From Lentimicrobiaceae bacterium (GTDB lineage Bacteria; Bacteroidota; Bacteroidia; Bacteroidales; JAGNHN01): a DNA stretch of 64,000 nt. Below are positions 1 to 64,000 of this stretch, piece after piece. The notes under the pieces are model-generated. The model was given only the letters and a program-made list of their open reading frames with translations. It ran no database searches and was not told the origin of the DNA. How positions within the stretch are numbered: position 1 is the stretch's first letter; each line of letters starts with the position of its first letter. The DNA lies in contig JAGNHN010000010.1 of the NCBI GenBank assembly GCA_018001695.1, forward strand, positions 1 to 64,000, in the 5' to 3' direction. Both the position numbers and the translations under genes were made by a program.

Positions 1-26
1 CCGGCTTTTATGGAGGGCTCGTGGCT

Positions 27-95
27 CCCGGGTTCAGTAACCGGGCTTACGTTAGCTTCTTGGAGTAAAAATCTCCATCGGTTACTTCACCCGGG
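27..95. repeat. Two-tier stem-loop, non-coding
   Basis: This is an inverted repeat in a gene-free stretch. Bases 27-33 (CCCGGGT) are complementary to 89-95, and 36-43 (AGTAACCG) are complementary to 79-86, separated only by a 2+2 internal loop. The apical region holds a further 5-bp hairpin, TGGAG at 61-65 with CTCCA at 73-77. No convincing reading frame crosses it. It is the first of four consecutive stem-loops in 1-420. Whether it acts as RNA, as a DNA palindrome or as a relic of a dispersed repeat cannot be told from this window. Confidence 0.7.
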
Positions 96-107
96 GTTAT
101 TGCTGTT

Positions 108-127
108 GGACTCCCTTTCGGGAGTCC
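108..127. repeat. Perfect 8-bp hairpin
   Basis: GGACTCCC at 108-115 pairs perfectly with GGGAGTCC at 120-127 across a TTTC tetraloop. No T-run follows on either strand, so it is not a classical intrinsic terminator. It is the second stem-loop of the structured block at the left edge. Confidence 0.75.
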
Positions 128-144
128 AGTGGGTATTGATGGGC

Positions 145-211
145 GTTCCCTGCTGTGCGTAGCTTCTGCCACCGCTGTCCATAGCGTGGAGGCTACAGAC
201 AGCGAGGGAAC
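145..211. repeat. 67-nt long imperfect stem-loop
   Basis: Nearly the whole segment pairs with itself. GTTCCCT at 145-151 pairs with 205-211, GCTGT at 152-156 with 199-203, and GTAGC at 159-163 with 192-196. An inner stem joins 169-176 to 183-189 with one bulged base. Such continuous pairing with small bulges resembles a structured RNA or a mobile palindromic element more than random sequence. No RNA family is recognised. Confidence 0.65.
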
Positions 212-224
212 TTACTCCCACTCG

Positions 225-248
225 CTCTCACTCTCACTCTCACTCTCA
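225..248. repeat. Hexanucleotide microsatellite (CTCTCA)x4
   Basis: Four perfect tandem copies of CTCTCA, preceded by a near copy. The tract lies between the 145-211 stem-loop and the nested inverted repeats next to tRNA-Asp. It is not in a gene, so copy-number change would not alter a protein. Confidence 0.85.
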
Positions 249-304
249 TCCGGGGATTGCCTCATTCGCTTCGCTCATTCGGCGGACCCGGGAGGGGGGG
301 CTAC

Positions 305-420
305 GCATCAAAGCTCCCTCGCTGCGCTCGGACTTTTTGCTTCCCCGTTCGCATCCGAGCAAGCTCGATGCTCCGGGAAAGCAAAAAGCTCCAAAAGCTG
401 TGCTTTTGGAGCTTTGATGC
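305..420. repeat. Nested inverted repeats abutting tRNA-Asp
   Basis: GCATCAAAGCTCC at 305-317 is the exact inverse of 408-420, the segment touching the 3' end of tRNA-Asp. Inside it, about 333-347 (CTTTTTGCTTCCCCG) is a near-perfect inverse of 374-388, with one mismatch. The terminator hairpin of the tRNA (385-415) lies in the same interval. So the tRNA's 3' flank has an inverted copy about 100 bp away. Confidence 0.65.
383..415 (-). terminator. Intrinsic terminator of tRNA-Asp
   Basis: A perfect 14-bp stem joins 385-398 to 402-415 with a TGT loop. Read on the minus strand it starts five bases past the tRNA 3' end and is followed by a T-run, the complement of the A-run at 383-387. Stem, loop, U-run and position all fit a Rho-independent terminator. 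Confidence 0.85.
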
Positions 421-493
421 GGTCCGGACGGGACTCGAACCCGCGACCTCCTGCGTGACAGGCAGGCATTCTAACCGACTGAACTACCGGACC
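420..493 (-). tRNA. tRNA-Asp (GTC)
   Basis: The minus strand folds as a 74-nt cloverleaf. Acceptor GGTCCGG (487-493) pairs with CCGGACC (421-427), with discriminator G. The D arm contains AGTTCAGTCGGTTAGA, the anticodon loop is CTGTCAC giving anticodon GTC, and the T arm is GCGGG-TTCGAGT-CCCGT. A G discriminator is usual for tRNA-Asp. CCA is not encoded, since the genomic bases after the discriminator are CAT, so nucleotidyltransferase must add it. It has a full promoter upstream and a terminator directly downstream, so it is transcribed as a single gene. Confidence 0.97.
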
Positions 494-519
494 AAAATGG
501 TTCCCCGCGTTTGGGAGTG

Positions 520-551
520 CAAATATACTGCGGATTTTCATTATCATCAAA
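520..551 (-). promoter_or_regulatory. Promoter of tRNA-Asp
   Basis: On the minus strand TTTG (548-551) is followed after exactly 20 bases by TATATTTG (520-527). This matches the Bacteroidota consensus TTTG-N19-21-TAnnTTTG. The mature tRNA starts at 493, about 27 bases downstream of the -7 box. Confidence 0.85.
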
Positions 552-660
552 AAAAATTTTACTTAGATAATCCATTGTCACGTTCCACTGACCTCAGGGA
601 TGTCGTAACTTTAATCCTGGCATCCGGAAGAGGGACTTCACTCCCGCATGCCTCGCTGTC

Positions 661-2142
661 ATGAATATCAACGACCACAACGGAAAAGGCGCCTGCACAG
701 ACCGGCTACCGGCTTTCGCCGGCCGCTTTTACCCCGCTACGGAAGCAACCCTGCGGGAGAGCCTGCAGAAAGCCTTTCGTTCAGCTAAAAACCTGGAAAG
801 GCCCGGCCTCAGGGCCCTCATCGTGCCCCATGCAGGATACATCTTCTCCGGTGATGTGGCAGCGTATGCCTATGCCCAGATCCCCCTTCAGCATACCTTC
901 CGCAGGATCTTTATCCTGGCATCCAGTCACCGTACCTCATTTGCCGGGGCTTCGGTCTTTGCCAGCGGGGATTACCTTACGCCCCTGGGTAGGGTGACCA
1001 CTGATGTTGACCTTGCCCATGCACTCCGCGGAGAACATGAGGTGTTTTCGTACGGCGAACAGGGTCATGCACATGAACATAGCCTCGAAGTACAGCTTCC
1101 ACTGCTGCAACACCACTTATCCAGTTTGCCCCCTGTTGTACCCATCATCCTTGGGACCCAAAGTCCGGAGACCTGCCGTGAATTGGCCCAGGCCTTGCGC
1201 CCTTACTTTGTCACGGAAAACATCTTCATCATCAGTACGGATTTTTCTCACTACCCGGCCTATCAGGACGCCTGTCGGCTGGACCTTGAAACTGCGGAGA
1301 TCATTGCTGCCAATCAGCCTCTTCATCTGTTGGAGACGATCAGGGACAAGGCCTGGCAGCATACGCCCGGACTGCAGACGAGGCTGTGCGGATGGACCAG
1401 CGTTTTGACGTTGATGCATCTCACTGCAGGCAACGAAAAGCTGAAATACCACCTGCTCCAGTACCGCAACTCGGGTGATGCTCCTGCCGGTGACAGGGAT
1501 GCAGTGGTCGGGTATTGGGCCATGTCAGTAAATGAGGAGGGTTCGGAGGATGTATCTGGCCCAGAAATCAGGAGCCACCTCCGGCACGAAGCCGGCACCG
1601 GCCTCAGCCCGGCAGAACAGCAAAAGCTTCTGGAAATAGCCCGCCAGTCGCTGCAGGCCTACCTGATCCATGGACATTTTCTGCCCTGCCAGGCGGCGCA
1701 GATGCCGCCAGCCTTGCAACAGCCCGCAGGCGCCTTCGTGTCGCTCCACCATGGCAAGGAACTCAGGGGATGCATCGGTCGCTTTGATCCGGATATCCCC
1801 CTGTATCTCGTCGTCAGAGATATGGCTGTGTCAGCAGCGCAGGACAGCCGCTTTGAACCTGTGGCAGCAGCCGAGCTGGAGGATCTGGAGATAGAAATCA
1901 CTGTCCTCGGGCCTCGTGAACGCATTCAGGGCCCCGATGACATCATCATCGGAAAGCATGGTATCTACCTGCGGCAGGGGATATCCGGCGGGACGCTGCT
2001 ACCGCAGGTAGCTGTGCAGCATGGCTGGGATGCACCAGCCTTTCTGGGTCATTGCGCCCGCGACAAAGCCGGGATTGGCTGGGAGGGTTGGCGACATGCA
2101 GAAATATACCGCTTTGAGGCCCAGGTTTTTGGAGAAAAATAA
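661..2142 (+). CDS. AmmeMemoRadiSam protein B-A fusion (Memo-AMMECR1)
   Basis: A 493-residue protein with two domains. Residues about 15-275 are a MEMO1-like domain, related in fold to extradiol dioxygenases, with VPHAGYIFSG near 55-64, a histidine-rich GHAHEHSLEVQLP segment near 136-148 and STDFSHY. Residues about 310-490 are an AMMECR1 domain with the hallmark LRGCIG near 367-372. These families form the 'AmmeMemoRadiSam' trio with a radical SAM enzyme. That third member is not in this window. The biochemical role is unsettled, so no reaction is assigned. The start is the only ATG giving both full domains. No clear promoter box was found. It converges on the M43 gene, whose terminator overlaps this stop codon. 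Confidence 0.9.
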   Translation: MNINDHNGKGACTDRLPAFAGRFYPATEATLRESLQKAFRSAKNLERPGLRALIVPHAGYIFSGDVAAYAYAQIPLQHTFRRIFILASSHRTSFAGASVFASGDYLTPLGRVTTDVDLAHALRGEHEVFSYGEQGHAHEHSLEVQLPLLQHHLSSLPPVVPIILGTQSPETCRELAQALRPYFVTENIFIISTDFSHYPAYQDACRLDLETAEIIAANQPLHLLETIRDKAWQHTPGLQTRLCGWTSVLTLMHLTAGNEKLKYHLLQYRNSGDAPAGDRDAVVGYWAMSVNEEGSEDVSGPEIRSHLRHEAGTGLSPAEQQKLLEIARQSLQAYLIHGHFLPCQAAQMPPALQQPAGAFVSLHHGKELRGCIGRFDPDIPLYLVVRDMAVSAAQDSRFEPVAAAELEDLEIEITVLGPRERIQGPDDIIIGKHGIYLRQGISGGTLLPQVAVQHGWDAPAFLGHCARDKAGIGWEGWRHAEIYRFEAQVFGEK

Positions 2143-2166
2143 AGGCTGCCCCTTGCGGAGCAGCCT
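2134..2166 (-). terminator. Intrinsic terminator of the M43 protease gene
   Basis: AGGCTGC at 2143-2149 pairs with GCAGCCT at 2160-2166. On the minus strand the stem is followed by TTATTTTTC, a U-rich tail. It lies 26 bases past the stop of the protease gene and touches the stop codon of the converging Memo-AMMECR1 gene. Confidence 0.75.
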
Positions 2167-2191
2167 GGCGAACCTGTATCAGGTCAATAAG

Positions 2192-4552
2192 TTACCTGAG
2201 GATAACCTTGCCGGTGTAATTCTGTGAATCACCCACCAAATTCAGCAGATACATTCCGGACGGCAAAGCCGACAGGTCGTATCTCCTCAGGTAATTTCCT
2301 TTGTCAATGTAAACCTCATCAACCAAAACAGCAGAACCGGTCAAATTGTTGAGACGAAGTGAAAATTTTCCGTTTAATCCCTGCAAATCGATCGTCAGGA
2401 TATCGTCTGAAGGGTTGGGATAGAACCGTATCATGCCCGGATCCTTACCGTGTTCAGGAACCGAGACGAGGTTGGATATGTTGATGTCATCCAGGTAAAT
2501 ATTATTACTCAGGTAGCTGAAACTCTCAAATTTGATCTGCACATTCTCCATGCCTGCCCAGGCGGTGAGGTCAACGGATCTGCAGGGACTGCCATATCCG
2601 CTTCCACACCAGTCATCAGGACCGGCAGGCGTGAAGTAGCTGTTTCTGGGTGTTGCGGTGGCGAAGCTGCCGGTGCCATCATCTCCAAGCCGGAGGACGG
2701 ATGTCCAGGTTTGTCCGCAATCCGTGGAAACCAACACAAAAAGGGAATCGGTGTAGGACGTCTGATACTGGGCATAAGCATGCCTGAAATGCAGGTAAAC
2801 TTCGCTCATCCCTGAAAAATTCAGGGGGGCTGATACCAAACCATCCTTATAACTCAGCGAATTGGTGCCAAAGATGGGAACCATCGCTGCTTTGTTGGAG
2901 GTGTTCAGCCGGGGTGCTGTGGCGATCTGCCAGGTGAAATCCCCGTTGGGATTCACGGTGGTCCATTCACGCCAGGCCAGGCTGTTGCTTTCAAAGTCTT
3001 CATCCAGCGGCAGGGGAATTCCTCCGGCCAGGATCAGGCCGGGCTGGGTGAAGGTTTGTTGTCCATTGACATTGGTGGCGGTCAGAGAGACGGTATAGGC
3101 ACCTGGTACATCGAAACGGATGACAGGGTTCCGGGAGTTCGGACCTGTTCCGTTCAGATAGGTGACGGTGGAGGGGATGGTCTGCCATTCCCAGCTTGTC
3201 GGGCAGTATTCGCTTTGATCTGTGAAAGAGACAGGCTCGGATGTACAGGCAAAACGCTTGCTGAAAGCAAAATGGGTATTGGGCCTCAGGGTGTCGCTGA
3301 CATGAATCAGTCCGGGCATTACGATGGTATCAGCGCCCATGCCGTTCTGGGCAATGAGGGTGACGGTCCAGTTACCGGGCTGGCTGAATTGAATATTCTG
3401 GGGATTTTGCACATTGGAGGTGGACGGTGTCCCGTTCTCAAAATGCCAGCTCCAGCTTTGAGGAGAGCCCACTGAAAGATCGGTGAAATTGACTGGGCAA
3501 TTTGAGACGGTGGTCGACCGGTCGACCTGGAAATTGGCGACAGGGGGCTGGAGCACGCAGCCCAGTGAGGTCTGCAATGAGCTTCTCCACATGCTGATGG
3601 CCGCCCGCATACGGGCTTTCTGGCCCTGTGTGAAGGTGTTTGCGCAGGCATCATCTACATAGTCCATATAGTTCATGAACATATCCTCAGATCCGCATGA
3701 ATACTGGGGATGCGAGGGGCAGCCATAATAATTGTCACCCTGGTTGGGCGTATCTCCTACATAGTCGGTGCCGGAACAGGTACCGTTATCGTCGCCCCAG
3801 ATGTGATACAGGTTAAGCCAGTGGCCTACCTCGTGTGTGGTCGTCCTTCCCTTATGAAAGGGATACTGAACATTTCCCACTGTGCCGAAAGCATCATAGA
3901 GGATAACAACTCCGTCGGTGGCCGGATTGCCGCCCGGGAACTGTGCATAACCCAGGAGTCCGCTTCCGAGGTTGCAGACCCATATATTCAGATATGAGGA
4001 AGAGGGCCAGGCATCCTTGCCACCCTGGGAAGTGAATTTGGCATTATTGTTCAGGCCGAAGGTGTTCACACTGGTCTGGGTACGGGTGATCCCAGTGGTG
4101 AAGTTGCCCTGAGGGTCACGACTGGCCAGGCAAAACTCTATTTCCGCATCAGCTGCCACGGGCTTAAACATACCCGGTGTCAGGGTGGTATCCGTATTCA
4201 TCCTGCGAAAGTCCCGGTTCAGGACATCTATCTGACTGTGAACCTGGGCATCGGAGATGTTTTGATTTGCATTACTATATAATATGTGTACGACAACCGG
4301 GATAGTGATGACATTGTTCACACCCTCTATTTCCTCTTTACCCTTGGTGGCGATCCACGCTTCGGTGAGTTTTTCCATTTCAGCCATGCGTCCTTCAAGC
4401 CCGGGGTCTGATATTTTGAGCATTTCGAGGTAGGGCATTGTGCCGCAGCGTTCATACCCTTCATGGTGATGTTTGTGATCGTCGTGATGCTGGGAAATGG
4501 CAGGAACCCATGAAAACAGGGCTGCCACGGTCAGAAGTAAGATTATCCGCAT
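2192..4552 (-). CDS. Secreted M43 (pappalysin-like) zinc metalloprotease, T9SS cargo
   Basis: 786 residues. A signal peptide (1-20) is followed by a His-rich segment. The catalytic domain spans roughly 80-345, with the zinc motif HEVGHWLNLYH (H240, E241, H244, H250) and a Met-turn NYMDY downstream. Two PKD-type beta domains follow (about 350-515), then a MAM/cleaved-adhesin-like jelly roll (about 515-700). The last 80 residues are a T9SS type A sorting domain with YPNPSDD and a final GKVILR. The protein should be exported by Sec and delivered to the surface or medium by T9SS. The C-terminal half is paralogous to that of the gene upstream (4647-8318). It has its own promoter and terminator. 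Confidence 0.93.
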   Translation of the reverse strand: MRIILLLTVAALFSWVPAISQHHDDHKHHHEGYERCGTMPYLEMLKISDPGLEGRMAEMEKLTEAWIATKGKEEIEGVNNVITIPVVVHILYSNANQNISDAQVHSQIDVLNRDFRRMNTDTTLTPGMFKPVAADAEIEFCLASRDPQGNFTTGITRTQTSVNTFGLNNNAKFTSQGGKDAWPSSSYLNIWVCNLGSGLLGYAQFPGGNPATDGVVILYDAFGTVGNVQYPFHKGRTTTHEVGHWLNLYHIWGDDNGTCSGTDYVGDTPNQGDNYYGCPSHPQYSCGSEDMFMNYMDYVDDACANTFTQGQKARMRAAISMWRSSLQTSLGCVLQPPVANFQVDRSTTVSNCPVNFTDLSVGSPQSWSWHFENGTPSTSNVQNPQNIQFSQPGNWTVTLIAQNGMGADTIVMPGLIHVSDTLRPNTHFAFSKRFACTSEPVSFTDQSEYCPTSWEWQTIPSTVTYLNGTGPNSRNPVIRFDVPGAYTVSLTATNVNGQQTFTQPGLILAGGIPLPLDEDFESNSLAWREWTTVNPNGDFTWQIATAPRLNTSNKAAMVPIFGTNSLSYKDGLVSAPLNFSGMSEVYLHFRHAYAQYQTSYTDSLFVLVSTDCGQTWTSVLRLGDDGTGSFATATPRNSYFTPAGPDDWCGSGYGSPCRSVDLTAWAGMENVQIKFESFSYLSNNIYLDDINISNLVSVPEHGKDPGMIRFYPNPSDDILTIDLQGLNGKFSLRLNNLTGSAVLVDEVYIDKGNYLRRYDLSALPSGMYLLNLVGDSQNYTGKVILR

Positions 4553-4620
4553 TGATTTTTAATGATTAACAAACCTGAATAAGAATAGTTTAATACCCCT
4601 CTCTCCTGAAACAGGATTTG

Positions 4621-4628
4621 CAAAGATA
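4621..4628 (-). promoter_or_regulatory. -7 box for the M43 protease gene
   Basis: TATCTTTG on the minus strand fits TAnnTTTG and gives a leader of about 60 bases before the ATG at 4552. It lies between the stop of the upstream BNR gene and this start, so the two cargo genes can be transcribed separately. No good -33 TTTG was seen. Confidence 0.65.
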
Positions 4629-4646
4629 CAGTATGGAGGAATAGGG

Positions 4647-7600
4647 TTACTTGTTCCGGATCAACTTCTGACTGATGCGGGTGTTGTTTCCCTGGTAAGT
4701 GACGATGTAGACGCCGGCTTTGAGACCGGAAAGATCTATGGGGAAGGTGGTGAAGCCGTGGATGTCCATGCTGAAGAAAGCCACCGTTTTTCCTGTTACG
4801 TCCTTGATTTCCAATATAGAAGGACCAGTTCCTTGAATGGAAGCCCAGGTGGCTCCTGTGGCAGGATTGGGGCTCAAAGTGAACATGGCCTGTGTATTTC
4901 CTGCATCGGGGATATCACCGGCGACCGAGACAGCGATGTCATCCAGATAAATATTATTGCTTAGGAAGCTGAAGGATTCAAAGGCAATGCGGATGTCATT
5001 GAGTCCGGCCCAGGCGCTGATATCAATGTTCTGGCAGGGGGTAGCCGTGCTGCCATAGCACCAATCGGCTGCGGAGGCCGGCACAAAGGAACTGGTAGTG
5101 GGCGGATGGGTGGCAAACTGTCCATTGCCATCTTCTCCCAGACCGGCTATGCGTGTCCAGGTGCTGCCGCAGTCGTCACTGAGGTATATCCGTAGCGAAT
5201 CAGAAAATCCGCTCTGATATTGTGCGTAGGCATGTCTGAAATGCAGATAAGCGGAGCCTGCGCCCCTCAGATCCAGTGGTGGGGTGATCAGGCGGTCGGT
5301 ATAACCAAGGGTGTTGGTATTGTAGATCTTCATATACACGGCAGCACCCTGACTTCCAAGGTCGATATACTCCCAGCTCAGGTCATTGTTGGGGTTATGG
5401 ATGCTCCATCCCCGGCCTGTGATGTCGGCATTGTCAAAACCTTCGTAAAAGGGTAGTCCAAGCCCGCCATTAATGATGAGTGCCTGCTTTGTCACAGTAG
5501 CGCTGCCGTTCTGATTCGTTACGGTCAGGCTTACATCATACTGACCCTGTGCCAGAAAGCGTACCTGCGCCAGGGGTGATGATGCGGAGGTTCCGTTCAG
5601 GAATAGGACGCTGTCAGGGGTAAATGTCCATTGCCAGGTTTCAGGGCAATGGTCGCTCTGATCCTGAAAGACAACATGATCATGGCTGGTACACAAGTAT
5701 CGCTGGTTGTAGGTAAACCCAACATTGGGCAACAGGGTATCGCTCACGGTAATATAGGAAGTCTTCAGCAGGCTGTCTTCACCAATGCTGTTTCGGACAA
5801 AGAGCGAAACGGAGAATATCCCGGCTGTATCATAGATAATGTGCTGTGGATGTTGCAGGGTGGATGTTGCGGGCGTACCACCTTCGAAGCGCCAGAACCA
5901 TTCTGTGGGAATACCGCCGCTCATGTCGGTAAACTTAATGGCACAGCCTTTGGGAATGAATGTCTTACTTGCGTGGAACTGTGACATGGGATAGGTTTCG
6001 TACAAGCCTGATTCCCATAATCCCCTGCCGTATGTAGAGGCCCTGATACGGTCGGTACTGCCATTCAGGGTGTCATACCAGATCTCCAGCTCGGTGATCT
6101 CGGCCGTGTAGGGCAATCCATTGGAAAAGGGCATCCAGTCGCCGGTATGATAATCCCTGTAGAAAACACCCAGGTCAGTGCCGAGGTAGAGTCCATCCAC
6201 TGCCCGGCGGTAGTACACCAGGGTATTCAAAGGGATATCGGGAAGGTTGCCGGTAATATCCGTCCATGTAGTTCCGCGGTTATCGGAGCGGAAGACCTTT
6301 CTGTCCTGGATGATCCAGAGTGTACCGGGTTGTGTGGGATGGGTGGCAATGGCTTTGACCAATCCGGAATGCGGCAACTGAGAGGTCAGGTTGATAAAGA
6401 CCGGGCTGGCGTCATTGACATTATCGCAACGGAAGAAACTGCTGTTGTATTTGGAAGCATAGAGCAGGTCAGGATCGGCGGAGGATTGCTCGAGGGCCAG
6501 CATATTACTTCCACCTGTGTTTGGTGCAATATTCTGCCATATAACGCTTTGAGGATTGGGCGCATTGGCATTGGTGCTGCGCCAGACGCTGCTCATCCCC
6601 AGGAAGAGGGTATTGGGATCTGTTCTATGCAATATGAAGGGAGAAACCCATGCGCCGGATTCATTGATGCCATTGCTGCCATTTTCCCCTATGGTGCCCT
6701 CGTAGCTGTTTTGATAGAGTCTGAAAAGGGAACCATAATAATAAGTTCCGTAAGTTCTGTCGGGGTTTGCGTAATTGACGGCACATTCCATGCCGTCACC
6801 GCCTGCCACGGTCAGCCAGCCGGTTCCCAGATAGATGGCGCTACCATTATCCTGGTATCCTGTCATCACCTGGTCGCGTACTTTGGCCGACTGCCCCAGT
6901 TTGTAAATCTGTGAAACGGCCAGTCCGCTGCTGATTTCCGTCCAGGTATTGCCACCATTATCGGTATAATGGACGCCTCCGTCATTGCCGGAATACAGCC
7001 TGCCGTTGGGAGCGTAGCCGAGGTAATGGCAGTCGGCATGAACGGCGGGGATCCCGCCTGCGCCGTACCAATGGGAGTTGATCTGCCAGTTTACGCCGCC
7101 GTCGTTGGATTTCCAGACATTGACACCACCGGCATAGACGGTATTGGCGTTGTCAGGATCGACTGCGATGGCCAGGTTGTACCATGACTGCCCGGATTGG
7201 TCACTGCCGGTAGGGGAGTACCCCATTATATTGGGAGAATCTGAGCGCATGGTAAAGCTGAGGCCTGCATCCAGGGAGCGGTACATGCCTTTGAAAGTCT
7301 GCTGGTTGGTGAGCAGAAAGTACACCATGTCGGGGGTATGTGGGCTGACTCCGATAACACCGCGGTTTCCGCCCGGTAATCCATTGCTGACGGGTGACCA
7401 TGACTGCCCGTTATTGACCGAACGGAAGAAGTTGCCGCCACTGGCTGCATATACGATATTGGGATTGGTTGGGTGAAAGACCATGTCCTTAAAGTTCGAC
7501 GCGGAAGAGGTTAAGGTCCAGGTTGCAGCGGAATCTACGGAGCGGAAGATGCCTGCATTGGTGGCCGCGAGCAGGATGGCAGGATTGTTTGGATGGATCA

Positions 7601-8318
7601 GGAGTGCGCCCACAACCCGGTTTCCCATGCCGTTATTTGACATGATCCAGTTGAAGCCGCCATCATAGCTTTTCATCACGCCCACCCCGGGTGCATCGCC
7701 ATGGTCCCTGTCTCCTGTGCCCATGTAGACGATGGATGGATTGATGGGATCAACTGCAAGGCTGGATACGCCCAGGGTTGGCAGGGTATCACTTAGCCCC
7801 GTCCAGCTCTGTCCGCCATCTGATGTAACCCAGAGGCCGCCAGAAGCGGCTCCGGCCCATATGCGCAACGGATCCGTGGGATCGTAAGCCAGGGCATTGA
7901 TGCGTCCCATGCCGTTGGGCTGGCCTGTGCCATTGTTGGCCGGTTGCTGAACAGGACCCAGGATCTGCCATGATCCGGCCTGCGATCGTATGCTGGTTTT
8001 CTTTTTGACCTGCTGATAAGCGTTCCAGAGCTCAGCCCGGCTGAAGCGACTTCCGTCAGGACGCATGCGCATCACCTGATAATATTCCCACCGCTTGAAG
8101 GGTTTCCAGCCTGAACCGCGGCTTACTACCCTGTCCTTCCAGTACAGTTCAAAAGCCCGAACAACCTCAGGAACAGGAATACTTTCATCTTGCATCATAT
8201 CAATCCACAATGGATAGGATGCTGTGTCACTGGCATCCTGCGCATGGATGTTCTGACTTCCCAGGGTGAAAATCAACCCGATAATTAGCAGGTAAAATCC
8301 TCTCATGATATCTTTCAT
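4647..8318 (-). CDS. Secreted BNR/sortilin-like propeller protein, T9SS cargo
   Basis: 1223 residues from the chosen start. A signal peptide ends near HAQ. Residues about 110-750 hold many BNR/Asp-box type repeats (SxDGGxxW, for example SDGGQSWTG, SNDGGVNWQ, TDNGGNTWTE), which fold as sortilin/glycosidase-like beta-propellers. Two PKD-like domains and a MAM-like domain follow (YLHFRHAYAQYQ, LSNNIYLDDI), then a T9SS type A sorting domain (LSPNPATGA, ending KLIRNK). An upstream ATG at 8390 is open, but the -7 box at 8341-8348 lies inside that extension, so translation should start at 8318 behind GAGGA. No catalytic residues are assigned. Adhesion or glycan binding is possible. Confidence 0.9.
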   Translation of the reverse strand: MKDIMRGFYLLIIGLIFTLGSQNIHAQDASDTASYPLWIDMMQDESIPVPEVVRAFELYWKDRVVSRGSGWKPFKRWEYYQVMRMRPDGSRFSRAELWNAYQQVKKKTSIRSQAGSWQILGPVQQPANNGTGQPNGMGRINALAYDPTDPLRIWAGAASGGLWVTSDGGQSWTGLSDTLPTLGVSSLAVDPINPSIVYMGTGDRDHGDAPGVGVMKSYDGGFNWIMSNNGMGNRVVGALLIHPNNPAILLAATNAGIFRSVDSAATWTLTSSASNFKDMVFHPTNPNIVYAASGGNFFRSVNNGQSWSPVSNGLPGGNRGVIGVSPHTPDMVYFLLTNQQTFKGMYRSLDAGLSFTMRSDSPNIMGYSPTGSDQSGQSWYNLAIAVDPDNANTVYAGGVNVWKSNDGGVNWQINSHWYGAGGIPAVHADCHYLGYAPNGRLYSGNDGGVHYTDNGGNTWTEISSGLAVSQIYKLGQSAKVRDQVMTGYQDNGSAIYLGTGWLTVAGGDGMECAVNYANPDRTYGTYYYGSLFRLYQNSYEGTIGENGSNGINESGAWVSPFILHRTDPNTLFLGMSSVWRSTNANAPNPQSVIWQNIAPNTGGSNMLALEQSSADPDLLYASKYNSSFFRCDNVNDASPVFINLTSQLPHSGLVKAIATHPTQPGTLWIIQDRKVFRSDNRGTTWTDITGNLPDIPLNTLVYYRRAVDGLYLGTDLGVFYRDYHTGDWMPFSNGLPYTAEITELEIWYDTLNGSTDRIRASTYGRGLWESGLYETYPMSQFHASKTFIPKGCAIKFTDMSGGIPTEWFWRFEGGTPATSTLQHPQHIIYDTAGIFSVSLFVRNSIGEDSLLKTSYITVSDTLLPNVGFTYNQRYLCTSHDHVVFQDQSDHCPETWQWTFTPDSVLFLNGTSASSPLAQVRFLAQGQYDVSLTVTNQNGSATVTKQALIINGGLGLPFYEGFDNADITGRGWSIHNPNNDLSWEYIDLGSQGAAVYMKIYNTNTLGYTDRLITPPLDLRGAGSAYLHFRHAYAQYQSGFSDSLRIYLSDDCGSTWTRIAGLGEDGNGQFATHPPTTSSFVPASAADWCYGSTATPCQNIDISAWAGLNDIRIAFESFSFLSNNIYLDDIAVSVAGDIPDAGNTQAMFTLSPNPATGATWASIQGTGPSILEIKDVTGKTVAFFSMDIHGFTTFPIDLSGLKAGVYIVTYQGNNTRISQKLIRNK

Positions 8319-8340
8319 ATATCCTCGACAATCATAATAA

Positions 8341-8348
8341 CAAAGATA
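8341..8348 (-). promoter_or_regulatory. -7 box for the BNR propeller gene
   Basis: TATCTTTG on the minus strand, with an expected transcript start near 8335. That leaves about 15-18 bases of leader with GAGGA before the ATG at 8318. It rules out the longer reading frame starting at 8390. Confidence 0.75.
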
Positions 8349-8386
8349 GCGGATTTTTGTCGCTGGAATCAGGAAAAGAAAGCGTC

Positions 8387-11278
8387 TCAATATGGGGATT
8401 CATCCATTTTGCGGTTACAGATATCGCTGTAATCACAGTACTTACATTTAGCTTCGTCCTCAGTCTGGGCAAAAGGAATGGCCGGGTTGATAAGGTCCTT
8501 CAGCAGGTCTTCCAGGTGAGCGGCAAACCAGTCTACGGTTTCAGATGTAATGCTGTCACCAGATTCCAGCTTCAATGGAAGATCGCCTTGTCCCAAAGCA
8601 GGCATGCTATACAGCGTGAGCTGCATCGGCAGGGGCAAAGCGTGGTTGCCTCTGTTGAGCATGAAAGCATAAAACAACAACTGGAAGGTTTCATTCTCTT
8701 TGATATCATAACAGGAAACCAGGGTGTCCGGCTTCAATTGGGTTAATTTCCTCTTGCCAGTTTTATAGTCAATCACCTTATAAACGCGATCCAGTCTGTC
8801 AATGCGGTCGATCCGGCCAGACAATCGAACGTGAACCGGGGTATCAGTCTGAGGGCAGCTCAGGATTAGGTTGTGCTCTGCCTCACATTCAAGGGCATGG
8901 ATGACGATTTCAGTGCCTTCCTTCAACTTCTGCTTCTCATAATTGATTAAAGTAGCCAGGTAGCGACTATAACGCTCCTTCTCGATGCGGTTTCTGCCGG
9001 TCTCATAACTGATTCCGGGAAAGTTCTGCTCAAAGGCGCTGCGAAGCGCAACATCAAGACCTGCTTCTAAGGTCTTCAAGATCTCCGGTGTAAGTTTCTG
9101 TCCGATGGCGGGGGTGTAAAGGTTCCAGGCTGCATCATGAAAGATCTGCCCCATCTCTTTTGCTCCAAGCTGCTCCTTGTCAGTATCATCCAGGGATAAT
9201 CCTGCGATGGTGTTATAGTAGAATTTCAGGCTGCAGTTTCTGAAGGTATTGAGCATGCTGGCCGACACACTTTTGCTGACCTTTTGAATGACAGCCTGCT
9301 GGATTTCAGCGGTTCTTTCAATGCTGATGGATGGGGTGGATTGTGTCTCCGGAAGCAGGCTGACCACATTTTCGATAATGTTTGCCTGCTCGTTCTTTTG
9401 CTTCAACTCGATCATCAACTGACTCAGGAAACGGCTGCGCTCACCGCCACCCAATTCATTTGGTTCTGTATCGTAAAAACAGACCAGTTGATTGCTCCGC
9501 TGCAGGAGGCGATAGAAATGGTAGGCAAACACCCGTGCCCGGTGATGTGGGGGAGGCAGCTTAACCTGGTCTCGCAAGTCATAGGGAATGAAAGTGTTAA
9601 GCGGCTTGCCTGAGGGTAGAATGTCTTCATTGGCAGAAAGAAGAATGATGCGATCGAAATCCAGCGCCCGGGTTTCCAGCAACCCCATGACCTGTAATCC
9701 CTGCAGCGGCTCGCCAGAAAAACTGAGCTGCTTGCTGCGACATAGCCGGTCGATGACTTTGATGAGCACATCCATCTCTTCTCCCAGATCGTATTCCTGC
9801 CATCTGCTGATGAGGTCCTGCAGGATTCCATGGAATGCAAACAGCATCTCTTCCTCGGCACTTAGCGCAGGTGGAATGTCAGGCGCACCCATGCCCTTAT
9901 GGAGATGCTGTGTAAGTTGCCAGGCATGCGCCAGTGCTTCGGTTGCTCTGAGAACCTGATGCGGAAACAGCAGATCGCAAATGGCAGGATCAACACCTCG
10001 CTCGGTGAGAAAAGCATGCAGTCGCCGGGATGAAGCATACACCCAACCTTGCTGATTGACGGTATTGGCCAACGCATGTTGGGCTTTGTCAGATTTATCA
10101 ATGGAAAGCAAAAATCCCATCCAGGGATGTGTCAGCAGACGTAGGATATGGCGCATGCGATAGCCCGGACCATGGATGGGATTGGGGTTTGCACCTGGCT
10201 GGTGGCGCCCCTGGGCATCAGAAATAATGCGAAACCAGGTATCGAAAAACGACCAAGCCATCGTTTGACGAAGCGGAAGCCCCATCGTGATATTGATGTT
10301 CCGGATTTCGGCCGGGATGGCATTCAGGACGGGAAGCAACAGGCTTTCGTCAGCGAGGACGACGGCTGTCTTTTCATCCATGGGAATCCCCTCTGCCATC
10401 CACTCCCTAAGGATTTTAGCGGCCATTTTAGCCTGTCCTGTACGCCCTGAGATGCCAAAGGTCCTGATATTTAGGGAGCGCGTGGAGATGTGGTTTTCCA
10501 GCCAGCGGAATTCCCTGTCCGCTTCCCGTTGATGTTGCCTGAGGAAGGTGCCGGCCTCCTGCAGCGGGTCATCCATATAATAACGGTCAGCATCCCAGAA
10601 TGATACGGCACCATGCTCGCGGATAAAATAGCGCATGATATGATGTTCAGCGGCGCTGAGGGCATTCAGTCCGGCAAAAACGACGTGGGTTTCCGGGGAA
10701 ATCGTGGGTCCCAGCTTCTCAACAGCCTGACGGGCTGCCAGCCCCGGGTAGGCCATTTGCTTCTGCAACAGCGACGCCTTCAGGTTATTGTATATACCGG
10801 GTAGTGCGTGGTAGAATGCCAGGTAGGCAGACTGAGCCGGAGACAGATGCTCTGATCCCGGATTCCAGAGTTCGATGGCTTTGGCTTCGCTCAGGTAACT
10901 GAAAACGAAATCGATAGGGCACAGATAATCGTCCAGTTCGTTGAAATCGTCCAGCAAAAGCTGCCCCCATGGCAGGAATGTCCGGATGTTTTCGGCTTTG
11001 TCCTTCATCACCGAAGCATAGGACTGGTAGAGCATCAGCAGCAGATCGACGGGGTCGGCTTTTTTTAGTCCGCTCAGTTCGAGTACAAATTCTTCGACCG
11101 ATACCAGGCGTGGAGCCCAAATGGGTTTAGCGACAGCATCAGAGAGGTATTTACGCAGCACGACAGCCGCGCGTTTGTTCGGGAGCACGACCTCACAGTC
11201 GGAGAGGTCATGACCGGCTGTTTCCAGCAGATAAGATGCCAGTTTCTTCAGAAACGGCTCAGGTACGTCTGTTGCCAC
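8387..11278 (-). CDS. AddB-like PD-(D/E)XK nuclease subunit
   Basis: About 963 residues. The N-terminal half resembles an inactivated helicase fold: VVLPNKRAAVVL stands where a Walker A would be. The C-terminal third is a RecB-family nuclease with VIDYKTGKRK near 834. Four cysteines sit at FRNC (near 680) and CKYCDYSDIC (C-x2-C-x5-C, at the end), the pattern of an AddB-type iron-sulfur nuclease. With the AddA-like protein at 15090-18242 it should form a helicase-nuclease for double-strand-break end processing. ATG starts at 11350 or 11323 would overlap the MurU-like gene by 76-103 bases. I chose GTG at 11278, which has GGAAGGGA six bases upstream and keeps the overlap to 31 bases. Confidence 0.85.
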   Translation of the reverse strand: MATDVPEPFLKKLASYLLETAGHDLSDCEVVLPNKRAAVVLRKYLSDAVAKPIWAPRLVSVEEFVLELSGLKKADPVDLLLMLYQSYASVMKDKAENIRTFLPWGQLLLDDFNELDDYLCPIDFVFSYLSEAKAIELWNPGSEHLSPAQSAYLAFYHALPGIYNNLKASLLQKQMAYPGLAARQAVEKLGPTISPETHVVFAGLNALSAAEHHIMRYFIREHGAVSFWDADRYYMDDPLQEAGTFLRQHQREADREFRWLENHISTRSLNIRTFGISGRTGQAKMAAKILREWMAEGIPMDEKTAVVLADESLLLPVLNAIPAEIRNINITMGLPLRQTMAWSFFDTWFRIISDAQGRHQPGANPNPIHGPGYRMRHILRLLTHPWMGFLLSIDKSDKAQHALANTVNQQGWVYASSRRLHAFLTERGVDPAICDLLFPHQVLRATEALAHAWQLTQHLHKGMGAPDIPPALSAEEEMLFAFHGILQDLISRWQEYDLGEEMDVLIKVIDRLCRSKQLSFSGEPLQGLQVMGLLETRALDFDRIILLSANEDILPSGKPLNTFIPYDLRDQVKLPPPHHRARVFAYHFYRLLQRSNQLVCFYDTEPNELGGGERSRFLSQLMIELKQKNEQANIIENVVSLLPETQSTPSISIERTAEIQQAVIQKVSKSVSASMLNTFRNCSLKFYYNTIAGLSLDDTDKEQLGAKEMGQIFHDAAWNLYTPAIGQKLTPEILKTLEAGLDVALRSAFEQNFPGISYETGRNRIEKERYSRYLATLINYEKQKLKEGTEIVIHALECEAEHNLILSCPQTDTPVHVRLSGRIDRIDRLDRVYKVIDYKTGKRKLTQLKPDTLVSCYDIKENETFQLLFYAFMLNRGNHALPLPMQLTLYSMPALGQGDLPLKLESGDSITSETVDWFAAHLEDLLKDLINPAIPFAQTEDEAKCKYCDYSDICNRKMDESPY

Positions 11279-12012
11279 CTGATCCCTTCCGGGGTGCTCA
11301 GGAATTGATTTGCTTTCTCCCATGATGCCGGTGTTCCGATGTCCATCCATATCCCTGCGTCATGGGGATAAGCCTGGATCAGGTTGTTTTTTGCCAATGC
11401 AAGATACAAATCAATGATGGAAAACCGCTTGCTTTCAGGCATCATGCTGAAAATAGCAGGAGAGATGATATGGACCCCGCTGAAAGCAAGGGAAGTAGGG
11501 CTCTCTTCGATACCCTGTACCCATTTTTCCTGCCCGTTTTTAATGTCGCACCATCCGGTAAGCTGGCCATTCCTGTCCCAGAGCAACTGCCTGGCTGAAG
11601 GCCGTTCCCTGACCGCCAGGGTCGCCAGCGCCCTGGATTTCAGGTGTTGTGACAGCATAGCCGGGATGTTGATATCCGTCAGAATATCCACATTATGGAC
11701 CAGAACGGGATCTGGTCCTACCAGCCATGGGGCTGCCTGCTTCAATCCGCCACCCGTATTCAGCAGTAGTGTTCGTTCATCTGAAATGTGAATGCGCATT
11801 CCTTCCCATTGTTTTTTTTCCAGATATGCAATGAGAAGGCCGGCATGATGATGCACATTGATAACAACATCCTGGATCCCGGCCAGATGTAAGCGGGTTA
11901 GCACCCAGTAAACCAGTGGTTTGCCACCTATCTCTACCAGGGCCTTGGGCCTGGTTGCCGTCAAGACTCCCATTCTACTGCCCACTCCGGCAGCAAGGAC
12001 AAAGGCTTTCAT
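11248..12012 (-). CDS. MurU-like sugar-1-phosphate nucleotidyltransferase
   Basis: 254 residues forming a single NTP_transferase (GlmU/RfbA-type Rossmann) domain. It opens with the nucleotide-binding loop LAAGVGSRMG (6-15), followed by RPKALVEIGGKP, and has NVDIL near 111-115 as the metal-binding aspartate. The compact size without a left-handed beta-helix fits MurU, which makes UDP-MurNAc from MurNAc-1-phosphate. The neighbour encoding an AmgK-like kinase is the expected partner in peptidoglycan amino-sugar salvage. Other mannose- or heptose-1-phosphate nucleotidyltransferases share the motifs, so the substrate is inferred mainly from context. Confidence 0.8.
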   Translation of the reverse strand: MKAFVLAAGVGSRMGVLTATRPKALVEIGGKPLVYWVLTRLHLAGIQDVVINVHHHAGLLIAYLEKKQWEGMRIHISDERTLLLNTGGGLKQAAPWLVGPDPVLVHNVDILTDINIPAMLSQHLKSRALATLAVRERPSARQLLWDRNGQLTGWCDIKNGQEKWVQGIEESPTSLAFSGVHIISPAIFSMMPESKRFSIIDLYLALAKNNLIQAYPHDAGIWMDIGTPASWEKANQFLSTPEGIRWQQTYLSRF

Positions 12013-12036
12013 GGCCCAAAACTAATTATGGTGGAC

Positions 12037-12159
12037 TCAGTCATTCTTCTCCGGTTTGCAAAGGTGTTTCGGCTTATCGGTCTTCACACCGCATTTGGCG
12101 CAACGATAAGATTTATCGCCCTTTTTTACCTCTTTCCCTTCACAAGCTTTTTTTGCCAT
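12037..12159 (-). CDS. 40-residue zinc-ribbon-like protein
   Basis: This short frame runs ATG (12159) to TGA (12037) in the 174-base gap between the kinase-RapZ gene and the MurU-like gene. The product begins MAKKACEGKEV and is strongly basic. Cys6, the CAKC pair (Cys20, Cys23), His32 and Cys34 could hold one zinc ion. AGGA lies about 9 bases upstream. Spacing to both neighbours is about 25 bases, so it is probably co-transcribed. Small one-ribbon proteins of this kind occur in Bacteroidota. The function is unknown, and nucleic-acid or protein binding is only a guess from the fold. Confidence 0.75.
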   Translation of the reverse strand: MAKKACEGKEVKKGDKSYRCAKCGVKTDKPKHLCKPEKND

Positions 12160-12185
12160 GGCTGAATGGTCCTGACGCTGAGGTA

Positions 12186-13610
12186 TTACCCTATTTCAAG
12201 GTGGCGAAGATCCGGATCAATATCAAAAACAGCCTTTATCCTGGCGGTGATGGCTTCAGCACAATAGACGGACCGGTGCCGGCCCCCGGTGCATCCAAAA
12301 TGGAGGCTAAGGTGCTGAAATCCACGTTGCAGGTAATTGTCTACAGCCTGTATAGCAATGTCTGTCACATGGTTGAGAAACCGGTCCACTTCAGGCTGGT
12401 TTGACAGGTATGTCTTCACCATATCGTCCTTTCCTGTCAGCGACTGATATTCGGGATATCGACCCGGATTGGGCAGTATGCGGCAGTCGAAGACAAAGCC
12501 TCCGCCATGCCCGCTTAAATCAACCGGAATGCCGCGTTTGTAAGAAAAGCTGCGGATCTGAACATTGAGCTTGTCTTTGGCCAGCGCTGTCAAATGCGTC
12601 GACGTGGCAACTTCTTCCAGAATTTCCCGGAGTCCATTTTCAATGGATAAGCCGGGTTGATCCAGCAACCAGCGGAGGTTGCGTTGGCCGAAGGGTATCC
12701 CACTCAGAAACAAACGCTTGCGTTCAAAATATCCCCTGAATCCATATGCGCCCATCGTCTGTAATACCCGAAGGAGGGCCACGGCCAGATAGTCCTGCCG
12801 GAATTCTTCAGTCCTAACTTCTGTTTTATCCTGCAGTCTTTCAATATAATAGGAGTAAAGGGCGTCTCGTACCTCCAGCGGAATATCTGCCCTTGTATTT
12901 AGCAGCAGGGATGCGAGGTCGTATTGCAGCGGTCCCTGCCGTCCTCCCTGAAAATCAATATAGGCATAGCCTGCCGGCCGGACCATGATGTTGCGTGATT
13001 GAAAATCACGGTACATGAAGTAGTTTGCAGGAATGTTGAGAATACGTTCAGCAAGTGCGTCCAGGCCGTTTTGCAGCTTGTCTTCATGAAAAGATAACCC
13101 TGAAAGGCGCAGGAAGTAGTAGCGAAAATAATTCAGGTCTGCATGTATTTCCCTTCTGCCAAATCGTGGTGAAGGGTAGCACCTGGAATAATCCAGTCCC
13201 TGGTGCCCATCTGTTTGAAACCGGATGAGATCATCGATAACGGGATGGTAGCATTTTTCCCAGGTTGATTTTTCTGGTTCGCCAAAGCTTCGGAGCACCA
13301 GGATATGGTCAAATAGGGTAATATCGCCCATATCTTCCTGCAGGTAAGCTCTGCCATCAGCAGAAACAGCATAAACCTGAGGCACAGGAAGTCCTTTTCT
13401 CTGAAAGTGATTGCTGAGGTATATAAACGACTCGTTTTCAGCGATGTTTTCATTCCAGCATCCAATAACACGCTGTTGTTGGGTGTGGAGACGAACATAG
13501 GTTCTGTTGGAAGCAGTGGGAGGTAATGGTTCTAACCGCTCCGGATCAATGCCTTTCCATTCCCTGAAAAGGCCTGTGAGTTTTGCTGTCACATCTGCCT
13601 CCAATGGCAT
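12186..13610 (-). CDS. AmgK-like sugar kinase fused to RapZ C-terminal domain
   Basis: 474 residues. Residues about 20-340 are an aminoglycoside-phosphotransferase-type kinase: LQEDMGD near 90-96, the catalytic loop YRDFQSRN at 200-207, and YIDFQGGRQGPLQYDLASLL at 217-236 supplying the metal-binding Asp. This resembles AmgK, the anomeric MurNAc/GlcNAc kinase. Residues about 348-474 match the RapZ C-terminal domain, including SFSYKRGIP, DCRILPNP and GCTGGRHRSV at 439-448. In enterobacterial RapZ that domain binds glucosamine-6-phosphate and small RNAs. The usual RapZ P-loop half is absent and replaced by the kinase. Neighbours are the MurU-like partner downstream and a lipoprotein five bases upstream. 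The inferred role is salvage of wall amino sugars, perhaps with metabolite sensing. Confidence 0.85.
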   Translation of the reverse strand: MPLEADVTAKLTGLFREWKGIDPERLEPLPPTASNRTYVRLHTQQQRVIGCWNENIAENESFIYLSNHFQRKGLPVPQVYAVSADGRAYLQEDMGDITLFDHILVLRSFGEPEKSTWEKCYHPVIDDLIRFQTDGHQGLDYSRCYPSPRFGRREIHADLNYFRYYFLRLSGLSFHEDKLQNGLDALAERILNIPANYFMYRDFQSRNIMVRPAGYAYIDFQGGRQGPLQYDLASLLLNTRADIPLEVRDALYSYYIERLQDKTEVRTEEFRQDYLAVALLRVLQTMGAYGFRGYFERKRLFLSGIPFGQRNLRWLLDQPGLSIENGLREILEEVATSTHLTALAKDKLNVQIRSFSYKRGIPVDLSGHGGGFVFDCRILPNPGRYPEYQSLTGKDDMVKTYLSNQPEVDRFLNHVTDIAIQAVDNYLQRGFQHLSLHFGCTGGRHRSVYCAEAITARIKAVFDIDPDLRHLEIG

Positions 13611-13615
13611 GATCT

Positions 13616-14146
13616 TTAGTACGTCAGATGGGTAAACTTACCATTGTCAATATCAATGACAAGGGTTTCCCCGGTTGCTTTCACTTTAAAGGCAAAGCTT
13701 CCAGAAACGCGTTTGGTTGCGGTGTTGAACTCTGTAAAGGTGATGGTGCCACTGACGTAATGAAACTCCTTCGAGTTCATATTCAATATTTTGGTGTCAT
13801 TGGCAAGGTTGTAAGTACCAGGCTGTTGCGCGCCATTGTGCACGAGGATCAGCATCCAGAAGGGGGTAACACCATTGTCGGCGGTGATAATCAGCTGGCC
13901 ACCGCTGAGGGTGGCGGTCATATTAGCTGCAATCCAATTGTAGCCACTGACCTTGGCAGTCATGGAGGGGTTGTAAACGCAGGGGGGGCAGGGTCCGCCA
14001 CAATCTACGTCTTCTTCTCCCTGATTCAGGATACCATCCGAACAGTTTCCAACGTCTTTGTCATCTTTGTTGTCGCAGGAGCTGAGGCTTAATCCCAGGA
14101 ACAGGCCCAAAGTCAGCATCAATAAGAAAGATCTTTTCACAGGCAT
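13616..14146 (-). CDS. Secreted lipoprotein, DUF6252-like
   Basis: 176 residues. A lipoprotein signal ends at LSLSSC, so Cys24 should be lipidated. A short Cys-rich stretch follows (CSDGILNQGEEDVDCGGPC), a 'DCGGPC' linker seen in many Bacteroidota secreted proteins. The rest is a beta-rich domain (about 60-176) resembling DUF6252. It has its own promoter and ends 5 bases before the kinase-RapZ start, so it is the first gene of that operon. The function is unknown. The position suggests an outer-membrane or periplasmic link to sugar salvage, but that is inference. Confidence 0.8.
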   Translation of the reverse strand: MPVKRSFLLMLTLGLFLGLSLSSCDNKDDKDVGNCSDGILNQGEEDVDCGGPCPPCVYNPSMTAKVSGYNWIAANMTATLSGGQLIITADNGVTPFWMLILVHNGAQQPGTYNLANDTKILNMNSKEFHYVSGTITFTEFNTATKRVSGSFAFKVKATGETLVIDIDNGKFTHLTY

Positions 14147-14179
14147 AGTTATTCAGCTTTTCTGATTAAGGTTCAGTGG

Positions 14180-14187
14180 CAAAAATA
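14180..14187 (-). promoter_or_regulatory. -7 box for the lipoprotein/AmgK-RapZ/MurU operon
   Basis: TATTTTTG on the minus strand matches TAnnTTTG and gives a leader of roughly 28 bases to the ATG at 14146. The genes from 14146 to 8387 then follow with gaps of at most about 27 bases, or with overlaps. Confidence 0.6.
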
Positions 14188-14257
14188 ATCAGAAATCACA
14201 TGTCAACCCGACATGCGTCACGAAAGGATGAGGATTGCAGGATTAATGGGCAGCTGC

Positions 14258-14809
14258 TTACTGATATGCTTTCTTCAGCTTACCTGTCTTGGCGAAGAAC
14301 CATTCTCCCAGTCCGTATGCGAAACCTTTACCCCGTGTAGGATGCTTGCGCAGGGTACCGCGTTTGTTGGCGAGCTTCTGGAGGCTGCGGGCCACTTTGC
14401 CTTTGGTCAGCTTCTCATCGGGGTTTGCCCCTTCGGCAGCTTCCTTCTCCATAATGGCCACCACCAGGTCTCCGCTGGTCATGGGTTTATCATTTGCCCG
14501 TATGGTTTCGATGATGGAATTGTCCCAGTCTGATAGCCTATATCCCTGAGAACGAACACTTTTCTTTTTACGCCCCGGTTTACGACCTGCTGCCTTCTTA
14601 GCAGGTTTTGGTTTCGCCTCACCTTCCACCACAGCCTTCTTTTCCTTGGGTTGAGGCGTCAACTTTTCCTTTTTCAACTCCCGCATTTCCTGAAGGTCGC
14701 GCAAGGTCTGAGCAGTGTGATCCATCTGAAAACGCAACTTCTTCAAGCTGGATTTGTAGGCGGTGATCAGATCATCAATCTCATTAAGTGTAAGAGTAAT
14801 TCGGGCCAT
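14258..14809 (-). CDS. Histone-H1-like DNA-binding protein (coiled coil, basic linker, winged helix)
   Basis: 183 residues in three parts. Residues 1-55 are heptad-rich and look like a coiled coil. Residues about 55-95 are a Lys/Ala/Pro-rich basic linker including KKAAGRKPGRKKK, similar to AT-hook or histone H1 tails. Residues about 95-175 look like a winged helix (SDWDNSIIETIRANDKPMTSGDLVVAIM...KVARSLQKLANKRGTLRKH). This architecture suggests a nucleoid-associated or architectural protein that oligomerises through the coil. No named family was recognised with certainty. It is a single-gene unit with a textbook promoter. Confidence 0.75.
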   Translation of the reverse strand: MARITLTLNEIDDLITAYKSSLKKLRFQMDHTAQTLRDLQEMRELKKEKLTPQPKEKKAVVEGEAKPKPAKKAAGRKPGRKKKSVRSQGYRLSDWDNSIIETIRANDKPMTSGDLVVAIMEKEAAEGANPDEKLTKGKVARSLQKLANKRGTLRKHPTRGKGFAYGLGEWFFAKTGKLKKAYQ

Positions 14810-14849
14810 AAGCGGGAGTTTTTAAGTTACGGATTAAATTCAGGCACAA

Positions 14850-14880
14850 CAAATTTAAAGCAACGATTTTCAATTTCAAA
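14850..14880 (-). promoter_or_regulatory. Consensus promoter of the H1-like gene
   Basis: TTTG (14877-14880) is followed after 19 bases by TAAATTTG (14850-14857) on the minus strand, a full match to the Bacteroidota housekeeping consensus. The start codon is about 40 bases downstream. The strength of the match suggests high constitutive expression. Confidence 0.85.
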
Positions 14881-15089
14881 GTCTTTATTTCTTTTTCTGC
14901 ATTTTTCATTCTTTGACCTTGGGTTGATTTAAACTAATAATCTTGTTATATAATTGATAAACAGTTATATACTGCAAAGTGAAAGCCATTTGCGGAGGAC
15001 AGAATATTACATGGAATTGAAAAAAACGGGATAAAAAGCTAGAATTACGGAGAGAAAATCTGCCTTTTCCGATAGAAAAGACGAATGCA

Positions 15090-18000
15090 TTACTGAACCG
15101 GCACAACTTGCAGGGGCTGTTTCAGATAGACCAGCCACCCGGTGGGCCCGGGGTATCCCATTTCCTCCAGTTTATCCAGATACTGCCTGAGTTGCGCATG
15201 GTGCCCCGGATGGGGGCTGCCAGTTTTGTAGTCCAGTACCTGCGTGCTGTCTTTCAGGAAAAGGATACGATCGGGACGCAGAAGATGGCCATCGGGAAGC
15301 AGGATATCAGCTTCGGTCCTTACACTTTGTCCCGGTGCGAAAAATGGCGCAATGTCCGGATGTGCCAGCATTTGTAGTATGGCGGTCACCCAGGTTTCCT
15401 CAATGCCATCAGTCTTCAGCCGCTCTTCAAGTGCTTGCAAATCAACGGCATCATGGATATTTGCCAGCACCTGATGCACGCGCTGTCCCATTTTCAGTGC
15501 ACGCTTTTCTCCTTCATGTTGCCAATTGTCAGCATCGACACGTTTGATACGCATCCGGTCGCGCCATGACGCGGATGAGAGTTGAAAGCTATGGCCTGAA
15601 GATGCCGGAGAATCATCTGAATGCTGAGATCTCCAGGCAACATCACCCATGTGATACCGCATCCCCTCCTGGTGGAGGAGACTGGTTTCCGCAATGAAGG
15701 TGTTCAGCAGGTGAATGATGGAAGGTTGCTTATCATCCTTAGGCGGTTCCAGGATCGGTAACAATATATAGAGTTCTTTCTCAGGACGGGTAAATGCAAC
15801 GTAATACAGGTTGTAGTGGTCCAGGTACTGGCGTTTTTTTTCGTCTTCATATGCATCCTTCCAGGAACTGTTTTTCATTTTATCGCTCATGTTGATATAG
15901 GCCGCAGGCAGACCCATATACCTGGCAGGATCCAATCGAATCCATGCCGCTGGAGCTTTGAAAGTCTTCTCCTTGAGCATAGGACAAATCACCACAGGGA
16001 ACTGCAATCCCTTGGCCTTGTGGATGGTAAGTATGTTTACGGCATCCATTAATGCAGGGATTTTTGCTGATTGCTTCCATCCTTTATCATCCCACCACTG
16101 CAGAAAGCCGGGCAATCCCTCGGCATTTTCGCGGTTGTATTTTTCAATCTGATCCAGAAGGAACTGTAGGTGCACATCTGCGCTATGATCGAGTCCGAAG
16201 CTGCGGTGAATGGACTCCACCAGGTCCACCAGCGACAGCCTCAGCCACGTGGCAGGAAGCTCCTGGTGGTGTTCTCTGAGAAAGTCTTCCAGCCGGTCGG
16301 CTTGGTGCTTATATTGCAAACCGGCGGAAATCAGTGCTCCACTCAGCGTTTCCGGTATGACACCGGCATGCACCAGGGCCTCGACCAGGGCAAATCGATT
16401 GTACCTTTGCTCCCTGTCGTTCAGATACTTCATGGCAGCCACCACTGCTCTCACACGGGGTGAATTTCCGAGCCGGATGGCTTCCTGGGATACTACCGGG
16501 ATTTTATTTTTGATCAGAAAACGTGCGAATGCACTGGCATCGTCGTTGGTCCGGCATAAAATTGCAATCCCCCTGTAGGATTCAGTAGCAGCCTGGACCT
16601 GTCGAACAATATCCAGGACATACTTCTGCTCTTCCTCCAGTTTATCTGTTTTATTCTTCTCAATGGCGTAGGTGATCACTTCTACCTTACCCTTACCTGT
16701 GTTTTCCTGTGTTTCCTGTTTATGTTTCAGGTAGATTTTCTGCTGGGGCAGGGGAAGGGCTTTTTCAATAGAATCGAAAAGGGCATTATTGAAGGCAATG
16801 ATCTCTTTGACAGATCGGTAGTTGGTGTTCAGCGGCAATTCTTCAAAGTGCTGCCGTAAAGTGTTTTCCCTTTCCTTCAGCACCGGATCATCTCCACGTT
16901 CATAGATGGATGGCAGTTCAGTAAATTGCTCCACAATCCCGTTTCTCCAGCGGTAGATGGATTGCTTCCCATCGCCCAGGATGATCGCCTCAGCCCCCTG
17001 CGCCAGTCCATTTTCAACTAGTGGAAGAAGGTTTCGCCACTGATACAGGGAGGTATCCTGAAACTCATCTATCATGAAGTGACGGTAGCGCTCTCCCAGA
17101 CGTTCATAGATAAAGGGTACGGATTCTCCGGCCACTTTTTCATGGACCAATGCATTGAAATCACTGATGGGCATCTTGCCCGTGTCAAGCAATATCTTTC
17201 TGAACTCCTGATAAATATGGCTGATGAGGGTCATCTGTAGCAAATAACCTTCGAGGAGTATATCATCTGCATACAGTTGTCCATCACTTTGCTGATACTC
17301 AAGGATGTCCGATATCAGTGGTTTCATCCTGCTGACAGTATCCAGAAAGACAGGGTCACTGGCAAGTCTGGCATATTTTGGACTGGTCCATTTGTCTTGA
17401 TCCAATGTCTTCTGTGTATTAAGACCTGGGCTGGCTGTAAAATCTTTTCTGGTTGCCAGTTTTTTCAGCCATCCCATGACACCACTACTGCCATAATAAA
17501 AGTGCGTTTCATTGTATCCTGCACTTGTGGCCATTTGTATGACCCCGGACGCCAGTTCACTTATCCTCTTTTCATAGACTGACCTTCTTTGCCGGATGGT
17601 GGTCCTGATATCCCTGAATTGGCTGGGTTCGATGATACTTAAGAGGGCAGCATGTTTCCTGGCATCCTCCTTGAGCAATTCTTGGGCAAAGGTTTGCAAC
17701 AATTTTTCAACTCTGGAATTACCGCTGTCTTCTATCTGCGCTTCAATATAGTCAAGGACAGCATTTGTCAGTTGTGTATCCTCGCCCATGCGTTCCAGCA
17801 GGTTATCCACAACCACCCTGCATAGTTCCTCTGCATCCAGTTCAACTTCGAACCCGGCAGGGATGGCCATGTCATGGGCAAAGGTCCGGACCACCCTGTG
17901 CATGAAACTGTCGATGGTCCCCACTGCCAGCTCCCCGTATTGGTGCAGGATGGTCTGCAGGGTCTTTTTTGCCCTGGTGGCGACGTCCTGTGGATTCAGC

Positions 18001-18242
18001 CCGGATTCGTCCGCCAGCCATGCCTTCATCTCCTGGGTTCCGCGATCGTCTTTGTCGATCGACAGCGCATGCAGGTAAGAAACAAGGCGCGTCTTCATCT
18101 CATTGGCGGCCTTGTTGGTAAACGTGATCGCAAGAATATGCCTGAACTCTCCGGGATTCTTCAGTATCAGTTTGATATACGCCCGGACAAGGGTATAGGT
18201 CTTGCCTGACCCTGCGGATGATCTGTAAACGCTAAGTCCCAT
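15090..18242 (-). CDS. AddA-like UvrD helicase with RecB-family nuclease domain
   Basis: 1050 residues. SF1A helicase motifs appear in order: Walker A SSAGSGKTYTL (8-18), AITFTNKAANEMKTRL, Walker B MIDEFQDTS near 385-395, GDGKQSIYRWR, NTNYRS, LTIHKAKGLQFP and YYVAFTRPEKELYIL. The C-terminus is a PD-(D/E)XK nuclease with ADILLPDG, RPDRILF and LDYKTG near 1005. This is the AddA/RecB layout of a double-strand-break resection enzyme. The AddB-like partner is encoded about 3.8 kb downstream on the same strand rather than adjacent. It starts 11 bases after the T9SS cargo gene at 18253-19338 and may be transcribed with it. Confidence 0.9.
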   Translation of the reverse strand: MGLSVYRSSAGSGKTYTLVRAYIKLILKNPGEFRHILAITFTNKAANEMKTRLVSYLHALSIDKDDRGTQEMKAWLADESGLNPQDVATRAKKTLQTILHQYGELAVGTIDSFMHRVVRTFAHDMAIPAGFEVELDAEELCRVVVDNLLERMGEDTQLTNAVLDYIEAQIEDSGNSRVEKLLQTFAQELLKEDARKHAALLSIIEPSQFRDIRTTIRQRRSVYEKRISELASGVIQMATSAGYNETHFYYGSSGVMGWLKKLATRKDFTASPGLNTQKTLDQDKWTSPKYARLASDPVFLDTVSRMKPLISDILEYQQSDGQLYADDILLEGYLLQMTLISHIYQEFRKILLDTGKMPISDFNALVHEKVAGESVPFIYERLGERYRHFMIDEFQDTSLYQWRNLLPLVENGLAQGAEAIILGDGKQSIYRWRNGIVEQFTELPSIYERGDDPVLKERENTLRQHFEELPLNTNYRSVKEIIAFNNALFDSIEKALPLPQQKIYLKHKQETQENTGKGKVEVITYAIEKNKTDKLEEEQKYVLDIVRQVQAATESYRGIAILCRTNDDASAFARFLIKNKIPVVSQEAIRLGNSPRVRAVVAAMKYLNDREQRYNRFALVEALVHAGVIPETLSGALISAGLQYKHQADRLEDFLREHHQELPATWLRLSLVDLVESIHRSFGLDHSADVHLQFLLDQIEKYNRENAEGLPGFLQWWDDKGWKQSAKIPALMDAVNILTIHKAKGLQFPVVICPMLKEKTFKAPAAWIRLDPARYMGLPAAYINMSDKMKNSSWKDAYEDEKKRQYLDHYNLYYVAFTRPEKELYILLPILEPPKDDKQPSIIHLLNTFIAETSLLHQEGMRYHMGDVAWRSQHSDDSPASSGHSFQLSSASWRDRMRIKRVDADNWQHEGEKRALKMGQRVHQVLANIHDAVDLQALEERLKTDGIEETWVTAILQMLAHPDIAPFFAPGQSVRTEADILLPDGHLLRPDRILFLKDSTQVLDYKTGSPHPGHHAQLRQYLDKLEEMGYPGPTGWLVYLKQPLQVVPVQ

Positions 18243-18252
18243 TCCTGCAGGG

Positions 18253-19338
18253 TTACGGCTTCATGAATATACCTGAGCCTGTGCTGCCTGCGGAATGTAG
18301 CCTGATGATATAGGAACCTTTGCTGAGTCCGTGAATTTCTTCACGCAGGGTAAGCAGATGTTCCCCGGGCTGCATTTTTCCCATATCTCGCCTAACGATC
18401 GATCGTCCGGCCAGATCGGTCAGCTCGATGGTCACTGCTGCGGGTTCCTTTAAAGCGAAAACAAGGTTGAGTTCATCATCCACAGGGTTTGGAAAGATCT
18501 GAAGATCAAGATTGTTGCGCTGCCATTCAGACACCCCTGTATTGATGACACGGGCACTGTCGATATAGGTGACCGTCTGTAGGGGGCCTTCCTGCACGAC
18601 CTGGAGCAAGGGGAGGTCAAATCCTTTGCCTATCCACTTGTACTCGGTGTAGATGCGGTTCAACGCGATACCCTGACCCAGAGTATCCAGGTAAACGCTG
18701 TCATATTCAGCTACTTCTGAACGGATTTTCAGAACCTGACTGGTCCCAAAAGGTGTGGTGAGGGTACCGTAGCCATCCACATAATTGCGGCGGTAACGAT
18801 TGATATAAACGGTACCTAGACCGGGTAAACTGAGGTTGAGGATGGACGTGGCTGAATCCCGCTGTCCGTATTGCATGGGGAAGACATACAGCACATCCGG
18901 GCTGGAGAATTTGGCAGGTATCGGAATACCGCTGACCTCTCCGGCATATCCGACGAAGCTGTAAAGGCTGGCTGTGGAGCGGTAGAAACTGTAGACGGAC
19001 TGCAGGCTGAGTCCGGGAACGAGGTCGAAGACCGGCATCAGTTGCGCAAGGGTAGCACGGTTTGGATCCGTGGGATTATTGAATACCAATTGAAAAATAA
19101 AAGGCGTGGCTGATACACTCATGAAGCTGTCCTTGGCTTGAGATACAGGACTAAGGTTGGCATAGTTCCAGGTGATGCCAGCCCCGGTGAGAGCCGGATC
19201 CTGTCCGTTCAGTCCCACGGCGGTGCTGACACGCACAGTATCGCCGGGTGATGGCAGATCAGATTGGTTTACCACAATCTGAGAATGCAGTAAGCCTACC
19301 AGGGCAAGGGCCATGAGAAATGAAAGTGATCTTTTCAT
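18253..19338 (-). CDS. Secreted T9SS type A cargo protein, unknown body
   Basis: 361 residues from MKRSLSFLMALALVGLLHSQ, a clear signal peptide. The body (about 20-285) is beta-rich with no recognised motif. The last 80 residues are a T9SS sorting domain (IFPNPVDDELNLVF, ...GSYIIRLHS, FMKP end). An ATG 66 bases upstream is open, but the -7 box at 19362-19369 lies in that extension, so the start at 19338 is preferred. The pairing with addA directly downstream looks incidental. Confidence 0.85.
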   Translation of the reverse strand: MKRSLSFLMALALVGLLHSQIVVNQSDLPSPGDTVRVSTAVGLNGQDPALTGAGITWNYANLSPVSQAKDSFMSVSATPFIFQLVFNNPTDPNRATLAQLMPVFDLVPGLSLQSVYSFYRSTASLYSFVGYAGEVSGIPIPAKFSSPDVLYVFPMQYGQRDSATSILNLSLPGLGTVYINRYRRNYVDGYGTLTTPFGTSQVLKIRSEVAEYDSVYLDTLGQGIALNRIYTEYKWIGKGFDLPLLQVVQEGPLQTVTYIDSARVINTGVSEWQRNNLDLQIFPNPVDDELNLVFALKEPAAVTIELTDLAGRSIVRRDMGKMQPGEHLLTLREEIHGLSKGSYIIRLHSAGSTGSGIFMKP

Positions 19339-19361
19339 AGGGCGACAGGGTTGTTGGTAAG

Positions 19362-19369
19362 CAAATATA
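19362..19369 (-). promoter_or_regulatory. -7 box for the T9SS cargo gene upstream of addA
   Basis: TATATTTG on the minus strand, about 24 bases before the ATG at 19338. It supports the short start and could also drive addA. Confidence 0.7.
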
Positions 19370-19548
19370 TAGGAAAGAATGGAAGGATGTTGCCCTCTCA
19401 TCATTGCTTATTCGAGATTCTTGTTGTTACGCCACGCAAGAACCCGCCAGAATGCCTAATCATGCGGTTGTCGAGGTTTGATTTATTATGTGGCTTCCAC
19501 CAGGTTAGGCCGGGACTTGTTTGCATAAAAACAGTTAGGAAAAATGGC

Positions 19549-19556
19549 TACCTTTG
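19549..19556 (+). promoter_or_regulatory. -7 box for ribBA
   Basis: TACCTTTG on the plus strand matches TAnnTTTG and leaves a leader of about 30 bases before the ribBA start. No room or conserved structure for an FMN riboswitch was seen between it and the gene. Confidence 0.7.
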
Positions 19557-19592
19557 CACATGTTTTTATAAAGTGCTACATACGATACAGCC

Positions 19593-20801
19593 ATGATGAG
19601 ACGGCTTGATACGATAGAAGAGGCGATACAGGATATCCGCGAAGGCAAGGTGATCATCGTTGTGGATGATGAAGACCGCGAAAACGAAGGCGATTTTATA
19701 ACAGCGGCCGAGACCATCACCCCGGAAATCGTCAATTTCATGGCACGTTACGGCCGGGGGCTGATTTGCTGTCCACTGGCTGAGTCGCGCTGCGAAGAAT
19801 TGCAGCTGGAGCTGATGGTATCCCGGAATACCTCCCTGCATGAGACACAGTTCACCATCTCTGTCGATTTATTGGGAAATGGAACCACAACGGGTATCTC
19901 GGCCGCGGACCGGGCCAAGACCATCGCTGCCCTTGCTGCTGATACCACGCGTGCAGAGGACCTCGGCCGCCCAGGCCATGTATTTCCATTGAAAGCCAAA
20001 GAGGGTGGCGTGCTGCGCCGTGCCGGCCATACCGAGGCTGCCGTTGACCTCGCCAGGCTCGCCGGCCTCAAGCCTGCAGCAGCCCTGGTCGAAATCATGA
20101 ATGAGGATGGCTCCATGTCCCGGCTGCCTGACCTCTTTGTATTGGCAGCGCAGTTTGGCCTGCGGATCATTTCTATCCGCGACCTGATTGCATACCGCAT
20201 GCGTACAGAGAGCCTGATCATTAAGGAAGAAATGGTCGATCTTCCAACGGAATGGGGGCAGTTTACCTTACATGCATTCAGGGATGTCAACTCAGGCACC
20301 ATGCACCTGGCACTGACCAAGGGAAGCTGGGATGAGGACGAAAACGTACTGGTGAGGGTTCACTCAAGCTGCCTGACAGGAGATGTCCTTGGTTCAAGCA
20401 AATGTGACTGCGGGGCCCAGCTTCACAAAGCCATGGAAATGGTCGAGGCGGCTGGCAAAGGCATCGTATTGTATATGAACCAGGAGGGTAGGGGAATCGG
20501 ACTTTTGAACAAACTCAAAGCCTATCACCTTCAGGAGCAAGGGATGGATACCATTGAAGCCAACCTTCACCTGGGTTTTAAAGCAGACGAGCGCGATTAT
20601 GGCATCGGAGCTCAGATGATACGCTCCCTTGGCGCCCGCAAAATCAGCCTGATTACCAACAATCCAACGAAAAAAGCAGGTCTGACTGGTTATGGTATAG
20701 AGATCGTCGGGAATATCCCCCTGATTATTCCCCCGAATCCACATAATTACGTCTATCTCAAGACCAAACAGGATAAGATGGGGCACCTCCTAAATCTCTG
20801 A
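19593..20801 (+). CDS. ribBA: Bifunctional DHBP synthase / GTP cyclohydrolase II
   Basis: 402 residues. Residues 1-205 are 3,4-dihydroxy-2-butanone-4-phosphate synthase ([37 protein letters not shown]), which acts on ribulose-5-phosphate. Residues 210-402 are GTP cyclohydrolase II with the zinc cysteines of [20 protein letters not shown] and the GTP-site [13 protein letters not shown] and [11 protein letters not shown]. Together they start both branches of riboflavin synthesis. Both active sites look intact. The second of two adjacent ATGs (19596) is equally possible. The 3' end overlaps the converging tamB gene by 12 bases. Confidence 0.97.
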
Positions 20802-23800
20802 GGGATCCTTCCTTTTGTTGCGTTTGGGTAAGATCTCATCCCACCGGTCGAATTCCTTGCGGTAGAAGATGCCAACGCCTTGTGTATAAGGACCTTTGTT
20901 ATCCAGCATATTGATGTAATTGGAGCGGTTGAAGGCTTTCACCCGGAACCGCCCGTCTTCGGTTAATTTCACTTCGACCTGCACATCCCCCACCAGGTTG
21001 CTGGCTGCCTCCGCTTTGCGTTCTCCCGCAAGACCAAAATTTCCATCGATCAATACCCGGTCATTGAAAAGCTGGGTTGATAGCGCCAGTTCGAGTTCTT
21101 CATTGGTGATCTGGTCCCCGGGTCTGTAATTCACCCCAATGTCAAAATCCTTGCTGATTTGCGATAACCAGTTGCTTAGCTGCCTGGTCAGGAGCTCGAC
21201 TGAACCTGCACTGACACCGGAGGCCAGGTTCACATTGACTTCTTCGGAAATGAAGCTGTTCAAAACCAGCAAAGACAGGATCTGCCGGCTGAGCAATGCG
21301 GTGTTTGTGGTATCTATTCTATTGAAGACCAGTCTGTTTACTTCTTCGCGGCTGTCTGGAAGCTCGATGCCAAACGTAATCATGGGATTGATCAGCTTGT
21401 CAGAGAGGTTGATGATGCAGTTAACAGGAATACGTTCACGGTAGAGTGATGAGGAGTCTCCCACAGGTCTGAGTTCATTGAGGGAAGCACGTACCCTGTA
21501 GACGGCGGTAAGGGCGATCGAGGCATCGTAAGGGTCGCCTGACCATGAGATGCGACCACCTTTCCGGAGTTCAAAACGACGGTTGAGGAGGTTCTGCAAC
21601 GTCATCTGATAATATCCTGACTCCACGATGTAATCCCCGAAAATGCTGAATTCTCCACGCGTATCGATAAGGAAACGCAGGTCACCTGTACCATTGCCAC
21701 GTATATTTCCCATCCGGGCAGGTAAGGATATTTCTACCTCGGCATCCTGGGTTGCAGCTAGCTGAAAATCCAGTTTTACACCGGAAAGACGGTTGTGGCT
21801 CACTGCCTCAGGCTCCCTGGTGCCAGCAGGTTGATGAAAACGGATGAAACTGTTCTCAACCACGTCTGCATCATAGGAAATCGGAATATGCATGCTGGTT
21901 CCTTTTCCTGTCTCTCCTTTGATTTGGATATTGACATCATCAAATGGACCATTGATCTGTACATCACCTGTCAGGAATCCCCTGCCGTAAAAGAGCTCAT
22001 TCTGTGCATAAGTGGTATTGAGGCCGGAGAAATTGACCGGTTTGGCTTCGAAATCAATGCGCCAATCCTTGAAGCGTTTATGGCTGATGCTTCCGTTACA
22101 TATTGCACTGTTCCCCCTGGCATCGAAGAGTGTCAGATCCTTGAAACGGAAGGAATTTTCATCAATCAGAATCTCATGAGAAAATGAGTAGGCTTCGTTG
22201 AGATAATTGACGGTGAATCCTGTACGCCTTGATATAGCTTTGCCATTAAGTCTGATGTTGTTGAGAGGCCCCTGCAGTCTTACCTCTCCCGAGACATAGC
22301 CCCCCATATCTGAGAACAAACCCTGCATATAGCGTTCCACTGTGCTGATTTTGAAGTCCTTCACTTTGGCAGTAAGGTCTAGCGCGGCTTCTTCCTCGCC
22401 GGGGAGATAAAAGCCGGTGATCTCCAGCGGAACATGTGTATCAGCAGTGCCCCGGTAAGTGACCTTGCTGTCAATAAACAGGCGCTGGCTCATAGGGTCC
22501 CATGTTGTGCGCAGGTTGGCATCCCCCAGTTTATCACCATTGAAGATGAAGTCACGGATCGTCAGGGCTGCCCTGAAGTCGGGCTTGCTGAGGACGGAGG
22601 TGAAACTCACATCACCGTCAATTTTTCCGGCAAGATCCAGCATATACCTTTGCAGGAAAATGTTGATGAGATGGATGTCGAAATTGTTGAACTGGGCTTC
22701 CAGACTTTGGCCTGCCTCCTTCGAAGCCTTGCCGGTCAGCCTGACCAGTTGTTCCCTGTTCTGGAGTCTCACATCCTGAAATAAGATCCCTGTTGAGTCG
22801 ATGATCATGCTATGCTGTGGATTAAATGACCACAGGTTATTGTCCATCGGGATCCTGGATTCCAGCAGTCGAAGCCTGGCTCTTGCAAGGCCCTGGAAAT
22901 CAACGAGACCGGTAATTTGCCCATCCCGGTCCGTTACATCCTGAGCGCTCATCCATCCCATCGTGAAAGGGATGCTGTCTTGCTGTAATCCTGCCTGAAG
23001 GTTAAAACGGTAGATTTCAATGCTGTCTGTCATGCTCAGCGCCCGCGTGGAAAGTGATGTTGTACCTGAAGCACTATTCACTTTACCGGTCCACATAAGT
23101 GAATCAGCCTCAATTCCTTGATATTTAATGTTTGCACTTGTTGCTTCCCATTCCAGCAGTGCAGGCGTTGTACGTATGCTGGCAACCAGATGGGTGCCAG
23201 GAGGAATGGAGAGTTCGGGCAGGAAGAGCTGCAGCAAAGGATTCAGGTCTGTCACTTCCATACGAAGTGTCGCAAATTGATCTGAAGGAATGGTTTTGGC
23301 AGCAGGGCGAAGCCCGGAAGAAGGCATCAGGGAAGCCAGTTGGCTGATGAGGGAGTTGGCCAGGTCCTGAAATGTGAAGCTTCCTTTCATTTCCAGGTCG
23401 AGGGGATCGGCATGCAGCACCACTTCCTTATAGCGGTAGGCATCAGGAACAAACCCCAGTTCAAAGCTGTTGCAATGATAATGTCGCGTTCCCATGTCTA
23501 GGTCGAGGCCGGTCAGTTCCAGCCTTCCCCTGAGCCTGTCAAGATGATCGCCCTGGAACTGCATGGCGATGGCTGATTTCCCGGTAAGCGGTCCAGGCAG
23601 ACGCCCCCGGCTTAGTTTATCGAGCCTGGCGTGATATACATCAGCCAGGAAGTCAAAGGAGGGCATGTCGCCGGAAAGATCCACGATACCGTTGAAGTCC
23701 AGGGCCAGATCCGGGTCATCCACACTGAGGAAACCATTGAATCGCTTGCCTTTGAGGTGCCCGTCTATCTCAAACGCCTGGTAACCTTCACCCATAAAAA

Positions 23801-25217
23801 CGATGGAGTCGATGCGGCCGGTCACATTCGCATCCAGGGTTTCCCAGTCAAGTCCGCGCCCGTTGACACGCAGGTCGGCCGTGATGCTGCCAATGGTTTC
23901 TTCACTGGCCAGCAGCTGCCCCAATCTGAAAGAGGTAGCCCGAATCTGACCCTGATATGCGTAAGCGATGTCACCGGTTGTCTGGTCACGAAGCACCAGA
24001 TCAGCCAGCATGGTACCGAAGGGCGTTCGTGCTTCTGCCTTGAAGATAAAATCGTTGTAAAAACCGGTGAAGTTTCCGGCTATGACAGAACCATTCAGCC
24101 TGTTCACCATGTCTGGCAACTTCAGAGCCAGTTCCGGCCTTGGCATCTTGAAGTTCTGGACATCAGATGCGGTGAATGTGAGCCTGTTGATACGTGCATC
24201 TACAAAGGTCTCGTAGATGTCGGGGATGCCATTCATGCTCACATCGCCAGCGAGATAAGTACCCTGACCATAAATGACCTGCATCTTTTTAACTGAGAAA
24301 TTGCGGACGGTTCCACGTGCGAGACCGCTGATTTCAAAGAGGTTGTTCATGGGATAAACAACGGCTGCAAATGGACCGATATCGCTCAGATTAAGTCTTG
24401 ATTTCCTGATATTTGCATGGATCTGCACTTCATCCAGGAAGTTGCGGAAATCTTTCCAGATATTAAAATGGAAGGCCAGATCGAGATCGAGCCTGGATTC
24501 TCCTGATGTCATGATCAAATGGCGTGCTTCAATCCCCTGGTCCCAGAGCCGGAAGCGCGTCTGAAGCGAATCAAGCGCAAAACCTGGCTCAGCGCGCATG
24601 GCAGCGTGGTAGATCATGACATCGATCGTATCATTCTGCATATTAAGCAGGGCGGCTTCCAGAAAGACAGAATCGATGCGGACATGGTCATAATCCATAC
24701 CTGATGGTTTCGGTACTTCGTGTTCGTTGCGGTAAACAAAAGCCCCATCGACGATGCCGACCGAGAGGGTTGTCACCGACCATGACCCGCTGGTATCCGG
24801 TTCCGTGGGTTTAAGGCGCTTCAGGATCTGGCTGATATTGGTCAGGCTGTCGATTTCATAACGGACAAGATTTACCCTGGGTTGCCGGAGTGTCACCTTG
24901 TCAATGGTGAGGTGCCTGCGCTTGAGGTGAACACCGCCCAGGTCCATCCTGATCCGGGGTGCATACATCGCAGTGTCATCGCGGTGGTCATAGATGACCA
25001 GATCTTTGCAGACCACATCAAATAAGGATGAAATATGAAAACTCCCGATTTCGACCCTCGTCCCCAGTTGCTGTGACGCCATAGAGGTGAGCCGCAGGAG
25101 GAGGTACTGCTGAATGGCCGGTAAGCGAACCAAAGCTGCGGGCGTCAGAACAATCACCAGCAATATGCCAGCTGTCCAAAGCCAGGGATTACGCCAGAAT
25201 TTGGTACCTTTGTCCAT
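20790..25217 (-). CDS. tamB: TamB-family (DUF490) envelope translocation protein
   Basis: 1475 residues. A single N-terminal membrane anchor (about 12-30, [19 protein letters not shown]) precedes a long beta-strand repeat region typical of AsmA/TamB lipid-groove proteins, with AsmA-like strands near 45-120. The C-terminal DUF490 domain (about 1080-1460) includes [23 protein letters not shown] and ends with an outer-membrane facing segment. In proteobacteria TamB works with the barrel TamA in outer-membrane assembly and phospholipid transport. No TamA/BamA gene is in this window. The gene diverges from tsaD with only 14 bases between starts. Confidence 0.92.
25205..25212 (+). promoter_or_regulatory. 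tsaD -7 box inside the tamB start region
   Basis: TACCTTTG on the plus strand lies within codons 2-5 of tamB, which is read in the opposite direction. The predicted tsaD leader is about 13 bases. Coding and promoter functions overlap here. Confidence 0.7.
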
Positions 25218-25231
25218 TCCTTAACTTACCT

Positions 25232-26245
25232 ATGCAAACAATTATCTTAGGTATCGAATCCTCCTGCGACGACACTTCCGCCGCAGTCATAAAAGATAAC
25301 AATATTCTTGCCAACGTTGTTGCCAATCAGGAAGTGCACAGGGATTTTGGCGGAGTGGTCCCGGAGCTAGCCTCCAGGGCGCACCAGCAGCATATCATCC
25401 CGGTCATCGATATCGCCCTGAAAAGAGCAAATGTAAATAAAAAAGAGCTGAATGCAGTGGCTTTTACAAGGGGGCCCGGACTGCTCGGATCTTTGCTGGT
25501 GGGAACCTCCTTTGCCAAGTCTTTCGCGCTTTCACTGGGGATACCCCTCATCGAGGTCGATCATATGCGTGCGCATATTCTGGCGCATTTTATTCAGGAT
25601 GAAGAGAAAAGACCCATACCGTCCTTCCCGTTTCTATGCCTGACGGTTTCAGGAGGTCATACACAGCTTGTGATCATCCGCAGCCCATATGATATGGAGG
25701 AGATTGGCCGGACCATCGATGATGCAGCAGGGGAGGCATTTGATAAAGCCGCCAAAATCATGGGATTACCCTATCCGGGAGGGCCAATGATTGATAAACT
25801 GGCCAGAGAGGGAAATCCGGAAGCCTTCGCATTCGGCTTACCCAGGATACCCGGTCTGGACTTTAGTTTCAGTGGCTTAAAAACATCTTTTCTGTATTTC
25901 CTGCGCGACCGGCTGAAGGAAAATCCTTTCTTCATCGAAGAAAATAAAGCTGACCTGGCTGCATCGATCCAATCAGCCATCATCCTGATGCTCAGTCGGA
26001 AACTACAACAGGCTGTGGAAGAAACCGGGATACAGGAAGTGGCTATCGCTGGGGGCGTGTCTGCCAATTCAGGTTTAAGAAATCATCTCACAGAAAAGGC
26101 TGCAGAAAAGGGATGGAATTTGTATCTTCCTAAATTTCAATATAGTACTGATAATGCTGCCATGATTGCCATGGCCGGATATTTCAAGTACTTACGCGGA
26201 GAATTCGCAGGATTGGATATTATCCCTTACACACGTGCCATCTAA
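25232..26245 (+). CDS. tsaD: tRNA N6-adenosine threonylcarbamoyltransferase
   Basis: 337 residues, the usual length of TsaD (Kae1/YgjD, ASKHA fold). Visible hallmarks are GIESSCDDTS at the N-terminus, FTRGPGLLGSLLVG, the metal-binding HILAH, LTVSGGHTQL, DDAAGEAFDKAAK and the late GGVSANSGLR. It transfers threonylcarbamoyl to A37 of ANN-decoding tRNAs together with TsaB and TsaE, which are not in the window. The stop overlaps the stop of the converging lipoprotein gene by 4 bases. Confidence 0.98.
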   Translation: MQTIILGIESSCDDTSAAVIKDNNILANVVANQEVHRDFGGVVPELASRAHQQHIIPVIDIALKRANVNKKELNAVAFTRGPGLLGSLLVGTSFAKSFALSLGIPLIEVDHMRAHILAHFIQDEEKRPIPSFPFLCLTVSGGHTQLVIIRSPYDMEEIGRTIDDAAGEAFDKAAKIMGLPYPGGPMIDKLAREGNPEAFAFGLPRIPGLDFSFSGLKTSFLYFLRDRLKENPFFIEENKADLAASIQSAIILMLSRKLQQAVEETGIQEVAIAGGVSANSGLRNHLTEKAAEKGWNLYLPKFQYSTDNAAMIAMAGYFKYLRGEFAGLDIIPYTRAI

Positions 26246-27111
26246 TCCTGCGCAAAAGGATCAACCTCCACGAGCCGGTCAGTCCAGTCACGCACGATTC
26301 TGGCCGAGCGGGGGTCCCAGTGATACCAGGTGTCCGGACTAAAACCAGCAGGCAGTTTCTCCGTAATGGCTTGATTCATAAAGATATCTGTCAGGTATGA
26401 AGCATATTTCCTGCCCAGCGACTTGCCCATACCATATACATCTTCCGGCAGAATCGGATAATGCGTATACCTGTACATCACTTCCCCATTCAGGATATTT
26501 TGCGTGAACCTTCCCTGCATCTGTTCTGTGATCTTATGACTGGCAAACAACAGCCTGAATTCATCCTCCTCAACATTGGTTTTTCGCATCTCGAACCAGG
26601 TGCTGAGCGTAATGGCATTCAGGAGGAATTTTTTATGATAAACAGTGTCTTCATAAGTAGCCTGATCTGTGAAAGGCAGGCCACTTTCCTCCAGCAAAAC
26701 CTGCGCGAAGTCAAACACATAGGCTTCCTCTTTCACGGTGAGAAAAGTGTCAAGAGCTGATGGGGTATAAACCGTATAACCCTGATTGCGCAAGGCATCG
26801 ATGAAGGCATTGATGTAGGCTTCCAGAAAAACAGCATCGTCAATTTCACGGATGATATCGCTTTGTGCAAAGCCCAGCGAATCCATGTTTACATTTTTAC
26901 CTTTGAGAGAATCCGGAATAGCAGCCGGTTTCAGGTTAGCCTTCAGGATGATGGGTGGGGGTATGACCATGATATGCGGCGGCTTCCACGACTGCAGGAA
27001 TTGCTGCGCATATTGGTGTTCCACCGTACAGGACGAGAGAAAAACAGCGATCACTGACATCAGTGCCAGCCATTGAAGAGGCCGTTGCAAATGCCGGTCA
27101 CGGGGTTTCAT
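26242..27111 (-). CDS. Predicted outer-membrane lipoprotein, unknown
   Basis: 289 residues. The signal ends at the lipobox LSSC (near residue 28). The body has a motif-free mixed alpha/beta look with PPHIMVIPPPIILKANLK near the start. No family was recognised. Its ATG overlaps the stop of the flavodiiron gene by 4 bases (ATGA), so translation is probably coupled. It is the last gene of the BatA-ParC-FprA operon. Confidence 0.8.
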   Translation of the reverse strand: MKPRDRHLQRPLQWLALMSVIAVFLSSCTVEHQYAQQFLQSWKPPHIMVIPPPIILKANLKPAAIPDSLKGKNVNMDSLGFAQSDIIREIDDAVFLEAYINAFIDALRNQGYTVYTPSALDTFLTVKEEAYVFDFAQVLLEESGLPFTDQATYEDTVYHKKFLLNAITLSTWFEMRKTNVEEDEFRLLFASHKITEQMQGRFTQNILNGEVMYRYTHYPILPEDVYGMGKSLGRKYASYLTDIFMNQAITEKLPAGFSPDTWYHWDPRSARIVRDWTDRLVEVDPFAQD

Positions 27112-28325
27112 GATTCCTGGCTGAGAAGTTTTGTGGCAAACTGTCTGCCATATTCTTCCGCTTCCGATAACGCGTTTTCTGTTGGGGTGAACTTCACGAA
27201 GATCCCTTCTCCAACATATTCTGTTTTGAGGTTTTCAAGGGCAGAACGGATGAGTTTCTGACTTTCACCACTCCAACCATAGGAGCCGAATCCACCACTG
27301 AGTTTGCCTCTGTCGCGCAAAGGCGTCATGATGGCGAAAAGCTTGTAAACAGGTAGGAGAATATTCTGATTGATGGTAGGGCTCCCGACAATGATGCCGG
27401 CGGCCCGTGTCACCTGCTCCTCCAGCTCACCCAACGAAGCATGCTCAATATCCATGGGCACGGCCTCCACACCAGCCACACTGCGAACGCCGCTGGCGAT
27501 GCTTTCTGCGATCTGTGTTGTCTTCTGGTAAGCGGAAACATAGGGAATGAAGACACGCTTTAGCTCCGGATAACGCACAAATTCCCTTGCCCAGGCCTCC
27601 GACTGGTCAACATACCTGCGCCAGTCGCTTCTGAGGATGGGACCATGACCCGTGCAGATGACTTCGATGGGCAAATCCCTGATCTTCTCAATGGCTTTCA
27701 GCATGAATTTGCTGAATGGTTTGAGAATGACATCAAAATAATATTTGAAGGCTTCGTCATAGTTGCCGACTTCATCGTCATACATGGCATCATGACAAAA
27801 ATGCGCACCGAAGGAGTCGCAGGTGAACAGCACCTTGTCTTCCACCAGCCAGGTATACATTGAATCCGGCCAATGCAGGTTCGGAGCTCCGATAAATTGT
27901 AGCGTTTTGTTCCCAAGATCAAGACGGTCGCCATCCTTGACGATGCGGTTTGGAAACTCCCTGCCCAGCAGGTCCTTGAGGTAACGGATCGCCACCCCGC
28001 TACCAACCACCTCTGCATGAGGTGCCAGTTCCAGCAAATGAGCAAGGTTGCCGGAATGATCCGGCTCTGTATGGTTTAATACGATATAGCGGATCTCCTC
28101 AGGTTTGGTCACCTTCAGGATCTTTTCCTTCCATACAGGCCAGAACTTTTCCTTGCTTGTCTCGATGATGGTCTTGTTCTCAGCATCGATGAAATAGGAA
28201 TTATACGTTGTTCCGAATTTGGTTTCCATGACCACATCAAAGGTCACAATGTCATAATCCAGTACACCAATCCATTGTACATCCCTGGTTACCGGCAGGA
28301 TCTTCTCGTCGCTCTTTCTTTCCAT
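27108..28325 (-). CDS. FprA-family A-type flavoprotein (flavodiiron protein)
   Basis: 405 residues. The N-terminal metallo-beta-lactamase-like domain (1-250) carries the diiron ligands, HTEPDHSGNL near 84-93, DSFGAHF and a CTGHGP motif near 230. The C-terminal flavodoxin domain (about 260-400) has PYVSAYQKTTQIAE, GSPTINQNILLP and FGSYGWSGES as FMN-binding loops. Family members reduce O2 to water or NO to N2O with electrons from rubredoxin or NADH systems. The gene follows the topoisomerase subunit by 7 bases and overlaps the lipoprotein gene. Confidence 0.93.
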   Translation of the reverse strand: MERKSDEKILPVTRDVQWIGVLDYDIVTFDVVMETKFGTTYNSYFIDAENKTIIETSKEKFWPVWKEKILKVTKPEEIRYIVLNHTEPDHSGNLAHLLELAPHAEVVGSGVAIRYLKDLLGREFPNRIVKDGDRLDLGNKTLQFIGAPNLHWPDSMYTWLVEDKVLFTCDSFGAHFCHDAMYDDEVGNYDEAFKYYFDVILKPFSKFMLKAIEKIRDLPIEVICTGHGPILRSDWRRYVDQSEAWAREFVRYPELKRVFIPYVSAYQKTTQIAESIASGVRSVAGVEAVPMDIEHASLGELEEQVTRAAGIIVGSPTINQNILLPVYKLFAIMTPLRDRGKLSGGFGSYGWSGESQKLIRSALENLKTEYVGEGIFVKFTPTENALSEAEEYGRQFATKLLSQES

Positions 28326-28332
28326 AGTATTT

Positions 28333-31122
28333 CTAAAATAATCGCATTTGTGTTGGTCCTTGTGCCCCGTTCCTGTCTGGTTCCTTGTTGGCCTGCTCTT
28401 GACTCTGTTCTTCTTCCATCTCCTGATCCTCCGTTTCAGGGGTATCTTCCGGTTCCGTCTCTTCAGAAACGTCTGGCAGATCGGGAGATGTTACGGGTTC
28501 GATGAAGGTTTCATCCTCCAGGGCAGGCTGGGATTCTATTGAATCTGGCCCGGCCGTTCCGTTCAAGGGCTCTTCAGGTTCCCCTTCTTCCGGTGATACC
28601 TCTGATACTTGTGTGATCAGCAGTTCCGATAAGCGTTTTCCTTTGGCGCCTATCCCTTTAACAGCGATAAAGGAGGTTGCATCGATCTGCTCCTGCGCCG
28701 GTTCGGCAGACTTCGTCTTTTTATTACCTTCCACGCTGAAAACAGGGTGGGTGTGCAGGCTGAGGAGGATGAGCTGGGATCCTGGACCATCGCCAATAAA
28801 ACCTTGCAGTTTATCACTGACCTCAGGTATAAAGCGTTTGATATAATAGAACCCGCTTTGTGCTTCTCTGTAAATGACTGTTACAGTTATACCAGCCACA
28901 AACTTCCGGATCAGGAACATATCCTCATCGAAATGCGTGGTGATGTCGAAGCCATAAGTACGATAACTGCCATTCCGGTTGAACCCGATGATGCGGTCGT
29001 CTGCTTCAAACTTTCCAAGGAACAAGCCCCGCTTTTCGCTGTTGATGCGGTTCACGGTGTCATCGTACCATATGCCGATGGCGGAAAGTGTGGACACTCC
29101 TTCCTCTTTCTTGATAATCTTCTTAACGGTATATTTCGTGAGGGTAATCCCCTTGGTGTTTCTGCCACGTATGGGAATCTCCGTGAAGTCAAAATCAAAC
29201 ATGGTCTTACGGAGCTTGGGCCTGGGACGCAGCATGACGCGGATCACCTCTGCCTCCCCATTGGGATTGGCAGTGAGGTAGAGGACTTTGCTTCCTTTGG
29301 TTCCACCTGTGGCATCATATTCTTTATCACGGGTAACACCGGTAACGGAGAAGCGCTTAATCATGGCTTTTCCGCCTTTACCATCTTGATAAACAAGGTT
29401 ATAGACAGTCCTCTCGTCGTTTTTGCGAAATACGTCGATATGGAGGATGTCTTTCCCGACGAAAACCTTTTCAGCGACTTTGGTAACGATGAAGGAGCCA
29501 TCCCCCCTGAACACGATGATGTCATCAATATCGCTGCAGTCGCAGACATACTCATCCTTGCGCAGGGAGGTGCCGGCAAAACCTTCCTGCCGGTTCACAT
29601 AAAGGCGCTGCGTGGCAGCAGCCACCATGGTCGCTTCAATGTTTTCAAAGCTACGGATCTCCGTCCTGCGTTCCTTCCCTTTCCCGTATTTATCGCGAAT
29701 TTTGGTAAACCAGTCGATGGCATAATCCGTCAAATGGATCAGGTGATGCTCCACCTGTTTCATTTCCTCTTCGATGCGGGCGAGGTTGTCGGCGGCCCGG
29801 TCGAGGTCGTAACGCGAGATCTTCTTTATCCTGATCTCCGTGAGACGGATGATATCTTCTTCGGTAACGGGCCGTCTCAACAGGTTGGCGTAAGGTTTCA
29901 GTCCCTCATCTATTGTCTGGATGACCGCTTCCCATGTTTCACTCTTTTCGATTCGGCGATAGATGCGTTTTTCAATGAAGATCCGTTCAAGACTGGCAGC
30001 ATGCCACTGGTCTTTTAGCTCTTCAAGTCTGATTTCCAGTTCTCTGGCCAGCAAATCCACGGTATGATCCACGGTGATGCTGAGGATCTGGCTGATCCCC
30101 ATGAAATGCGGTTTGCCTTCATGGATGACGCAGCTGTTGGGTGAGATAGAGATCTCACAATCCGTGAAAGCATAGAGGGCATCCATGGTCTGGTCAGGGG
30201 AAACCCCGGTTGCGAGGTGGATCAGTATCTCAACATCGCTGGCGGTATTGTCATCTATTTTTCGGATGCGAATCTTGCCTTTGTCATTGGCTGCCAGGAT
30301 AGAGTCGATGAGCGATGTGGTCGTCGTGCCAAACGGAATCTCCCGGATGGCGAGGGTCCGCTTGTCAATCTGGTGGATGCGTGCCCTGACGCGAATACGG
30401 CTGCCTCGCAATCCGTCGTTGTACTTTGTAACATCGACGAAACCTCCTGTCGGGAAATCCGGGTAAAGGGTGACTTCTTCATCGCGCAGTAAACCGATAG
30501 CTGCATCAATGATTTCCAGAAAGTTATGTGGTAATATTTTAGAAGCCAAACCCACAGCGATACCTTCCACGCCTTGTGCAAGCAGGAGCGGGAATTTGGA
30601 TGGCAGCAACACAGGTTCTTTCTTTCTGCCGTCATAAGAAGGCTTCCACTGGGTTGTTTTCGGATTAAAAAGCACTTCCAGTGCGAATTTCGACAACCTG
30701 GCCTCGATGTAACGGGGTGCTGCAGCGCTGTCACCGGTGAGCAGGTTTCCCCAGTTACCCTGGGTATCGATCAGCAATTCCTTCTGGCCGAGCTGTACCA
30801 GGGCTTCTCCGATGGACGCATCGCCGTGGGGGTGGAATTGCATGGTCTGACCGATGATGTTGGCGACCTTGTGAAAACGGCCGTCTTCCATCTCATAGAG
30901 GGCATGAAGGATGCGCCTTTGCACTGGCTTCAGTCCATCCAGCACATCAGGTACTGCCCTTTCCATGATCACATAGGAAGCATAATCGAGGAACCAGTTC
31001 TCGTACATGCCCGTCAGCTGGATGACACGGTGCTGGGCACCGCCTTCCTTACCGGGTTCTTTGGACTGAACCGGGTTAGGGCTATCCCCGCTATCCTGAG
31101 CGATGAGGTCCTCTTCCATCAT
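28333..31122 (-). CDS. parC: DNA topoisomerase IV / gyrase subunit A (ParC-like)
   Basis: 929 residues. The breakage-reunion domain starts near 38 (MYENWFLDYASYVIMERAVP) and has HPHGDASIGEAL and the catalytic tyrosine in AAAPRY (Tyr138). A coiled coil and beta-pinwheel follow. The last 90 or so residues are a very acidic, Pro/Glu-rich tail ending TQMRLF. The sequence style fits the Bacteroidota ParC branch rather than GyrA, but gyrA cannot be fully excluded without comparison. The partner subunit (parE) is not adjacent. The gene lies 9 bases behind the BatA-like gene in a four-gene operon. Confidence 0.9.
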   Translation of the reverse strand: MMEEDLIAQDSGDSPNPVQSKEPGKEGGAQHRVIQLTGMYENWFLDYASYVIMERAVPDVLDGLKPVQRRILHALYEMEDGRFHKVANIIGQTMQFHPHGDASIGEALVQLGQKELLIDTQGNWGNLLTGDSAAAPRYIEARLSKFALEVLFNPKTTQWKPSYDGRKKEPVLLPSKFPLLLAQGVEGIAVGLASKILPHNFLEIIDAAIGLLRDEEVTLYPDFPTGGFVDVTKYNDGLRGSRIRVRARIHQIDKRTLAIREIPFGTTTTSLIDSILAANDKGKIRIRKIDDNTASDVEILIHLATGVSPDQTMDALYAFTDCEISISPNSCVIHEGKPHFMGISQILSITVDHTVDLLARELEIRLEELKDQWHAASLERIFIEKRIYRRIEKSETWEAVIQTIDEGLKPYANLLRRPVTEEDIIRLTEIRIKKISRYDLDRAADNLARIEEEMKQVEHHLIHLTDYAIDWFTKIRDKYGKGKERRTEIRSFENIEATMVAAATQRLYVNRQEGFAGTSLRKDEYVCDCSDIDDIIVFRGDGSFIVTKVAEKVFVGKDILHIDVFRKNDERTVYNLVYQDGKGGKAMIKRFSVTGVTRDKEYDATGGTKGSKVLYLTANPNGEAEVIRVMLRPRPKLRKTMFDFDFTEIPIRGRNTKGITLTKYTVKKIIKKEEGVSTLSAIGIWYDDTVNRINSEKRGLFLGKFEADDRIIGFNRNGSYRTYGFDITTHFDEDMFLIRKFVAGITVTVIYREAQSGFYYIKRFIPEVSDKLQGFIGDGPGSQLILLSLHTHPVFSVEGNKKTKSAEPAQEQIDATSFIAVKGIGAKGKRLSELLITQVSEVSPEEGEPEEPLNGTAGPDSIESQPALEDETFIEPVTSPDLPDVSEETEPEDTPETEDQEMEEEQSQEQANKEPDRNGAQGPTQMRLF

Positions 31123-31131
31123 GGCTCAAAA

Positions 31132-33186
31132 TTATTTCAAAAATCTGAGCAAAGCGACTTCGATAGCCAGGAATATCAATACCAGGATGACGAACCAGAT
31201 CCACAGCCGTGTTCCTTTCTGGATATCCTGTATCACTTTTTGTGTATCCTGCTGACTTGCATCCAGGATGCGAGTGTTGCGCCAGCCTTGTCTGGCACTG
31301 ATATTTTCCAGTTCATCGACGGTGTAGTACCTCAGGTCTGACTCCCGGCGGTCGTAATTGAAGGCAGCCAGGGCGAGAAGGGTATCCGTTGTCCTGACCT
31401 GGTAAACGCCGGCGTTCCGGACCTGCTCTCCGAAGAAAAGACCCAGGTCGTTGCCTCTGCGGCGCATCTCCGGCACCAGTTCAGGACCATTGCCGGATGG
31501 GCGTAACCTTATCATTTCCTCACCTCTGGGAACATCTGAAAGGCTCAGCATGGCATCCTGGCCGACAGTATATTGAAGATCTCCTGCCGGACGGCTGTTC
31601 AGTGCCATCTGGTATAGAAAGGGCACCAGCAAAGCGTGACGTGGCAAACTGCTGTAAGCCGGATCAAGTGGAACAGCAAAGAAATATGCCTTGCCTTTGT
31701 CCAGCCTGGATGCTACGAGAAAGGGCCGGCCGTTTTGCAAATGGACAACCACATTGGCGTCAGTCTGGTTTCCCAGGCTGATGGGGTAATGCGAAAAAAC
31801 AAGCGGCAGATCTGTCCTGGCCCCTTCTGCTTCCCTGACGCCCGGATCGAATACATCTTTCAGCAGAGGATGCTCACGGTCCACGTCGGAAACACGGGTA
31901 TCGGCTGTGTCCAGGTCTCCAATCCTACCCAGGTTCAGCCCGGCCGTAAGCTGGCTGTATTCCTGCAATTCTGCACGGCCACCAGGAAAAATCGCCAGGC
32001 TTCCGCCTTGAATGACATAATCCTGCAGCGCATTCTGAAGTCCGGATGATATCCCGTCCAGGTTGTGCAATATGATCAGATCCTGCGCGGTTAAGCGGCC
32101 GTAATCAAGGTCAAGGGCAGCGTATTGGGTGTAAAGGATGGATGAGTCACGCCCGAACAGGGCTGGCAAAAAGGGGCCGGATTGACCGTTATGAATCTGC
32201 ATAACGGGGATACGCTGCCTTACCTGAAATGCAAAATACAGCTTGTCATCATAGGTAACAGGATAGTCTGTAATCTCGGCCACAGCCTCATACCATCCCG
32301 GATTCTCCAGGCGTATGCCGAGGCTTGTCTCCTGTGATGCTCCCGCCTGGATATCGAGTGTCGAAACGGCCCGTTGTTCGCCATTAATCAACAGGCGAAG
32401 GGGGACCTTTTCGAGGTCCTGGGTCCCTGAGTTCTTAATTCTGATGGTTAGCTGGGACTGCATGCCAGCCAATTGAACCGGAGACGTGAACCAGACGCTG
32501 TCAATAAATACATTCGGTGTTTCAACAGCCTGCAGGGGCATCATAAAAACCCGTAAACCTGAATCTTGCAGCATTTGGTCACTTTGGATGATAGAATACT
32601 GGAAATCAGATATTACATATAATTCACCCTGTTTGACTTCACGCGCAAGCAGGTCCCTGTGCCTGGCAAATACGTCTTCCAGGCCAATTGAAACCGGAGA
32701 CGGTTCTACTTCCAGAAGCAGGTTCAGAAAATCCTCCCTGGAAATGAAACGGTGATGCCTGCCCTCTAGATCGTTGGTAATAAGATGAAAGACATCGGTG
32801 GCTCCATAGGCGGAGGCAATACCCATGGCTTTTTCCCGGGCAAGGTCTAGCAATATTCCATCTGTTGAGGCAGCTTCCATGCTGAAGCTGTTGTCGATAT
32901 AAATGCTGACATACCGGATTGCCTCCAGGTGCTGTGCATCCTTATCCACGGGTATGTATGGCTGAGCAAACGCCAGTACGAGCATGGCGATAGCCATCAT
33001 CCGGGCTAAAAGTACCAGGATATGTTTCAGTTTCGACTGCCTTTCCGTCTCAAACTTGAGGGCTTCAATGAGGCGCACATTGGAAAAATAGACTTTACGG
33101 TAGCGCCGGAACCGGAATAGATGGATGATCAGCGGTATGAATATCGCCAGTAAGGCCCAAAGGAAAGAAGGAATGACAAACTCCAT
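31132..33186 (-). CDS. BatA-like membrane protein with VWA-type domain
   Basis: 684 residues from MEFVIPSFLW. The N-terminal BatA domain has two membrane helices (about 2-20 and 55-77) around an FRRYRKVYFSNVRLIE loop, as in aerotolerance-type proteins. A VWA-like region follows with DNSFSM as a partial metal-adhesion site. The middle is beta-rich, and a final membrane helix (about 660-680) anchors the C-terminus. A longer frame opens with TTG at 33309, but the -7 box at 33228 lies inside it, so the ATG at 33186 is preferred. It is the first gene of the operon with parC, fprA and a lipoprotein. It may help envelope integrity, though the exact role is unknown. Confidence 0.85.
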   Translation of the reverse strand: MEFVIPSFLWALLAIFIPLIIHLFRFRRYRKVYFSNVRLIEALKFETERQSKLKHILVLLARMMAIAMLVLAFAQPYIPVDKDAQHLEAIRYVSIYIDNSFSMEAASTDGILLDLAREKAMGIASAYGATDVFHLITNDLEGRHHRFISREDFLNLLLEVEPSPVSIGLEDVFARHRDLLAREVKQGELYVISDFQYSIIQSDQMLQDSGLRVFMMPLQAVETPNVFIDSVWFTSPVQLAGMQSQLTIRIKNSGTQDLEKVPLRLLINGEQRAVSTLDIQAGASQETSLGIRLENPGWYEAVAEITDYPVTYDDKLYFAFQVRQRIPVMQIHNGQSGPFLPALFGRDSSILYTQYAALDLDYGRLTAQDLIILHNLDGISSGLQNALQDYVIQGGSLAIFPGGRAELQEYSQLTAGLNLGRIGDLDTADTRVSDVDREHPLLKDVFDPGVREAEGARTDLPLVFSHYPISLGNQTDANVVVHLQNGRPFLVASRLDKGKAYFFAVPLDPAYSSLPRHALLVPFLYQMALNSRPAGDLQYTVGQDAMLSLSDVPRGEEMIRLRPSGNGPELVPEMRRRGNDLGLFFGEQVRNAGVYQVRTTDTLLALAAFNYDRRESDLRYYTVDELENISARQGWRNTRILDASQQDTQKVIQDIQKGTRLWIWFVILVLIFLAIEVALLRFLK

Positions 33187-33227
33187 GACACACTGTATAT
33201 GACAACTGCTAAGCCCTTGATAGCCGG

Positions 33228-33235
33228 CAAAGATA
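33228..33235 (-). promoter_or_regulatory. -7 box for the BatA-parC-fprA operon
   Basis: TATCTTTG on the minus strand, about 42 bases before the ATG at 33186. It is the only good box ahead of the four tightly spaced genes down to 26242. Confidence 0.65.
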
Positions 33236-33425
33236 ACCATTATTCCCGGCCCTGGATTCAGTACACAGGAGGGAAGAAAACGAAGAAAAACTTTACTTAG
33301 TGCATACAACCTTTACAATGGATTTTGTGTCTGCTGGTAGAGCAGGGCTTACAAGCGATCCTGAATGGGGAATATTGTTGAAAAATGAATGATAAGGTCC
33401 TGTTAAACAATCAGTAGAAAAAGCA

Positions 33426-33433
33426 TATATTTG
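33426..33433 (+). promoter_or_regulatory. -7 box for the small secreted protein gene
   Basis: TATATTTG on the plus strand, with an expected transcript start near 33440. That leaves the ATG at 33447 almost at the 5' end and makes the ATG at 33474 the better start. The rest of 33187-33425 holds only the two promoters of this divergent pair. Confidence 0.7.
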
Positions 33434-33473
33434 TTACGCAATACAAATGACAGAAAATCAAAACCCGATATCA

Positions 33474-33953
33474 ATGAAAAGCAACAGAATCTTCATGTTG
33501 GCATGGATTTTCACGGCAATGGCCGTCATGGGCCTTCAGGAGGGCATGGCCAATCCAGGGAATCATCTGCCGATCACTTCGCTTACCACGGAATGGCAAC
33601 TCGACAGAGAAGTGGATGGCATTCAGATATATGCAAAAAGGGTAGAATGCCATGACCATATGAATGGTATCTTCAAGGAATTTGTAATGCTGAAGTTTGT
33701 GAACACCACATCTCAGAATCTGCGTTTGAACTGGGAGATGGAGCTGTGGTATGATGGAAAATGCCTTACATGCGGGCTTGCTTCTCAGGAATATCAGTAT
33801 TCATTGGATCTGGAAGCCGGAAGTAGCTTGGAAGGAAGCTGTGACAAGCAGTCACCGCGCGAAGTGAAGTTCCACCTCCGCTTCCTCAACTATGATCATG
33901 TGCCCAAACTTACACAGTACAACCTGGCCAACCTGCAAGTTAGCCTGAGATAA
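33474..33953 (+). CDS. Small secreted protein, unknown
   Basis: 159 residues from MKSNRIFMLAWIFTAMAVM, a signal peptide. The mature protein has a beta-rich look and four cysteines, two in KCLTCG and one each in VECHDH and GSCDKQ, which could form disulfides. No family was recognised, and there is no T9SS sorting domain. It lies 46 bases upstream of a type B T9SS cargo gene and may be transcribed with it. An in-frame ATG nine codons earlier is less likely given the promoter. Confidence 0.75.
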   Translation: MKSNRIFMLAWIFTAMAVMGLQEGMANPGNHLPITSLTTEWQLDREVDGIQIYAKRVECHDHMNGIFKEFVMLKFVNTTSQNLRLNWEMELWYDGKCLTCGLASQEYQYSLDLEAGSSLEGSCDKQSPREVKFHLRFLNYDHVPKLTQYNLANLQVSLR

Positions 33954-33999
33954 ATGCCAGAAAATCATCAAGTAGCCACAATAAAAAGTTAAGAAACCG

Positions 34000-35853
34000 A
34001 TGAAACGAATCCTACAGGGTCTCATCCTTTCTCTTCTGAGCCTTGGTCTGACACACCAGGTTTCTGCCCAGTGCGACATCACTGCTACAGGATATCCCAT
34101 TGAAATTTGCCGGGGTGAACCGGTCATGCTGACGGCCGCAGGAGCATGCGGGTATCTCATGCTCAACGACTTTAACAACGGGACCATTGGTTTGGGCTGG
34201 TTCTCCAATGCATCCCCTATGTTTAACAACCCTTGCCCCCCGACCAACCCACCGGCCAGCGGTATCGTATGCTGGATCGGATCGGCTACCAATTTTCCCA
34301 GGCACCTTACCACCATTGCCTATAACCTTAGCATCGGTGCCGGATATACCATCGAATGGGATCAGAAATACGGAGCCAATCAAAATCCGACCAACTGCGA
34401 GTCGCCTGACCTTCCCGGTGAAGGTGTGCATCTCCAGTACAGTATTGTGGGTCCTACAGGTCCATGGCATGATATCAATTATTGGACCCCGGTTCCGGGT
34501 AATGCAGCTACCGGGCCCTATTATACATGGAATCACTATGTTGAAAACGTCCCGGCCATTGCCTATACGCCCAATACGCATTTCCGCTGGTATCAGGACG
34601 TGACTTCAGGCAATACCTGGGATCACTGGGGTATCGATAATGTGGAAATCAAAGCTGCCAGCGGTCTGAACAGCAATGTGCTCTGGAGTAACGGAGACAC
34701 CACTTTCAGTACCCTCGTTTACCCAGATTCCACTGGTATGTACACGGTTGTTATTTATGATACGCTTTACGCGGCTCTGGACTCTGTTTTTATTGTCGTG
34801 CATCAGATCCCGAATGCCAATTTTACGCTGAATACACCCATCTGCTCTGAATCGGATAGCGTCGTTCTTCAATATACCGGAAATGCACCCTACGATGCTG
34901 AGTACTTCTGGCAGGTCAGCGGTGGATTGGATGTCAACAGCAGCGGCCCAGGCCCGCACACCCTCGACAATCTTGCCGCTGGACAGTATATGGTTACCCT
35001 GAACGTCAATAATCATGGGTGTAACTCTGATATGGATACGATGTGGTTCACTGTGAACCAGCGCCCACTGGTCAGTTTCACTGCTGACTATCTGTTTGGT
35101 TGTGACCCGGTGACTGTGAATTTCTCAAACAATACCTATCCGGTTGCAGCTACCTTTGATTGGGAATTCGGGGATGGCACGACGGCCAGCGGACCCAGCC
35201 CGACGCATACCTTCTGGTACAGCCAGACGGACTCAGCCTATAGTGTGAAGCTGATCGCAACCACAGCAGACGGATGTTCGAATGAGTATACCATCGAAGA
35301 ATTTATCGCAGTATACCCTATGCCGGTTGCTGATTATGATGCTGTACCAGATAGTACGCCATTCCGTGAGCCGGAAATCGCTTTCAATGATATGTCTTCC
35401 CCGACAGCCATCAGTTGGTTCTGGGACTTTGGCGACGGTGAGACCTCAACAGATAAAGACCCAACCCATACATACCTGGCTCCGGGTGAGTATAAGGTCT
35501 TTCTAGAAGTGAAGACCAAATACGGTTGTACGGATACGGTCTCTTACATCGTGAAAGTAATAGAGGAAATGATTGACAGCCTCATCTTCCCGAATGTCTT
35601 TACACCCAATGGAGATGGTGTCAATGATAAATTTGTGATCGACAAACTGGAGGACAAACATTACCTCAACCGGGAGCTCATCGTATTTAACCGTTGGGGT
35701 AAAAAAGTATATGAAGCCAGTGGTTATCTGAACCAGTGGGATGGTGCCGGTGTGCCGGATGGAACCTATTATTTTATTTTCCGGTATACTTACGCATTCC
35801 ATTCGGAATTCAAACCCAAGGAGGTGAGTGGTGTTGTGACCATTCTCCGCTGA
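34000..35853 (+). CDS. T9SS type B cargo protein with PKD domains
   Basis: 617 residues. The signal peptide ends near VSAQ. A galactose-binding-like or MAM-like N-terminal part (about 25-235) is followed by Ig-like and PKD domains (FDWEFGDGTTASGPSPTHTF, WFWDFGDGETSTDKDPTHTY). The C-terminus is the CHU_C/type B sorting domain: [43 protein letters not shown] and the final [11 protein letters not shown]. Type B cargo are delivered by T9SS and depend on different accessory factors from type A. Roughly the last 260 residues are paralogous to those of the next gene. Confidence 0.93.
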   Translation: MKRILQGLILSLLSLGLTHQVSAQCDITATGYPIEICRGEPVMLTAAGACGYLMLNDFNNGTIGLGWFSNASPMFNNPCPPTNPPASGIVCWIGSATNFPRHLTTIAYNLSIGAGYTIEWDQKYGANQNPTNCESPDLPGEGVHLQYSIVGPTGPWHDINYWTPVPGNAATGPYYTWNHYVENVPAIAYTPNTHFRWYQDVTSGNTWDHWGIDNVEIKAASGLNSNVLWSNGDTTFSTLVYPDSTGMYTVVIYDTLYAALDSVFIVVHQIPNANFTLNTPICSESDSVVLQYTGNAPYDAEYFWQVSGGLDVNSSGPGPHTLDNLAAGQYMVTLNVNNHGCNSDMDTMWFTVNQRPLVSFTADYLFGCDPVTVNFSNNTYPVAATFDWEFGDGTTASGPSPTHTFWYSQTDSAYSVKLIATTADGCSNEYTIEEFIAVYPMPVADYDAVPDSTPFREPEIAFNDMSSPTAISWFWDFGDGETSTDKDPTHTYLAPGEYKVFLEVKTKYGCTDTVSYIVKVIEEMIDSLIFPNVFTPNGDGVNDKFVIDKLEDKHYLNRELIVFNRWGKKVYEASGYLNQWDGAGVPDGTYYFIFRYTYAFHSEFKPKEVSGVVTILR

Positions 35854-35881
35854 CGGCTTCTGGTGTTAACATAATACAAAC

Positions 35882-35905
35882 GCAACGGCGCCCCGGCGCC
35901 GTTGC
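35882..35905 (+). terminator. Strong GC hairpin between type B genes
   Basis: GCAACGGCGC at 35882-35891 pairs perfectly with 35896-35905 over a CCCG loop. It starts 29 bases after the stop of the first type B gene. There is no U-run, so it may slow or stop transcription, or stabilise the upstream mRNA end, rather than act as a classical terminator. Confidence 0.55.
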
Positions 35906-35922
35906 ACTATATTGTCCAGATC

Positions 35923-38127
35923 ATGTCGTCAATGCGAAGTTTCCTTAGAGCTAGAACATGGATCCTGGTATTCTCCTTTCTCGGAATGCTATCAGGCCAC
36001 ACCAAAGGTCAATTGGTTGTTACAACAGGCATTCCACCTGCACAGCTCGTAAATAATGTACTGATCGGGCAGGGCGTATCCGCCTCAAATGTTGTGTTTA
36101 CCGGCGCAGGTGTTTCAATAGGACAGTTTGCCAATGGCTGGCTGACTAACCTGGGCCTGGATGAAGGCATCATCATCTCCACAGGTGATCTCACAGCAAC
36201 ACCACCTGTTGGGTCTCCCGTTACACAGTTTGCCTCCACAGGTAACGGAACCGGTGGTAACCCGCTGCTGGCGGCCCTGATTCCGGGTTATACCATTAAC
36301 GATGCTGCTGTTCTTGAGTTCGACTTCATCCCGGAAAGCGACACGATCAAATTCCGGTTCGTTTTTGGCTCTGAAGAATATCCTGAGTTTGTCAGCACCT
36401 CCTTCAACGATGTGTTTGGCTTTTTTATCTCAGGCCCCAAACCTGCCCCACTCACCGGAAACTATGTCAATGAGAATATCGCGCTTATCCCTGGTACCAG
36501 CCTTCCGGTAACAATCGACAATGTAAATAATGTCACGCCCTCTTATCCACAGTATTATGTCGATAATCAGGGTCTCAGTGGTATGACCATTGTGTATGAC
36601 GGGTTTACCGTTGTGCTTACTGCCTGGGCCAAGGTTGTACCCTGTATGACTTACCATATTGTCATTGCCATCGGCGATGCCGGTGACTCAGCTTATGATT
36701 CTGCTGTTTTTCTCGAAAAGGGAAGCTTTACCAGCACATCGGTCAGTGTAGCCACCAACTATACCAATCCTAAGCTTAATTTGCCCTATGCCGTTGAAGG
36801 TTGCCAGGATGCTATTGTCAGCTTCAAGGTTCCATTTGCCCGCTATGATTCAGCCTGGATTCATATCGATTCAATTTATGGAACAGCAATCAACGGTGTG
36901 GATTACAATTTTGTCATTGACAGCGTGCTGATTCCACCTGGCCATACGAGTGGCAATCTTACGGTATCCCCTATTATGGACAATATACCTGAAGGCATCG
37001 AGTACATTTTTATGAAGGTGCGGACCTCAGTTTGCAATGCTTCTGATACGGTGCTTATCATCCCTATAATAGACTATACCAGCATTCAGACCGTTTCAAC
37101 ACCGGATACCATGGTTTGCGGTTTATCGGCCCAGATTGAGGTGCAAGCTTTTGGTGGTGCTCCGCCATACCATTATATATGGACCCCCTATGAAGGGCTT
37201 AATGACCCCAACCTGCCCAATCCAACAGCCACGCCATTGACCACCACGCGATACTATGTTGAGGTATGGGATACCACAGGTTGTTCTATGGGCCTGGACT
37301 CAGTTCTGATAACCGTGAATCCGGCTCCGTTGATCAGCTTCATGCCTGACATTTACGAGGGCTGTGATCCGGTAACCGTGCAATTTACCCACAATGTTCA
37401 ACCCAACGCCCAGACGTTCTACTGGGATTTTGGGGATGGTACCAATACAAGTCTGGAAAATCCCCAGCATACATTTTATTATCATCCGGACACGGTATGG
37501 TTCAATGTGACGCTGACTGCCACAACACCGGAAGGATGCTCAGAATCCTATCAGGTGCAAAAGTTGATTAAGGTCCATCCCATGCCGGTAGCTGATTTTG
37601 AAGGTGACCCGGACAGTACCAATGTGCGTGAACCGGATGTCCAGTTTACCAATTATTCCTCCCCATACGTAACTACATGGTATTGGGATTTCGGGGATCC
37701 TGAAAGTCCGGACAACACCTCTACCCTGGAATCTCCAATGCATAGCTTCGTAGAGCCTGGTGATTATACCGTATTTCTGGAGGTTAAGACGGCATTTGGC
37801 TGCTGGGACACGATCAGCCGGGTGGTTAAGGTCATCGATGTCATGGAAGATTCACTGGTCTTCCCCAATGTCTTTACGCCCAATGGGGACGGCATTAATG
37901 ACCGCTTTGTTATCGATAAACTGGAACCCTTTTATTACCTGGGGCGTGACCTGGTTGTTTACAACCGTTGGGGCAAGAAGGTTTACGAATCAAGCGGGTA
38001 TATGAATGAATGGGATGGCGCCGGCGTGCCGGATGGTACCTATTTCTATATTTTCAGATACACCTTCTATTTCCTGGAGGAGAAAACAGCCAAGGAGGTA
38101 AGCGGTGTTGTCACCATTCTGAGATAA
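35923..38127 (+). CDS. Choice-of-anchor L protein with PKD domains, T9SS type B cargo
   Basis: 734 residues. A signal peptide ends near HTKG. The N-terminal domain (about 30-235) matches choice-of-anchor [51 protein letters not shown] and FGFFISGP. Calx-beta-like and Ig-like segments follow, then two PKD domains and the type B sorting domain ([30 protein letters not shown], ending VSGVVTILR). The frame can be extended to a TTG at 35902, but that lies inside the GC hairpin. ATG at 35923 or 35932 is preferred. It ends 6 bases from the converging ferritin-like gene. Confidence 0.9.
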
Positions 38128-38133
38128 GGCGGC

Positions 38134-38589
38134 TTAGTTCTCCCGAAGAACATATTCATCATATTCAAGTTCAAAGCGTAGTTTGTGCTTTGATTCTTCC
38201 TGTGCGAGGCTGATAAATATCTTCTCCATTTCCGGATCGCCGGCATTGGCTGCAAGGTCCATATAGAGTTTAAATGCAGTTTTTTCCTTCTTCATGGCAA
38301 TAACAAGTGCTTCTGCATAGGTAATCCCTGGATGTGGTTCAACATCCGTCAGGTAATCCCCGATATTCAGATCCATGATCACCTGCTGATCCATTCGTAA
38401 TGAACCTTCTTCTTTGATGCGGATCAGTCTGGCCTTATGTATCATTTCTTCACCGGCAAAGCCTTCAAATACACGTCTCATATCATCCTGCCGGGCTTCC
38501 ATTGCAAGTTTCTGATAGAATACTACGGCATCTTGCTCCGCAGCGATCGCAAAATCGAGGATTTCATTTACAGATTCAAACGCTTTCAT
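38134..38589 (-). CDS. Ferritin-like / rubrerythrin-type diiron protein
   Basis: 151 residues, a four-helix bundle with two ExxH-type repeats: AAEQDAVVFY with EEMIHKARL, and KKEKTAFKLY with EESKHKLRFE. These give the Glu/His set of a diiron site. The rubredoxin tail of true rubrerythrin is missing. Family members reduce peroxide or sequester iron. Expression should be strong, as the promoter is a full consensus match. It is a single-gene unit. Confidence 0.9.
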   Translation of the reverse strand: MKAFESVNEILDFAIAAEQDAVVFYQKLAMEARQDDMRRVFEGFAGEEMIHKARLIRIKEEGSLRMDQQVIMDLNIGDYLTDVEPHPGITYAEALVIAMKKEKTAFKLYMDLAANAGDPEMEKIFISLAQEESKHKLRFELEYDEYVLREN

Positions 38590-38617
38590 AGATATGATAT
38601 GAGATTAGGATGGTGCA

Positions 38618-38648
38618 CAAATATAAGCCAGAGGATTTAATAGCCAAA
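38618..38648 (-). promoter_or_regulatory. Consensus promoter of the ferritin-like gene
   Basis: TTTG (38645-38648) is followed after exactly 19 bases by TATATTTG (38618-38625) on the minus strand. The start codon at 38589 is about 29 bases downstream. Confidence 0.85.
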
Positions 38649-38667
38649 GACCAGGAAGTATTCGGGT

Positions 38668-38698
38668 AAAAAAAAAGGGCCGGCCTTGCGGCCAGCCC
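38668..38698 (-). terminator. Intrinsic terminator of gdhA
   Basis: On the minus strand GGGCTGGCC (38690-38698) pairs with GGCCGGCCC (38677-38685), with one G-T pair and a GCAA loop, followed by nine T. It starts 23 bases past the gdhA stop and ends 20 bases before the ferritin-like promoter. Confidence 0.93.
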
Positions 38699-38720
38699 TC
38701 TAATGGATTTCATGAAAAAA

Positions 38721-40058
38721 CTACACAACGCCCAGGTCCATCATGGCGTTGGCCACCTTCAGGAAACCGGCGATGTTGGCGCCTTTCACATAATTGATAT
38801 ACCCATCACCTTCAGTTCCATGTTTCACACAGGAGGCATGGATGTCTTTCATGATCTGGTGCAATCTTGCATCTACCTCTGAAGCAGGCCAGTTGAGCTT
38901 GCTCGAGTTCTGGGACATTTCAAGCCCGGAAGTGGAGACACCACCGGCGTTAACAGCTTTACCAGGTCCGAAGAGAATCTTGTGTTCGTGGAACACCTCA
39001 ACGGCTTCCGGTGTGCTGGGCATATTGGCACCCTCGGCAACACAAATAACGCCGTTTCTAACCAGGTTAAGCGCGTCTTCTTTTCCCAGTTCGTTTTGAG
39101 TTGCACATGGCAGGGCCACATCCACCTTCACTTCCCAGGGACGGCGTCCTTCAAAGAACTGAGCGCCGGGGAATTCATATGAGTAGGGCTTTACGATGTC
39201 CTGGTTGGATGCGCGGAGTTCTAACAGATAGTTGATCTTCTCCCCAGAAATACCATCCGGGTCATAGATATAACCATCTGGACCAGAAATGGTTACTACT
39301 TTTCCACCCAGCTCGTTGACCTTAATGGCAGCACCCCAGGCCACGTTGCCGAAACCGGAGATGGCTACGACTTTGCCCTTCAGGGAATCACCCTTTGTCT
39401 TCAGCATTTCAGCTGTAAAGTACACGGCACCGAATCCAGTGGCTTCCGGACGGATCAGGCTGCCACCCCAGTTAAGTCCTTTACCAGTGAGCACACCGGT
39501 GTGTTCCTGGGCCAGTTTCTTGTACATACCGTACATATAGCCAATTTCCCTGGCGCCTACGCCAATGTCGCCGGCCGGTACATCGGTCTCAGGACCGATG
39601 ATGCGCCATAACTCCAGCATGAAGCTCTGGCAGAAACGCATGATCTCGGTGTTGGACTTACCTTTCGGGTCAAAATCTGAGCCACCTTTGCCACCACCCA
39701 TAGGAAGGGTTGTGAGACTGTTCTTAAAGATCTGCTCGAATCCCAGGAATTTCAGGATGCTGAGGTTAACACTGGGGTGAAAACGCAAACCTCCCTTGTA
39801 CGGGCCAATGGCGTTGTTGAACTGCACCCTGTAGCCGAGGTTAACGTGCACCTTGCCGCCATCATCAACCCAGGGCACTTTGAATGTCAAAACCCTGTCG
39901 GGCTCAACCAGGCGTTCAATGATTCCTGCCGAAGCAAACTGGGGGTGTTCATTGTACACTTCCTCGATCGATTCAAGGACTTCCCGCACGGCCTGAAGGT
40001 ACTCGGATTCTCCCGGGTGTTTCTTCTCCAGTTCGAGCATCATTTTTTCCAGATCCAT
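38721..40058 (-). CDS. gdhA: NADP-type glutamate dehydrogenase
   Basis: 445 residues, the length of hexameric GDH. The substrate loop LPMGGGKGGSDFDPKGKSN holds the catalytic lysine. GPETDVPAGDIGVGAREIGYM and ISGFGNVAWGAA mark the catalytic and nucleotide-binding domains. It interconverts 2-oxoglutarate plus ammonia and glutamate. Cofactor preference (NADPH) is inferred from family resemblance. It is a single gene with its own promoter, a leader of about 70 bases containing palindromes, and a strong terminator. Confidence 0.97.
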   Translation of the reverse strand: MDLEKMMLELEKKHPGESEYLQAVREVLESIEEVYNEHPQFASAGIIERLVEPDRVLTFKVPWVDDGGKVHVNLGYRVQFNNAIGPYKGGLRFHPSVNLSILKFLGFEQIFKNSLTTLPMGGGKGGSDFDPKGKSNTEIMRFCQSFMLELWRIIGPETDVPAGDIGVGAREIGYMYGMYKKLAQEHTGVLTGKGLNWGGSLIRPEATGFGAVYFTAEMLKTKGDSLKGKVVAISGFGNVAWGAAIKVNELGGKVVTISGPDGYIYDPDGISGEKINYLLELRASNQDIVKPYSYEFPGAQFFEGRRPWEVKVDVALPCATQNELGKEDALNLVRNGVICVAEGANMPSTPEAVEVFHEHKILFGPGKAVNAGGVSTSGLEMSQNSSKLNWPASEVDARLHQIMKDIHASCVKHGTEGDGYINYVKGANIAGFLKVANAMMDLGVV

Positions 40059-40086
40059 GACCTTAGAATTTAAAGTTAAACATGAT

Positions 40087-40121
40087 GGATTTTTAATCCG
40101 TTATTGTGATAACATTGTTAT
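40087..40121 (-). promoter_or_regulatory. Palindromes in the gdhA leader
   Basis: Between the -7 box and the start codon lie ATAACATTGTTAT (40109-40121), an inverted repeat around one central base, and GGATT-TTT-AATCC (40087-40099). The first sits just after the expected transcript start, where a repressor would block transcription. No regulator is identified. Confidence 0.4.
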
Positions 40122-40135
40122 AAAATTAACAATGG

Positions 40136-40143
40136 CAAAGGTA
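40136..40143 (-). promoter_or_regulatory. -7 box for gdhA
   Basis: TACCTTTG on the minus strand, about 78 bases before the gdhA ATG. The long AT-rich leader carries two palindromes. 40144-40265 shows nothing else. Confidence 0.65.
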
Positions 40144-40265
40144 GAAGGGATTTTTGAATTTAACTAACTTTCACTGAGGAATATTTATCCACAGGAGTGG
40201 CCCTGCCGGTCAGGCTTCATTGGCCTTCAAACAGTCTTACATTGATTCGTCTTGAGCAGGTCTTT

Positions 40266-40958
40266 TTACTCTGCAGTCTGGCGGATATCTTCTGCAACGA
40301 CACGACCATGCTCATAGGTGATGATGCGCAGCGTATCTCCCGAAGGGTCCAACCAAACCTCATTCCCATGCTTTTCATTGTTGGTATACGATGCTACCCT
40401 GCTCAACCGGCCCGTCATATCGAAGGCCTGGAGAATACCGGTCCCTGACACATAATTGCCTTCTCCTGCGAGCATTCCTGCTTCATTATAGTATCGCCAG
40501 TTGCCATTATATCTACCCTTAACATACCGGCCTTCCACCATCAGAGTTCCCTTGGGGTAATATTGTTCATATGCCCCATGCAGGGTGTCGTTCATTAAAT
40601 TTTCCACCTTCAGCAGCACACCCTCTTCAGACCAGGATCTGGACGTGCCATTTCGCTTTCCATGAACATACACATCTTCACTCTCACGGTTACCATTGTA
40701 ATACCAGCGTGTGGCAGGCCCCTCAAGCACCCCCTTGCTGTAGTTGAATTCTTCCCTTTTGTTGCCATTCCGGTGAAACCAGGTGGCTGTCCCGTGTAAT
40801 TCCCCATTCCGGTATGATATCCGGGACCTCAGGCTTCCATCTTCCCACTGGGATTCCTTGGTTTCGGTGCAGCTTGCCATCAGGAATAATATAGCCAGCC
40901 AGGTACTCATTATCCTCGCAACAGTGTAGCCATGCTTATGGACCGGGGCAGTTTTCAT
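40266..40958 (-). CDS. YwqK-family MORN-repeat lipoprotein
   Basis: 230 residues. The signal ends at lipobox LMASC (Cys30). The rest is built of about eight degenerate MORN-type repeats of the YwqK kind (NGELHGTATWFHRNGNKREEF, YYNGNRESEDVYVHGKRNGTSR, KGRYNGNWRYYNEAGM). Databases often label these 'toxin-antitoxin system YwqK family antitoxin', but no toxin gene is near and the lipoprotein anchor argues for an envelope role. It lies 32 bases after rlmB, likely the last gene of the rmuC operon. Confidence 0.85.
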   Translation of the reverse strand: MKTAPVHKHGYTVARIMSTWLAILFLMASCTETKESQWEDGSLRSRISYRNGELHGTATWFHRNGNKREEFNYSKGVLEGPATRWYYNGNRESEDVYVHGKRNGTSRSWSEEGVLLKVENLMNDTLHGAYEQYYPKGTLMVEGRYVKGRYNGNWRYYNEAGMLAGEGNYVSGTGILQAFDMTGRLSRVASYTNNEKHGNEVWLDPSGDTLRIITYEHGRVVAEDIRQTAE

Positions 40959-40990
40959 TCTTATTTCTATGGTAGTGTGTTGATTTACAT

Positions 40991-41746
40991 TTAATCATTA
41001 ACAGCCAGGCTACGCTGTCTGAGCGCCTCATACATCATAATCCCTGCCGACACGGAAACATTCAGGGATGTTACAGGTCCCGACATGGGGATTCGAAGCA
41101 ATTCATCTGCCATGCGCATCAGATCCAACGAGACCCCGTCTTCTTCAGATCCCATGACGATGGCTAAAGGCGGACGCAAATCTGCCTCGTAATAAGTCAT
41201 GGCCGCTTTTTCTGTCGCAGCCACAATTTTGAGCCCACTTTGCCTGAGGTACAGTAAGGTATCTTTCAATGAAGATACTCTGCAGACCGGCAGGGTATGC
41301 AGGGCGCCTGCGCTAGTCTTGACGGCATCCGCTGTCATCCGTGCCCCCCCACGTTCCGGAATGATCAGAGCATGAACACCGGCACAGAGTGCCGTCCTTG
41401 AGATGGCACCGGCATTCCGCACATCTGTGATACGGTCCAGAACCACAACAAGGGGAACCTCACCCTTTTCAAAAACAGCAGGCAGGATGGCGTCGATAGG
41501 CTGGTATTCAATTTGAGAAACAAATGCAATCAACCCCTGATGATTGGATCGTGTAAGCTGATTGAGTTTTTCAATAGGTACAAGTTGGTAAACGATATTA
41601 TGCGCCTTAAGCAATTGCCAGAGGCCTGCATAGGCACTGCCCTTTAGTCCCTTTTGAATCAGGAGCCTGTCGATATCCTTTCCGGCAAGGATGGCTTCCT
41701 GCACGGGGTGGAGACCGTAAATGATTTCATCTTTTTTCATCATCAA
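40991..41746 (-). CDS. rlmB: 23S rRNA 2'-O-methyltransferase, RlmB/TrmH family
   Basis: 251 residues. The N-terminal substrate-binding domain (1-80) starts IIYGLHPVQEAI. The SpoU knot domain has the three family motifs: DRITDVRNAGAISRTA, ATEKAAMTYYE...IVMGSEEDGVS and IPMSGPVTSLNVSVSAGIMMYEA. RlmB methylates G2251 of 23S rRNA. A tRNA target is also possible for this family. It lies 5 bases behind the GWxTD gene. Confidence 0.93.
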   Translation of the reverse strand: MMMKKDEIIYGLHPVQEAILAGKDIDRLLIQKGLKGSAYAGLWQLLKAHNIVYQLVPIEKLNQLTRSNHQGLIAFVSQIEYQPIDAILPAVFEKGEVPLVVVLDRITDVRNAGAISRTALCAGVHALIIPERGGARMTADAVKTSAGALHTLPVCRVSSLKDTLLYLRQSGLKIVAATEKAAMTYYEADLRPPLAIVMGSEEDGVSLDLMRMADELLRIPMSGPVTSLNVSVSAGIMMYEALRQRSLAVND

Positions 41747-41751
41747 AGATA

Positions 41752-42981
41752 TTAGCGTCTCCAGACCTCCACAGCATTGAACCAGCTCTCACGGTATACC
41801 GATGACTTGTTCAGGCCATAATCCTGGGGTGTAAACGGATTGTCGATTTTTGAGAAAACCAGCCTCAATGCCTTGGTGCTTTGCTCGTCACCATAGATCC
41901 ACTTTTCTGTATCATCACTGCGGTAAACGATCCTGGGAGGGCCGTAAATAATATAGATCAGGCCACGGTCTGTCTTCCATCCTTCATGATAAGTACTGAA
42001 GAGATGATTGGCTTGTTCAACGCGTGAGTAATATGCACGTATGCGTGTCCTGGCCCTTTCTGCGTTTCCGGTCAACGATAGCCAGAACCGGTCCACCGCC
42101 AGTTTGTTGTCCGCAGCACCTGTCAGACCCTCAAACTCTTTCGAGGTAGTTAGGTAACGCAGCGGCTCCATCATATGAACAGCATTGAGAACAGAAGGAA
42201 AGCCCTCATAGAAAGCAAAGACGGTTTTACCCGCGCGGCGGTTCGTATCTGCCACGAAATGTGCGAAACAGTCCTCCGGCAAAACAAAGGGCTCAGAAAT
42301 ACCATCAGTCATGCTGATATAATAGACCGAATCGGCCTTATAATCGAAAACCATGTCCCGTTCAAAGGCATAGGGCGGCATGGCTACAGGGAAACTGCGT
42401 TTGTACTGTCTTACCTGTACCCGATTTACGGAGGCAGCTTCCAGCATGAGCCTGTAAAAGGTTCCTGGCCGTATATAATCAGAAAAGACCGTGTTGCCAG
42501 CTTCATCTGTCAGCAGGTAATCCTGCCGGCCATACAATACGCTGCGGTCTATCTCCAGAACAGTTCCCAACTGTGCGCGGGAAGCCACAAGACTGAGCAC
42601 ATATCTCGCACCGGCGGGTGTACGAAGGTCTCTTTCCAGGATAAAGGGCTGATTAGTGCCCGGAATCTCGAGCTGGATTGTTCCTGAATCAACCAATTCG
42701 GTGGAGGTATAGGCCTTTGTAACGATGTATTTCAGGTTGACAACCTCCTTCGGATCCGGTGGGACCAGGTTAATCAGTGCATCAGGCAGGATGCGGATGT
42801 ACATGCGACTCAGGTTATTGTCCCTGTTAAAGATCACTACCTGCAACTGGTTGTAAGACAGACTGGCAGGATCGTATAGCCCGGCAATATTCTGTGAGCT
42901 CATCTTATTGGTGATCTTGCAGCCGGAAAGGGCCAGCATTATCCCCGCTATCAGCAATACATTATTCCGTATCCGCTTCAT
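41752..42981 (-). CDS. GWxTD domain-containing protein, predicted lipoprotein
   Basis: 409 residues. The signal with LALSGC gives a likely lipidated Cys20. The C-terminal 120 residues match the GWxTD domain, with the naming motif seen as GWKTDRGLIYIIYGPP and the preceding FWLSLTGN helix. The family is widespread in Bacteroidota and unassigned in function. The start overlaps the end of rmuC by 20 bases, which suggests translational coupling. Confidence 0.88.
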   Translation of the reverse strand: MKRIRNNVLLIAGIMLALSGCKITNKMSSQNIAGLYDPASLSYNQLQVVIFNRDNNLSRMYIRILPDALINLVPPDPKEVVNLKYIVTKAYTSTELVDSGTIQLEIPGTNQPFILERDLRTPAGARYVLSLVASRAQLGTVLEIDRSVLYGRQDYLLTDEAGNTVFSDYIRPGTFYRLMLEAASVNRVQVRQYKRSFPVAMPPYAFERDMVFDYKADSVYYISMTDGISEPFVLPEDCFAHFVADTNRRAGKTVFAFYEGFPSVLNAVHMMEPLRYLTTSKEFEGLTGAADNKLAVDRFWLSLTGNAERARTRIRAYYSRVEQANHLFSTYHEGWKTDRGLIYIIYGPPRIVYRSDDTEKWIYGDEQSTKALRLVFSKIDNPFTPQDYGLNKSSVYRESWFNAVEVWRR

Positions 42982-44350
42982 CCTCCGATATTAATATTGA
43001 TTCGTCCCGGTCCAGCAAGTGGGCGGGGATATTCTTGGATACCCTGGCGCCGAGCTCTCTCAGTACCTGCACCCTGCGAATCAGGTTTCCTTTGCCCGAT
43101 GATAGTTTATTCAGGGTGTCATCATATGTTCTTCTTGCAGTATCCAATTGATTTCCAATTCGCTGAAGGTCATCCAGCAGAAGCACGAATTTATCGTACA
43201 GTCCACCGCCTACCTTGGCGATTTCGAGAGCATTCTGCGTCTGCTTTTCATGCTTCCAGATAGAGGCAACTGTTCGAAGCGTCGCAAGGAGGGTTGTAGG
43301 GCTTACGATAACAATTTTCCGTTCCCAGGCCTCATTGAAGAGTTCAGGCCTTTCCTTCATGCTCAAACTGAATGCCGGCTCAAGGGGCATGAACATCAGC
43401 ACAAAGTCCGGGCTGTCGATGAGGTCACTTGTCTGGTATTGCTTGTCTGATAAGAGTTTGATGTGGTTACGAACGGAGGCAATGTGTTGCTGGATGTAAT
43501 TCTTCCGGTCACTATCCGTATCCGCGTTTGCATATTGCTCGTAGGCCGTCAGCGATACCTTCGCGTCGATGATGATATGTTTGTTATCAGGCAGGTTTAC
43601 AATGACGTCCGGTCTGAGACGGCTCTGATCAGCACCTGTAACACTGCCCTGTTTGCGGTATTCCCTTCCTTCCTCCAGGCCCGACACCTCGAGCACTTTC
43701 TCGAGGATCATCTCACCCCAGTTACCCTGGCTTTTGCTATCGCCTTTGAGAGCACGTGTCAGGTTGGTCGCCTCCTCTTGCAGGCTGGTGTTCAGCTCCC
43801 TCAGCCGGTCCAGCTCCTGCCGGAGTTGTCCGTGCCGCTCTGCACCTTGGGTGTCCAGATCATTGACCCGCTTTTCAAACCTTTCGATCTGTTCTTTCAG
43901 GGGATGAATGATTACACTGATCTGATCCTTATTTAGTTGCGACAGATCCAAGGTGTTCTTACGAAGGATCTCATTGGCCAGGACTGTAAACTCAGCCCTC
44001 AGCCGTTGTTCCTGTTCCTTGACTTCCTTCATCTGCTGTTCAAGCTTGTCGCGCAGATTGGTAACAGTGGTATTTAGTATCCCTGCTTCTGTTGCCAGGC
44101 GGGTATTTTCCTGTATTTGCTGCCTCCATTCATTCTCGCGAGCTTCCAATGCCTGCCTTACTTCCAGCAACAACCCTTCTTTGCTGCCCAATTGCGCCTG
44201 ATACCGGGCGATCTCTTCGGTGTATTTCCCGACAGCTTCTGCCATTTCATCCCTGATCTGTTGTACAGCAGCGGCACGGCGTCGCTCTGATATCAACCAG
44301 CCTAGTAATCCACCCACCAGCAGTGCCCCCAGGGCATTTATCCATTCCAT
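42962..44350 (-). CDS. rmuC: RmuC-family DNA recombination protein
   Basis: 462 residues. One N-terminal membrane helix (about 5-22, LGALLVGGLLGWLIS) is followed by a long coiled coil (25-210) and the RmuC nuclease-like domain (about 215-400: GNWGEMILEKVLEVSGLEEGREY, RPDVIVNLPDNKHIIIDAKVSL, FMPLEPAF). RmuC limits DNA inversions at short inverted repeats. It is the first gene of an operon with GWxTD, rlmB and YwqK genes. No clear -7 box was found upstream. Confidence 0.93.
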   Translation of the reverse strand: MEWINALGALLVGGLLGWLISERRRAAAVQQIRDEMAEAVGKYTEEIARYQAQLGSKEGLLLEVRQALEARENEWRQQIQENTRLATEAGILNTTVTNLRDKLEQQMKEVKEQEQRLRAEFTVLANEILRKNTLDLSQLNKDQISVIIHPLKEQIERFEKRVNDLDTQGAERHGQLRQELDRLRELNTSLQEEATNLTRALKGDSKSQGNWGEMILEKVLEVSGLEEGREYRKQGSVTGADQSRLRPDVIVNLPDNKHIIIDAKVSLTAYEQYANADTDSDRKNYIQQHIASVRNHIKLLSDKQYQTSDLIDSPDFVLMFMPLEPAFSLSMKERPELFNEAWERKIVIVSPTTLLATLRTVASIWKHEKQTQNALEIAKVGGGLYDKFVLLLDDLQRIGNQLDTARRTYDDTLNKLSSGKGNLIRRVQVLRELGARVSKNIPAHLLDRDESILISEDEADTE

Positions 44351-44608
44351 ATCCGATGTTTGCTGCTAAGTTACCCCTTTTTTGAGAATGACAGTCTTAC
44401 CGGTTCATGCCTGTCATGCGCTAAATCACACATCTTTCCACAAAAAGTATGCATCATATTATTCAAGGTGCTATCTTTACTGAGAGTGGACAATGAGGCA
44501 GGCTACTGAGGGCTTGTGTGTTTAAGTTTCATACAGCTAGGAAAATGTGAAACGGAAGGTGAGCTGACGGTCCCATATATTAAATAACGCGTTAATATAT
44601 AATGAGTT

Positions 44609-45145
44609 ATGGGTGGAACGGAAGATCGGATTCTGATCGCTATCTTAGGGGGTGCAAGGTCAGGCAAGACCTATACATGGAACCATCTTTTTGGGCATGA
44701 AGTTCGGACTGGAAGGAGGTTACGCAGGGTATACCTTGATGGGCTACATTATACGGAAGCATTCCTTGTGAGCCGCTCACCTGGTAAGCGGAAGGTGCAG
44801 ATTGAGGAGATATTGAAAGGAAATATGCCCAATGTGGTTCTGTGCTCATTGAATTATCAAAAAAATGTTGTCAAGACACTGGATTATTTCATCCGCAACC
44901 ATTACACCATTTACCTTCAATGGCTAAATCCGGGATTTTCGGACGATCATGACCGCCCCTTGTTTTATGATCTGGGACTGATCACGCGTATCCTCACCAC
45001 AACGGCATATGTCAGTATCCGTAATGGCAAAGAAGAGCCTGATCAACGTGTGGAAGAGATCCGCGATTTTCTGTATGGATGGACGGCCCGAAGGGGTTTG
45101 CTCAGGGAGAAGGGAAAGGTTCATCCCAGGGTGTCTCCAGTATAG
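44609..45145 (+). CDS. Orphan P-loop NTPase-like protein
   Basis: 178 residues. A Walker A motif GGARSGKT lies at 14-21 in the right place for a P-loop kinase or GTPase fold, and VVLCSLNYQ near 76-84 could be the Walker B strand. No helicase or ABC signature was seen, and the family was not recognised. The 258-base region upstream (44351-44608) holds a TAACGCGTTA palindrome (44585-44594) and an imperfect GTTTCA/TGAAAC inverted repeat, but no consensus promoter. The 3' end overlaps the converging helix-hairpin-helix gene by 44 bases, an unusually long coding overlap. Confidence 0.75.
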   Translation: MGGTEDRILIAILGGARSGKTYTWNHLFGHEVRTGRRLRRVYLDGLHYTEAFLVSRSPGKRKVQIEEILKGNMPNVVLCSLNYQKNVVKTLDYFIRNHYTIYLQWLNPGFSDDHDRPLFYDLGLITRILTTTAYVSIRNGKEEPDQRVEEIRDFLYGWTARRGLLREKGKVHPRVSPV

Positions 45146-47084
45146 CAGTTTTTTCAAATCGTACTCTCAGCATCAACTCTGTCCGGTATTTTATCCCATC
45201 CTCAGGATGCAGTATGTAGCGACCTGACAACCCTGTCCACACCTGCAAGCCACCTGGATAGCGCAGCTCAAGGCCTGTATTAGCCATCACGCTTCGATGG
45301 TAAAGGCTGGTCATGGCCAACCCTCCGTCAGGATTCATCATCATGACTGTCAGCCGGGCATTAGCGTCTTCTATATCAGAGAAGCATAGTTCGACAAAGA
45401 ATGATCGTCTTCCCTGCCCGAAATCTCTACTCTTCCAGCCCATTTGTATGGCAGAACCCCAATCATCCCAGGAATTGAAATCACCAGCTTGTGAGAATTG
45501 GACCACCCATTTCAGTGCTGAACCACTATTAAGGTCATATCTCAGCTGAAGTCTGGCATACCGGCTTCCGGGCCAGCCATCAGGTGCATCTTCTCTGTCG
45601 AAATTAGCCCTTATAACCTGAGCGGCGGACAGGTTTAGGAGGGTGGATTTTTCCTGGTACTGCAGGCGCAGCCAATGCCGGATTTCCCAGTTTATGGCCG
45701 GCTTTTCATATCGCAGGCCTTGTTTTCGGGAAATACGGTGACCAGTCTGAGCATGCCATCCTTTGCCCCAACTTGCATAGATACCAGCATATTGAGAGAT
45801 ATGTCTGGTTCCTTTCCATTGTGCCATAAGGCTATAAGAAGGAGGCAGGAGCAAACCACCATGCATCCATTGTGTTTGCCAGCGAAGGCTGATCCAGTGT
45901 ACTGGAAATACGGTCACTCCCATGATGGCTGCCCTCAGGTCCGGGCCATAGCAAGCCTCTATATCGAAGCTGGCATCCGGATGCAGCCCCTGAAAGGTGA
46001 ATCCCAGCAGGTTGATCTGTTCCTTTCCAGGCCAGGGTGAGTTTGCTGTTGTGTCTTCAGCCAAAGCTGTCACATCTGCATGCTGTATGGATATGCCGCC
46101 CTGATACCAGGATCCTTCCCAGACCGCCATAACTGCCTGGCGTTGTATACGGGTTTGGTTCCTCCTGACCTGGTCCGGGAGGGTGCTGTGGTCACCACTA
46201 TTGGAACCGCTTAGCTGCCAGCTGTTCAGATTCCATGATGGCCTGACGTCATGATGGTTATCTGATACAGCCCATTGCAATGTCCAGCCTGAGCCACCAG
46301 TCTGAACAGCCAATCCGGTCATCACGGTCGATTCCATCGCTGTAGCAACGGGCCGTACCCTGACTGGCGAATACCCTTCGGCACCTGCGAACCGGCTGTC
46401 CCATGATCCAAACGCCTGACCGAAGACGAGTCCATACCCATGAGAAACCCGGTAGTCGCCCAGTATGAGCTGTTTCAGCCCCGATTTGCCGTTATATGCG
46501 ACAAACCCGCTTAAGTGCTCCGGCCCCTGACCACCTGCCTTTTTACACAATGGTTCACCAGGGTCCTTGTCGATCACCATCTGGGCACGGAGCTGAGAAG
46601 ACCATTCCAAGCCAAGCCGGCTGGTTTGTCGCAGCCCCCATGCTGCTCCATCATAGCGAATGCGGGAACCAAAATCTGCTTTGTACTTTAGCATTGGCCG
46701 GCGGGCGCTATGGTGTGGCTCACAGACTGCCGTTAAACCGGCCGCTTCGAGCCACTGCTGAGAGAAACCAGGCAGTACTCCCAGTTCATAAGGGCTCCAC
46801 AATGGACCATATTGTTTAATATAAGCCCTTAAAACAGAATCCTGAAATAGGCTCAGCCGACCTGTTTCTTTTAAAAAACCAAGGTGGTCAGGGTCATTCA
46901 GGTCAAGGATATCGGGCATTTCCATGCGATATTCTTCCCAGGCTTTGCCTATTTCGTCTATTTGTTCCTGCGTATAGGAATCTGGCGACTCTGGATAATA
47001 GTCCGGCAATACCTGAGAACAAACGGGGATGTCCTGCAGAAGGGCGAATGTCAGCAGGGCGGCGTATATGTAACATCTGGCCAT
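45102..47084 (-). CDS. Secreted helix-hairpin-helix protein with beta-rich body
   Basis: 660 residues. A signal peptide (about 1-24) is followed by a ComEA-like helix-hairpin-helix region (about 40-115: ILDLNDPDHLGFLKETGRLSLFQDSVLRAYIKQYG, then SPYELGVLPGFSQ). The remaining 540 residues are rich in alternating polar/hydrophobic strands ending in an aromatic-rich tail, as in outer-membrane barrels. The pairing of a DNA-binding-type motif with a barrel-like body is a known but unexplained Bacteroidota arrangement. DNA uptake is one idea, unsupported so far. It starts 2 bases after the gene at 47087-47956. Confidence 0.8.
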   Translation of the reverse strand: MARCYIYAALLTFALLQDIPVCSQVLPDYYPESPDSYTQEQIDEIGKAWEEYRMEMPDILDLNDPDHLGFLKETGRLSLFQDSVLRAYIKQYGPLWSPYELGVLPGFSQQWLEAAGLTAVCEPHHSARRPMLKYKADFGSRIRYDGAAWGLRQTSRLGLEWSSQLRAQMVIDKDPGEPLCKKAGGQGPEHLSGFVAYNGKSGLKQLILGDYRVSHGYGLVFGQAFGSWDSRFAGAEGYSPVRVRPVATAMESTVMTGLAVQTGGSGWTLQWAVSDNHHDVRPSWNLNSWQLSGSNSGDHSTLPDQVRRNQTRIQRQAVMAVWEGSWYQGGISIQHADVTALAEDTTANSPWPGKEQINLLGFTFQGLHPDASFDIEACYGPDLRAAIMGVTVFPVHWISLRWQTQWMHGGLLLPPSYSLMAQWKGTRHISQYAGIYASWGKGWHAQTGHRISRKQGLRYEKPAINWEIRHWLRLQYQEKSTLLNLSAAQVIRANFDREDAPDGWPGSRYARLQLRYDLNSGSALKWVVQFSQAGDFNSWDDWGSAIQMGWKSRDFGQGRRSFFVELCFSDIEDANARLTVMMMNPDGGLAMTSLYHRSVMANTGLELRYPGGLQVWTGLSGRYILHPEDGIKYRTELMLRVRFEKTAILETPWDEPFPSP

Positions 47085-47086
47085 GG

Positions 47087-47956
47087 TTATTCTCTTTTAG
47101 CCTGCCCGCCACTCAGGGAGAAGGATGGACTCGCACCGAGAAAAGCATGGTGTGCAAAAACAAAGCGTGCTTTCAATGGTCCTAGTGGACAAAGCAGTTC
47201 CAGCAGATACCGGTTGCTTTCGTTACTCCAGGCTGCCCCCACCTGCCATGTCCCTGGTGTTTCAAAACGGATGCCGGCGCTCCATCCGGCATCCCTGTGC
47301 CGCATTTTGTCGGCCTGGATGCGCAGGGTAATATGTTTGTCGGGCTTCCAGGTCAGGGCACAGGCAAGGCCTGGTTCCACGGCCGTTGTTGCTGTCTGTT
47401 TTCTGAACCATGACTCAGGAGACCGGACCAGTAGACCCATCATGATCCCTGATGACAGTTGTAAGCCTCCCGAAAAGGTACTATAAGCATCATAGGTTGG
47501 TTTTCGTTCCTGGCCCCAGTGTATTCTGCGCCCAAGTAGCTGTACGGCCAGACTGTAACCCGGCTGATGCAGACCCGCCATCATACTTGTAACCTGCAAA
47601 CCCCGCCTGTCATAGCTGCTTCCGGCGAGGCCCCATCCCAGACTGGTATGTCCGTTGTTTCGTGTCAGTCCTCCTCCATACACCTGCATCTCCCGCACAC
47701 CATAAGGCCTTTCACAAAACATCCCGGCATACCAGCCCCGGGAAGGAAGCATCAACAGAGGCCCTGCCAGGGCTGCCCAGGCCGGCTCCGTAGAGATGAC
47801 GTCCGACGCCATCCCGGTGAACACAACCCCGGACAGATGACCGGCAGACTGCCCCTTAACCGGAAAAATGAAGGAAAGCGCGACCCAGCATATGCACAGA
47901 AAACACCTGCCTGGTTCGTTTATGTTTGCTGTTGCACTGTGACGTCTTTCCTTCAT
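47087..47956 (-). CDS. Predicted outer-membrane barrel protein, partner of the HhH protein
   Basis: 289 residues from MKERRHSATANIN, giving a hydrophobic signal (CICWVALSFIFPVKGQ). The longer frame from 48025 would place this signal after 60 residues and is less likely. The mature protein shows short amphipathic strands (GLTRNNGHTSLGWGLAGSSYD, YSLAVQLLGRRI) typical of small barrels in the PorV/PorP style, but no family can be named. It is two bases ahead of the helix-hairpin-helix gene, so the two are almost certainly co-expressed. Confidence 0.75.
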   Translation of the reverse strand: MKERRHSATANINEPGRCFLCICWVALSFIFPVKGQSAGHLSGVVFTGMASDVISTEPAWAALAGPLLMLPSRGWYAGMFCERPYGVREMQVYGGGLTRNNGHTSLGWGLAGSSYDRRGLQVTSMMAGLHQPGYSLAVQLLGRRIHWGQERKPTYDAYSTFSGGLQLSSGIMMGLLVRSPESWFRKQTATTAVEPGLACALTWKPDKHITLRIQADKMRHRDAGWSAGIRFETPGTWQVGAAWSNESNRYLLELLCPLGPLKARFVFAHHAFLGASPSFSLSGGQAKRE

Positions 47957-48048
47957 GTTTGTATAGACGAAAAATGGACCCTGTTCCGGAAAGCGGGCTG
48001 AAAATTTTCTTCTCATAGCCCGCATGCCATACCTGCCGGTAGTACGGC

Positions 48049-48056
48049 TACTTTTG
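48049..48056 (+). promoter_or_regulatory. -7 box for the DUF2461-hldD operon
   Basis: TACTTTTG on the plus strand, leaving about 21 bases to the ATG at 48078. It sits inside the longer open frame that begins at 48024, so that extension is unlikely to be translated. Confidence 0.65.
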
Positions 48057-48077
48057 TACCTTTACAACCCAAGTCAA

Positions 48078-48743
48078 ATGATGATGACCATACTGTCTTT
48101 TCTCGAACAGCTCAAGCAAAACAATACCAGGGAGTGGTTTCAGGAGCATCGCGGGAGCTATGACACGGCTTTGCTTCAGTTCCAGGGCCTGGTGAATACA
48201 CTGATCCCTGAATTGCGTCTGATGGACCCCACATTGGGTGATATTGAAAGCAAGCAATGTATTTTCCGGATATACCGGGATACCCGTTTCTCACACAACA
48301 AGGATCCCTATAAGACACAGTTCGGTGCCTTTATGGCCAGGGGAGGCCGGGGTAGTCAACATGCAGGTTACTACCTCCACCTTGAACCCGGCGCCTCTTT
48401 TGCCGGAGGTGGAATTTACATGCCGGAACCGCCTGCCTTGAAAGCTGTTAGGGACGAGATTTATTATCATACCGGTGAATTCCGCAACATTTTAAAGGAA
48501 CCTGCATTTGTCAAGGCATTTGGAGACCTCAGCCAGGAAGGAAGGCTTAAAAAACCCCCCAGGGGCTATGATCCGACCGTCGAGGGAATCGACCTGCTCA
48601 TGCATCGCCATTTTGTTGTAGGTCATTCATTTACAGATGAGCAGGTCAGTGCTGATGATTTCGGGCAAAAGGTATTGCAGATTTTCCATGCCATGGTTCC
48701 CCTGAATGCATTTTTGAACAGGGCCATCTCCATGATGTTATAA
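48078..48743 (+). CDS. DUF2461 domain-containing protein
   Basis: 221 residues, the full length of the family. Recognisable blocks are FLEQLKQNNTREWFQEHR at the N-terminus, FRIYRDTRFSHNKDPYKTQFGAFM near 60-85, the GYYLHLEPGASFAGGGIYMPEP segment and RGYDPTVEGIDLLMHRHFVV. The function is unknown. It is 14 bases upstream of hldD and shares its promoter. Confidence 0.9.
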   Translation: MMMTILSFLEQLKQNNTREWFQEHRGSYDTALLQFQGLVNTLIPELRLMDPTLGDIESKQCIFRIYRDTRFSHNKDPYKTQFGAFMARGGRGSQHAGYYLHLEPGASFAGGGIYMPEPPALKAVRDEIYYHTGEFRNILKEPAFVKAFGDLSQEGRLKKPPRGYDPTVEGIDLLMHRHFVVGHSFTDEQVSADDFGQKVLQIFHAMVPLNAFLNRAISMML

Positions 48744-48757
48744 TAACTGAATAACGC

Positions 48758-49741
48758 ATGACCAAGCAGGAAGCAGTAATCGTGGTGACAGGGGCCGCTG
48801 GCTTTATAGGTAGCTGCCTTGTCAGTGCCTTGAATGAAAAAGGATACAGCCGCCTTATCCTGGTGGATGACTTCACCAGGCCAGAGAAGGAAAGAAATCT
48901 TGCAGGAAAGGGTTTTCTACATCAGATCGACCGTTCGGAATTCATTGAATGGATCAGTGAACCTGAATACCCTGTGATGCAGGTATTCCACCTTGGTGCA
49001 AGGACAGACACGGCCGAGTTTGACATGCAATTGCTTGACAGCCTAAATACATCCTATACTCGTGGAGTATGGGAGGCTTGCGCCAGGAAAGGGATTCCGC
49101 TAATCTATGCTTCTTCTGCCGCCACTTATGGCCTGGGAGAAAATGGCTATGAAGACGAGCACGGCATCATCCCCCACTTGAAACCGCTTAATCCATATGG
49201 CCAGTCGAAACAGGCTTTCGACATTTGGGCCCTGGCAGCACCAAATAAGCCACCCTATTGGGCCGGATTGAAATTCTTCAATGTTTACGGCCCCAATGAA
49301 TACCATAAGGGCAGGATGGCTTCAGTGATCTTTCATGCCTTCAGGCAGATCAAATCAGGGGGTACGGTCCGGCTATTTAAATCTCATATTGCTGAATATC
49401 AGAATGGACAACAGCTGCGGGACTTTATATATGTCAAGGATGTTGTAGATACCTGCGTTTTTCTGATGGAAAATAAGGTCCAAGCGGGCATTTATAATCT
49501 GGGCACGGGACAGGCGCGGAGCTTTCTGGACCTGGCCAGGGCTACCTTTAATGCCCTGAATCTGCCGGCGCAGATTGAGTTCATCGATATTCCGGCTGAT
49601 ATTCGGGATAAGTACCAGTACTTCACTGAAGCGAAAATGATGAAGCTTCGTAGTCAGGGATATAATAGACCATTCACTGCCCTTGAAGAAGGGGTGAAGG
49701 ACTATGTAAATAACTATCTCGTCAGGGAGTCCTGTTACTGA
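48758..49741 (+). CDS. hldD: ADP-L-glycero-D-manno-heptose 6-epimerase
   Basis: 327 residues, an extended short-chain dehydrogenase. The NADP loop is VTGAAGFIGS (about 10-19), and the catalytic YxxxK is YGQSK after a serine-rich YASSAATYG strand. FFNVYGPNEYHKGRMASV and QLRDFIYVKDVV are conserved in HldD and place it apart from galactose epimerases. It epimerises ADP-heptose for the inner core of lipopolysaccharide. The other Hld genes are not in the window. It overlaps the converging merR gene by 7 bases. Confidence 0.95.
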   Translation: MTKQEAVIVVTGAAGFIGSCLVSALNEKGYSRLILVDDFTRPEKERNLAGKGFLHQIDRSEFIEWISEPEYPVMQVFHLGARTDTAEFDMQLLDSLNTSYTRGVWEACARKGIPLIYASSAATYGLGENGYEDEHGIIPHLKPLNPYGQSKQAFDIWALAAPNKPPYWAGLKFFNVYGPNEYHKGRMASVIFHAFRQIKSGGTVRLFKSHIAEYQNGQQLRDFIYVKDVVDTCVFLMENKVQAGIYNLGTGQARSFLDLARATFNALNLPAQIEFIDIPADIRDKYQYFTEAKMMKLRSQGYNRPFTALEEGVKDYVNNYLVRESCY

Positions 49742-50115
49742 TCGTCGTCCGGAAGAAGTTGATTTCTGATTTCGAGCAGGGATTTTTTTATCCCTTCCAG
49801 CCTGTTGACCACTTCCCTTTCCCGTATCAGCCGTGCTTTGTCATGCCGCAGCGCCTCCCTGGCACCTTTCAGGGTGTATCCCTTCTCTTTGAGCAGGTGA
49901 TAGATGAGCTGGAGACGGGAAATCTCTTCCTGCGTATAAAGCCTGTTACCTTTCCTGTTGCGTTTAGGTTGCAGCAATTCAAATTGTTCTTCCCAGTATC
50001 GTATCAGGGAAGTGTTAACATTCAACATGGTTGCTACTTCTCCAATGCTGTAGTAAAGCTTCTCAAAACCTGGTGCTGGCATGCTGACCTGCTTTTGGGA
50101 ACAGTCTTTTGTCAT
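49735..50115 (-). CDS. MerR-family transcriptional regulator
   Basis: 126 residues. The winged helix-turn-helix (about 20-90) has the MerR hallmark YYSIGEVATMLNVNTSLIRYWEEQFELLQPKRNRKGNRLYT. A short coiled-coil dimerisation helix follows. There is no effector domain, so it belongs to the small MerR-like group common in Bacteroidota, and the ligand and targets are unknown. It lies 47 bases behind the M23 peptidase gene. Confidence 0.92.
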   Translation of the reverse strand: MTKDCSQKQVSMPAPGFEKLYYSIGEVATMLNVNTSLIRYWEEQFELLQPKRNRKGNRLYTQEEISRLQLIYHLLKEKGYTLKGAREALRHDKARLIREREVVNRLEGIKKSLLEIRNQLLPDDDQ

Positions 50116-50162
50116 GATGAAAAACCTGGTTTTGATATAGACAATGCCTATCCTCGCTGTGG

Positions 50163-51134
50163 TCAGGAGGGACGCTTGCTGAATGCATTGGCCCGGGTAA
50201 TCACCTCCTGGTATTCATCCGGACTCAGGTCTTTGAAGAAATAGTAGACGGGGTCGACTTTGGTCCCGTTACGGAGAACCTCGTAATGCAGGTGCGGTCC
50301 GTTGGAAAGACCTGTATTACCTACCGTAGCGATGACATCCCCTCGCTCCACCCGCTGTCCTGGCCTCACTTTGAAACTCTGCAGGTGGGCATAGACCGTC
50401 TTGTAACCAAATCCATGATCGATGATGATCGTATTCCCATAGCCATAGCGTGCATGCTTTGCCTCAACGACGACACCGTCACCTGTCGCATAGACTTTGG
50501 TTCCTGTGGGAGCCGTGAAATCAAGTCCATCATGGAACATCACCCGTTTAAAGATGGGGTGAACGCGGTATCCAAAGAAGGAAGAGATCTTTTTCAGGTC
50601 TTTATTTGCGACAGGCTGGATGGCAGGGATGGCCTTCAGCATTTTGTCTTTGTTACGGGCCAGGTTGAAGACCTCATCAAAAGACTGGGATTGCACAACT
50701 GTCCGTGCAGCCAGTTGATCCATTTTTCGGGAGGCTTCAGTCAAGAGATCAGAATTGGTATAGCCACTCAGCTCCGCGTAGGGGTCCACACCTCCAAAGC
50801 CAGCTTCCCGGATAGACCGTGGCATTGGTTCGCTTTCGAAAATCACACGGTAAATATTATCATCCTTGTCCTGTAACTCATCAAGCACATTGGAGACCCG
50901 GTCCATCCTGTCGTTGAGTATCTTGTATTGTAACTTCAGCTGTTCGTTTTCACGTTCCAGCATCTTCTCACGGGGGGATTCCAGGAAATTATATGCCAGG
51001 AAGATGACTGCGGCAGCAAAGACCATGCCTGTGAATACAACCTTGGTGAAGGACCAGAGGTGGTCTCTGATAGATAAGGTGACTTTTTCGAAGGTAAGAG
51101 AACGGGTATTGAACTGATACCTGATCTTTCCCAT
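50163..51134 (-). CDS. M23 (LytM/LasA-type) metallopeptidase, membrane-anchored
   Basis: 323 residues. One N-terminal membrane helix (about 29-50) is followed by a coiled coil (about 55-95) and the C-terminal M23 domain: HPIFKRVMFHDGLDF holds the HxxxD zinc ligands and PHLHYE the second His pair. All zinc and catalytic residues look intact, so it may cut peptidoglycan cross-links or, with the coil, act in division-site control. It diverges from alaS with overlapping promoters and is followed by merR. Confidence 0.93.
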   Translation of the reverse strand: MGKIRYQFNTRSLTFEKVTLSIRDHLWSFTKVVFTGMVFAAAVIFLAYNFLESPREKMLERENEQLKLQYKILNDRMDRVSNVLDELQDKDDNIYRVIFESEPMPRSIREAGFGGVDPYAELSGYTNSDLLTEASRKMDQLAARTVVQSQSFDEVFNLARNKDKMLKAIPAIQPVANKDLKKISSFFGYRVHPIFKRVMFHDGLDFTAPTGTKVYATGDGVVVEAKHARYGYGNTIIIDHGFGYKTVYAHLQSFKVRPGQRVERGDVIATVGNTGLSNGPHLHYEVLRNGTKVDPVYYFFKDLSPDEYQEVITRANAFSKRPS

Positions 51135-51182
51135 AATTCAATGCGCTTTAAGAATACTCTGGTTGCCCAAGTGGCGAAGGCG

Positions 51183-51213
51183 CAAAATTACACAAATAAA
51201 GTAACTTTGCAAG
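51183..51213 (-). promoter_or_regulatory. Promoter of the M23 peptidase gene
   Basis: CTTG (51210-51213), one base off TTTG, is followed after 19 bases by TAATTTTG (51183-51190) on the minus strand. The ATG at 51134 is about 49 bases downstream. The spacer contains the -7 box of alaS. Confidence 0.65.
51202..51209 (+). promoter_or_regulatory. -7 box for alaS
   Basis: TAACTTTG on the plus strand, about 60 bases before the alaS ATG. It lies within the spacer of the opposing M23 promoter. Confidence 0.7.
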
Positions 51214-51269
51214 CCTTTGCAACCACAGAACAACCCCTTAATAACCGAATGCAATATAAAGCGAAATAA

Positions 51270-53891
51270 ATGAAATCACGCGATATCAGGCAGGCTTTTT
51301 TTGATTTTTTTGCCTCCAAAGGGCATCAGATTGTTCCTTCAGCTCCCATGGTCATCAAGGATGATCCAACCTTGATGTTCACCAATGCCGGCATGAACCA
51401 GTTCAAGGAAATCTTCCTGGGACACACACCTGCCCGTTACCTCCGTATTGCCAATACGCAGAAATGCCTCCGCGTTTCAGGCAAGCACAATGACCTCGAG
51501 GAAGTGGGTCACGACACCTACCACCACACCATGTTTGAGATGCTGGGGAATTGGTCCTTCGGAGATTATTTTAAGAAGGAAGCCATAGCCTGGGCATGGG
51601 AACTCCTCACGGAAGTGTATGGTATCCCTACGGAAAAATTATATGTTACTGTATTTGAAGGGGACAAATCAGAGGATCTTGAAGCGGATGAAGAATCGCG
51701 GGGATATTGGAAGGCCTTTTTGGCGGATGATCGCATTTTATATGGCAACAAAAAGGACAATTTCTGGGAAATGGGTGATACAGGCCCCTGCGGACCTTGT
51801 TCCGAGATTCATGTGGACCTCCGCCCAGCAGAGGACCGCGCGCTCGTCTCCGGTAGGGAGCTTGTTAATACCGGTCACCCTCTCGTGATTGAGATCTGGA
51901 ACCTTGTATTCATTCAATATAACCGCAAAGCAGATGGTAGTCTGCAGCCTCTTCCCAGCAAGCATGTGGATACAGGGATGGGTTTTGAAAGGCTTTGTAT
52001 GGCCTTACAGGGGACAACATCTAACTATGATACCGATGTGTTCCAGCCCATCATTCATACCATCGCCCAGCTCAGTCGGAGGACATATGGCGCAACACCT
52101 GAAACAGATGTGGCCATGCGGGTCATTGCCGATCATCTTCGCGCCGTGGCTTTCGCCATCGCCGACGGGCAGTTGCCTTCCAACGTCCGTGCGGGCTATG
52201 TCATTCGTCGTATCCTGAGGCGGGCTGTCCGGTATGCCTTCACTTTCCTTGGACAGGAGGAGCCATTCATGTATAAACTTGTACCGGTCTTCGTTCAGGA
52301 ATTTGGTGATGTTTTTCCTGAAATCAGGGCTCAACAGGAGTTGCTGGGCAGGGTAATCCATGAAGAAGAACACAGCTTTCTTCGCACCCTTTCACAAGGC
52401 ATCCTGCGTTTTCAGCATTATCTGGAGCAGCACACGGGTGGCACCATCGTCTCCGGTGATTTTGCTTTCGAACTGTTTGATACTTTTGGCTTTCCGGTTG
52501 ACCTCACTCAACTGCTCGCCCGTGAGAAAGGGATGACGGTGGATATGGACGGATTTGAGCAGGGACTTCGCCAGCAAAAGGAAAGGTCGCGCGCCGCTGC
52601 CGCCGTGGATACCGGTGACTGGATCATCCTGCAGGATGAGACTGAAAGCAGCCGCTTTATCGGTTGGGATAGTCTTGAAACACAGGCCGTCATCACGCGC
52701 TACAGAAAAGTGATCGCAAAGGACAAGATCAGGTATCAATACGTACTGGATCAGACGCCGTTCTACGCAGAAGCAGGTGGTCAGATAGGTGACCGTGGCT
52801 GGTTTATCCAGAATGGAACATCATACCCAGTTCAGGATACCCGCCGAGAGAATAACCTCATTTTGCATATCACTGGGGAAGCCCTTCCGGACCCTTCGGC
52901 CCGCCTTACGGCACGGGTGAATGGCGATGACCGGGCAAGAACTGCTGCCAATCATAGCGCAACGCATCTGATGCATAAGGCTCTGAGAGAGGTGCTTGGG
53001 CAGCATGTCGAACAAAAGGGCTCACTGGTAGAGCCCGGCCGTCTCAGGTTCGACTTCTCCCATTTCGGCAAGATGACAGACGAGGAGATCAGGAAGGTGG
53101 AGGAGATGGTAAATGACATGATACAGGCCAATTTGAGCCAGGATGAGATGCGGGAAATACCGCTTGATGATGCCCGTGATATGGGAGCTATGGCCTTATT
53201 TGGCGAAAAATACGGTGAAACAGTGCGTGTTATCCGGTTCGGTGATTCGGTAGAACTCTGCGGAGGGACACATGTCAGGTCGACCGGTCAGATCGGCCTC
53301 TTCAAGATCATCTCAGAAGGCGCCATTGCCGCTGGCATCCGACGCATCGAGGCTGTAACAGGTCAGGGTGCCCTGGCTTTCATTAATGAGCGCCTTGACC
53401 AGTGGACTGAAATTCGCTCCCTGTTTAAGAATACCAAGGATCCGGTCCGCAGTGTTCAGGACATCCTTGAACAGCATCGAAACCTGGAACAGGAGCTGGA
53501 GGCTTTGCAGCAGGAAAAGATCCGCAACATTGCGCAGCAGTTGCTGGGACAAGCCTCCAAAGCGCAGGGCATCACACGCATCATCACCCGTATAGATATA
53601 CCTGCCAAACAAATCCGTGAGTTGAGTTTTGAACTGGAGCGCCTGGCAGCACCCCTGCTTTTTGTCGCCGGCACTGTCATTGACAGCAAAGCCAGCCTGA
53701 CGGTATCATTGTCGAAAAGCCTGTGCGAGCAAAAGAAACTCAATGCCTCACAGCTTGTCAAAGAATGGGCCCAACCTATTCAGGGAAGCGGGGGGGGACA
53801 ACCCCATTACGCCACCGCAGGCGGGCCAGGGATTGATGGCCTGGATAAAGCATTGGAGATGGCGAAACAATATCAGCTGGGGGAGGGGTGA
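51270..53891 (+). CDS. alaS: Alanyl-tRNA synthetase
   Basis: 873 residues, the usual length. The N-terminal class II core has SAPMVIKDDPTLMFTNAGMNQFKE and GKHNDLEEVGHDTYHHTMFEMLGNWSFGDYFKKE. The editing domain carries the zinc and hydrolysis motifs NHSATHLMHKAL and CGGTHV, followed by the C-Ala oligomerisation domain (GGGQPHYATAGG). It charges tRNA-Ala and clears mischarged Ser and Gly. It is preceded by its own promoter and followed by a repeat tract rather than by another gene. Confidence 0.98.
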   Translation: MKSRDIRQAFFDFFASKGHQIVPSAPMVIKDDPTLMFTNAGMNQFKEIFLGHTPARYLRIANTQKCLRVSGKHNDLEEVGHDTYHHTMFEMLGNWSFGDYFKKEAIAWAWELLTEVYGIPTEKLYVTVFEGDKSEDLEADEESRGYWKAFLADDRILYGNKKDNFWEMGDTGPCGPCSEIHVDLRPAEDRALVSGRELVNTGHPLVIEIWNLVFIQYNRKADGSLQPLPSKHVDTGMGFERLCMALQGTTSNYDTDVFQPIIHTIAQLSRRTYGATPETDVAMRVIADHLRAVAFAIADGQLPSNVRAGYVIRRILRRAVRYAFTFLGQEEPFMYKLVPVFVQEFGDVFPEIRAQQELLGRVIHEEEHSFLRTLSQGILRFQHYLEQHTGGTIVSGDFAFELFDTFGFPVDLTQLLAREKGMTVDMDGFEQGLRQQKERSRAAAAVDTGDWIILQDETESSRFIGWDSLETQAVITRYRKVIAKDKIRYQYVLDQTPFYAEAGGQIGDRGWFIQNGTSYPVQDTRRENNLILHITGEALPDPSARLTARVNGDDRARTAANHSATHLMHKALREVLGQHVEQKGSLVEPGRLRFDFSHFGKMTDEEIRKVEEMVNDMIQANLSQDEMREIPLDDARDMGAMALFGEKYGETVRVIRFGDSVELCGGTHVRSTGQIGLFKIISEGAIAAGIRRIEAVTGQGALAFINERLDQWTEIRSLFKNTKDPVRSVQDILEQHRNLEQELEALQQEKIRNIAQQLLGQASKAQGITRIITRIDIPAKQIRELSFELERLAAPLLFVAGTVIDSKASLTVSLSKSLCEQKKLNASQLVKEWAQPIQGSGGGQPHYATAGGPGIDGLDKALEMAKQYQLGEG

Positions 53892-53895
53892 TAAA

Positions 53896-54000
53896 TTAGG
53901 AGTTAGGAATTAGGGATTAGGAATTGATAATCATGTAATTACGAATTACGAATGATTGTTGATGGCTGATTACTGAATACTGACAACTGATCGCTGAAAA
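53896..54000. repeat. Three successive families of 7-bp tandem repeats
   Basis: The intergenic tract is almost entirely heptamer-periodic. First come four TTAGGAR-type copies (53896-53923). Then ATTACGA appears twice (within about 53938-53952), and finally five CTGANNN copies (53966-54000: CTGATTA, CTGAATA, CTGACAA, CTGATCG, CTGAAAA). No gene or clear promoter was seen in 53892-54154. Confidence 0.85.
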
Positions 54001-54154
54001 TTTCGTCAGGTATATAAAAACTTCCTATATTTCCGCTCCCGTTTCCAACTGCTTTTCTTGACAAATGAGTGATGATCGGCCTGACCAGGACCTGAGCTAT
54101 CGGGCTGTGGTACAACCTGGTTTTGTCTTTGTTCAACATTTTATTGATACAATT

Positions 54155-55621
54155 ATGAAAGCTAGTTTTATTACACTGTTAAGTCTTTTTTTTGCCGTAA
54201 ACATGGCACAGGCTCAGGTTGCCTCATGTACCGGCAAGGTATTGCTGCAGGGTGCTTATGACCCAAACACCTCCCTGATGCGGACACAATTGATACAGCA
54301 GAGTGGTTTCCCACTACAGCAACCCTATGGCAATTCACCCTGGCTGTATCCAGGGACAGAGTATATTACTGCAACCCCGGCCGGGATGGTTGACTGGATT
54401 CTGCTGGAGCTGAGGAGCAGTCCGGATACCGCCATTGCACGCATTGCGGCCATACTTCATGCAGATGGAACCATTCGGGATGTCAGCGGTGACAGTGTTT
54501 TGCGTTTTTCTGTTCCCCCGGGCCCATACTATCTCGCTATCCTGCACCGCAGCCATTTACCGGCCATGACCGCAGCGAAGCTGAACATCCAGAACGGCGT
54601 CAAACTCGATTTTTCCGATACCACCCTCGCGGTCTTCGGTAACTGTATGATCAGTCTGGGAACTGAGAAAAGAGGGATGATCGGCGGTGATGTGAATCAG
54701 GACAGGATGCTGAAATACAGTGGGTCTGGCAACGACCGCAGCCCTGTTCTGCAGCGTATACTAACCGTGGTGGGTGGCACGGCTATCAACGCAACAACCC
54801 CCGGCTATTTTCCCGAAGACCTGCGTATGGATGGCGTGATGAAATATAGCGGGAGTGGCAATGATCCCTCACTCATCATTCAAAACATCATCGCATTGAC
54901 CGGATCGTCCGCCATCAATAGTACGCACACAGCTTCCGTTCCAAATGCGGTGTTTGTTCCCTATCAGGCCTTTGCATGCGGAAATACGCTGACCGATACC
55001 CGCGACGGGCAGCAGTATCCTACCATACAAATCGGCACCCAGTGCTGGATGGCACGGAATCTTAATGCTGGGACGATGGTAAACAGTAACAATACGGGCA
55101 GCACACACTCTGATGTCAGCAACAACGGTATCATAGAGAAGTATTGTTATGCCAACGATATAGCCAATTGCTCCAATTATGGCGGTTTATATGATTGGAA
55201 CGAGATGATGGATTATTCCACAGCACCCGGTAGCCAGGGTGTCTGTCCTTCGGGCTGGCATATCCCCACCGACGCAGAATGGTGCACTATGACCACTTAC
55301 CTGGATGCAGGTGTGAATTGTACGGACTGGAACTGGAGTGGGTTCGATGTTGGGGGACGGCTGAAGGAAACTGGCTTCATCCATTGGACCTCACCGAACA
55401 CCGGGGCTACCAACAGCAGCGGATTCACGGCTCTTGGTTCAGGTGGACGCGATAGTGGTGGTGGTTTCGCTGATCTAAAAGACTTTGCCTACTTCTGGTG
55501 CTCTACCGAGTATACAGCTGCCCGCGGAATTCGCCGGTACCTCAGTTTCGACAGCCCAGAAATCTACCGGCTAAATACCAATAAAGCAGCCGGATTCTCT
55601 GTGCGTTGCATCCTGGACTAA
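54155..55621 (+). CDS. Secreted FISUMP-domain protein
   Basis: 488 residues from MKASFITLLSLFF, a signal peptide ending near AQAQ. The N-terminal part (about 20-170) is beta-rich. A duplicated motif ending MLKYSGSGND and MKYSGSGND (near residues 190 and 237), each after an Asp-rich stretch, looks like a calcium-binding or dockerin-like pair. The C-terminal 220 residues are the Fibrobacter-type major paralogous domain: TIQIGTQCWMARNLN, GGLYDWNEMM, CPSGWHIPTDAEW and the final GFSVRC. No T9SS domain was seen. The frame opens further upstream at 54065, but only this start gives a signal peptide. Confidence 0.88.
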   Translation: MKASFITLLSLFFAVNMAQAQVASCTGKVLLQGAYDPNTSLMRTQLIQQSGFPLQQPYGNSPWLYPGTEYITATPAGMVDWILLELRSSPDTAIARIAAILHADGTIRDVSGDSVLRFSVPPGPYYLAILHRSHLPAMTAAKLNIQNGVKLDFSDTTLAVFGNCMISLGTEKRGMIGGDVNQDRMLKYSGSGNDRSPVLQRILTVVGGTAINATTPGYFPEDLRMDGVMKYSGSGNDPSLIIQNIIALTGSSAINSTHTASVPNAVFVPYQAFACGNTLTDTRDGQQYPTIQIGTQCWMARNLNAGTMVNSNNTGSTHSDVSNNGIIEKYCYANDIANCSNYGGLYDWNEMMDYSTAPGSQGVCPSGWHIPTDAEWCTMTTYLDAGVNCTDWNWSGFDVGGRLKETGFIHWTSPNTGATNSSGFTALGSGGRDSGGGFADLKDFAYFWCSTEYTAARGIRRYLSFDSPEIYRLNTNKAAGFSVRCILD

Positions 55622-55727
55622 AGAAATGGTATTGTTTTCTATTTTTAGTCCCTGAATTACTGGAACCATTGGTTGGCTGGCATGATGTACCATCCTTCTG
55701 ATACTCCTGTAAAAGCAACCTAGCCTG

Positions 55728-57614
55728 ATGAGTAATGCATCTTATAAGGAAACGAAGCATTCCATGATAAACACCCTGCGCTATGCGCGCTATATGCCTG
55801 CATGGCTCAGGCAGCAGCCAGGTTATGCATTCCTTCTGATGGCCGGCCTCCTGACGATCTACCTGCTTCTGAGATCTGTTTTTGTTCCCATTCTCCATGA
55901 TGAAGTATCAACATACATTATCTATGTCAAGCGAGGGAATTTCATCCCTTGGACCGCCTATCCGGATGCCAACAACCATTTTCTCAATTCCTTACTGACC
56001 TGGATATCCTTCAAAGCCTTCGGTAACAGCGAATGGGCGCTCCGCCTACCCAATGTGCTGATGTTTCCGCTCTTCCTGCTATCCGTTTACAAGGTATCAC
56101 GCTTCCTTGACAGCCGGATACTCAGGATCGCCTTCCTGGTCGTCCTTTGTACCACGCATGGTTTTATTGAATTCTTCGGCGTCGCCCGTGGCTATGGCAT
56201 GTCGATGGCTTTATTAATGCTAACGGTTTGGATGGTATTGGCCTATGGCCGGAGCAGACGCGACCGCAACCTTTGGATTGCCATGCTATCTGCAGCATTG
56301 GCCGTAATGGCCAACCTGAACCTATTGCCATCCATGGGTCTAATATCGTTGTACCTGCTGTGGATGGTAATGAAAGAGAAGATGACGCTAATCCGGTTCT
56401 TCAGATTATTGTTCCCGGGTCTAATCCTGGCACTTGTTCTTTTTCTGGCCGTGAGACATAGCTTCTATCTCAAAAGCCAAAACCTGTTGTATTACGGGGG
56501 TGAGACCGGGCTGTACAATGCCATTTTAAGGTCACATGCCCGGATGTTGTTCTTTTCTGAAAGTAATATACTGATAATCACTGCTCTGTTCATCGGACTT
56601 GCCACTGGAATCCTGTACCTGGTGAAACTGATAAAAAGTAGGTTTACATCATGGTACACCCCCACAGTCTTTTTATTCGCACTCTTGCTGGCCGGATCCT
56701 TCGTGGTGATCCTGGGGATGCACTTTTTGATGGATGTCCAATTCCCCGAGGATAGAACCTCCTTGTTCCTGTATCCCTATTTTATTGGTTTTGTTTTCTT
56801 TACCCTAGATTACGTTCGTTTGAAATGGACCGGATGGATGCTTGTTCCTTTTCTCTATGTACCCATCCATTTCTTTACACATCTAAATCTCACGTATTCC
56901 ACGCATTGGCATCATGAGCATATTCCGGCTTCGTTTTTCTCTCAGATTGAGACGAACCAGGATCCACGTTATGATCTGGCCCACCATACGATATCGGGCT
57001 ATAAGATTCATGAACAGGTGTGGGCGTATTATGTAGCCAACCAGTACCCCGGTTTCAACCTCATCAACCCGGCAAATTATCCCAATGATATCGATGATTT
57101 TTTATTGTTGAGGAAAGAAGAGGAGGAGAGGAGTCCCTTGTTGCTGGTGGATTATGCGTTACTGGAACGTGACCCGTGGTCATCATTAAGTCTCTGGAGA
57201 CGCAAGGCTTTGAGTGAGCGCTTACCCTTGTTCGAGCGCTCAGTGATGCGGGATAGCGAGATAACTACGGATGAATTTATCGGTCTGCTGCCCGATACCA
57301 CCTTCGATTTTATTCACAAATCACTCGTATTTCAATTTGATATACAACTGGAAACAGATGAGGATTACCTGAACAGTTCGCTGGTGGTTACCGTATGGGA
57401 CTCACTTCGTCGGGCCGTCGATTATCAGCGGATTGAAATGGATTGGCTGTCGGAGAGACCACTGCGTCAATATTCCGCATCCTTAAGTGTACTGCATATC
57501 CCTGAACAGGCGCATTCCATTGTGGCCTACCTGTACAATAAGAATAAGCAACCAGTGCGGATTACCGCTGCGGGTCTTAAAGTCTTTGAACTTGTGAAGC
57601 CGGGTGATCCTTAA
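55728..57614 (+). CDS. Membrane glycosyltransferase, PMT/ArnT (GT39-like) superfamily
   Basis: 628 residues. About ten hydrophobic helices span 25-400. The first periplasmic loop contains PILHDEVSTYI, where the acidic residues match the catalytic site of GT39/GT83-type lipid-linked sugar transferases, followed by DANNHFLNSLLTW. The C-terminal 220 residues are soluble. It probably moves a sugar from a polyprenyl carrier to a lipid or protein, but neither donor nor acceptor can be named. It stands alone between the FISUMP gene and a converging cargo gene. Confidence 0.82.
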   Translation: MSNASYKETKHSMINTLRYARYMPAWLRQQPGYAFLLMAGLLTIYLLLRSVFVPILHDEVSTYIIYVKRGNFIPWTAYPDANNHFLNSLLTWISFKAFGNSEWALRLPNVLMFPLFLLSVYKVSRFLDSRILRIAFLVVLCTTHGFIEFFGVARGYGMSMALLMLTVWMVLAYGRSRRDRNLWIAMLSAALAVMANLNLLPSMGLISLYLLWMVMKEKMTLIRFFRLLFPGLILALVLFLAVRHSFYLKSQNLLYYGGETGLYNAILRSHARMLFFSESNILIITALFIGLATGILYLVKLIKSRFTSWYTPTVFLFALLLAGSFVVILGMHFLMDVQFPEDRTSLFLYPYFIGFVFFTLDYVRLKWTGWMLVPFLYVPIHFFTHLNLTYSTHWHHEHIPASFFSQIETNQDPRYDLAHHTISGYKIHEQVWAYYVANQYPGFNLINPANYPNDIDDFLLLRKEEEERSPLLLVDYALLERDPWSSLSLWRRKALSERLPLFERSVMRDSEITTDEFIGLLPDTTFDFIHKSLVFQFDIQLETDEDYLNSSLVVTVWDSLRRAVDYQRIEMDWLSERPLRQYSASLSVLHIPEQAHSIVAYLYNKNKQPVRITAAGLKVFELVKPGDP

Positions 57615-57711
57615 TCCGCTAACGCAGTGACAAAGTAACCTTTACACCACTCCTTTCCTGAGGATGCAGGAACGTAATGGGCTGATTCAGAAACTGCTGA
57701 TTTTGCAGATG

Positions 57712-59154
57712 CTATTTCAGGACGAACTTTTGACTGTACTGCTGCTGCTCTCTGACCAGTACCGTGTATACTCCTGGCTGAAGGTGATGCAGGTTGATGG
57801 TTGTTTGTGATACACTGACGCCTGATTCATATACGCAACGGCCCAGTGCATCCATGATTTGCAGCTTGGTATCCGGATTTATCAGAACGGAGGATAAGGT
57901 TACAGTTAGTTGTCTATGTAACACAGGGTTGGGAGAGATAGTGATGAGCCGGACCATGTCTGTTTCATTCCATCCAACCGATTGATTACTGATTGTAATC
58001 AACAATGAATCAGATTTCGAGGGATCCTGAACCGATGTTGCCCTGGCAAATACTGTTCCATCGCTACTCGCCGTTACCAATCCCGTAGGACTAATGCTGG
58101 CCATTCCAGTAAGAGGTACAATGCTCCAACTGACATTTTGCATCGCAGCAGCGGGAATGACCGTTGATACCATTTGCAAAGTACCCTGGGGTGTTTGGAT
58201 AACCGGTGGCACGCCACCCAGGGTGACAACAACCACACCGGTTACAGTGACAATCTGGTTGGAGATGGTGATCAGCAGGGAGTCCATCTTGCTGGAATCC
58301 TGCACAGAAGTCGCTTTAGCCCAGACAGTCCCGTTGGTTATGGCTGTAACCAGCCCCGATGTATCAATCGTTGCCGTTCCTGTTCCGTTCACCATGCTCC
58401 ATGTCACAGCCTGATTGGCTCCGGATGGTATAATACTGGCCTGCATCTGCAGCGTTCCACCATTGGTGTTGATCACAGCCGGAACACCACCCTGTGTGCT
58501 CACATTCACGAAGGCCACAGGGGTCACGCCGCCCGGACTGATTGTCAGTTGCAATAAGGGACGATTTGAATTAACCAGCATAACCAGAGCAGACAAACTG
58601 GTGCTTCCAACACGGGTTGCATTGGCGTTGGTCGTGGTTGATCGGCCCCAGTTGATGGCGGCGGTCGGTGTACTGGAACGGTCCCATTCAACGAAAACGG
58701 CAATGTTGCTGACGCCATTCCAGGCAAAAGGTGTTGTCAGAAACAGGGTTTTCCAGCCCGTTCCGGTGGGTATACTAAATGTGGTTGAGCTGAACACTTC
58801 AGTTGCTCCTTGTACTTCTGTGTCCCAAACGGGAACTGGGCTGGTGGACCATGCTGAGTCTGTGACGTGCTTGAACAGCACCTTGATGTAAGCATCATTG
58901 GTTGTGTATTCTCCTGTCCCACTCTTGTCCCATGCGAGACTGGTGACATTTCCGGCCACACCACCCGCAGCCAGTATTTCACTGGCTGTATAAAGGGAAA
59001 TAGTTCTTGAGTAACGGTTGTTTGTCGTACTTGTTGAAAGCAGAACGTTGGTGGATCCTGCCCCGGTATAGGTTCCCAGTGATACCGTTACCTGGGCGAT
59101 GGAAGGAATGCTGACGGCTAATAGAAGCAGGACAAGGAGTACATTGGTTTTCAT
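57712..59154 (-). CDS. T9SS type A cargo protein with two Big_2 Ig domains
   Basis: 480 residues. The signal peptide ends near SIAQ. An N-terminal beta domain (about 22-205) is followed by two bacterial Ig-like (BIG2) repeats (about 205-300 and 305-390) that share ITNGTVWAKATSVQD / SSDGTVFARATSVQD and SLLITISNQ. The last 80 residues are a sorting domain (ISPNPVLHRQLTVTL, GVYTVLVREQQ, QKFVLK). The repeats fit an adhesin or surface-layer role. The mRNA leader carries a hairpin at its very start. Confidence 0.88.
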   Translation of the reverse strand: MKTNVLLVLLLLAVSIPSIAQVTVSLGTYTGAGSTNVLLSTSTTNNRYSRTISLYTASEILAAGGVAGNVTSLAWDKSGTGEYTTNDAYIKVLFKHVTDSAWSTSPVPVWDTEVQGATEVFSSTTFSIPTGTGWKTLFLTTPFAWNGVSNIAVFVEWDRSSTPTAAINWGRSTTTNANATRVGSTSLSALVMLVNSNRPLLQLTISPGGVTPVAFVNVSTQGGVPAVINTNGGTLQMQASIIPSGANQAVTWSMVNGTGTATIDTSGLVTAITNGTVWAKATSVQDSSKMDSLLITISNQIVTVTGVVVVTLGGVPPVIQTPQGTLQMVSTVIPAAAMQNVSWSIVPLTGMASISPTGLVTASSDGTVFARATSVQDPSKSDSLLITISNQSVGWNETDMVRLITISPNPVLHRQLTVTLSSVLINPDTKLQIMDALGRCVYESGVSVSQTTINLHHLQPGVYTVLVREQQQYSQKFVLK

Positions 59155-59165
59155 AGGACTTGTTT

Positions 59166-59191
59166 CTTAGGGGGTGAATAATTCCCCTAAG
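59166..59191 (-). promoter_or_regulatory. Hairpin at the 5' end of the Big_2 cargo mRNA
   Basis: CTTAGGGG (59166-59173) pairs perfectly with CCCCTAAG (59184-59191) over a 10-base loop. The expected transcript start is close to 59191, so the mRNA would open with this hairpin, 11 bases ahead of the ATG at 59154. It could protect the mRNA end or control ribosome access. Confidence 0.55.
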
Positions 59192-59197
59192 ATAATA

Positions 59198-59219
59198 CAA
59201 ATCTATGTCAGTAGACATA
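59198..59219 (-). promoter_or_regulatory. -7 box with overlapping dyad (possible operator)
   Basis: TAGATTTG on the minus strand (59198-59205) fits TAnnTTTG. Directly upstream lies TATGTC-AGTA-GACATA (59204-59219), a perfect 6-bp inverted repeat that shares two bases with the box. A regulator bound there would meet RNA polymerase. No regulator is identified. Confidence 0.5.
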
Positions 59220-59299
59220 TAACGCCATTCAACATGCATGATCATACATGCGAATGCTGCTCTTCCCAGGTTATATGGCCAACCCAGGCCCTGGTTGTA

Positions 59300-60811
59300 T
59301 TACTGGATGGTCACCATCCTTTGCAAGGATTGACGGCCCTGCAGATGAAGGTAATACAAGCCAGACGGGAGACCAGTAAGCGGTACCGTTGTCAGCCTTT
59401 GCTGTGTCCTGCCTTCCAGAATGTGGCGGCCATTGACATCCAGCAGGATATAGGTAGCACCGGCCATATCGTTCGTGAGCTCGATGGTCAGATAATCCCG
59501 GGCAGGATTTGGATATACCTTGCAGGCATCCAGGTCGCTGACCGCTTCTAAGCCTACACCGCTGATCACGGTCAGGAGAACTGCATTGGAGGTATCAGCA
59601 CAGCCTGCCAGGCTGATAAGGCAGCGGTAAAGGCCGTTGTTGTAAGTAGTCTGACAATTGCTGACCAGGAGGGTAGGCGTTTGGGTGCCACTGTATTGCA
59701 GGCTGTCGGTGAGATTTACCCAAACATTGCTGACCCTGATCTGCCACTGAAACGTGGCTGAAACATCCAGCGGTACAAGGCTGAAGGTAGCATTGGATCC
59801 GGTGTTGACGGACTGATTTACAGGTTGCTGCAGAATCAGTGTGGTGCACTGAACGCTGAGATTGACCAGGTTACTCTCTTCGGTGCAGCCGGACCTCTGG
59901 ATGATGCACCGGAAACTTTGTCCATCATTCAACAGATTGAGGTCTGAAATGCGCAGACTGTCGGTATTTACACCACTATACTGCCCCCCATTGGAAAGAT
60001 TCAGGTAGTTGAGTCCGTCATACCTCTGCCACTGGTAGGTCACGCCTGTATCGGTATCGATTGAAAATACGGCATCTTCCATAATATACCTGGACAGGGA
60101 CTGGGGTTGGTTAAAAATCATGGGAGGGCAATATTGATAGAGATCCCATATTTCCGCCGGAGTCAGGGCGCGGTTCCAAACACCGACATCGTCGAGCAGG
60201 CCATTCGTATAGCTTCCCGAAACGCCACGCCCTACGTGAAATGGCAGCTGCGCCGATGTTACAGCAGTATGCGTAAAGGTATTATAGGCCACCGGCAAAC
60301 CGTTTTTGTAAAATGTCATACTCTTGTTCTGATATACACCGACAAAATGCTCCCAAACATTCAGATTCATCGTGGTAGGTGCCCAGAACCAGGCTGCTCC
60401 TTGTTTATTGGTGCCAAATTGGGCCGTCGTCGTACCTTGGATGTTATAGATGAAGTTGCCATTGGTTGTACTGCCATGCATCAAAAATACCCCAACGGTT
60501 GACGTCGGTTTATTCACCCATATTGAGACGGTGAACGTAGATGTGTCCCTCATGATGAAGCTAGGAGTGTTGTTGATTAGGTAAGCATTGGTGCCATTGA
60601 AGGAGTATGCAGCAGAAGGATTCCCAAAACGGTCGGCTGTCAGCGTAGCATTGAAATTGGTCAGGTGGTTGCCGTTGCCGCTCAGGTCCTGGGTGTTGCC
60701 GTTGAACGAATACCAGGCCAGTAATCCCTGTGCAGGAACATTGACGGGCAATTGAGCATATAGAAAATGCGTAAGGCTGAAAACCAGCACTAAAATGGTA
60801 AATCTTTTCAT
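59300..60811 (-). CDS. LamG and Ig-domain T9SS type A cargo protein
   Basis: 503 residues from MKRFTILVLVFSLTHFLYAQ, a signal peptide. Residues about 28-225 are a LamG/concanavalin-like domain (LLAWYSFNGNTQDLSGNGNHL, LLDDVGVWNRALTPAEI). Two Ig-like domains (about 225-410) follow, each with a CTDS- or CAD-type cysteine pair. The last 80 residues form a sorting domain (VYPNPARDYLTIEL, GLPSGLYYLHLQG). A frame from 61000 is open but lacks a signal there, and the promoter at 60842 cuts it. It probably binds glycans or matrix on the surface. Confidence 0.88.
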   Translation of the reverse strand: MKRFTILVLVFSLTHFLYAQLPVNVPAQGLLAWYSFNGNTQDLSGNGNHLTNFNATLTADRFGNPSAAYSFNGTNAYLINNTPSFIMRDTSTFTVSIWVNKPTSTVGVFLMHGSTTNGNFIYNIQGTTTAQFGTNKQGAAWFWAPTTMNLNVWEHFVGVYQNKSMTFYKNGLPVAYNTFTHTAVTSAQLPFHVGRGVSGSYTNGLLDDVGVWNRALTPAEIWDLYQYCPPMIFNQPQSLSRYIMEDAVFSIDTDTGVTYQWQRYDGLNYLNLSNGGQYSGVNTDSLRISDLNLLNDGQSFRCIIQRSGCTEESNLVNLSVQCTTLILQQPVNQSVNTGSNATFSLVPLDVSATFQWQIRVSNVWVNLTDSLQYSGTQTPTLLVSNCQTTYNNGLYRCLISLAGCADTSNAVLLTVISGVGLEAVSDLDACKVYPNPARDYLTIELTNDMAGATYILLDVNGRHILEGRTQQRLTTVPLTGLPSGLYYLHLQGRQSLQRMVTIQ

Positions 60812-60841
60812 GGATAAGGATTGGGTTGATATTGATCGATG

Positions 60842-60849
60842 CAAATATA
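60842..60849 (-). promoter_or_regulatory. -7 box for the LamG cargo gene
   Basis: TATATTTG on the minus strand, about 31 bases before the ATG at 60811. It supports the short start. Confidence 0.65.
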
Positions 60850-61261
60850 TGCATGGTTGATAATTTTTGAATAATGAATTGGTAATAAACACATCACCGG
60901 ATTCTTCAGGTCCATTTTGTTTGCCCGATATGAATCCCATAGACATAGAGGGGCTATTCTTCGGTATCTGTATTGTTTGTATTTGTCCTATTATTAGCAT
61001 TGTTTGGATCGATTAGTACCTGGGAAATTTCCTCCTGGAGCAGGATGACCTTTATTAACGTGGATTGGAGATGATTCTGAATGATGCTGTGATCCGGGCG
61101 GTTTCTTATGACTAAGTGATAGAATCAGGAACAGATAGGTTGCTTTTAATCAACTTATCAGGTAGAATTCATTCTCAATTTCTCTTGCTATCTGACAGGA
61201 AATGCTTATTTTAACAACTGGATTCAGACTAACCGTAAGAATAATAATAAAAAATATATCG
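60850..61261. other. AT-rich intergenic region between divergent cargo genes
   Basis: About 410 bases with no supported gene. No TAnnTTTG box oriented toward the large gene at 61262 was found, so its promoter is either divergent from consensus or missed. An A/T-run precedes the ATG. No tRNA or strong hairpin was noticed. Confidence 0.5.
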
Positions 61262-64000
61262 ATGAGAAAGATGTTAACCATCGCCTTCATGGTGTTCTAC
61301 GCCACCATGTTGGTTTCACAGCCCGGTGTAAGCCATAGTCCTGATTCGCTCACAATCAGTATCTCAGGATGCAATGACAGTTCCCAATCATTATTGGTGC
61401 TTGGAAATACAGGGTCCGATACATTGTTCTATAACCTCGATGCAGAAGCAAGGCTTGTGGAGGACTTTGATGATGGCCTGGATCCAAATTTCTGGCATTC
61501 TGTCACCAACCTCATTGCTTCCGGCAGTTGCGGTAGCGTGAGTGCAACGAATGCGCTTTATTTCACAGGGTCGGGAACACGCGAGGCGGTTACAAAGCCA
61601 TTTGATGTTGCTGAAAATCTGATCGTATCTTTTTACCTGAAGTTTGCTACCGGTAGCTCGCCATGTGAGAACGCGGATGCCAACGAAGATATGGTTCTTG
61701 AGTATTCCAATGACCTGGGTGCAAGCTTTCAGATTTTCAGAACCTACGATACAGAAGCTTATCCAAATTTCACACTTATAACCGAGGATCTTAGTGCCGT
61801 CATTACAGCCAGAAAGGTTATGCTCAGGTGGCGCCAGGTGGCACATAGTGGAGGTTCGTCTGATAACCTTGCCATCGATAATATTACACTGACCTCCAGT
61901 GCAAGGTCCATAGCCGGTTTTGCCTTCTCTTCAGGCCATATCATCCCAGGGCAGCAGGTCAATATTCCCGTTACTTTCTATGCTGCTTCCCTTGCAACAG
62001 GCGTATATCGTTTCAATCTGGTTGTGACAACAAATGATTCAGCCAATCCCTCGTTATTTATTCCTGTTGAACTTACCGTCTCCGGCGATGCATGGCTGGA
62101 TATCTCAAAATCTCATTTTGATTTTGATACCATGATGGCAACACTCGTTCGCAGTGATTCAGTGCTGGTATACAATAAAGGTTGTGACTCCCTTCATATT
62201 ACAGGGTTTCTATCCTCGGAACCGGGATTCAGCCACCCTGCATTGCCGTTTTCAGTGCCGCCATACGATTCGGCCTGGTTCATTTTAACTTATTTGGCAG
62301 GAGCCACCGGGCAGGTAAATGCGGTAATAACACTTCAAAATAATGATGCAGATACCCTTATCACAGCAAGTGTGTTTGTTTTTCCTAAGCCGTTAGTCGC
62401 CACACAACCCTTCAGTTCTTACTTCCCCATGCAGGGATGTAATGACAGTCTACAGGTTACGTTGACCATTGAGAATACCTATCCAGATAGCCTGACAGTT
62501 GACCTTTGGTCACAGGAGCTTTCCAGCATCACACATTTACAGATCCTCGCCTTCAACCTGGGAACCTCAACTACACGTGAATATCCCAATACAATCGCAG
62601 CTATTAATCAGCTTTATACAAATTACACGCTGACACAGACAAACACTAGTTCGGTAGAGGCTTTCCGGCAGGCATTAGTGAATAAAGATATCCTGCTCAT
62701 TACGGAACCATCATCAGCCTCAGCATCTGTGTTTACAACCCTGGCCCCTGCAATGCAGGAGTTTGCCGGCAGGGGCGGAAGGATTGTCTTTTGCGGAACC
62801 AGCAATTCTGCTTGTGTCTTCAACACAGGACTATTCTCTGGTAACTATGTTGGCTCAACCTCAGCTTCACTGATTGTCGTTGATGCGGGACATTCGTTTA
62901 CAACTGGACTCCCCGCTTCGTTCAATGGTCCGGGAAATAATTACGTATACAATTTCACCGACAGCGATTTTGTCCGGCTTGTCAATGCTGCCACCGGAAT
63001 AATCAGCGGATATCGCAGATTTGGGTCTGGATTGGTAGCCTACATCGGATTTGATTTTTATAATATTAATGCCAATGCAGCCCGTCTCCTGACCAACCTG
63101 ATCACGGCACCCTATGCTACCTACGGTAATATGTCGGCTGGCAAGCTGGTTGTTCCGGCCTCATCTACCGGAACCGTTCAACTCAATTTTGAAGGAAACG
63201 GTCTGATCAGTGACCTGTACCCAGGCAGGATTTTTATAGCATCCCCGCAGATTGGTTGGTTTGACACACTGGATTATGTTTTTGACCTGATTGGAAACCC
63301 CTACATGGAATTGTCCCTTGATACCCTGGTTTGCATACCTACGATCGTTGGCGCTTCAAGTATTAATCAATTAATGGTTTACAATGAAGGTTGTGATACG
63401 TTGGTTATTAGTGTTTTAAGTTCAAGTAACAGTGTTTTTCAACCCCAGGGGACTCCCGTTATTGTACTACCGTTTGACAGCACCATGCTTTCAGTTAGTT
63501 TCAATCCAACTTTTGTTGGCATACACCAGGCTAACCTGCAAATTGAAAATAATCACCTGAACAGGATATTGCCATTGCAAGGTGTCGGACTCCATGTTCC
63601 CCATCTAGAATTCTCAACAGATACGTTGAGCGCTGTCTTTCATCAGTGCCATGATACCATCAATGATACCGTTTACATCATAAACACCGGGCTTGGAGAG
63701 CTTGAATTCGAGATTGTGCCATTCTCCGGAAGCATCCTTGACAGTACCAGCGTCCGTTACTTCTCTACCACGGGTGAATTGGTGTCGCATACCTTTACAG
63801 GCCTGCCAACAGAAGCAGATACCTTGAAGTTGGTCTTTACCATCAACGGGGATTATGATGCCACAAGCGAATACATGGATCTTTATGTTGAAGGGCTCGC
63901 TATAGGAACAATGCCCGGTGGTCCGACGAATACGAACATCTCTGCAACCTGTACCTTTACAGGAGTCCAGGTGCAGAACTGGCTGATGGATGGCGTGCTG
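61262..64000 (+). CDS. Very large secreted protein with reelin-like and ASH/choice-of-anchor D-type domains (partial)
   Basis: The frame opens at 61262 and stays open to the window edge, giving 913 codons with no stop. A signal peptide (about 1-22) is followed by a reelin-subrepeat-like jelly roll (about 66-212): EDFDDGLDPNFWHS, CGSVSATNALYFTG, FYLKFATGSSPCEN, DMVLEYSNDLG, LRWRQVAHSGG and DNLAIDNI. Then come several ASH/HYDIN-like beta domains with a repeated VYNKGCDSL / VYNEGCDTL motif. A flavodoxin/GATase1-like insert (about 425-620) has ILLITEPSSAS and GGRIVFCGTSNS. A T9SS domain would be expected beyond the edge. Function unknown, probably surface binding. Confidence 0.85.
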   Translation, partial: MRKMLTIAFMVFYATMLVSQPGVSHSPDSLTISISGCNDSSQSLLVLGNTGSDTLFYNLDAEARLVEDFDDGLDPNFWHSVTNLIASGSCGSVSATNALYFTGSGTREAVTKPFDVAENLIVSFYLKFATGSSPCENADANEDMVLEYSNDLGASFQIFRTYDTEAYPNFTLITEDLSAVITARKVMLRWRQVAHSGGSSDNLAIDNITLTSSARSIAGFAFSSGHIIPGQQVNIPVTFYAASLATGVYRFNLVVTTNDSANPSLFIPVELTVSGDAWLDISKSHFDFDTMMATLVRSDSVLVYNKGCDSLHITGFLSSEPGFSHPALPFSVPPYDSAWFILTYLAGATGQVNAVITLQNNDADTLITASVFVFPKPLVATQPFSSYFPMQGCNDSLQVTLTIENTYPDSLTVDLWSQELSSITHLQILAFNLGTSTTREYPNTIAAINQLYTNYTLTQTNTSSVEAFRQALVNKDILLITEPSSASASVFTTLAPAMQEFAGRGGRIVFCGTSNSACVFNTGLFSGNYVGSTSASLIVVDAGHSFTTGLPASFNGPGNNYVYNFTDSDFVRLVNAATGIISGYRRFGSGLVAYIGFDFYNINANAARLLTNLITAPYATYGNMSAGKLVVPASSTGTVQLNFEGNGLISDLYPGRIFIASPQIGWFDTLDYVFDLIGNPYMELSLDTLVCIPTIVGASSINQLMVYNEGCDTLVISVLSSSNSVFQPQGTPVIVLPFDSTMLSVSFNPTFVGIHQANLQIENNHLNRILPLQGVGLHVPHLEFSTDTLSAVFHQCHDTINDTVYIINTGLGELEFEIVPFSGSILDSTSVRYFSTTGELVSHTFTGLPTEADTLKLVFTINGDYDATSEYMDLYVEGLAIGTMPGGPTNTNISATCTFTGVQVQNWLMDGVL

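Follow-up and report, generated by a model that had tools for sequence, protein, structure and literature searches.

What makes the first 420 bases of this DNA so rich in hairpins, and where do these hairpins come from? The window, that is the whole stretch of 64,000 nucleotides from a Lentimicrobiaceae bacterium that was analysed, starts at base 1 of its contig (C90) in an assembly of 99 contigs, 3.24 Mb and 97.8% completeness. A sequence-only reading had described four stem-loop structures and a hexamer microsatellite in 1-420, and all of them are found there. It had also claimed that their density is beyond chance, and we checked this by folding shuffled sequences: none of 100 shuffles was as good, on either strand. 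The plus strand folds at -196.8 kcal/mol versus -148.8 kcal/mol for 100 shuffles (z -6.7), and the minus strand at -194.0 versus -136.8 kcal/mol (z -10.1, 100 shuffles). Taken separately, with plus and minus strand in this order, the structures reach z-scores of -6.4 and -6.0 (27-95), -3.8 and -5.1 (108-127), -4.9 and -6.5 (145-211) and -8.0 and -8.7 (304-421), and the part that holds the microsatellite and the bases beyond it (212-303) is ordinary versus shuffles (-0.4 and -1.3). The stretch was said to contain no gene, and indeed the Open Reading Frames of at least 60 aa in 1-418 share sequence with the tRNA or with repeats, and none is gene-like. Positions 1-420 are a composite, in which several dispersed palindromic DNA repeats adjoin the terminator of a tRNA-Asp gene in a mosaic.

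The tRNA-Asp (GTC) is encoded on the minus strand at 419-493, where it is matched by the Rfam tRNA model RF00005, and its intrinsic terminator is located at 385-415 on the same strand, with a 14-bp stem and then a T-rich tail. Beyond the terminator there is a second minus-strand hairpin (352-373). G001, the sole same-genus genome searched, which shares family and genus with the window organism, also has the tRNA-Asp, with a homologue of the gene that comes next (48% identity over 455 aa); similarity spans 346-527 of the window at 87%. The terminator is retained in G001 with an altered stem (sequences compared by reading), and the pairing of the second hairpin is kept with one two-sided change, GCAT/ATGC to GCAC/GTGC (by eye), while 350-375 alone folds weakly (z -2.2 and -1.2). 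Because the similarity ends at 346, positions 1-345 are not common to G001 at the same place. The statement that the tRNA does not explain the structures is wrong for about 346-418, which is conserved with the tRNA-Asp and includes its terminator. On the plus strand, 304-346 repeats part of the terminator region in inverted form, as the match of 304-421 against its own reverse complement shows (73%, E 2e-5). It was not seen in G001, and a template switch at the terminator hairpin would yield such an inverted copy.

The strong folding on both strands, together with the conservation of 346-418 beside the tRNA in G001, could also be taken as the mark of a structured non-coding RNA or of a long trailer of the tRNA-Asp that has its own function. 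We consider this highly improbable: positions 1-345 are missing at the same place in G001, the terminator stands between tRNA-Asp and the repeats, and folding on both strands is what palindromic DNA gives. Moreover, only the tRNA (RF00005) reaches the gathering score in the window in an Rfam search, and no other family does so in 1-700 with lax filters.

Copies in the own genome, which had been proposed as the sign of a dispersed repeat, do exist. Positions 1-418 have matches in 26 places (the self-match and weak ones counted), the best non-self match being a copy of 86% identity over 208 bases (1-208) on another contig, C79, with shorter, partial copies on C11, several of which surround a Y1 transposase gene. 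Among the three origins that the sequence-only reading had offered, a dispersed palindromic repeat was borne out for 1-211, and neither the non-coding RNA nor debris of integration at the tRNA end was. The last of these was rejected as the 3' flank beside the tRNA is conserved in G001, the distance between repeat and tRNA is about 200 bases or more, and no tRNA exists in the 4 kb around the C79 copy.

The dispersed repeat, family A, is represented in the window by a minus-strand unit at 1-133, and its units are spaced by 125-130 bp in the C11 and C79 arrays. Comparison with C79 indicates that the window unit is cut at the next hairpin of the array because contig C90 begins there. On the minus strand the order is a first hairpin (H1), the linker AACAGCAATAA and a second hairpin (H2). 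H1, at 108-127, is a perfect 8-bp hairpin, GGACTCCC-GAAA-GGGAGTCC, preceded by CTGTT on the plus strand and followed by AACAG on the minus strand. The linker between H1 and H2, AACAGCAATAA(C), lies at 96-107 and matches the linker found across species, about AAYANNAATARCC. H2 extends over 27-95, with outer arms at 89-95 and 27-33 (CCCGGGT and ACCCGGG) and inner arms at 79-84 and 38-43. It is atypical, having outer arms tens of bases apart versus loops of 3-5 nt in the units of other species.

Family A was found in three places of its own genome only (C11, C79 and the window), and its C11 copies stand in tandem. A search of the whole genome for the exact H1 pattern gave nine occurrences, six of them flanking the C11 transposase gene, two on C79 and one in the window, versus no occurrence of the reversed control pattern in the same genome. 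The H1 pattern was not found in G001, where there is also no transposase match at 1e-20 and no window repeat at the homologous place. The window repeat is a multi-copy intergenic palindrome clustered at a solitary Y1 transposase gene, which is one criterion for a REP sequence and its REPtron. With its expanded H2 the window unit by itself falls short of genome-wide significance as a member, and its assignment rests on H1, the linker, the C11 family and the placement of this family on either side of the transposase gene. Covariation within family A is weak, with two-sided changes in 2 of 21 pairs and 51 of 500 shuffles reaching the pairing level, in an alignment of few sequences of which three rows from C11 (C11d) are without most of H1, the cut stretches having begun in its loop. 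Row seven of alignment A1 (C11d0) holds no unit and was excluded from alignment A5.

The Y1 gene that lies within the C11 array encodes a protein of 148 aa (Pfam Y1_Tnp, 1.8e-20) with the motifs DHLH, WQ and YVENQKQHH. It is one of four Y1 genes in the genome (C6, C11, C27 and C67) and is solitary, the next most similar copy being 33% identical. Excerpts of Quentin et al. (2018, PMC6006769) give Y---Q--HH, DH[IV]H and WQ as the signature of subclass 1.2, and describe this subclass as low in copy number, mostly from Cyanobacteria and Bacteroidetes and generally without IS200-type ends. The Y motif of this subclass (Y...Q..HH) is present in the C11 protein and also in those of C6 (YIANQEQHH) and C27 (YIANQERHH). 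The HuH motif is DHLH at C11, DHVH at C6 and NHVH at C27, compared with the published DH[IV]H, and WQ is present. The C11 protein also fits subclass 1.2 in length (median 148 aa), in low copy number and in low identity between copies. Across 53 loci of homologues, the HuH and Y...Q..HH pattern was found in 49, and a C-terminal tail of the kind D-[EK]-[KR]-[YF]-L is shared among homologues (by eye). The cognate enzyme of the window repeat is most likely this solitary 148-aa HUH/Y1 transposase.

A matching protein and hairpins would also be expected if the window held the relic of an entire IS200/IS605-type insertion sequence, with the hairpins as its left and right ends (LE/RE). The C11 protein does match Y1_Tnp, IS200-type solved structures and the NCBIfam model transpos_IS200, the last just above its cut-off (56.3 versus 55 bits). 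The gene is nevertheless solitary, with a next copy of only 33% identity, and its Y...Q..HH motif and shared C-terminal tail, too, speak against such an origin. The hairpins form arrays, and in relatives the units tend to be inverted about the gene rather than standing one at each end. This makes a relic of that type quite unlikely. Compared with IS200/IS605 elements (subclass 1.1), the system has in common the HUH/Y1 core and subterminal hairpins, presumably recognised as single strands, and differs by its arrays and lone repeats and by the lack, in its own genome, of a near-identical multi-copy element with fixed ends.

Palindromes are present near each of the four Y1 genes and differ from gene to gene (flanks read): for example, a perfect hairpin CCCCGGGCGTTGCCCGGGG is found near the C27 gene and arrays of GGCACGCGTCTGAAGACGCGTGCC-like units near the C67 gene. 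The C67 gene (within L035, 1-2658) belongs to class 2 and is subclass 2.6-like by motif (NHLH and YIHNNP), and its flanks contain 18 starts of GGCACGCGTCT on one side and 6 of GGTCGTCTYYYGACGACC on the other. Directly after the C6 gene, which has the subclass 1.2 motif, there is an array of CCAACCCCGAAGGGGTGA hairpins (L032, 1950-2560), and similar units seem to exist on C79 and C65 (by eye).

We then compared the flanks of homologous transposase genes. The 53 loci consist of the own C11 locus, 29 loci of relatives and 23 loci of named records, and by title 16 of the last belong to Bacteroidota and 7 do not (Balneola and Balneolaceae, two Ignavibacteriae, Melioribacteraceae, and single metagenome bins called Armatimonadota and Hydrogenedentes). 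Two of the locus names (L096 and L127) denote the same stretch; otherwise no 40-base stretch is common to the 23 named loci and other loci. Repeated hairpin families exist in the 700-bp flanks of 24 of the 53 loci, on both sides in 12, and since neither name of the duplicated stretch is among the positives, this amounts to 24 of 52 distinct loci. Among the controls, 2 of 28 tRNA-Asp loci (spacers unmatched for length) and 0 of 17 distal flanks were positive, and shuffles gave an expectation of about 0.1. Hairpin pairs with a gap of 6-14 nt, of whatever plan, were detected at 24 of 52 loci (L111 absent; 23 of 51 when distinct loci are counted) versus 0 of 28 of the same length-unmatched tRNA-Asp spacers. 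Among the flanks read for 28 of these loci together with own loci, many are alike in that two hairpins, the first frequently with a GAA loop, are joined by a linker close to AACATGAATAACC, and the stem letters of these units vary from locus to locus.

The linker letters were tested by comparing the pattern GGRNNNNAAYANNAATARCC with its reversed form in 99 genomes, with a match at 1e-20 counted as the transposase. In the 40 transposase-bearing genomes (own included) the pattern occurs 104 times versus 35 for the reversed one, and in the 59 others 30 versus 22 times. An excess of at least 3 is found in 7 of 40 versus 1 of 59 genomes (Fisher 0.007), and the Mann-Whitney rank test gives 0.07. The highest copy numbers are 29 (G036), 13 (G028) and 12 (G051), and both hairpins are present at 14 of 20, 11 of 13 and 11 of 11 fetched linker copies in these genomes, respectively; in G051, four couples of linker copies are inverted at a distance of about 100-200 bp. 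A linker match exists in 49 genomes, and when sites were picked by linker only, one hit from each of 30 of them, both hairpins were found in 8 of 18 transposase-bearing genomes versus 1 of 12 others, with chance rates of 0.013 for H1 and 0.002 for H2. In the pick from the own genome the H1 stem is shifted relative to the fixed frame, so that it fails the tests for both hairpins.

At the transposase locus of G036 (L194, contig C236) there are arrays of the same plan, with stems unlike those of the dispersed copies that were read in that genome, and this mismatch could mean an older or an absent second enzyme. Repeats similar to GTTCGCGAGTCCC also form a run at this locus.

A covariance model of H1-linker-H2 (R1) was built from other species only, with 16 units of 13 named-record loci. 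From 20 located units, L126:2317 was dropped (no H2 there), and from the 19 aligned, L127, L128:2301 and L135 were dropped as misaligned. In the training units, which were chosen for forming hairpins, 92% of pairs are formed and 12 of 14 pairs show two-sided changes. With E<=0.01, R1 has matches in 31 of 39 transposase-bearing relatives versus 12 of 59 without the transposase (98 relatives; Fisher 7e-9, Mann-Whitney 7e-11). The numbers of matches are at least 516 versus at least 36, and these are lower bounds, as the genome search used strict filters and scored up to 60 first-look candidates per genome. The own genome, which has the transposase and no match at E<=0.01, was left out of this contingency; with it the first count is 31 of 40. 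Presence of the transposase was scored with one query and one cut-off (1e-20), so distant or decayed copies may be missed, and there are 8 of 39 transposase-bearing relatives without an R1 match and 12 of 59 relatives with R1 matches and no protein match at this cut-off. For example, one genome (G065; L165) has nine R1 matches and a linker hit with both hairpins and no match of the subclass 1.2 query at 1e-20, and is a candidate for an enzyme lost or diverged. The influence of shared ancestry on the association is limited, not removed, because the relatives are all labelled as different families of one order, G001 being the sole one of the window organism's own family and genus.

The class 2 transposase of the C67 type was considered as the driver of the H1-linker-H2 repeats and was rejected, as it has no clear effect by strata. 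Where the C67-like gene is absent, the association of R1 with the subclass 1.2 transposase persists (19 of 25 versus 9 of 52, p 1.4e-6), and in genomes that have it the difference (12 of 14 versus 3 of 7) does not reach significance (p 0.12). The effect of the C67-like gene itself on R1 matches is 12 of 14 versus 19 of 25 genomes with subclass 1.2 present (p 0.69) and 3 of 7 versus 9 of 52 with it absent (p 0.14).

R1 units are also found near the gene itself: 14 of 29 transposase loci of relatives contain 43 matches, versus 0 of 29 tRNA-Asp loci. In these matches the modelled pairs are formed at 96.7% and two-sided changes exist at 13 of 14 pairs, in an alignment that leans to the model. The units tend to point H2 at the gene from either side, with 19 plus and 7 minus in the 5' flank and 4 plus and 12 minus in the 3' flank (p 0.004; 42 of the 43 matches, overlapping ones kept, the L111 match being excluded as the gene strand was not found). 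A search of the own genome with R1 yields 9 matches at E<=1, none at E<=0.01, and the window unit is the second best with E 0.084. The best is on C45 (E 0.049); the C45 match and another on C85 are at no known Y1 gene, and 6 further matches are at the C6 and C11 Y1 genes.

Could the repeat be nothing but spacer debris, in which replication slippage and gene conversion multiplied unrelated junk palindromes around a transposase gene that is there by coincidence? The spacers of this genome do hold many kinds of repeats, including microsatellites and a second palindrome family without an assigned enzyme (family B, below), and the C11 copies stand in tandem, as from slippage. Against this, the same plan with other stem letters recurs at the homologous transposases of other species and tracks the presence of the gene, and we hold such debris to be an unlikely, though not negligible, explanation.

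The repeat has copies that cluster at a transposase gene, and its plan recurs with other stem letters at the homologous transposases of relatives. On our best reading, for which we have fairly good confidence, the window repeat is a REP/RAYT-like non-autonomous element, and its mobilisation by the subclass 1.2 transposase is inferred. The recurrence of H1-linker-H2 with subclass 1.2 transposases is the interesting part of this finding. In general, it seems somewhat more plausible than otherwise that the Y1 proteins of subclass 1.2, instead of being relatives of IS200 transposases that lack repeats, serve a separate and widespread REP-like system. They would mobilise a two-hairpin element H1-AAYANNAATARCC-H2, with stems that differ from enzyme to enzyme and a near-constant linker as the site of cutting or joining.

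In the most likely process, H1 and H2 would fold when the strand becomes single (lagging strand of replication), and the transposase would bind the folded hairpins. Its tyrosine would then nick beside the linker, and the enzyme would rejoin the ends. Hairpins with GAA loops closed by C-G are unusually stable in DNA, which would favour the H1-to-H2 strand as the folded one. The near-fixed linker between two variable hairpins is a candidate cut or guide sequence. By analogy with IS608-type and REP-type enzymes, as described in excerpts of PMC6006769 and PMC8266576, the HUH/Y1 protein would form a tyrosine-5'-phosphate link. Units might be copied or moved into spacers and multiplied in tandem, the spread in this genome presumably being due to the C11 enzyme.

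The nearest known systems are the REPtrons, REP/BIME sequences with TnpA-REP (RAYT) in Proteobacteria and others. Like them, the present system has short palindromes at a solitary Y1 gene and also in other spacers, different Y1 genes have different palindromes, and inverted pairs occur (for example in G051). Unlike them, the C11 enzyme is not of class 2 (Y---NP) and has the subclass 1.2 motif, and the window repeat is a unit of two hairpins with the conserved AAYANNAATARCC linker and without an evident GT[AG]G foot, this REP tetranucleotide being not found at the foot of the H1 hairpin of family A. According to excerpts of PMC6006769, GT[AG]G is also missing from the repeats of subclass 2.6 and class 3. 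The C11 gene resembles published subclass 1.2 as excerpted from that paper in Y---Q--HH, WQ, a length of about 148 aa, low copy number and occurrence in Bacteroidetes, and is unlike it in the repeat arrays at genes here and in DHLH as its HuH motif. Table 1 of the same paper (PMC6006769), as far as the excerpt goes, has "no" for REP sequences in subclass 1.2, an entry that describes the published sample and is no sequence criterion. Subclass 2.6, mostly from Bacteroidetes and with "atypical secondary structures" in the excerpted text, is similar in the palindromes around its gene, and the C67 gene fits it by motif; the window repeat differs in clustering at the C11 gene with its class 1 motif, and the C67-like gene is no predictor of the H1-linker-H2 repeats. 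Among the titles and abstract beginnings listed from open-licence literature, none describes repeats of subclass 1.2 genes.

REP-like repeats have a part in shaping spacers, transcript ends and the plasticity of genomes, and their Y1 enzymes serve as a model for how transposases become domesticated. If our reading is true, an arrangement of the REP type is not confined to class 2 (and the small class 3) and extends to enzymes close to true IS200 transposases. If subclass 1.2 has such repeats, the near-fixed linker is a direct candidate for the cleavage site. Our reading would also offer a cause for hairpin-rich spacers in which short-read assemblies break, as at the start of the window.

Beside family A, the window contains a second dispersed palindrome, family B (139-208, no strand assigned), whose core GTCCGTAGCGTGGACGCTACGGACAGCGAGGG is degenerate here and which was copied along with family A at C79 (1-208, 86%). 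With at most two mismatches, the core is found on C11, C29, C30, C49, C57, C65, C79 and C96 as well as in the window (13 forward and 8 reverse hits, versus 2 and 1 for the reversed control), and no enzyme was found for family B. It is followed by the CACTCT hexamer microsatellite (about 218-246, no strand assigned), which recurs in other spacers rich in repeats. Neither of these two kinds of spacer repeat has an assigned enzyme. The family B palindrome GTCCGTAGCGTGGACGCTACGGAC occurs in several spacers (L029; C30, C65 and C96), with no Y1 gene on those contigs. On both C65 and C11 the neighbours of family B include a further palindrome, TTATCCGCGNAGCGGATAA, as well as an inverted repeat around TCTTTGGTTCATTTCTTTGGGCG. 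Adjoining the C11 array of family A, there is a spacer repeat of about 112 bases (L028, 1927-2365; starts at 1927, 2040, 2253 and 2365), which contains a run of N (2136-2235). A tRNA-Pro (L028, 1712-1787) lies about 0.7 kb from the nearest H1 on C11, a neighbourhood that we take as chance.
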